A stretch of DNA of 21,637 bases. It comes from a virus. The notes under the pieces are model-generated. The model saw only the letters and a program-made list of their open reading frames with translations, was not told the origin of the DNA and made no database searches. The DNA is taken from positions 1 to 21,637 of the IMG/VR virus record IMGVR_UViG_3300025846_000042, one strand, 5' to 3'. Below, one piece after another: positions 1 to 21,637 of this stretch; positions within the stretch are counted from its first letter, which is position 1; every line of letters begins with the position of its first letter. The position numbers were made by a program, and so were the translations under genes.

Positions 1-1873
1 ACATGAGGAAGAACGCTGGCTCCAATTGCGTCTCAATACAAGACTTGTCCACAAAGATCTTCTGCCTCTGCAGCCACTTGATCCCAAACTCTAATGATCC
101 GGGTCCCTTGATTGCCGGTACCGCCCTAATCCCAAAATTATTCAGCTCTTGAATACTCTTAGATTCTGTGTCACAGGTCAATACTTCTTTCTTGATGATC
201 GGCTTCAACAACTCAGCAAGGATATCGTTTGTATATTCTGTCCCGCACAGTTCTTTGAAGATGCAGACCTCTTTCTTTGCCCGGTTGTACCCGACGCGCA
301 CATAAGCGGCAGGATCCGGATAGAAGCCGAAGTCCTGACCGTTGTAGAATTGATTTGTTTCTTTTGCGACATCCGCAAGATCCTTAACCACCCAGTTCGT
401 GTAAATGAGATTTCCAAGCACGCCCCACTTGCCAAGTGTGTATACGTCGTAGTAGTACTTGTCGGTCTCATCTTCGAGCTTTGTAATATCGTCTGCAGTG
501 AGCCAGCGATTGTCCTTGTAGGTTGTCCGGAGGATCAGCAGCTTCGCATCTGCGTAGTAGTTCTTCGTGTCATCCCACTTACCGGCAAAGAACTCTGTAT
601 AGATCCAGTGATCCTGCAGGATAGGGTTAAACAGTAGCACCATGCGTTTGATGATTGACTCATCACCGCCGCGCAGACGCTTTTTCAGGCTCTTATAGTC
701 GTTGTACTCGGTCTCTGTTGCTTCCTCGATTACGATGTCCGTTATGACACCGACCTGAGGAGTGATTGACTTGACCTTCTCGACATCATCCAGGCCGCAG
801 AAAAGAATCTGGCAACCGGATGCTTTATGTGTGATGACCATGTCGGTCTTGTTGCGGTTAAACTCACCTTCCAAGTCCATGCGACTTATGCACTTCCAAA
901 CCTCATTGAACGAAGAATTTCGAAGTGTCCGTCCAGTTTTGCGAACAATTAGATAGTTTCTCTTCCCGGACATGACATCCCGGACAGTGCGTTGGCCAAG
1001 AATAGCAAATGACTTACCGGATGAAGATCCTCCGAAAAAAACCTGTGTGGTTTGCTGTGCTGTCAGCTGATCAGCATAGACCTCATTCATCAATCCACGC
1101 CAGACAGCGTCAGGGATGATCACAGAGCCGGCAGAAGCCACAGACTTCTCAATGGCCAGTTTATTTTCTTCGAGTGCCAACTTCCGCATATCAAAATCAA
1201 TCTTGTGCTGATCCATGGGGTTCATGTTGAAGTAGTTTGATAACCACTCCAAAGACTTCTGTGGATCATGCAATTCAATTCTGAATCCCTTATCTGATTT
1301 AGAAATTGTCTTGACCAGGTCACCATCCACCATCTCAGACGGAGTAGCTGCAAATTGATTATCATAGCCGTCAAAGCCCCAAGTTGCATAGTTTGTGATA
1401 TCAGCAAAGGCAATGCGCATGTGCTTTTCGATAATGTCTTCTTTGCCAACCATGATAGTTTTAAGCTTCTCAGCTTTAAGCTGTTCGATTCGAGTTCTAA
1501 TCTTTGGGTTTCTAAGGTATCCGCTGCCCTCTGTTGCGGCTGTATTATACGAACAGCCCAGATGACTTCTAAGGTACGCCATTGTAGCATTGAGCTGCTT
1601 AACAAAGATCTGACAAAACAACTCCTGACCTTCGGTCAGAGGAGTCTCGACATCAACGGAGACTTCTCCGGGTCTTCTGATCCTCTCTTCGGGTCGAAAT
1701 GCTTTTTCGTTGCGTTGCGCTTTCTGTTGCGTTTTGTGTTGCGCAACATCTTCCCATTTATATCGGGACTTCCATGATCTGATCTTATTTGCCGGTATAT
1801 TTAGCCGCTCAGATATCTCGGCAGGTGACAGGCCTTCATCAAATAGCTTCTTTGCTTCTTCACGATCGCTCAT
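1..1873 (-). CDS. Terminase, small and large subunits fused in one ORF (C-terminus beyond window)
   Basis: DNA-packaging motor: it recognises phage DNA, cuts it and pumps it into proheads using ATP. Reading down from the ATG at 1873 the frame stays open to the window edge (at least 624 codons). Residues 10-40 form a TerS-type helix-turn-helix ending in a KW motif. Residues about 78-165 match the Terminase_2 small-subunit family (LTEGQELFCQ, then AATEGSGYLRNPKI). Residues 215-245 are a charged helix typical of TerS C-termini. With no stop, this runs into a TerL: Walker A GGSSSGKS with Lys287, Walker B IVIEEATE with Glu383/384, and RNase H-like nuclease aspartates D514 (GQDFGF) and D568 (TCDTES). 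TerL alone usually has Walker A near residue 50, so the 230-residue offset equals a whole TerS. The ribosome site (AAGGTGAGGTG) is good. The gene lies 30 bases past a tRNA-like element and just after a terminator. The end of the protein is not visible. Confidence 0.93.
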   Translation of the reverse strand, partial: MSDREEAKKLFDEGLSPAEISERLNIPANKIRSWKSRYKWEDVAQHKTQQKAQRNEKAFRPEERIRRPGEVSVDVETPLTEGQELFCQIFVKQLNATMAYLRSHLGCSYNTAATEGSGYLRNPKIRTRIEQLKAEKLKTIMVGKEDIIEKHMRIAFADITNYATWGFDGYDNQFAATPSEMVDGDLVKTISKSDKGFRIELHDPQKSLEWLSNYFNMNPMDQHKIDFDMRKLALEENKLAIEKSVASAGSVIIPDAVWRGLMNEVYADQLTAQQTTQVFFGGSSSGKSFAILGQRTVRDVMSGKRNYLIVRKTGRTLRNSSFNEVWKCISRMDLEGEFNRNKTDMVITHKASGCQILFCGLDDVEKVKSITPQVGVITDIVIEEATETEYNDYKSLKKRLRGGDESIIKRMVLLFNPILQDHWIYTEFFAGKWDDTKNYYADAKLLILRTTYKDNRWLTADDITKLEDETDKYYYDVYTLGKWGVLGNLIYTNWVVKDLADVAKETNQFYNGQDFGFYPDPAAYVRVGYNRAKKEVCIFKELCGTEYTNDILAELLKPIIKKEVLTCDTESKSIQELNNFGIRAVPAIKGPGSLEFGIKWLQRQKIFVDKSCIETQLEPAFFLM

Positions 1874-1903
1874 CACCTCACCTTCCTATTCTGTTTATAA
1901 ATT

Positions 1904-1973
1904 AGCCTCTGCCCGGATTCGAACCGGGATCCTTACCACGTATGTCGTCGCTCTACTTTTAAGCTACAAAGGC
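1904..1973 (-). tRNA. tRNA-like element or degenerate tRNA upstream of terminase
   Basis: Read on the minus strand, the 70-base element has a 7-bp acceptor stem (GCCTTTG with CAGAGGC, one G-U pair), a D-arm-like GCTT...GAGC and a perfect 5-bp T-stem with a TTCGAAT loop (CCCGG/CCGGG). The middle is not normal: only 21 bases lie between the D-arm and T-arm, where 22-23 are usual, and no 5-bp stem with a 7-base loop can be drawn. The best pairing is ACGAC with GTGGT, with a G-G mismatch and only four bases in the loop, so no anticodon can be assigned. No CCA is encoded. It could be a decayed phage tRNA, or a tRNA mimic kept for processing, regulation or packaging-site recognition. Confidence 0.6.
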
Positions 1974-1976
1974 ATT

Positions 1977-2001
1977 AAAAAAGCACCCGGTGGGGGTGCT
2001 T
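1977..2001 (-). terminator. Rho-independent terminator after the moron-like gene
   Basis: On the minus strand there is a perfect 8-bp stem AAGCACCC / GGGTGCTT with a 5-base loop, followed by a run of T. It lies just downstream of the 2025-2768 gene and immediately before the tRNA-like element and terminase. Transcripts entering from the right should stop here unless antiterminated. Confidence 0.85.
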
Positions 2002-2024
2002 GCTTGTTTTCAATCAGAGATTTT

Positions 2025-2768
2025 CTATTCCTTGTCTGGTTCATCTACTGTTATATCGCAGAAAAAACGAAGAAATTTTCCTCCAAATTTTGTAATCTCA
2101 TAGCTTGTTAAGAAGCTAGTATTTAGCCTTTCTGGTCTAAATGTCTTTTTAGAATCTTTAAGATGTTCCGACATAGAAACAACCGTCTTAATTAGCGAGT
2201 CCATTTGCCTGTCCGCTCTGGTTTCAAGCAAGGCATATGATCTTAATTTCTCATGGGCTGTTGTTATACTTCCATCTAGGACAAGTTCTCTGCTAATAAT
2301 TGGCGCATCAAGCTCATCTTTCCATATAGTCTTATTCTTTAAAATTATCAAGTCCAAAATACTAAGCCGATCCAATGTATCGTAGTACAGCATAAGAATG
2401 TCTTCTGAAGAGATTTTCATCGATGCAGCATTTAGAAAACCATTAACAAGGTATTTGATTTTCTCTTCCTGCTTATTTTCAAGAACGTAGTCGCTTACGA
2501 GCGGGAACACAACCTCTTGAAACCACTCAAGCTGTTTTTCTTCTAGTTTTTCAAGTCTGCTCTCAAAATCATCCGATTTGTCCCTAACTTCAAGCATAAA
2601 CTTTTCATACATCTGTTCAGATCTTTTCTGTTTATATGCAAGCACGCCACTCACCACCCCTGGGGCTATCGAACCGGCCACTCCAGTGAAAAACACGCTC
2701 GAAAGAATTGTTGCCGTTGGAATAGCCGCAATGTCAAAGATATCTTCTACCCGTTTTTTAAGATCCAC
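2025..2768 (-). CDS. Moron-like membrane/coiled-coil protein, function unknown (247 aa)
   Basis: An in-frame ATG exists at 2885, but I choose the GTG at 2768. It is preceded by GGAGGTG eight bases upstream, and the longer version would start upstream of the terminator at 2833-2866. From that GTG, residues about 12-45 form a long Gly/Ala-rich hydrophobic stretch (SSVFFTGVAGSIAPGVVSGV) that could be a hairpin membrane insertion. A Lys/Arg-rich coiled-coil helix follows (FESRLEKLEEKQLEWFQEVV), then a mostly helical soluble domain. I do not recognise the family with certainty; the plan resembles Abi-type membrane effectors and other prophage exclusion proteins. The gene stands alone between two terminators with its own promoter, the hallmark of a moron expressed in lysogens. 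A role in superinfection exclusion is inference. Confidence 0.75.
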   Translation of the reverse strand: MDLKKRVEDIFDIAAIPTATILSSVFFTGVAGSIAPGVVSGVLAYKQKRSEQMYEKFMLEVRDKSDDFESRLEKLEEKQLEWFQEVVFPLVSDYVLENKQEEKIKYLVNGFLNAASMKISSEDILMLYYDTLDRLSILDLIILKNKTIWKDELDAPIISRELVLDGSITTAHEKLRSYALLETRADRQMDSLIKTVVSMSEHLKDSKKTFRPERLNTSFLTSYEITKFGGKFLRFFCDITVDEPDKE

Positions 2769-2793
2769 AGCCTTTTCACCTCCAAACAAAATC

Positions 2794-2822
2794 ATTGTCT
2801 CACTAACATATAACATAGACAA
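2794..2822 (-). promoter_or_regulatory. Promoter of the moron-like gene
   Basis: On the minus strand TTGTCT, 17 bases, then GACAAT, with TG one base before the -10 (extended -10). It lies between the upstream terminator and the GTG at 2768. The two elements are inverted copies of each other (ATTGTCT ... AGACAAT), so the same promoter pattern reads on both strands. Confidence 0.5.
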
Positions 2823-2832
2823 TGCTGACATA

Positions 2833-2866
2833 GAAAAACCCCGACTGTGCTTAAACAATCGGGGCT
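2833..2866 (-). terminator. Rho-independent terminator after the late regulator
   Basis: On the minus strand a 9-bp stem CCCCGATTG / CAGTCGGGG (one G-T pair) with an 8-base loop, followed by TTTTT. It ends the long leftward early operon whose last gene is the sigma-like regulator. Confidence 0.85.
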
Positions 2867-2885
2867 TTGATGAATGGAGGTCCAT

Positions 2886-2900
2886 CTGTGTAAATCACAG
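2886..2900. repeat. Short inverted repeat CTGTG-N5-CACAG
   Basis: A perfect 5-bp inverted repeat with a 5-base centre in the gap between the stop of the regulator gene and its terminator. It could be a small hairpin or an operator half-site pair. There is no further support. Confidence 0.3.
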
Positions 2901-2941
2901 TTTAAGAATATCACTCGAAAAGGGGCCATGGGGGGCCATTA

Positions 2942-3622
2942 TTATTGGCAATTTGGACAGTAAGCAGAAAACCCTCCGTTTTCTTTTACAATTTTCCATC
3001 CGGCTTCTTTAATTGCAGAGACAGCAGCATCAAAATTGTCTTCTTCAACGAGTTCCTCGCCGCAAACCTCGCACGTGGGAATGAACTTGCCATACTCCTT
3101 TTGTATCATGTCTTCCTCGCTTTCTCCCGTCAGGTTATTGTAATCAGTCTCAATGCTTCGTAATTTATGTCCGTTAAATATATCTTCAAGCTCGCGTACG
3201 GCCTTTCGTGTGATTCTCTTAATTGAGGTTTGTGAGTAAAACTCACGTTCTTCAATTTCTCTTTTTGAAAGGCAGTCGTAGAACCGAAGAATGATTATTT
3301 TTTGAGACACAGGAGGAAGCTTAAACACCGCACAGTCCAGATGCTCTATTTCAGCCTCTTGAGCATTTATGATGAAGTTCCTCATGCTGACATCGTTGCG
3401 TTGTTCAAATCGCTCCCTGCGGACACTGGACATGGTCAGTGCGTTTGACTCCCCACCAATCTGGATCTTATCCCGGGCATAATCTGTTGCTGACATGATG
3501 CGGGCCTCGATGACATCTGAATCGCTTTCCATCTCTATCGCGATCTCTCTGGCCTTCCGGATGTTTGACCGGATAGTTTTGTGATGAATAAGCAGGAACC
3601 GGATCCGCTCTCTTGTTATCAT
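2942..3622 (-). CDS. Sigma-70 region 4-like late transcription regulator with C-terminal zinc ribbon (226 aa)
   Basis: Likely switches on late (packaging and structural) genes, like the RinA/ArpU-type regulators encoded just before terminase in Firmicute phages. Residues about 95-150 (LPPVSQKIIILRFYDCLSKREI, continuing to about residue 148) form a sigma region 4-like helix-turn-helix. After the usual end of this family (about 150 residues) there is an extension with two CxxC pairs, C184/C187 and C222/C225, a probable zinc ribbon. The start overlaps the stop of the 46-residue peptide gene (ATGA), which implies translational coupling. It is the last gene of the leftward operon before a terminator. 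That it acts at the terminase promoter is inferred from position. Confidence 0.75.
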   Translation of the reverse strand: MITRERIRFLLIHHKTIRSNIRKAREIAIEMESDSDVIEARIMSATDYARDKIQIGGESNALTMSSVRRERFEQRNDVSMRNFIINAQEAEIEHLDCAVFKLPPVSQKIIILRFYDCLSKREIEEREFYSQTSIKRITRKAVRELEDIFNGHKLRSIETDYNNLTGESEEDMIQKEYGKFIPTCEVCGEELVEEDNFDAAVSAIKEAGWKIVKENGGFSAYCPNCQ

Positions 3623-3759
3623 AATCCTCCCCCTGCAAACACCCAGAGAAATATCCAGAATAGCCTGCTCATCCAGATCAGCCAGGCGGTGAAAACGAGA
3701 ACGGCCACGAGCAGCAGATATAGTGTGATCTTTTTCAGTCGTGCAATGTCTTTAGTCAT
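3619..3759 (-). CDS. Small membrane peptide (46 aa)
   Basis: A short gene with an excellent ribosome site (AGGAGGT, eight bases from the ATG at 3759). The start lies inside the end of the upstream 89-residue gene, and the stop overlaps the next start as ATGA, so it is stitched into the operon on both sides. The protein has a basic N-terminus (MTKDIARLKK), one long hydrophobic segment from residue 11 to about 40 rich in Leu, Val and Trp, and a GGGL tail. It is probably a single-pass inner-membrane peptide. Function unknown: its place in the early operon, far from the usual lysis genes, argues against an ordinary holin. Confidence 0.75.
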   Translation of the reverse strand: MTKDIARLKKITLYLLLVAVLVFTAWLIWMSRLFWIFLWVFAGGGL

Positions 3760-4021
3760 GTCCGGTTACCTCCTGTAGCATTGACCGGACTATGGCTATT
3801 GAGTCGGTAAGACGCATGTGACGCAATACTTTTTCGTCATCTGATCTTTCATACGAGTTGTAACGACACAGAAAATCCATTGCTTCAATCTCTTCCGGCG
3901 TGAAGCGCGGCTGTTCGAATTCTTCTTTTCCGCACGGTCCCATGATGCAGGGTTCGGAAACTTCTCCGTCCGATGTTACTTTGCAGATTCCGGTATCACT
4001 AAGATATTTACATTTGCTCAT
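3752..4021 (-). CDS. Conserved-looking phage protein with N-terminal cysteines (89 aa)
   Basis: Early-operon gene with a good ribosome site (AAAGGAGA, eight bases before ATG). The N-terminal 30 residues carry four cysteines (C4, C13, C25, C30) that could bind a metal; the rest looks helical and acidic (FTPEEIEAMDFLCRY). The stop is overlapped by the start of the membrane peptide gene. I do not recognise a family, and the function is unknown. Confidence 0.75.
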   Translation of the reverse strand: MSKCKYLSDTGICKVTSDGEVSEPCIMGPCGKEEFEQPRFTPEEIEAMDFLCRYNSYERSDDEKVLRHMRLTDSIAIVRSMLQEVTGHD

Positions 4022-4054
4022 GTGGTTTTCTCCTTTACGCTGTAATGCATTGTT

Positions 4055-4795
4055 TCAGTTTTGATTAGCATCTCTCCACCCTTCAAGCGCGTCCTCCATA
4101 TTCCCAAACAAAAATCCATCCTTGGGAAGCACCTTACATTTGCAGAACACCGCAAACCATGTTTGCCCGTTAAGAGTGTTCTCGTGCGGCTCGAATTCGG
4201 GCATCTCGTTGCATTTGCGACAACGCATCCCGTTGTCAATAATGATTTCTGCCTCACCGTGTAATACTTCTTGGATCTCTTCGGGCGTGAGTAGCACTGC
4301 AACCGCATCAGCTATCTTCGTGAGTGTCATATCTTCCTCGTAACCGTCGTGTACCCGTCCATCGATCCGTCTCTCAAATACGGACGTGTATGGCTTGTTC
4401 TTGAATCTACGCTCGAGGATGATTGTTCCTTTGCTGTTCATCAGGTCAGCGTTGCAGTATGGGCAAATACACGTTGGCTTGTGTCCGATGTCGGCTATGA
4501 CTTTCCATATTTGAGACTTTGCTCTTTCGGATCCCCATGAGTCACAGTAGACAACAGGTCTGATGCAATGATTCGTTTTCATATTTGCCAGACAATACTC
4601 TTTTCTTGCCTTGAGCAGTTCCGGACATTCATGTACTGGCTCGTGCCAGGTATAGTCAATCGCCCACAAGTGAGCTTCTTTCCGGAGAGGATCCGCTTCG
4701 AGTATCGTCATAATGTCCGGGTAATCGGCTCGTTTCAGTTCCGTTTCTTCTCGGTTGGCTTCTGCAAGCAGTCCAAATAAATCAAGCTGTTCCAC
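4055..4795 (-). CDS. Zinc-finger protein with sliding-clamp motif and Lar-like C-terminus (246 aa)
   Basis: Starts at a GTG (4795), five bases after GGAGGGG. The N-terminus MEQLDLFGLL contains QLDLF, an exact match to the bacterial sliding-clamp (DnaN) binding consensus QL[SD]LF. The middle has CPYC (111-114). The last 55 residues (CRKC at 192-195, CKC at 218-220, then MEDALEGWRDA) resemble the Lar-type restriction-alleviation zinc ribbon, in which paired cysteines are followed by an A..W helix. Seen: the motifs. Inferred: clamp docking and an anti-restriction or host-takeover role. The upstream 47-residue gene ends three bases before this start and has a similar clamp motif, so the two may act on the same target. 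Confidence 0.78.
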   Translation of the reverse strand: MEQLDLFGLLAEANREETELKRADYPDIMTILEADPLRKEAHLWAIDYTWHEPVHECPELLKARKEYCLANMKTNHCIRPVVYCDSWGSERAKSQIWKVIADIGHKPTCICPYCNADLMNSKGTIILERRFKNKPYTSVFERRIDGRVHDGYEEDMTLTKIADAVAVLLTPEEIQEVLHGEAEIIIDNGMRCRKCNEMPEFEPHENTLNGQTWFAVFCKCKVLPKDGFLFGNMEDALEGWRDANQN

Positions 4796-4797
4796 TT

Positions 4798-4941
4798 CTA
4801 CCCCTCCATTTCAAACAAACTCATCTGCCTTGCCCCTTGCATCTCATATGCAATCTCCACGAGCCGCTTGTGCCTCTCTGCTTTAGGTATGCCGTCTTTG
4901 TTTATCAGCAGATCGATAAACTCAAAATCGATATCGTCCAC
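4798..4941 (-). CDS. Mini-protein ending in a clamp-binding-like motif (47 aa)
   Basis: GTG start at 4941, overlapping the previous stop by one base (TAGTG), with GGAGG seven bases upstream. Its stop is two bases before the next start, so it is tightly coupled in the operon. The 47 residues are charged and helical (GIPKAERHKRLVEIAYEMQG) and end in QMSLFEMEG. QMSLF fits the Q-hydrophobic-S/D-L-F pattern that docks proteins into the DnaN clamp, here at the C-terminus where such peptides often sit. Function is otherwise unknown. Confidence 0.7.
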   Translation of the reverse strand: MDDIDFEFIDLLINKDGIPKAERHKRLVEIAYEMQGARQMSLFEMEG

Positions 4942-5096
4942 TATGCCGCCTCCACTATCTCCACTACCTGCACCGACTTACCGTCAATCATCGCGTGCCG
5001 GATCCGCACCGTATAACCCAACTTGATCAGTTCTGTCGCTATGGCGATCAGTCCGGCTGTTGAGCCGCGTCCGCCTTTCTGGGTGTGTATTAACAT
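4941..5096 (-). CDS. Small phage protein (51 aa)
   Basis: ATG at 5096, seven bases after the GGAGG that lies inside the end of rusA; the start overlaps the rusA stop. The protein reads MLIHTQKGGRGSTAGLIAIA, then a helix and two beta-like strands ending VQVVEIVEAA. It has no cysteines, no membrane segment and no family I recognise. The competing frame over the same bases (4984-5199) has shadow-like composition and no ribosome site. Confidence 0.65.
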   Translation of the reverse strand: MLIHTQKGGRGSTAGLIAIATELIKLGYTVRIRHAMIDGKSVQVVEIVEAA

Positions 5097-5500
5097 GGTT
5101 TGCCTCCGAATCTTTTAATGTCGACATCCACATGCGCCCGCTCTTCGTACTTTTTCCGCACTGCCAGCCAGATAACCTGTGTATCGTCCTCATAGGCAAT
5201 TTTGTTCAGCGCGTCGAGGATGATTTTTGCTATGTTGTCGATATCCGGCTTTTTTGTCGGGAAAATATGTCCGTCCAACATCAATGCTCTTTGCTTTTTT
5301 GATACTGATTTCGGGATGTCAAAACAGGCGGTAATAGTTACGATCAGCGGACCCTCGAAAAACTCTTTGCACTGTTGCCGATACGATATCTTCACGAGAT
5401 TTTCATACAGCGTTGTCGCTTCAGTGTTGAACGTTCCGAACCGTGTAACCCTTGGTCTTGCTTTTCCTGTCGGCGCTCCGTCAATCCAAAATGTGCTCAT
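5090..5500 (-). CDS. rusA: RusA-family Holliday junction resolvase (136 aa)
   Basis: Endonuclease that resolves four-way DNA junctions made during phage replication and recombination. It acts as a dimer with magnesium held by conserved aspartates. Residues 8-17 (GAPTGKARPR) are the family N-terminal signature. KKPDIDNIAKIILDALN holds D86, D88 and K92, matching E. coli D70, D72 and K76, and YEDDTQV supplies the next aspartate (D105/D106 for D91). Length is normal. The start overlaps the stop of the upstream 32-residue gene as ATGA. It fits with RecT and the SMC-like ATPase encoded upstream in the same operon. Confidence 0.95.
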   Translation of the reverse strand: MSTFWIDGAPTGKARPRVTRFGTFNTEATTLYENLVKISYRQQCKEFFEGPLIVTITACFDIPKSVSKKQRALMLDGHIFPTKKPDIDNIAKIILDALNKIAYEDDTQVIWLAVRKKYEERAHVDVDIKRFGGKPC

Positions 5501-5595
5501 AGCGTCTGTTCCCTCTCTGGCGACACGTCACCGGCCTTGCAGATTTCACAAAGACTACAACCGCCCTGGTGCTCACAGTATTCGCATTCTTTCAT
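5497..5595 (-). CDS. Cysteine-rich micro-protein (32 aa)
   Basis: A 32-codon gene overlapped at both ends by four-base ATGA junctions: its start with the stop of the 96-residue gene, its stop with the start of rusA. It carries five cysteines, C4, C7, C13, C16 and C19, plus H9, spaced like a compact zinc knuckle. Its tight fit between two genes supports real translation. No clear ribosome site precedes it, so translation probably depends on coupling. Function unknown. Confidence 0.6.
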   Translation of the reverse strand: MKECEYCEHQGGCSLCEICKAGDVSPEREQTL

Positions 5596-5882
5596 CCAAT
5601 CCACCTAACCCCTTGTGACCCTGCCGGAACCTCGTTATATTGCCCGCAGGCCTGTTGTTTGAGCCTTATGTCGGTTGCTATGCTGTGACTTAATCTCCAT
5701 AATTCGCACTTGTAAAAACTTTTACCGTGGTACCCGCATGGCATAAGATGTTCGCAGGTTTTGCACTTCTTTCCTTCTGGTGCGGATCCGTGAAGTTGGA
5801 TCATGGTTTTGAATTTATTTCTTCCGGATTGTGGAGGCTCTGGCTCGAAGGCGTATCCTTCAATAAATGATTGCTGTTCCAT
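5592..5882 (-). CDS. Phage protein with cysteine cluster (96 aa)
   Basis: Early-operon gene between ssb and the 32-residue micro-protein. Cysteines at CKTCEHLMPCGYHGKSFYKCELW form a C-x2-C-x6-C-x10-C array with nearby histidine, a likely zinc site. This pattern is common in small uncharacterised proteins of Firmicute phages. The ribosome site (GAGGTTGAATC) is weak. Function unknown. Confidence 0.7.
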   Translation of the reverse strand: MEQQSFIEGYAFEPEPPQSGRNKFKTMIQLHGSAPEGKKCKTCEHLMPCGYHGKSFYKCELWRLSHSIATDIRLKQQACGQYNEVPAGSQGVRWIG

Positions 5883-5891
5883 GATTCAACC

Positions 5892-6326
5892 TCAAAGATC
5901 GAACGGAGGTAGTCCTGCTTCATCATCATCAAAAGAAGGGTAATTCCCATTTGTAACAGCAGGAGCCGACTGACTCTCTGATGGCTTCCAGTTGTCGTTT
6001 GGCTGCCCTTCCTTTTTGCTGTCTACAAATTCAATTTCGTCCACGACAACTTCAGTGATATAAACTTTCTTCCCTTCCTTGTCGTCATACGACCGGCTCT
6101 GAAGATTGCCTGTAACTGCTACACGGGAACCCTTCTGGAAATACTTCCCGAGGAATTCAGCCTGTTGGCGCCATGCTACGCAGCTGATAAAGTCTGCTTG
6201 TTTCTCTGCGTCCTTTTTGGTTTTCCTGTCAACGGCGATTGTGAATCCGCAGAAAGCTATTTGAGACTGTGTTGTCTTGACTTCGGGATCCTTAACCAAT
6301 CTCCCGATCAAAATTGTACGATTCAA
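5892..6326 (-). CDS. ssb: Single-stranded DNA-binding protein (144 aa)
   Basis: Coats single-stranded DNA during phage replication and recruits partners through its tail. It starts at TTG (6326) directly after the stop of the homing endonuclease gene, with GGGGTGA five bases upstream. The OB fold occupies residues 1-105, with the usual MNRTILIGRLVKDPEV start and FISCVAWRQQAEFLGKY core. A Gly/Ser/Asn-rich linker leads to the acidic tip DDDEAGLPPFDL, the standard protein-interaction tail. Length is normal. The phage may use it to replace or supplement the host SSB at RecT-mediated annealing. Confidence 0.97.
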   Translation of the reverse strand: MNRTILIGRLVKDPEVKTTQSQIAFCGFTIAVDRKTKKDAEKQADFISCVAWRQQAEFLGKYFQKGSRVAVTGNLQSRSYDDKEGKKVYITEVVVDEIEFVDSKKEGQPNDNWKPSESQSAPAVTNGNYPSFDDDEAGLPPFDL

Positions 6327-7004
6327 TCAAATCACCCCTTTTTTATATTGATATTTTCTCGTTGCCACTAAGTCTGTGGGGCAGCCAAGTTTTAATGCTA
6401 TATCTCTGTTTCTCACCCCGGAGTCAACCAGCCTTTTGAAATAATCCATGTCGATGCCGTATTTGTCCCGTACCGCACTTCCACATCTCCTTCTTATGTC
6501 AAACCTGCGCAGCGTTCCATAAATCACCATTGTCGAAACTCCATATTGTCTCGCAAGTCTTGTTCCGTGTTCCCCTGACTTGTAGGAGGAGATTACGTCG
6601 AGTTCTTGCTCTACGCTAAGTTTTTTATGGTTTCGGCTAAAGAGTTCACTGTGTCGTACATTTTCGGACTGCGTGCACCACTCAAGATTGTTCGTGTTGT
6701 TATTATGTGGATTTTCATCAATGTGATTTACGCAGGGAAGCTTAAGGGGATTTGGAATAAAGGCCGCAGCTACGAGCCTGTGTACTTTGAAATCTTTTCT
6801 TTCTCCTGGCTTCATGAGTTTTATCTTTAAGCAACCCGTTGTAGCCTTTGAAAGCTTAAGATACTTAGGCGTATCCAGTATTATTCTGTCTCCGTGCCCA
6901 TTTCCCCTCGTGAGACTCCGAATTCTGCCCTCGCTTGAAACCTCGTAGTATTCTTCGTACCCTGCTACCGGTTTCCATTTTTCTGTCAAAATTACTTTGT
7001 TCAT
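6327..7004 (-). CDS. NUMOD4/HNH homing endonuclease (225 aa)
   Basis: Site-specific DNA endonuclease, typically a selfish mobile gene. Residues 8-35 (EKWKPVAGYEEYYEVSSEGR) form the NUMOD4 DNA-binding motif. Residues about 73-120 (VHRLVAAAFIPNPL, VNHIDENPHNNNTNNLEWCT) form the HNH_3 nuclease with its His-Asn-His residues. The C-terminal 90 residues hold two helix-turn-helix-like segments that likely read the target. It is inserted between the replication protein gene (overlap at 7001-7004) and ssb (abutting at 6327), and it keeps translational coupling on both sides. It appears intact. Confidence 0.93.
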   Translation of the reverse strand: MNKVILTEKWKPVAGYEEYYEVSSEGRIRSLTRGNGHGDRIILDTPKYLKLSKATTGCLKIKLMKPGERKDFKVHRLVAAAFIPNPLKLPCVNHIDENPHNNNTNNLEWCTQSENVRHSELFSRNHKKLSVEQELDVISSYKSGEHGTRLARQYGVSTMVIYGTLRRFDIRRRCGSAVRDKYGIDMDYFKRLVDSGVRNRDIALKLGCPTDLVATRKYQYKKGVI

Positions 7005-7780
7005 AAATTCATTGCCCTCCGTTTCATTTCCTCGAGCTCTTCCTGTTTCTTTTGGTTCTCAATGCGCTGCTCTTCGGTGTATGTGACACCCTCGAAGTTC
7101 TGTTTTGGCTTCTCGGTTTTCTTGCCACTCCGTTGCTTCCGTTCCTTGACCGCGTCGATAACCCATCTCCGAATAGCCAAATAGTGAGACTTTGACTTAT
7201 ACCCCTTTTCGGCAATGTAGTCGGACAAAAAAGTAATTGCTTCCTCTGCCTCTTCCGGAAAGTCGGTCAAAAGGGTTTTGTATTCGTCATCCGACAAACT
7301 CACATTATTTTGAGTGCCGTGCGCGTGTTTGACAGCTTGCTGTCGTTTACCGTCTCCGTCTCCGTCTCCGTCTCCGTCTCCGTCTCCGTCTCCGTGCGCA
7401 CATCCCCCGCATGTGTCAGTCAATTGACGGTCATGTGTCAGATAACTGTAAAAACCATCATCCGGAGCAGGAAACTTACTGCTTTTTGCCCTTGTCCGCT
7501 GCTTCCAGTTTGTGATTTCGACAAATTGATCGTTTTCAACCGTGTAGATGATAATTAACCCAAGTTCGAAGAGTCTTTTAAGACACGGCAAGACTTGTTT
7601 GCTCGTAATATTTTCTCGATTCGGCCAGCAAGAACGAGCAATTCGTATCGGAGACGCGGAAAATCTTCCAAAATCATCAGCGACGAGCAAAAGTCTCACA
7701 TATAATTCAAATTCTTGCGGCTTGAGCTGATTTATTTTTTCGCTCGTGAGAAGTTGTGAGTAAAGAATTCTAGTTGGCAT
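7001..7780 (-). CDS. Phage replication protein, winged-helix type with (GD)n linker (259 aa)
   Basis: Probable replication initiator or replisome organiser. The N-terminal 110 residues (ILYSQLLTSEKINQLKPQEF, continuing LYVRLLLVADDFGRF) match the winged-helix N-terminus of Firmicute phage replication proteins that bind the origin and load helicase. A low-complexity linker follows, containing seven Gly-Asp dipeptides coded by a hexanucleotide repeat (7350-7395). The C-terminal half is charged and helical (YLAIRRWVIDAVKERKQRSG), similar to a DnaD-like tail. The stop overlaps the homing endonuclease start (ATGA), and the start overlaps the antirepressor stop (TGATG). No separate helicase or loader is encoded in the window, so host DnaB-type helicase recruitment is inferred. 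Confidence 0.82.
   Translation of the reverse strand: MPTRILYSQLLTSEKINQLKPQEFELYVRLLLVADDFGRFSASPIRIARSCWPNRENITSKQVLPCLKRLFELGLIIIYTVENDQFVEITNWKQRTRAKSSKFPAPDDGFYSYLTHDRQLTDTCGGCAHGDGDGDGDGDGDGDGKRQQAVKHAHGTQNNVSLSDDEYKTLLTDFPEEAEEAITFLSDYIAEKGYKSKSHYLAIRRWVIDAVKERKQRSGKKTEKPKQNFEGVTYTEEQRIENQKKQEELEEMKRRAMNL
7350..7395. repeat. Hexanucleotide microsatellite (CCGTCT)7
   Basis: Seven perfect tandem copies of CCGTCT (minus strand AGACGG) plus a partial eighth. Each copy encodes Gly-Asp in the replication protein. Because the unit is six bases, copy-number changes lengthen or shorten the linker without breaking the frame. Confidence 0.97.
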
Positions 7781-8520
7781 CAGCTCACCGCCCTCTTTTG
7801 GAGCATCTTCCGGATGTAATCAAGACCCCGCTGACTCACCAAGGTCTTGATACTGATGCGAGTCTCTCCCTTGACAACGAATTTCTGTTCGATGACGCGG
7901 AAATAACCACGGTCTATGTACTCCTGATAGGGAACGTTATTGTCCTTAAGAATCTGCTCCCGGCGAAGTACATCAAAAAGCTTATTCTGACCAACGCCCA
8001 TATCGAGCACTTTGGCAGCGTCACCGATACTGATTGCGTCTCTGGATCCTGCCACGGCGTCGAAGAATTCAGCTTTAGGCTCCAGTGTTTTGATGTATGA
8101 ATCCTGTGCTGCAAGCTCTGCCTGATGTGCCTTTAAACGGGTTGCAAGCTGGATGATAGTATCAGGATCGGCTAATACCTTTTCGATTGTCTCGGGTGTC
8201 ATATAGGCGCCGTGCTGACGAATTGAAGGGATAACTTCAGTTGCTACCCAGTCGGTAAACTTCTCGGCCTCTTCCTTACGGCTTGTAAATGCGAGCTTAT
8301 ATAATCCGGCTTCTGATATGCAGGTCACTTGTTGCTTTCCACCAAGGGTGTCGGCAATACCGACTCCCTTCATTTTGTCCGGAAGCCTTGCCACAGCATC
8401 CCTGCTGTTCGTGATATCTAATATCCTGCAGACGTCACTAGCCACAAAGCAGGGTTCTCCACCGAGGATTAGTGTTCTGATTTTCGTATCTGAGAATGTG
8501 AAAGAAATGATTTCACTCAT
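7780..8520 (-). CDS. Phage antirepressor, BRO-N plus KilAC domains (246 aa)
   Basis: DNA-binding antirepressor that in related phages counteracts the lysogeny repressor. Residues about 8-100 are a BRO-N (Bro/KilA-type) domain, shown by PCFVASDVCRILDITNSRDA and ISEAGLYKLAFTSRKEEAEK. Residues about 130-240 are the KilAC antirepressor domain (PKAEFFDAVAGSRDAISIGD, then a helix-turn-helix and YFRVIEQKF). Length is typical. A strong AAAGGAGG site precedes the ATG. It sits in the leftward lytic operon, so it would be made after induction; its target here is probably the XRE repressor at 17240. Confidence 0.94.
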   Translation of the reverse strand: MSEIISFTFSDTKIRTLILGGEPCFVASDVCRILDITNSRDAVARLPDKMKGVGIADTLGGKQQVTCISEAGLYKLAFTSRKEEAEKFTDWVATEVIPSIRQHGAYMTPETIEKVLADPDTIIQLATRLKAHQAELAAQDSYIKTLEPKAEFFDAVAGSRDAISIGDAAKVLDMGVGQNKLFDVLRREQILKDNNVPYQEYIDRGYFRVIEQKFVVKGETRISIKTLVSQRGLDYIRKMLQKRAVS

Positions 8521-8532
8521 GGTGTCCTCCTT

Positions 8533-9279
8533 TCAAAATGGAAACAGATCAAAATTAATATCCATGCCGTCTTCCGCTGCTATCGTCTCAATGCCAGTCT
8601 GCTTAAAGACTGCATTAACCATCTGCTTAGCGTTGCTGTTGACGTCGCTCAGATGCACCAGGACGATCTTGAGACAGTGTGTAAGGTCGGTAGCCTTCAA
8701 AAACTTAAGGACGTTCTCAAGGCTGAAATGGCTATGAAGCAATCGATCCTTACGGGCGCCGGAGATGTTTCCGGCTTCGATGTTGTGCATCAGGATGTCC
8801 GTGCAGTAATTGCACTCGATGATTATGAAATTGAGTCCGGTAAAATTGTATTTGAGGTAGTAGGTGTCCGTGGCATAGATGAGCTTGTTCCCACTAAAAT
8901 CAGAAAGAAGAAATCCGGTAGGATCCGCCGCATCATGTTGAGTCGAGAACGGTTGAACATACCATGGTCCAACCTTAAACACGTCAAATCTTCCGTCAGA
9001 GGTGACGGGCAGCGTACTGCCCGTTCCTCCAATTGCTTCAGATGTTCCCTGAGACATGTAGACAGGTATTCCTGACTTCAATAATTCTCTAACAGCCTTA
9101 CTATGATCACCGTGTTCGTGGGTGCAGAGAGCTCCGAAAACCTTTGATATGTCAAAATCGAGACCTTTGCAAATTTCAGAAAACCGGATACCAGCATCTA
9201 AAAGAAGTGTGTTTCCTGTATTGTCTTGCAACGCATAACAGTTCCCACTTGAACCGGTGCCAAAAACTTTAAGGTTCAT
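8533..9279 (-). CDS. YycJ-like MBL-fold hydrolase, putative recombination nuclease (248 aa)
   Basis: Metallo-beta-lactamase-fold enzyme. Zinc ligands are visible: THEHGDHS (H54, H56, D58, H59), H115, D138 in YATDTYY, and histidines at 182-184 and 209. The [10 protein letters not shown] start and LLLDAG strand match the YycJ/WalJ family, members of which are reported or proposed to act on DNA. It belongs to the recombination block with RecT and the SMC-like ATPase, separated from recT only by an HNH gene, and no lambda-type or YqaJ exonuclease is present. The nuclease role is therefore inferred from family and position; a hydrolase of another substrate is possible. Good AAAAGGAGG site. Confidence 0.88.
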
Positions 9280-9791
9280 GCTGTCCTCCTTTTGTTTTTT
9301 GCTTGCTCAAGTCTCGTAGCCCAACGGCAATTATTCGGCTCATAGTTCCCGTTATTGTCGATTCTGTCGATGGTGAGCCCGTCCTGATAACCGTTGGACA
9401 TCGACCAATCATAGAATTTCTTGAAATCATCTACCCATTCCTGACAGGCGGATATACCACGGCCTCCATAGTTTTTGTAACATTTGACATTAGGGTTTCG
9501 GCATCGTGTCAACATTCCAGACCATATCCCGTGAACCCTTGTATCTGTGAGCCTATGAGTTGCGTGAGTGGATGAGTTGATTGACTTCTTTTCACATCCG
9601 CAGCTTTTAGTGTGACCATTTGTAATGTTTTCGAGTCGCACGACAGTAAGTTCTCCGCACTTGCACCGGCACACAAACACTCTTTTTCTGAATTTCCCCC
9701 AATACTCGGCGTCAGACTCACTAACAATGGTAAGAGAAGAAAATACATCTCCGGGCTTTATGTCGAGTCTTTTCCAAGCCGTTCCTCTCAT
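9276..9791 (-). CDS. HNH-like endonuclease with N-terminal zinc ribbon (171 aa)
   Basis: Probable free-standing homing-type nuclease of the phage family with a zinc ribbon and a compact HNH. Residues about 40-65 ([10 protein letters not shown], then KSCGC) form the Cys cluster. The C-terminal half has [12 protein letters not shown] and [20 protein letters not shown], the family signature with the nuclease Asp/Asn residues. I take the ATG at 9791; a TTG six bases upstream overlaps the recT stop and is possible. The ribosome site is weak, so coupling to recT is likely. It interrupts the recT-MBL gene pair and overlaps the MBL start, as expected for an inserted selfish gene that has become part of the operon. 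Confidence 0.85.
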
Positions 9792-9793
9792 AC

Positions 9794-10948
9794 TCAAAAC
9801 CCCGGTTCTTCAAAGCTTGGCTGATATGCCTGAGGATGCGACTGTGGGATTGATGTAGTTTTTCCCTTTGCAGGCTGCTCCACTTCTGCGGTCACTGTGG
9901 CCTCAATCAGAGGCACCTGCCCCGTGACATCTTCCGGAGGAGTAATGTCTTTCAATTCCTTATTCGCGTTTGCATCAATCTCGCTCTGGGCCTCCCTGAA
10001 TGATTCATCCATGCCGTTGTATGATTCGGATACAAAGGAGCTGCCAAAGTCTTTCGGGTACTTCTTCACGGCATTATTGCGCATCTTCCGGATGATCATC
10101 TGTTCCCGGGACTGTGGCTCTGTCCATGCCGGACTGATGAATTCCTGCAGAGCCTCATTGTCGAGGATCCCCTCCATCGTCAAGCCCTTGGCGACGGTAA
10201 GAAGTTCTTTCTTCTTTGCATCGATCTGCTTCTTCTGCTCGACTGTTGCCTTGTAGCGGCTTTCGGCAACCCCGAAGGTCTCATTCATAAGATTGTTGCT
10301 CAGATGTGCCAAGAGATTTGCACGGACATCTTCGCGTTCCTGAATGAGGAACTCTGCAGATCCATCAGAAAGCAGCACCGGGTACACAACGCGGATGATA
10401 GGACCGTTACCGCTTTCAACCCACACAGGCGGAGTAACCTCAAAACCGTTATGAGTTGGGAATGTAAAGTCATCCCCTTCGCGGACAAGCCACGGACGCC
10501 CGACTTTTTTGACATCAACACCGAACCGGCGAAGCAACGCATCGTTGCCGTCGCCCTCAATGCCCATCTCAAGCTTCTTGACCCAGTTATCCTGGTTACC
10601 CACCTTACGGTTTTCTTTACGGATAGAGAAATAAACTTCTCTGGGTGTTGCGGAGGCGTTAAGCTCAAGAGCGGCCGTTGTTTTGAGAATTCCGGTCAAA
10701 GAGGTCTGATCAAAGTCCGGATCACTGAATTTCCCACCGGTCTTATCGAGTACGCTCTGTATGGCATAAATAGCATTCATCGCGCAGGTCTTCTGATACT
10801 CTGACATGCGCATACCATGGCTCAAAAACTGATCGTCGATCATCTTAAGATATGTGTCCTGTGCCTTGACAAGTCCGGTCTTGAAATCGGGCTGCGTTGC
10901 TTGTACTACCGGCGTAGTTGCCGGGGTGTTATTTGGTTTAGTTGACAT
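9794..10948 (-). CDS. recT: RecT-family single-strand annealing protein (384 aa)
   Basis: Anneals complementary single strands in phage recombination and replication restart. The core spans residues about 20-270, with features such as [40 protein letters not shown], and a glycine- and charge-rich DNA-binding region. The C-terminal 80 residues are low-complexity (Pro, Thr, Glu). It is longer than classical E. coli RecT (about 270 residues), as is common in clostridial phages. A perfect AGGAGGT site precedes the ATG, which overlaps the stop of the ATPase gene (TAATG), so the two are translated together. The usual exonuclease partner is missing; the MBL protein may take that role. Confidence 0.9.
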
Positions 10949-12966
10949 TAATCTACCTCCTGCTTACTTGACTGACTTACCAATACCTGTAGATCTGCAT
11001 CTCGGCTCACTAGCAGGCTGATAACCTGACTGGGAAGCGGAAGAAGATCGTTGATTGATTCAAGGTGATCAACAAAAACCGGAACATATAATCCCTTGTA
11101 TCTGCTGATCGTGCGGATGATATCCATACCGGCGTTGATCTGCCCGGCTGTGTTGGCCTTTGAAAATGTCGTGTTGTTGACAACCGCCTCGCATGTCTCG
11201 GAAAGACCGCCATTGACCTGTTCGGCAAAGAGTTTGAAACCGACCTTCGTAAACATGCCGTTGATCTTGCCCTCGAGTTTTTCGGTCCGGGCGCGCACGA
11301 ATCTCTCGCACTGAAAGATGTCACCCTCAAGTGCGGTTTTTGTTGTACCCTTTGCCTTGAGATCGATCTCAAGATCAGCAATGCGCTGCTGTGCCTTGAC
11401 CGTCATTTCTCTGGCAAAAAGTATCGTCTTGCAACGGTCAATCTCGGATTGGATGGTCTTCTTGCTCAGAGCGAGTTCTTCGGAGCGATCTTCAGACGTG
11501 GCAGACAGCTTAATGTTGAGATCAAGGATCTGTTGATCGATTATCTGTACACGTAGATCCTGTTCGGCCTGTGCCGGCAGCATGACGGGCGTTTCAAGGG
11601 TTTCCTTTTGAAGCAGTTCGATTTGTGCGGATACGGCGGCGTCATGTTCGTCTGCCTGGCGTAAAAGAGCGGTATCTGAGTCGATTTGTGATTGCAGTGT
11701 CTGGATTTCAATAGCGTTGTTTTTACCTTCGCGATTGAGAGCCTCGAGGCTTTTCTGCAGAGCAAGGATGTCTTCGGCTTTTCTCTGTTCAAAACCCGCG
11801 CGGCAATCTTCGATTTTCCCGTTAACCCACTCGTCTGAAAGTTTTTGCCCACAAGTAGGGCAAACCTCTTCCCCGGCGCCGGTTCCAACGACAAACTCTT
11901 CAGAAGAAAGATCACGCACTTGAGTTTGGATATCAGAAAAGGCAGTGCGCAGCTTTTGATTATCCGCATTAAGCTTCTCAATTCGCTTTCCAGATGCATC
12001 AATTCCGTACTGCAGAGATTCCTTGTTCGATCCGGACTGTCTCTTCTCTGCGACAAGTAGCTGAAGCTTTTCGGATTTGGCGGTACGACTCGCATTGCCC
12101 TCCTTGAGTACCAGGTCGATCATGGCATCCTTTTCTCTGGTGAGGCGGAACACCTTGTCGTGCATCTCCATTAGCGGCTTCATGGCGTCTTTGACTGACA
12201 TCTCCTCCGCGTTCAATGTTTCCATTGCGGATTCAGCGGCCTTAAGGTCTTTCTCTGTCTGGCAATAATCAGCAGCTTGCGGGATTGATCGCTTCTGCTC
12301 GTCGATTCTGGCCGGAATACTGTCGATCTCGTTATTAATGAGACGGATCTTCTCCTGTGTCATTTTTTTGAAATCAGAGAAATTTTTGTCGCCCATCTTG
12401 ACCAGTAAAGATTCGAGAGCTCTGTCGCCTCTGGCAACATCTTCCTCGGATATTCCACCGGAGATTTCGACCAGCATACTCAGGCGATCCTGCCACTTCA
12501 TCTGTTCCGAGAAGTACAAAGGATCACTGATAATCTTAAAGAGGTCTGCCGGAATGAGTGCGTTGATATATGCTGAATAATCTTTGAGCTGTGTCGGTAC
12601 ATCGTCGATCCAATAGTTCGACACATTGCCGGAAAAGGTCTGTGTTTCTTCCCCGCGTTTCTTGACCCAATTTTCAGTAAGGGTCTTGCGGAGAGTGACT
12701 GTTTTTCCGTCGACCGAGATAGTGGCAACGACCTCGTGAACGAGATTATGTACAAAATCTGTGCCTTTGGTTGTCTTGGAAGCATCTGCGCCCTTGGATC
12801 CGCGGCTGTCCATGTCAAATAGTAACCAGAGCCATGCGTCAAAGAGAGAGGTCTTGCCGGATCCGTTCGAGCCGGATATAACAGCATCGTGACCGTTGGC
12901 GTTCAGCTCAAAGTGCTGAACGCCCTTGAAATTATTGAGTATCAGAGAAAGCAGTTCAATTCTCAT
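10948..12966 (-). CDS. SMC/SbcC-like AAA ATPase (672 aa)
   Basis: Coiled-coil ABC-type ATPase of the Rad50/SbcC kind found beside recT in Firmicute phages. I start at the ATG 12966 (MRIELLSLIL), eight bases after GGAGG, rather than an in-frame TTG at 12981 that overlaps the ribosome site. Walker A is GSNGSGKT at residues 32-39. Two long coiled coils flank a CPTCGQ zinc-hook-like motif (C369/C372); only one clear CxxC is seen, consistent with each protomer giving half a hook. Walker B is VPVFVDHLESIND at about residue 630. It probably prepares or holds DNA ends for RecT with a nuclease partner. An SbcD-type nuclease gene is absent. Confidence 0.9.
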   Translation of the reverse strand: MRIELLSLILNNFKGVQHFELNANGHDAVISGSNGSGKTSLFDAWLWLLFDMDSRGSKGADASKTTKGTDFVHNLVHEVVATISVDGKTVTLRKTLTENWVKKRGEETQTFSGNVSNYWIDDVPTQLKDYSAYINALIPADLFKIISDPLYFSEQMKWQDRLSMLVEISGGISEEDVARGDRALESLLVKMGDKNFSDFKKMTQEKIRLINNEIDSIPARIDEQKRSIPQAADYCQTEKDLKAAESAMETLNAEEMSVKDAMKPLMEMHDKVFRLTREKDAMIDLVLKEGNASRTAKSEKLQLLVAEKRQSGSNKESLQYGIDASGKRIEKLNADNQKLRTAFSDIQTQVRDLSSEEFVVGTGAGEEVCPTCGQKLSDEWVNGKIEDCRAGFEQRKAEDILALQKSLEALNREGKNNAIEIQTLQSQIDSDTALLRQADEHDAAVSAQIELLQKETLETPVMLPAQAEQDLRVQIIDQQILDLNIKLSATSEDRSEELALSKKTIQSEIDRCKTILFAREMTVKAQQRIADLEIDLKAKGTTKTALEGDIFQCERFVRARTEKLEGKINGMFTKVGFKLFAEQVNGGLSETCEAVVNNTTFSKANTAGQINAGMDIIRTISRYKGLYVPVFVDHLESINDLLPLPSQVISLLVSRDADLQVLVSQSSKQEVD

Positions 12967-13282
12967 CGCGGTTTCCTCCAAAAACGTCTACCATCATTTT
13001 CTTGGCAAACTCTATGGCTTCCGGTACAAGAATCTCCTGGCATTTACGAGCGGCTCGCATGCGACAAGGCTGACAATCCTTGAGTGCTTCTGTAACCGCC
13101 GTAGCAGACCCGGACAATACCGATATAAAATCCTCGTGTCCGCCATTGCCAATAACCTCGGAATCAACGTTGATTCCGCATTTTTCTTCCGAAACTCTAG
13201 CCATGGAAAAGAGCAAGAGGTCGCCCTCGAAAATCTGGTTGTTGTTGGGATTGTCGGAATCATGAATAGAAATTGTGATCAT
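12956..13282 (-). CDS. Small phage protein next to the SMC-like ATPase (108 aa)
   Basis: Well-formed gene with GGAGGG nine bases before its ATG. The end overlaps the ATPase start (bases 12956-12966), so the pair is coupled. The N-terminal half is strand-rich (MITISIHDSD, GDLLLFSMARV). The C-terminal half is a helix containing CQPCRMRAARKC, three cysteines that could bind metal. It is probably an accessory factor of the recombination block, but I recognise no family. Confidence 0.75.
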   Translation of the reverse strand: MITISIHDSDNPNNNQIFEGDLLLFSMARVSEEKCGINVDSEVIGNGGHEDFISVLSGSATAVTEALKDCQPCRMRAARKCQEILVPEAIEFAKKMMVDVFGGNRDEN

Positions 13283-13332
13283 TTTGATTTTCCCTCCATC
13301 TTGTGATAATCTTGTGGTGTAGTTAGTTTGGC

Positions 13333-13545
13333 TTAGGCCGTTGGTGTTAGTGCATCAGCGGTCTTTTCTTTTGCTTTGTTGAGATGCTCAACTGTTGCTT
13401 CGACCTCCTCTCGATTCTCTTTATAGCCTCCGAAATACTCACGATTTCCGCTGTGGTCGACTTTGGATGTGTCAATTATTCTGACCGCGGCATACATGCG
13501 CACATCTCCTATCATCTGACTTGTTACTTTCCATTCGCCACTCAT
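13333..13545 (-). CDS. Small phage protein (70 aa)
   Basis: Good ribosome site (AAAGGAAG, eight bases before ATG). The sequence reads EWKVTSQMIGDVRMYAAVRI, with a strand-rich first half and a Glu/Lys-rich helix at the end (VEATVEHLNKAKEK). Similar short proteins are common in early operons of clostridial phages. Function unknown. Fifty bases of spacer separate it from the next gene. Confidence 0.72.
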   Translation of the reverse strand: MSGEWKVTSQMIGDVRMYAAVRIIDTSKVDHSGNREYFGGYKENREEVEATVEHLNKAKEKTADALTPTA

Positions 13546-13560
13546 TTCAAATACTTCCTT

Positions 13561-13716
13561 TCAAAATCCGTGAAACATCGGACTAAAGTCGTTCTCCGGC
13601 TTGATCGGCGTACCGATCGAGGCGCCGCGAGTCTGTGTAATGGCCAGCCTGTTCTCATAGGCTTTGTGACGCTTGTTCGTCAGGATTATGGTTATGATCT
13701 GGCGGATGATACTCAT
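13561..13716 (-). CDS. Small phage protein with hydrophobic N-terminus (51 aa)
   Basis: A 51-codon gene whose ATG (13716) overlaps the stop of the Cro-like gene as ATGA, with GAAGGAG upstream. The N-terminal MSIIRQIITIILTN is hydrophobic, followed by a basic, helical stretch (KRHKAYENRL) and a Pro-rich end (SIGTPIKPENDFSP). It could bind membrane weakly. No family recognised; the coupling is the main support. Confidence 0.62.
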   Translation of the reverse strand: MSIIRQIITIILTNKRHKAYENRLAITQTRGASIGTPIKPENDFSPMFHGF

Positions 13717-13943
13717 GCTGATTCTCCTTCTTCCCGTTCAGGGAAGTACCGACTCATTTGCTCGATAGGTTCATGGATATAGGCCAGAGCCAGTTTCTTG
13801 TCACGGAATGTAAATTCCGCTTTCCCGTTTAGTCGTTGGGATATGTATGTCCTGCCTTTGTTGATCGCTTCTCCCAGTTCATCCTCTGATTCGAATGCCC
13901 TGCAGAGTTTGGGGAAGAGTTCCATCTTGCGACAATCTCTCAT
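13713..13943 (-). CDS. Cro-like helix-turn-helix protein (76 aa)
   Basis: I use the ATG at 13943 because AAAGGAG lies just upstream; a longer frame reaches 13970 without a ribosome site. Residues about 25-60 (DELGEAINKGRTYISQRLNG) look like a small phage Cro/XRE-type helix-turn-helix in which the second helix contains YISQRLNG. It probably represses or fine-tunes a lysogeny promoter after induction. It heads the long uninterrupted leftward operon running to 2942. I see no convincing promoter directly upstream, so transcription probably comes from further right. Confidence 0.65.
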   Translation of the reverse strand: MRDCRKMELFPKLCRAFESEDELGEAINKGRTYISQRLNGKAEFTFRDKKLALAYIHEPIEQMSRYFPEREEGESA

Positions 13944-13987
13944 GTTATTTTTCTCCTTTCTATATTTCATTCATGTATTGCTTTGAG

Positions 13988-13996
13988 TGTTATAAT
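13988..13996 (+). promoter_or_regulatory. Rightward extended -10 promoter
   Basis: TGTTATAAT, a perfect TATAAT with TG one base upstream, 26 bases before the TTG start at 14022. No clear -35 is seen at 17 bp, which is normal for extended -10 promoters. It would drive the short rightward gene at 14022. Confidence 0.55.
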
Positions 13997-14021
13997 CTCC
14001 TCATAGAGAGGAGGTGATATT

Positions 14022-14234
14022 TTGAGAAGATACGGGCATCCCTATGATGGGAAAAGATATCTGTTAAACAAGAACTCCAACGAACTTCACGATCTGGACA
14101 ATGAACACGTAAACTGTCAGATAAGCGAAATTAAGAAAGAGCACATTAAGACGTTTGATGCAGAGACAGAGGGGATAATTTACCAGACGATGCTGCTGGA
14201 TGGACCGAACGGATGTGATTGTTGTAACAAGTAA
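14022..14234 (+). CDS. Small acidic protein with CDCC tail, rightward (70 aa)
   Basis: TTG start preceded by a near-perfect GAGGAGGTGAT site and its own extended -10 promoter. The protein is mixed charge (YGHPYDGKRYLLNKNSNELH) and ends GCDCCNK, a cysteine cluster. It lies on the opposite strand from the surrounding early operon and meets the next leftward gene tail to tail with two bases between stops. Function unknown. Independent expression in the lysogen is likely. Confidence 0.7.
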   Translation: MRRYGHPYDGKRYLLNKNSNELHDLDNEHVNCQISEIKKEHIKTFDAETEGIIYQTMLLDGPNGCDCCNK

Positions 14235-14236
14235 GG

Positions 14237-14500
14237 TTACTCAGGCTGAAATGGGTCGTACTTCATACCAACACCCTCGGCAACTTCGTCGAGATATTGC
14301 CCGTAGTAGTTGATACCTGCTGTGGGCATTTTTCTATCCTGCACCCGGTTGAGCAGGACGGCTCTCGCTTCCGCCTGGAAGCGGATCGCATCATATGCGG
14401 CAAACGCTTTATCTGCTGGGACTCCGTATTGCGTCAGGAGCCTTTTAATGTCACTGACAATAACTTTATCTATGAGGTCTCGTTCTATACCGAATTTCAT
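14237..14500 (-). CDS. Small phage protein (87 aa)
   Basis: A leftward gene with a strong GGGAGGAAAGAAT site before its ATG. It looks helical (LIDKVIVSDIKRLLTQYGVP, AAYDAIRFQAEARAVLLNRV) with a C-terminal YDPFQPE. No family recognised. Convergent with the 14022 gene. Confidence 0.7.
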   Translation of the reverse strand: MKFGIERDLIDKVIVSDIKRLLTQYGVPADKAFAAYDAIRFQAEARAVLLNRVQDRKMPTAGINYYGQYLDEVAEGVGMKYDPFQPE

Positions 14501-14570
14501 ATTCTTTCCTCCCTTCTGTCCCGGTATCGGGACGGCATTTTAGTTAGGCTGATTTGTTTTTTATGCTTCG

Positions 14571-14579
14571 TGATATACT
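14571..14579 (+). promoter_or_regulatory. Rightward extended -10 promoter
   Basis: TGATATACT: TATACT with TG one base upstream, followed 32 bases later by the ATG at 14611. Only a weak -35 (TTTGTT region) is present. It is the same promoter type as at 13988, also serving a rightward gene embedded in the leftward operon. Confidence 0.5.
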
Positions 14580-14610
14580 CTCCTTATTAATGCGAAAGGA
14601 GATACTGCTC

Positions 14611-14787
14611 ATGAAAGATGCGATTCAGCGTTATCTGCCAAACTCTCAGGAATTGCCTTATATCGTCTTACAGTGGATGAAAGGCAATTACGATGCTTCG
14701 AAAATGACAGCGACGGAGTATTGTCAGAAATATGAAGAAGCCATGTCTCAGATCCGTGATAGCTTTCCACCAAGCAGAGTCATTTAA
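14611..14787 (+). CDS. Small rightward protein (58 aa)
   Basis: I start at the ATG 14611, ten bases after AAAGGAG; the longer frame from 14554 would begin inside the promoter. The protein (MKDAIQRYLPNSQELPYIVL, YCQKYEEAMSQIRDSFPP) is helical with no cysteine cluster or membrane segment. The stop overlaps by three bases the stop of the leftward 49-residue gene. Function unknown. Confidence 0.68.
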   Translation: MKDAIQRYLPNSQELPYIVLQWMKGNYDASKMTATEYCQKYEEAMSQIRDSFPPSRVI

Positions 14788-14933
14788 ACGCGGTTACTGA
14801 AAATCGAGGATGCAACGCTTGCCATAGCTACCAACTCTGCGGGTGTTGCGTTTTCCTTTTTTGCGATTCTGTTCACAAAATCGACAAGGGCATTTGTAAT
14901 GTTTAATTTTTCTTCCGATATTTCTTTTGGCAT
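14784..14933 (-). CDS. Small leftward protein (49 aa)
   Basis: A 49-codon gene with a strong GGAAGGAGAAAGACC site before its ATG at 14933. It reads MPKEISEEKLNITNALVDFV and ends PAELVAMASVASSIFSNRV, two helices with an alanine-rich second one. The stop codon interleaves with the stop of the rightward 58-residue gene. No family recognised. Confidence 0.65.
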   Translation of the reverse strand: MPKEISEEKLNITNALVDFVNRIAKKENATPAELVAMASVASSIFSNRV

Positions 14934-14956
14934 GGTCTTTCTCCTTCCTGCCCTCT

Positions 14957-15439
14957 TCAGGGCGTCTTTCTATCTAGTGCAACAACCAGCTCGTCACGTA
15001 AGTGAGCAAGCTGATCGAGCCATTTAATGACTTCTACAGCATCCGGTACATCCTCGCCTGAAAGGACACCATCTTTTGCTGCTTCGATAAGGTTCTTTGC
15101 ATATTCCTCTGATTTGGACAAGAGGCTCACAGTATTAAGGGCGATCCCCTCTATGCACATGTTCTGTACCGGCTGCACGCCGCGAGCCTTGCCAAGAGGG
15201 CAGTCAGTCGAACAGTAATGCGTGATAAGCTCCGGCGCGTTGTAGAGTTCAGCCATTGAAAGGACTGTGTTACTGTCCGGAGTAGAAACTCCCGTCTCAA
15301 TTTCCCAGAGCGTTCTTCGACCAATGAACAACAGATCAAAGGTCGTATCCATACTGGAAAACAATGAATTGTATGCCGATGCACGTATTCGTGCGTTTCT
15401 GTACACATTAATATGTGTGTTCTTGCTTGTGATGCTCAC
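14957..15439 (-). CDS. XRE-type regulator with cysteine motif (160 aa)
   Basis: GTG start with GGAGGAATAAAT upstream. Residues about 10-75 form a lambda-repressor-like helix-turn-helix (RRTLWEIETGVSTPDSNTVL, MAELYNAPELI), followed by HYCSTDCPLG, a CxxxC motif characteristic of a family of clostridial phage regulators. The C-terminal half is helical and acidic. It probably acts as a second regulator of the early region, distinct from the 17240 repressor. A dyad (15473-15489) lies in its leader. Confidence 0.8.
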   Translation of the reverse strand: MSITSKNTHINVYRNARIRASAYNSLFSSMDTTFDLLFIGRRTLWEIETGVSTPDSNTVLSMAELYNAPELITHYCSTDCPLGKARGVQPVQNMCIEGIALNTVSLLSKSEEYAKNLIEAAKDGVLSGEDVPDAVEVIKWLDQLAHLRDELVVALDRKTP

Positions 15440-15472
15440 ATTTATTCCTCCATTTTTACGTACAATATGCGT

Positions 15473-15489
15473 ATATCCACACCGGATAT
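15473..15489. promoter_or_regulatory. Operator-like dyad ATATCC-N5-GGATAT
   Basis: Perfect 6-bp inverted repeat with a 5-base centre, 34 bases upstream of the GTG start of the XRE-type regulator at 15439, where a promoter and operator would be expected. Autoregulation is possible but not shown. Confidence 0.4.
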
Positions 15490-15518
15490 TCGCGGACCTT
15501 GAAAATTTAATAAGGGGA

Positions 15519-15695
15519 TTAAGCAGATTGGTCTTTGCCCAAAAGGGCAGTCAGCGCGGACTCTGTGATCCGGTAAAATCCGTTCGGCAGCTTAATACCG
15601 GCGATTTTGCCGGTTCGCAGCCACGATCTGACAGTTGCGTCCTCGACTTTCAAATGCTCGGCAACCTCGCCAGTTGTATATAATTTTTCAGACAT
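15519..15695 (-). CDS. Excisionase-like MerR/HTH_17 protein (58 aa)
   Basis: I start at ATG 15695 (MSEKLYTTGEVAEHLKVEDA) because GGGAGGTGAGAAGT precedes it. The whole protein is one winged helix-turn-helix of the excisionase/HTH_17 type: TTGEVAEHLKV, then TVRSWLRTGKIAGIKLPNGF and YRITESAL. It may direct excision with the integrase at 20349, although it is 5 kb away, or act as a small transcription regulator. It heads a leftward pair with the XRE-type gene and is divergent from the 15806 gene. Confidence 0.82.
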   Translation of the reverse strand: MSEKLYTTGEVAEHLKVEDATVRSWLRTGKIAGIKLPNGFYRITESALTALLGKDQSA

Positions 15696-15757
15696 ACTTC
15701 TCACCTCCCTTCATTGCGTATTTGCGCATATTTTGGTATGCTTCTGTGTATATGTGT

Positions 15758-15771
15758 GTTTACATGTAAAC
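15758..15771. promoter_or_regulatory. Perfect 14-bp palindrome, probable operator
   Basis: GTTTACATGTAAAC is its own reverse complement. It lies between the divergent excisionase-like gene and the 15806 gene and overlaps a TTTACA hexamer (15759-15764) that could be the -35 of a rightward promoter (17 bases, then TGTATA at 15782). The core TTTACAT recurs in the dyad at 17168. Confidence 0.6.
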
Positions 15772-15805
15772 GAGTATTGAATGTATAAGTGGGGGTGATT
15801 TTGAA

Positions 15806-16396
15806 ATGTTTAGTCCATACAAAGCATTACTCCAGCGTATGGGGCAACCATATTCAATAGAAAGAGGCGGAATTGCAATTCAGGAATGTAGGGGCCTTCA
15901 AAACCGAGAAACGACTACAAAACGAAGATATGTTGGTTTTCCGGTGGAAACAGATATTAAGCCAAATGATTGGATTATTAACTCAACTGGAGAACGATTA
16001 ATCATCGAAGATACGCATGTAACATACTTCCAGTCCGAACCTTCCGAATTACAAGCTTTTTACTTAACAGAAGTTGAACACAATAATCAAAAGTCTCAAT
16101 ACTCCACTTTTCATATCGAAAATGCTTATGGATCTGTGATTGGGAACCAATCTCACTTCTCTTTGAATTACAGCGCCTCGATCCAACAAATGAACGATCA
16201 AATTGAAAAATCCGACTCACCGGATAAAGATGATCTTAAAAAAATAACCGCACTTCTTGAAATGGTAGTAAATAATCAGGTTCCCGTTTCTAAAGGTCTC
16301 TTTTCAAAATTCTCTGCTGTAATGGAGCGAAACTCTTGGATATCGAGTGCGATAGCATCAACACTTATGGGTTGGATGACAACTCAATTGCATTGA
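15806..16396 (+). CDS. Lysogeny-region protein of unknown function with hydrophobic C-terminus (196 aa)
   Basis: Rightward gene with GGGGGTGATTTTGAA before its ATG. Residues 1-90 (MFSPYKALLQRMGQPYSIER, GFPVETDIKPNDWIINSTGE) resemble a small beta barrel such as a phage head-tail-type or OB-like fold. Residues 105-120 (AYGSVIGNQSHFSLN) are Gly/Asn-rich strands. The C-terminus is an amphipathic helix (ITALLEMVVNNQVPVSKGLF) followed by SSAIASTLMGWMTTQL, which may touch membrane. I believe similar proteins recur in Firmicute mobile elements, but no function is known to me. Its stop region overlaps 32 bases of the convergent small gene. An operator-like palindrome controls its promoter region. Confidence 0.75.
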   Translation: MFSPYKALLQRMGQPYSIERGGIAIQECRGLQNRETTTKRRYVGFPVETDIKPNDWIINSTGERLIIEDTHVTYFQSEPSELQAFYLTEVEHNNQKSQYSTFHIENAYGSVIGNQSHFSLNYSASIQQMNDQIEKSDSPDKDDLKKITALLEMVVNNQVPVSKGLFSKFSAVMERNSWISSAIASTLMGWMTTQLH

Positions 16397-16532
16397 CCGA
16401 AGATTGAAATTTTATTCTGATTTCGATTTCTCCTGAAGATGCAATAAGCTTGAAGCCCAAAACATTGGGAATCTCTTGACCGTTTATCTCCAGAAGACTT
16501 TTTTCATCAAGAGTTGAATATCTTATATCCAT
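16365..16532 (-). CDS. Small beta-rich protein, copy A (55 aa)
   Basis: I start at ATG 16532, behind AAAGGAGATGGACC. The 55 residues (LLEINGQEIPNVLGFKLIAS, EIEIRIKFQS) predict alternating strands. The pattern LxINGxEIxNVxxFxL followed by EIEIRIKF matches that of the leftward gene at 17116, suggesting paralogues. It is convergent with and overlaps the 15806 gene. It resembles short phage proteins of unknown function. Confidence 0.65.
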   Translation of the reverse strand: MDIRYSTLDEKSLLEINGQEIPNVLGFKLIASSGEIEIRIKFQSSVNAIELSSNP

Positions 16533-16603
16533 GGTCCATCTCCTTTCTGTCATTACTGGGTCCTGAGTTGTCAAGGTGCGAGTTGAATTGAAAGGGGGTT
16601 CGT

Positions 16604-16978
16604 ATGAAACTTGATCCTGATTGTGTTCGTGACGTACTTATTGAAATTGAAGTAAAGAGCAAAGTTGGCGATATACTGATGTTTCCGAGTGATTCTGAAT
16701 TGTTGCCAAAGTATGGAAGGGATAAACTGGAATATCATCTTCGTCAATGCGTATGGAATGGGTTCGTTAAAATATACGATGATGGCATTCAGGCAAATGG
16801 TGATTATCAAGTGAAGGACTTAGCGCCGCCGGCTCATGCATTTTTAGCCAACATTCGATCTGATACGATTTGGAAGAAAACGAAAGAGGCGGCGAATAAA
16901 GTTGGGTCGATGTCTCTTGATGTTCTTATCAGAATCGCCGCACAGATAGTTGTCGGATTGATCAAGGGTAATGCCTGA
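16604..16978 (+). CDS. DUF2513-family protein (124 aa)
   Basis: Rightward gene with AAAGGGGG before its ATG. The start MKLDPDCVRDVLIEIE, the central YHLRQCVWNGFVKI and the end HAFLANIRSDTIWKKTKEAA, then VGSMSLDVLIRIAAQIVVGL, match DUF2513, a family common in lysogeny regions of Firmicute prophages. The fold looks like a winged helix with a hydrophobic C-terminal helix. Biochemical function is unknown. It is overlapped at its 3' end by 135 bases of the leftward 17116 gene. Confidence 0.88.
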   Translation: MKLDPDCVRDVLIEIEVKSKVGDILMFPSDSELLPKYGRDKLEYHLRQCVWNGFVKIYDDGIQANGDYQVKDLAPPAHAFLANIRSDTIWKKTKEAANKVGSMSLDVLIRIAAQIVVGLIKGNA

Positions 16979-17116
16979 ATTAATCGTGAGCCTTATGATT
17001 AATGTTGCAAAATGATCTTCAACGTTGGTGATCTCATATTTTGTGACATGCTCGAGTTCAATATCGCCAACAAAGAAATGTCCGTCCTTTATGGTTAGTT
17101 GTTTTGGTTGTGACAT
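16844..17116 (-). CDS. Small beta-rich protein, copy B, with antisense tail (90 aa)
   Basis: I start at ATG 17116 (MSQPKQLTIKDGHFFVGDIE), behind AAAGGAGAAAGACC, the first leftward gene after the switch promoter. Residues 8-52 repeat the strand pattern of the 16532 gene (FVGDIELEHVTKYEI, then FATLIIRLTI). From about residue 55 the frame runs 135 bases antisense into the DUF2513 gene as a basic tail (NFIRRLFRFLPNRIR) because no earlier stop exists. Its position is that of a cro gene, but it has no helix-turn-helix. The tail may be real or tolerated read-through. Confidence 0.6.
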   Translation of the reverse strand: MSQPKQLTIKDGHFFVGDIELEHVTKYEITNVEDHFATLIIRLTINSGITLDQSDNYLCGDSDKNIKRHRPNFIRRLFRFLPNRIRSNVG

Positions 17117-17167
17117 GGTCTTTCTCCTTTCTGGTTCGGTTGGGTCTGGTTGTGTCGCAACCACTTA

Positions 17168-17181
17168 TGTATGTAAATACA
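17168..17181. promoter_or_regulatory. Operator-like dyad TGTAT-N4-ATACA
   Basis: Perfect 5-bp inverted repeat touching the -10 of the leftward switch promoter. On the minus strand its centre gives TTTACAT, shared with the 15758 palindrome. Probable binding site of the XRE repressor at 17240. Confidence 0.5.
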
Positions 17182-17209
17182 CTCTATCACCCTTGTTTGT
17201 ATGTGTCAA
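17181..17209 (-). promoter_or_regulatory. Leftward switch promoter (early/lytic)
   Basis: On the minus strand a consensus TTGACA, 17 bases, then TAGAGT. It lies between the rightward repressor and the leftward 17116 gene, the place of the main lytic promoter. Dyads cover both elements (17168-17181 and 17202-17213), so repression by the XRE protein is likely. Confidence 0.7.
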
Positions 17210-17213
17210 CACA
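17202..17213. promoter_or_regulatory. Operator-like dyad TGTGT-CA-ACACA
   Basis: Perfect 5-bp inverted repeat centred on the -35 of the leftward switch promoter. Its half-site differs from the TGTAT of the 17168 dyad by one base. Confidence 0.45.
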
Positions 17214-17239
17214 GTTCTGTGTATATTTTGGAGGGTTTT

Positions 17240-17617
17240 ATGGACAGTTTTGATGAACGCCTAAGAAAGCTGCGAGCAGAAAAAAGACTAAAGCAGCTGG
17301 ATGTTGCAAAAGCGGTTGGAATTAGCATTGGAGCTTACCAACGATATGAGTATGGAGAGCTAAAACCAAAGCAAGGAAACGAAAAAGCAATCGCTGATTT
17401 CTTCAACGTCTCCGTCGAATACCTCCGCGGTGAGACCGACGACCGCGGTGACGGCTTTGAAATCCACGCACATAGAGACCCTACCGTTACTGGCATGGAT
17501 CTGGATCAGGCGCTGGGGTTAGTTACTCAGCTGGAAAAGTTGTCAAAGCTCCATGATGATGGTAAGCTGACAGACGAAGAATATTCCATATTGAAGAGTA
17601 AAATTATTAGAGGGTAA
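17240..17617 (+). CDS. XRE-family lysogeny repressor with SHOCT-like tail (125 aa)
   Basis: Probable master repressor of the prophage. I use ATG 17240, four bases after GGAGGG. Residues 5-65 are a canonical XRE helix-turn-helix (LRKLRAEKRLKQLDVAKAVG, SIGAYQRYEYGELKP, FFNVSVEYLRGETDD). The C-terminus (LEKLSKLHDDGKLTDEEYSI) fits the short SHOCT oligomerisation domain. There is no peptidase domain, so inactivation would be by antirepressor or by ImmA-type cleavage rather than RecA self-cleavage. The divergent leftward promoter and its dyads lie directly upstream. It is followed after four bases by the zinc-ribbon gene. Confidence 0.92.
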   Translation: MDSFDERLRKLRAEKRLKQLDVAKAVGISIGAYQRYEYGELKPKQGNEKAIADFFNVSVEYLRGETDDRGDGFEIHAHRDPTVTGMDLDQALGLVTQLEKLSKLHDDGKLTDEEYSILKSKIIRG

Positions 17618-17621
17618 ATTT

Positions 17622-18128
17622 ATGATTAAGTGCCCCGTATGCCAGACCGAAAATACAGACGATACAAGGTTTTGCAAGGGTTGCGGCATCAAAATATCGG
17701 CTGCTTTAGAAGCAGCTCGCCGGGTCAAACTTAACCCTATTCAGTGCCCTGCTTGCAATTCTGAAAATTCATCAGATACTGTTTTTTGTAAGAAGTGTGG
17801 TTTACAGATAGCAGAAAATATTGAATACAATCCGAGTCACGCGATTGCATTGATCAGATGCCCGAAGTGCGGGAATACAAACCCATCTGGCACAAGGTAT
17901 TGTGGGGTATGCAGCCAGCCGTTGACTCAAGAAGCGGCTGATCAACTACAAAGAAACCAAGTTCCTGCTCGAGCAGTACCAGCGTATAGAAGAACTCATC
18001 CCGCTGTTGTACTGTTGACAATAATTCTTGTAATAATTGCGCTTGCTATTTGGTTACCTACGGTTAGATGTTCAATTCCTTTTACCGTCACAGTTACACC
18101 ATCTGCCGTGACAAGTGGGAACAATTAA
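17622..18128 (+). CDS. Triple zinc-ribbon single-pass membrane protein (168 aa)
   Basis: Starts four bases after the repressor stop with AGAGGG upstream, so it is co-transcribed with the repressor and made in lysogens. Three zinc ribbons follow each other: C4/C7/C18/C21, C42/C45/C56/C59 and C80/C83/C94/C97. A basic linker leads to a transmembrane helix at about 127-146 (VVLLTIILVIIALAIWL) and a 20-residue polar tail rich in Thr/Ser/Val, probably outside. Zinc-ribbon/membrane proteins of this plan are often sensors or adaptors. What it binds is unknown. Its neighbour 18235 is a TerB_N-like protein, so they may work together. Confidence 0.85.
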   Translation: MIKCPVCQTENTDDTRFCKGCGIKISAALEAARRVKLNPIQCPACNSENSSDTVFCKKCGLQIAENIEYNPSHAIALIRCPKCGNTNPSGTRYCGVCSQPLTQEAADQLQRNQVPARAVPAYRRTHPAVVLLTIILVIIALAIWLPTVRCSIPFTVTVTPSAVTSGNN

Positions 18129-18234
18129 TCCGGCTAAAAGTTTTGAGATCACAAACTAGACTGTATTCTATCGACCCACATCCTCTCCAATGAAGAACAA
18201 GCAAAGTTGAAGCAAAGAAACATGGGGTGACGAT

Positions 18235-19686
18235 ATGTTTTCTTTCTGGAAAAGAAAAAGTCCAGAAGCAAGGATGATTGAAGGAGCTACCAACTTTCTT
18301 AAACAAGGAAAGTATGATCACGCATATCGTTTGGTTGCGCTCTGTTGGATAAAAAGCAAGAATCACTCACTCTATGATTGGAAAAGTGCCTATAAAAACG
18401 GTATACCGGAAAAATATATTAAGGCATCTGTTGAATTTATTAGTTCTTCGGCTGAAACAATTTTCTTAGATCCTGCAATAAGGCAACAGATCCCAGATAT
18501 TGACATCTTCTGTCTCGTATCTTTGTATTCAGGAATCAGCCCTAGTGTATTTTGTCAGTTGCTTCATGAGAAATTTCCACAAACAATCACACTCTCACTA
18601 ACAAAATCAGTAGAGGCGTATTTAATAGAAGCGTGGAGCTATTACTCCAAACTCGTAAAAACAGACAAAGCGTTGGAGGGTAAACCAGACAAAAAGGAAT
18701 CCTCGGCGCATGACAAGGATAATGGTCACGATCTCGTGGCAAGCAATTCTTCACATGAAATCCGAGAAGGAATCAATATTCAAGATGTATTTATTAGCGC
18801 AGAAATTTTTCGATTGTTATGGTTTTCCGACGGGAAATATAAAAATTATTTTCCAAAAAAGACAAACGAGGAAGTCAATATTGGCGCGTTTTCAGTCACC
18901 TATACATACCTATCGAGTACTGAACCAAGTGCAATATCAATGAATTCTATCATCACAAAATGCAATATCCAAACTATTCCGATTCCTTCGTACTATCCTT
19001 CATATGAGGGGCTTACTTCACAGCAACGCTGGGTCTATTTGAATTTTTTACACAATCCGTTTACACCTACTGATATCGGGTACATTTTCATTTTTTATTA
19101 CGGTTTAGAACGACATCTTCTGGAAGGTAACTTTGATGAAGCTTTTAATTTTATACTGCGACTTAGGGATGTACACCCAAATAAATCGTTTCAGCAGTAT
19201 TCGGCCAACGCTTTAGTTATGTCTGCAATTTTGAATAATCGTCCAGATAAATTAACAGAATTTTTGCTTTCAATGGATAAAGAATATGAGATGACAATGA
19301 GTTTTAACACTCTTTTAATGGTTAAAGCATTCTCCGGTCAAGGAATAACAGCCGAGGAACTTGTAAAATTTCACAATAATTTTGATTTTACTAACAACAG
19401 ATATATTCGACAATTCCCCGAACTTTTCATTGAACAGTTAAGAAAAGAAATTCTGATTTCATATGATAGAAACTCAATACCAATGGATTTCAACGTGCAT
19501 GAAATGCCTCGGACACGACTTAGTGTGTATGCGAATTATTCTTTTGGAAATAGCTTGGTTTCGGTACCAGATTTCACAAGTCTTCATCAATTAAAGCGCA
19601 ACGCATTTCAAGCATTAAACATGGCTCACGAAAAGCTAAAAGTTGAACTCAGAGAAAAAAGAAAAGATATTGGTTCTGAAACTTAA
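18235..19686 (+). CDS. TerB_N-domain-like cargo protein (483 aa)
   Basis: Large, AT-rich gene unlike the surrounding phage genes in base composition, so probably acquired separately. Residues 1-140 are helical (TPR-like or alpha-solenoid look: FLKQGKYDHAYRLVALCWIK), 140-180 a charged linker. Residues about 245-400 match the TerB N-terminal domain pattern: IPSYYPSYEGLTSQQRWVYL, then TDIGYIFIFYYGLERHLLEG. TerB_N occurs in proteins tied to tellurite and stress-response (Ter) systems and to conflict-related loci. Start at ATG 18235 with GGGGTGA four bases upstream. It lies between repressor and ImmA and ends at its own terminator. A lysogen-expressed stress or anti-phage role is inference. Confidence 0.75.
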   Translation: MFSFWKRKSPEARMIEGATNFLKQGKYDHAYRLVALCWIKSKNHSLYDWKSAYKNGIPEKYIKASVEFISSSAETIFLDPAIRQQIPDIDIFCLVSLYSGISPSVFCQLLHEKFPQTITLSLTKSVEAYLIEAWSYYSKLVKTDKALEGKPDKKESSAHDKDNGHDLVASNSSHEIREGINIQDVFISAEIFRLLWFSDGKYKNYFPKKTNEEVNIGAFSVTYTYLSSTEPSAISMNSIITKCNIQTIPIPSYYPSYEGLTSQQRWVYLNFLHNPFTPTDIGYIFIFYYGLERHLLEGNFDEAFNFILRLRDVHPNKSFQQYSANALVMSAILNNRPDKLTEFLLSMDKEYEMTMSFNTLLMVKAFSGQGITAEELVKFHNNFDFTNNRYIRQFPELFIEQLRKEILISYDRNSIPMDFNVHEMPRTRLSVYANYSFGNSLVSVPDFTSLHQLKRNAFQALNMAHEKLKVELREKRKDIGSET

Positions 19687-19720
19687 CATACTTTTTTCTT
19701 TAAAGTACCACAACAAGGAC

Positions 19721-19756
19721 AGCATCCCCTAACTGACGTTGGAGGGTGCTTTTTTG
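19721..19756 (+). terminator. Rho-independent terminator after the cargo genes
   Basis: AGCATCC / GGGTGCT stem with one G-T pair, extended inside by CTAAC / GTTGG-type pairing around a TGAC loop, followed by TTTTTT. It ends the repressor, zinc-ribbon and TerB_N transcript. Confidence 0.85.
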
Positions 19757-19758
19757 TA

Positions 19759-19786
19759 TTGCTTTACACATGAAAGCGTATATAAT
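19759..19786 (+). promoter_or_regulatory. Promoter of the ImmA-integrase operon
   Basis: TTGCTT, 16 bases, then perfect TATAAT, starting right after the terminator and 56 bases before the ImmA start. It separates integrase expression from the repressor transcript. Confidence 0.7.
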
Positions 19787-19841
19787 CGAACTTACGTTCT
19801 GTTTATTAAGGTTCTGAATCGCATGACGCAGGAGGATTAAT

Positions 19842-20327
19842 ATGACACCATCTGAAATACTTGAGCAGGAAATGACAGATGTTGGAATGCAAGTAGTCGA
19901 TAGAGCCGTAGGCGGCTACAAGGGGCTTCTTGTTCGCAAGGATGGTCTCTCTTATGTCTTTGTCGATCCGAAGGCCACAAGGCGAGACAGAGCCACCATC
20001 CTGGCAGAAGAGTTCGGGCACTACAAGACAAGTGTCGGTGATACGGTCCGCGGATCAGATGACATCAGGATCCGACGAGCTGAAGAACGAGCCATGCGTG
20101 CTGCAGTCGATATGCTGGTCTGTCCGGAAGATGTTATCCAGGCAATTAAATCAGGTATCCGGAACTGGTACGAACTTTCAGAGGAGTTGGATCTACCTGA
20201 AAGTTTCTTACAGAAAGCAGTTGAGGTCTGGAAGAAGCAGTACGGCCCTGTGTATTGCACAAATGAAAACGGGGATGTGTTGTGGATGGAGCCGCTTTCC
20301 CTTCATGTCTTTGATCCAGAACTCTAA
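19842..20327 (+). CDS. ImmA/IrrE-type metallopeptidase with altered HExxH (161 aa)
   Basis: In Firmicute elements such as ICEBs1, ImmA cleaves the XRE repressor (ImmR) to trigger induction. Here residues 51-64 read ATILAEEFGHYKTS: the zinc motif is EExxH (E56, E57, H60), with Glu in place of the first His. The RRAEERAMRAAVDMLVCP helix carries the third-ligand Glu (E81/E82). The altered motif occurs in part of the family, and activity is uncertain. Length is typical. AGGAGG lies seven bases before the ATG. It is 22 bases upstream of the integrase gene and separated from the repressor by the cargo genes. Confidence 0.88.
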   Translation: MTPSEILEQEMTDVGMQVVDRAVGGYKGLLVRKDGLSYVFVDPKATRRDRATILAEEFGHYKTSVGDTVRGSDDIRIRRAEERAMRAAVDMLVCPEDVIQAIKSGIRNWYELSEELDLPESFLQKAVEVWKKQYGPVYCTNENGDVLWMEPLSLHVFDPEL

Positions 20328-20348
20328 AACATAAGGAGGAAAAATCAT

Positions 20349-21461
20349 ATGGCTAATGCAATTTGGAACGAAAAGGAAAAGCGCTGGGAGTTACGAGTCA
20401 CAAAAGACGGAAAGACTAAAAAATTTACATCAGTAAAATCTGGCCGCCCCGGGAAGCTCGAAGTCAACCGAAAACGGAATAACTGGGAGAGTGGTGAATT
20501 TGATCATGAAAATGCAAGACTGGATAAATGTTGGCAGCTGTTTTTAGACATGATTATCGATCGGAGAGGAAAAGAAAGCGAGACATACGTGCAAAATGAA
20601 ATGTATGGCCGCCTGCATATCCTTCCTATGCTCGGGAAGCATAAAGCCAATTCCATTACCCTAGATGAGTGGCAGCGCGTTATATCGACTGCCAGGCCGA
20701 AGGGCAAAAAGCGTAAAGACAACACGGTATATTATCAAACAAAAGAACTCTCAAAAAAATCGCTCATGAACCTCAAAGGTGCTATTCTTCTCTTCTGCAA
20801 ATTCGCCAAAGCAAGACACATGATTGAAGAAATACCGGATGAATTATATATTCCAGATAATGCCCCGACAATCGGAAAAGAAATCCTGCAGCCTGATCAG
20901 GTCAAGCGATTCCTTGAGCCAAGCGAAGAATGGTATATCAACTGCTTACGCTTTGAGGTTTTTACAGGCTTGCGTCCTGGTGAAGTACTCGGTCTCAAGA
21001 AGGAAGATTATATAGATGGTGTCATTACGATACGCCGGTCCCGGAATAATCGAAATAGGGAGACCACAGGAAAGAATAAAAATGCACGTAGGACAATGGT
21101 TCTGCAGAAACTGGCCAGAATAGAAATAGAACAGCAGCTGGCAAAATCCAAAGACCTCGAATCAGAATGGATCTTCTGTAATCGTTTCGGCGGTCCTGGC
21201 ACCCAGCACGGGGCTTATATGGGATGGCGGAGAATAGCAAAAGAAAGATCACTCTCCGGATCTCCGTATGGGCTGCGTCACACCTTCATCTCATTGTCCA
21301 AACGCAGCCTGTCAAAACAGGATATACAGGATTATGTAGGACACTCGTCCAGCATGGATACTTTCGGGGTCTATGGGCACGAAGTTGACGGCGAAATGCA
21401 GGAGACTGCGAGGATTCTTGACATCACATTTAAGCGACATTTGACACAGAAAAAACAATAA
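20349..21461 (+). CDS. int: Tyrosine-family integrase (370 aa)
   Basis: Catalyses integration and excision at the attachment site. Residues 1-50 are an arm-type DNA-binding domain (MANAIWNEKEKRWELRVTKD), 55-170 the SAM-like core-binding domain, 175-365 the catalytic domain. Catalytic residues are R209 (FTGLRPGE), R310 (PYGLRHTF), H332 (VGHSSS) and the nucleophile Y342 (FGVYGHE). In the second box Tyr307 stands where His is usual in HxxR. TAAGGAGG precedes the ATG. It lies next to the 3' end of tRNA-Gly, the classic position for a phage that integrates in a tRNA gene. Confidence 0.96.
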   Translation: MANAIWNEKEKRWELRVTKDGKTKKFTSVKSGRPGKLEVNRKRNNWESGEFDHENARLDKCWQLFLDMIIDRRGKESETYVQNEMYGRLHILPMLGKHKANSITLDEWQRVISTARPKGKKRKDNTVYYQTKELSKKSLMNLKGAILLFCKFAKARHMIEEIPDELYIPDNAPTIGKEILQPDQVKRFLEPSEEWYINCLRFEVFTGLRPGEVLGLKKEDYIDGVITIRRSRNNRNRETTGKNKNARRTMVLQKLARIEIEQQLAKSKDLESEWIFCNRFGGPGTQHGAYMGWRRIAKERSLSGSPYGLRHTFISLSKRSLSKQDIQDYVGHSSSMDTFGVYGHEVDGEMQETARILDITFKRHLTQKKQ

Positions 21462-21494
21462 TTTATTAAATCTTGTCCCGTCCGTTGTACCTCG

Positions 21495-21537
21495 GAAAAA
21501 AGAAAAGCCCCCGGAGCTTACAGGCTCTAGGGGCTTT
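21495..21537 (-). terminator. Rho-independent terminator of tRNA-Gly
   Basis: AAAGCCCC / GGGGCTTT stem plus inner GAGC / GCTC with a 6-base loop. On the minus strand it is followed by TTTTCTTTTTT, so it ends the leftward tRNA transcript. It may also stop the rightward integrase transcript weakly. Confidence 0.85.
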
Positions 21538-21538
21538 G

Positions 21539-21613
21539 TGGAGCGGAATACGAGATTCGGACTCGCGACTTTCACCTTGGCAAGGTGACACTCTACCACT
21601 GAGTTAATTCCGC
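21539..21613 (-). tRNA. tRNA-Gly (anticodon GCC)
   Basis: Full cloverleaf on the minus strand: acceptor GCGGAAT / ATTCCGC, D-arm CTCAGTGGTAGAG, anticodon arm CACCT-TGCCAAG-type loop with GCC, T-arm around TTCGAAT, discriminator T and an encoded CCA. It is the likely chromosomal integration site: its 3' end faces the integrase 78 bases away. The attachment core itself cannot be defined because the other prophage end is outside the window. Confidence 0.95.
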
Positions 21614-21624
21614 ACGCACGATGT

Positions 21625-21630
21625 ATTATA
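21625..21630 (-). promoter_or_regulatory. -10 element of the tRNA-Gly promoter
   Basis: Perfect TATAAT on the minus strand, 11 bases before the tRNA 5' end. The -35 falls beyond the window. It shows the tRNA promoter is on the host side, so the gene stays functional after integration. Confidence 0.6.
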
Positions 21631-21637
21631 TCGACCG

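What the first reader, a model, noticed from the sequence alone, without database searches (positions are those of the whole stretch)
17622..19686. Lysogen cargo: triple zinc-ribbon membrane protein plus TerB_N-like protein, a candidate new defence or stress system
These genes follow the repressor in the same direction, end at their own terminator and split the repressor from ImmA, so they look like inserted cargo made in the lysogen. The larger gene is AT-rich. TerB_N is linked to Ter stress systems; a membrane-anchored zinc-ribbon adaptor could be its sensor. I know of no described two-gene system of this form.
Basis: partly seen in the sequence, partly recalled or inferred. Interest (0 to 1): 0.7.

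Follow-up and report, generated by a model that had tools for sequence, protein, structure and literature searches.

The report
Prophage cargo with Shango-like TerB_N core
A dormant bacterial virus carries, right behind its repressor gene, a swappable cargo pair: a membrane protein with three zinc fingers and a protein built on the core of the Shango anti-virus system; relatives of the second protein sit in the same slot of otherwise unrelated dormant viruses, some fused to a DNA-cutting enzyme, so it is probably a virus-versus-virus defence gene.

Summary
Between the repressor (17240-17617) and ImmA (19842-20327) lie a triple zinc-ribbon protein with one C-terminal membrane helix (17622-18128) and an AT-rich gene (18235-19686) with a true TerB_N domain (Pfam PF13208, 39.5 bits, cut-off 25). 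A sibling prophage with the same terminator, ImmA, integrase and tRNA-Gly site carries a different cargo gene in that slot, so it is a cargo-swap site. The terminator belongs to the phage backbone, not to the cargo.

The TerB_N protein is the conserved unit. Its 300-aa core is homologous to the N-terminal half of Shango SngA, but without TerB, TerB_C, SngB or SngC. Across 59 distinct loci, 15 have repressor upstream and integrase downstream, against 0 of 33 SngA-type loci and 2 of 92 control genes, although those repressors and integrases are mostly unrelated. Five of 53 relatives carry an Mrr-type nuclease; 15 of 59 carry their own N-terminal membrane helices. Pairing with a zinc-ribbon gene recurs (5 loci) but is not fixed.

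Best reading: lysogen-expressed anti-phage cargo on a stand-alone SngA core, a new variant of prophage-encoded defence. No function was shown. A strict two-gene system is not supported.

The parts
17240..17617 (+). Prophage repressor, HTH_3 plus C-terminal SHOCT-like tail; its promoter presumably drives the cargo
   Evidence: Pfam HTH_3 6e-11, SHOCT 4e-6; ATG at 17240 with GGAGG; 67% identical to the repressor of sibling L028
17622..18128 (+). ZnR-TM protein, 168 aa: three CxxC..CxxC zinc ribbons, then one membrane helix and a 22-aa tail
   Evidence: Pfam DZR/Zn_Ribbon_1, 3 stretches; TM residues 128-146; start 4 bases after the repressor stop
17631..17684 (+). zinc ribbon 1, Cys 4/7/18/21
   Evidence: sequence, Pfam
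17745..17798 (+). zinc ribbon 2, Cys 42/45/56/59
   Evidence: sequence, Pfam
17859..17912 (+). zinc ribbon 3, Cys 80/83/94/97
   Evidence: sequence, Pfam
18003..18059 (+). single membrane helix; basic stretch before it suggests ribbons inside the cell
   Evidence: hydropathy; orientation inferred
18235..19686 (+). TerB_N protein, 483 aa
   Evidence: Pfam PF13208; PADLOC SngA 1.9e-11, partial
18235..18768 (+). N-terminal helical extension (residues 1-178), no relative among the genes of the fetched loci, low-confidence model
   Evidence: phmmer; AF2 pLDDT about 40-75
18772..19665 (+). SngA-like core (residues 180-477), shared by all relatives; mostly helical, repeat-like
   Evidence: AF2 pLDDT 93.9, pTM 0.90
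19713..19757 (+). intrinsic terminator of the phage backbone that closes the cargo slot
   Evidence: fold; shared with L028
19842..20327 (+). ImmA-like metalloprotease (right border of the slot)
   Evidence: PHROG 87 3e-18; Pfam Peptidase_M78 0.0036, below cut-off
20349..21461 (+). tyrosine integrase
   Evidence: Pfam Phage_integrase 3e-17
21539..21613 (-). tRNA-Gly(gcc), likely attachment site
   Evidence: ARAGORN; shared in L028

Best explanation
The slot between repressor and terminator is a cargo site, transcribed with the repressor in the lysogen. Its present occupants are an anti-phage (superinfection-immunity) cargo. The working part is the TerB_N protein, whose core is the SngA core of Shango without its ATPase and helicase partners. 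I infer that the core is a helical scaffold or sensor held at the inner face of the membrane: here by the zinc-ribbon membrane protein acting in trans, in many relatives by their own fused membrane helices. It would respond to incoming phage DNA or an early phage protein and pass the signal to an attached effector, which in some relatives is an Mrr-type nuclease and here may be the N-terminal helical domain. Shown: gene order, homology, cargo swap, recurrence in the slot, nuclease fusions, fused anchors. Inferred: lysogen expression, interaction of the two proteins, the trigger, and the antiviral outcome.
For: Cargo swap: the sibling L028 has the same repressor C-terminus, terminator, ImmA, integrase and att region but a different gene in the slot. 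Recurrence: HTH upstream and INT downstream in 15 of 59 core-type loci, 0 of 33 SngA-type loci, 2 of 92 control genes (p 1.5e-5). Among those 15 loci, 69 of 105 repressor pairs have no BLAST match and integrase identity has a median of 25%, so one module recurs in different phages. Defence signs: profile match to SngA over 248 columns, E 1.9e-28; Shango is an experimentally tested anti-phage system (PMC10250203); Mrr_cat fused at E 2e-28 to 5e-27 in L042, L048, L050 and weakly in L015, 5 of 53 in all; Ltp superinfection-exclusion proteins beside the core in L047 and L030. Mobility: the core gene is lower in GC than its surroundings in 61 of 64 loci, by 7.4 points on average. Anchoring: own N-terminal membrane helices in 15 of 59; N-terminal zinc ribbons fused in L015, L057 and, with two membrane helices, in L102; zinc-ribbon genes adjacent in the window, L019, L040, L047, L048.
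Against: No function was measured. The window protein itself has no recognisable effector domain. Zinc-ribbon adjacency is only weakly enriched (5 of 84 against 7 of 588 genes, p 0.011, window included). Relatives also lie outside the lysogeny slot, e.g. between terminase and portal (L002, L010, L025), so the lysogeny slot is not obligatory. Loci were sampled by similarity search, so counts are not population frequencies.
Confidence: 0.58

Rival explanations
1. Superinfection exclusion at the envelope: both proteins sit at the membrane and block DNA entry of related phages directly, as Ltp does; no nuclease or cell death is involved.
For: Lysogeny-module location like ltp of TP-J34 (PMC3952083); Ltp-domain neighbours in L047 and L030; the alternative cargo in L028 is a lipoprotein-like gene related (34% over 102 aa) to a membrane protein beside the core in L008; the window protein lacks a nuclease.
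Against: The ZnR-TM protein has only about 22 residues outside the predicted helix and no Ltp domain; Mrr fusions in relatives point to DNA as a target.
Confidence: 0.22
2. Lysogeny regulation: the pair modulates the repressor-ImmA switch or prophage stability rather than fighting other phages.
For: Position between repressor and ImmA; repressor-TerB_N-integrase order recurs.
Against: The sibling L028 lacks both genes and keeps repressor, ImmA and integrase; the core occurs next to unrelated repressors and outside lysogeny modules; fusion to a restriction nuclease does not fit a regulator.
Confidence: 0.1
3. Host-stress (Ter-like) function useful to the lysogen.
For: The TerB_N family name, and a published proposal linking Ter domains to stress and defence (cited in PMC10250203).
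Against: No TerB PF05099 domain in the protein and no TerD/TerC-type neighbour among scanned genes; contexts are phage modules, not ter operons.
Confidence: 0.06
4. Unlinked passengers: the zinc-ribbon gene and the TerB_N gene are two independent cargo genes that merely share the slot (compatible with the defence reading of the TerB_N gene).
For: Exact pair not found elsewhere; most core-type loci have no zinc-ribbon neighbour; 106 bases separate the two genes.
Against: Fusions of zinc ribbon to the core in L015, L057, L102 and adjacent zinc-ribbon genes in four further loci.
Confidence: 0.4

Closest known systems
Shango (SngA-SngB-SngC), PMC10250203
   Same: The core is homologous to the N-terminal half of SngA over about 250 residues; membrane anchors occur in both (22 of 33 SngA-type loci have an N-terminal membrane helix)
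   Different: No TerB or TerB_C domain, no ATPase, no helicase; SngB-like gene adjacent in 0 of 59 against 29 of 33; sits in phage lysogeny or packaging slots
Ltp-type superinfection exclusion (PF07553), PMC3952083
   Same: Lysogeny-module cargo expressed in the prophage; found beside the core in L047 and L030
   Different: No PF07553 domain in the window; no large surface-exposed part
Dionysus (TerB homolog; van den Berg et al. 2025, preprint not held, reported in PMC12926258 and PMC13282480)
   Same: A TerB-related anti-phage gene
   Different: Could not be compared: its sequence and domain make-up were not available; described in P. aeruginosa against jumbo phages
Bunzi (TerB PF05099 component, PMC10952713)
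   Same: [quoted passage not shown] that it is a two-gene system is from my own knowledge
   Different: PF05099 is absent here; the window has TerB_N PF13208 instead

Membership tests
Pfam TerB_N (PF13208) | score above the curated cut-off | tested here: met
   39.5 bits against 25; 52 of 53 relatives also match at E <= 0.001
Shango | SngA with TerB_N, TerB and TerB_C | tested here: not met
   only TerB_N in the window; all three in L005
Shango | SngB ATPase next to SngA | tested here: not met
   absent in the window; 0 of 59 core-type loci
Shango | SngC helicase | tested here: not met
   absent in the window; one of 59 loci (L035) has a helicase, of ResIII/PLD type
Ter stress system | TerB PF05099 and ter-operon partners | tested here: not met
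   no PF05099 in the protein, no Ter domains among neighbours scanned
Ltp superinfection exclusion | Lipoprotein_Ltp PF07553 domain | tested here: not met
   Pfam scan of the ZnR-TM protein
Ltp superinfection exclusion | located in the lysogeny module | tested here: met
Bunzi | TerB PF05099 component | tested here: not met
   Pfam scan of both proteins
Dionysus | sequence relation to the Dionysus TerB protein | not testable with these tools
   preprint and sequence not held; PADLOC-DB copy is from 2023
Prophage-encoded anti-phage defence | protects the lysogen from other phages | not testable with these tools
   needs plaque assays

The most novel reading that the evidence does not exclude
A stand-alone SngA core is the common module of an undescribed, widespread prophage immunity family in which membrane anchors, zinc ribbons and effectors (Mrr nuclease, TPR, Mu-F-like) are swapped around a fixed sensor; Shango would be one elaborated member, and the window a split form with its anchor in trans.
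Probability: 0.4. Interest if true: 0.72.

Novelty: new variant of a known kind. Interest (0 to 1): 0.52.

Why it matters
The molecular role of the TerB_N part of Shango is not explained in the papers read. A one-gene relative that phages carry in their immunity slot, sometimes fused to a nuclease, gives a minimal system in which the sensor and effector roles can be tested apart. It would also add a recurrent cargo family to the known repertoire of prophage defence.

Tried and rejected
Single-sequence scan of viral contigs with the TerB_N protein found nothing; the alignment-based scan was needed. Zinc-ribbon protein: no relatives in viral contigs or phage records. Its NCBIfam match TcaA (36.5 bits against a cut-off of 550) covers only ribbon and membrane helix and was not taken as membership. 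Shango membership rejected (no TerB, TerB_C, SngB, SngC). Ter operon rejected. Fold search of the whole model and of the core alone: no PDB match with E below 1; VIA-align best Z 4.8, to helical-repeat proteins, too weak to name a fold. BFVD: nothing with E below 1. Solved-structure sequence search: nothing useful. The first gene caller missed AT-rich genes and was replaced. Host of the window not identified: 391 genomes of one class gave only a 39% identical integrase, with a repressor directly before it and no cargo. Literature searches found no description of this arrangement.

Full report
What is there. The window is a 21.6-kb IMG/VR virus record whose right end reads repressor (17240-17617), zinc-ribbon membrane protein (17622-18128), TerB_N protein (18235-19686), terminator (19713-19757), ImmA (19842-20327), integrase (20349-21461) and tRNA-Gly (21539-21613, minus strand); the protein genes are all on the plus strand. 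The zinc-ribbon start lies 4 bases after the repressor stop. It holds three CxxC..CxxC ribbons and one hydrophobic helix at residues 128-146 with 22 residues behind it. The TerB_N call is firm: 39.5 bits against a curated cut-off of 25.

It is cargo. One other IMG/VR contig (L028) carries the same integrase at 96% identity. It aligns at 93% from window 19699 to the end and at 89% over a C-terminal part of the repressor gene, but between these it has one different gene, 190 aa, with a lipoprotein-like start and a C-terminal domain 34% identical over 102 aa to a membrane protein next to the TerB_N gene of L008. So the slot from the repressor stop to the terminator is a swap site. The TerB_N gene is 35.8% GC against 45.6% for the rest of the window, and relatives are lower in GC than their surroundings in 61 of 64 loci.

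Relatives. Alignment-based scans found 21 viral loci, 80 genome loci and a few further viral loci such as L120; phage and plasmid records gave a few more. A common core, window residues 180-477, defines the family; residues 1-178 of the window protein have no relative among the genes of these loci. The more distant genome hits (L073-L108) are mostly Shango SngA: an SngB-like gene is adjacent in 29 of 33 of these against 0 of 59 of the core-type loci. Profile comparison joins the two groups over 248 columns, E 1.9e-28, so the shared part is the whole N-terminal half of SngA, not only the short Pfam match. The core model is confident (pLDDT 93.9, pTM 0.90), mostly helical, with only weak matches to helical-repeat proteins.

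Where relatives sit. After removing near-duplicates, 59 core-type loci were compared with controls. A repressor-type gene upstream and an integrase downstream on the same strand are both present in 15, against 0 of 33 SngA-type loci and 2 of 92 other long genes of the same loci (p 1.5e-5). In those 15 loci, 69 of 105 repressor pairs show no BLAST match and integrases have a median identity of 25%, while all TerB_N pairs match. One module has therefore come to occupy the same slot in many mostly unrelated prophages. A second recurrent place is between terminase and portal (L002/L053, L010, L025). In 397 genomes of one bacterial family the core type appears once (the seed genome), while any TerB_N appears in 39; of 20 regions fetched around the latter, only five show a weak core match and four of those have Shango partners. 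The core type is thus sparse in hosts, as expected of mobile cargo.

What it is joined to. Five of 53 relatives carry Mrr_cat, at E 2e-28 to 5e-27 in L042, L048 and L050, which also lie in the repressor-integrase slot. L037 is joined to a Mu-F-like domain, and four relatives match TPR repeats. Fifteen of 59 have their own N-terminal membrane helices. Zinc ribbons are fused at the N-terminus in L015 and L057, and as ribbon plus two membrane helices in the SngA-type L102. Separate zinc-ribbon genes are adjacent in the window, L019, L040, L047 and L048; the L047 gene is ribbon, membrane helix and Ltp repeats. The enrichment over other genes is modest (5 of 84 against 7 of 588, p 0.011 including the window).

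Interpretation. A mobile, AT-rich module in the immunity slot of unrelated phages, homologous to the core of a tested defence system and repeatedly joined to a restriction-type nuclease, is best read as anti-phage cargo made in the lysogen. The recurrent anchors suggest action at the membrane, and the zinc-ribbon protein is a plausible anchor or sensor in trans; this step is inference. Entry exclusion of the Ltp kind is the main rival. Regulation of lysogeny is unlikely, because the sibling does without both genes. A Ter stress role has no specific support. That the two genes are merely neighbours remains possible (about 0.4) and is compatible with the defence reading.

Limits. Loci were chosen by similarity search. 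The Dionysus preprint, the nearest possible precedent, could not be read. No function was measured.

Noticed in passing
L002, L010, L025, L053 (terminase-portal gap): Core-type TerB_N genes also sit between terminase large subunit and portal in several phages, a second recurrent cargo place.
   Followed up: partly
L042:5371-7305, L048:5374-7332, L050:5398-7299: TerB_N core joined to an Mrr-type nuclease (L042 and L048 also with N-terminal membrane helices), between repressor and integrase; striking candidates for a functional test.
   Followed up: yes
L037:3145-4374: TerB_N core fused to a Phage_Mu_F-like domain in a Treponema contig, with a zinc-ribbon gene upstream.
   Followed up: partly
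L030:7730-8518 and L047:7554-8126: Ltp-type superinfection-exclusion genes directly downstream of the TerB_N gene; in L047 with a zinc ribbon and a membrane helix.
   Followed up: partly
L028:5757-6326 and L008:7622-8281: Two membrane or lipoprotein-like cargo proteins share a C-terminal domain (34% over 102 aa); Pfam shows only a weak OB-like (tRNA_anti-like) similarity.
   Followed up: partly
L028:4446-5220: The sibling's immunity region carries further short zinc-ribbon ORFs without an evident membrane helix, so such proteins are common in this phage group.
   Followed up: no
window 15806-16396 and 16604-16978: Two more plus-strand genes left of the repressor (PHROG 21028; DUF2513) in a low-GC stretch that does not align to the sibling: probably more accessory genes.
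   Followed up: no
window 6327-7004: NUMOD4-HNH homing-endonuclease-like gene among the replication genes; part of its DNA resembles HNH genes of Vibrio and Salmonella phages.
   Followed up: no
L064, L066: TerB_N reading frames broken by an apparent frameshift, suggesting decay of the cargo in some hosts or assembly errors.
   Followed up: no
L045, L054, L063, L092: Relatives in methanogenic archaea (Methanogenium, Methanomicrobiaceae, Methanobrevibacter, Methanocorpusculum).
   Followed up: no
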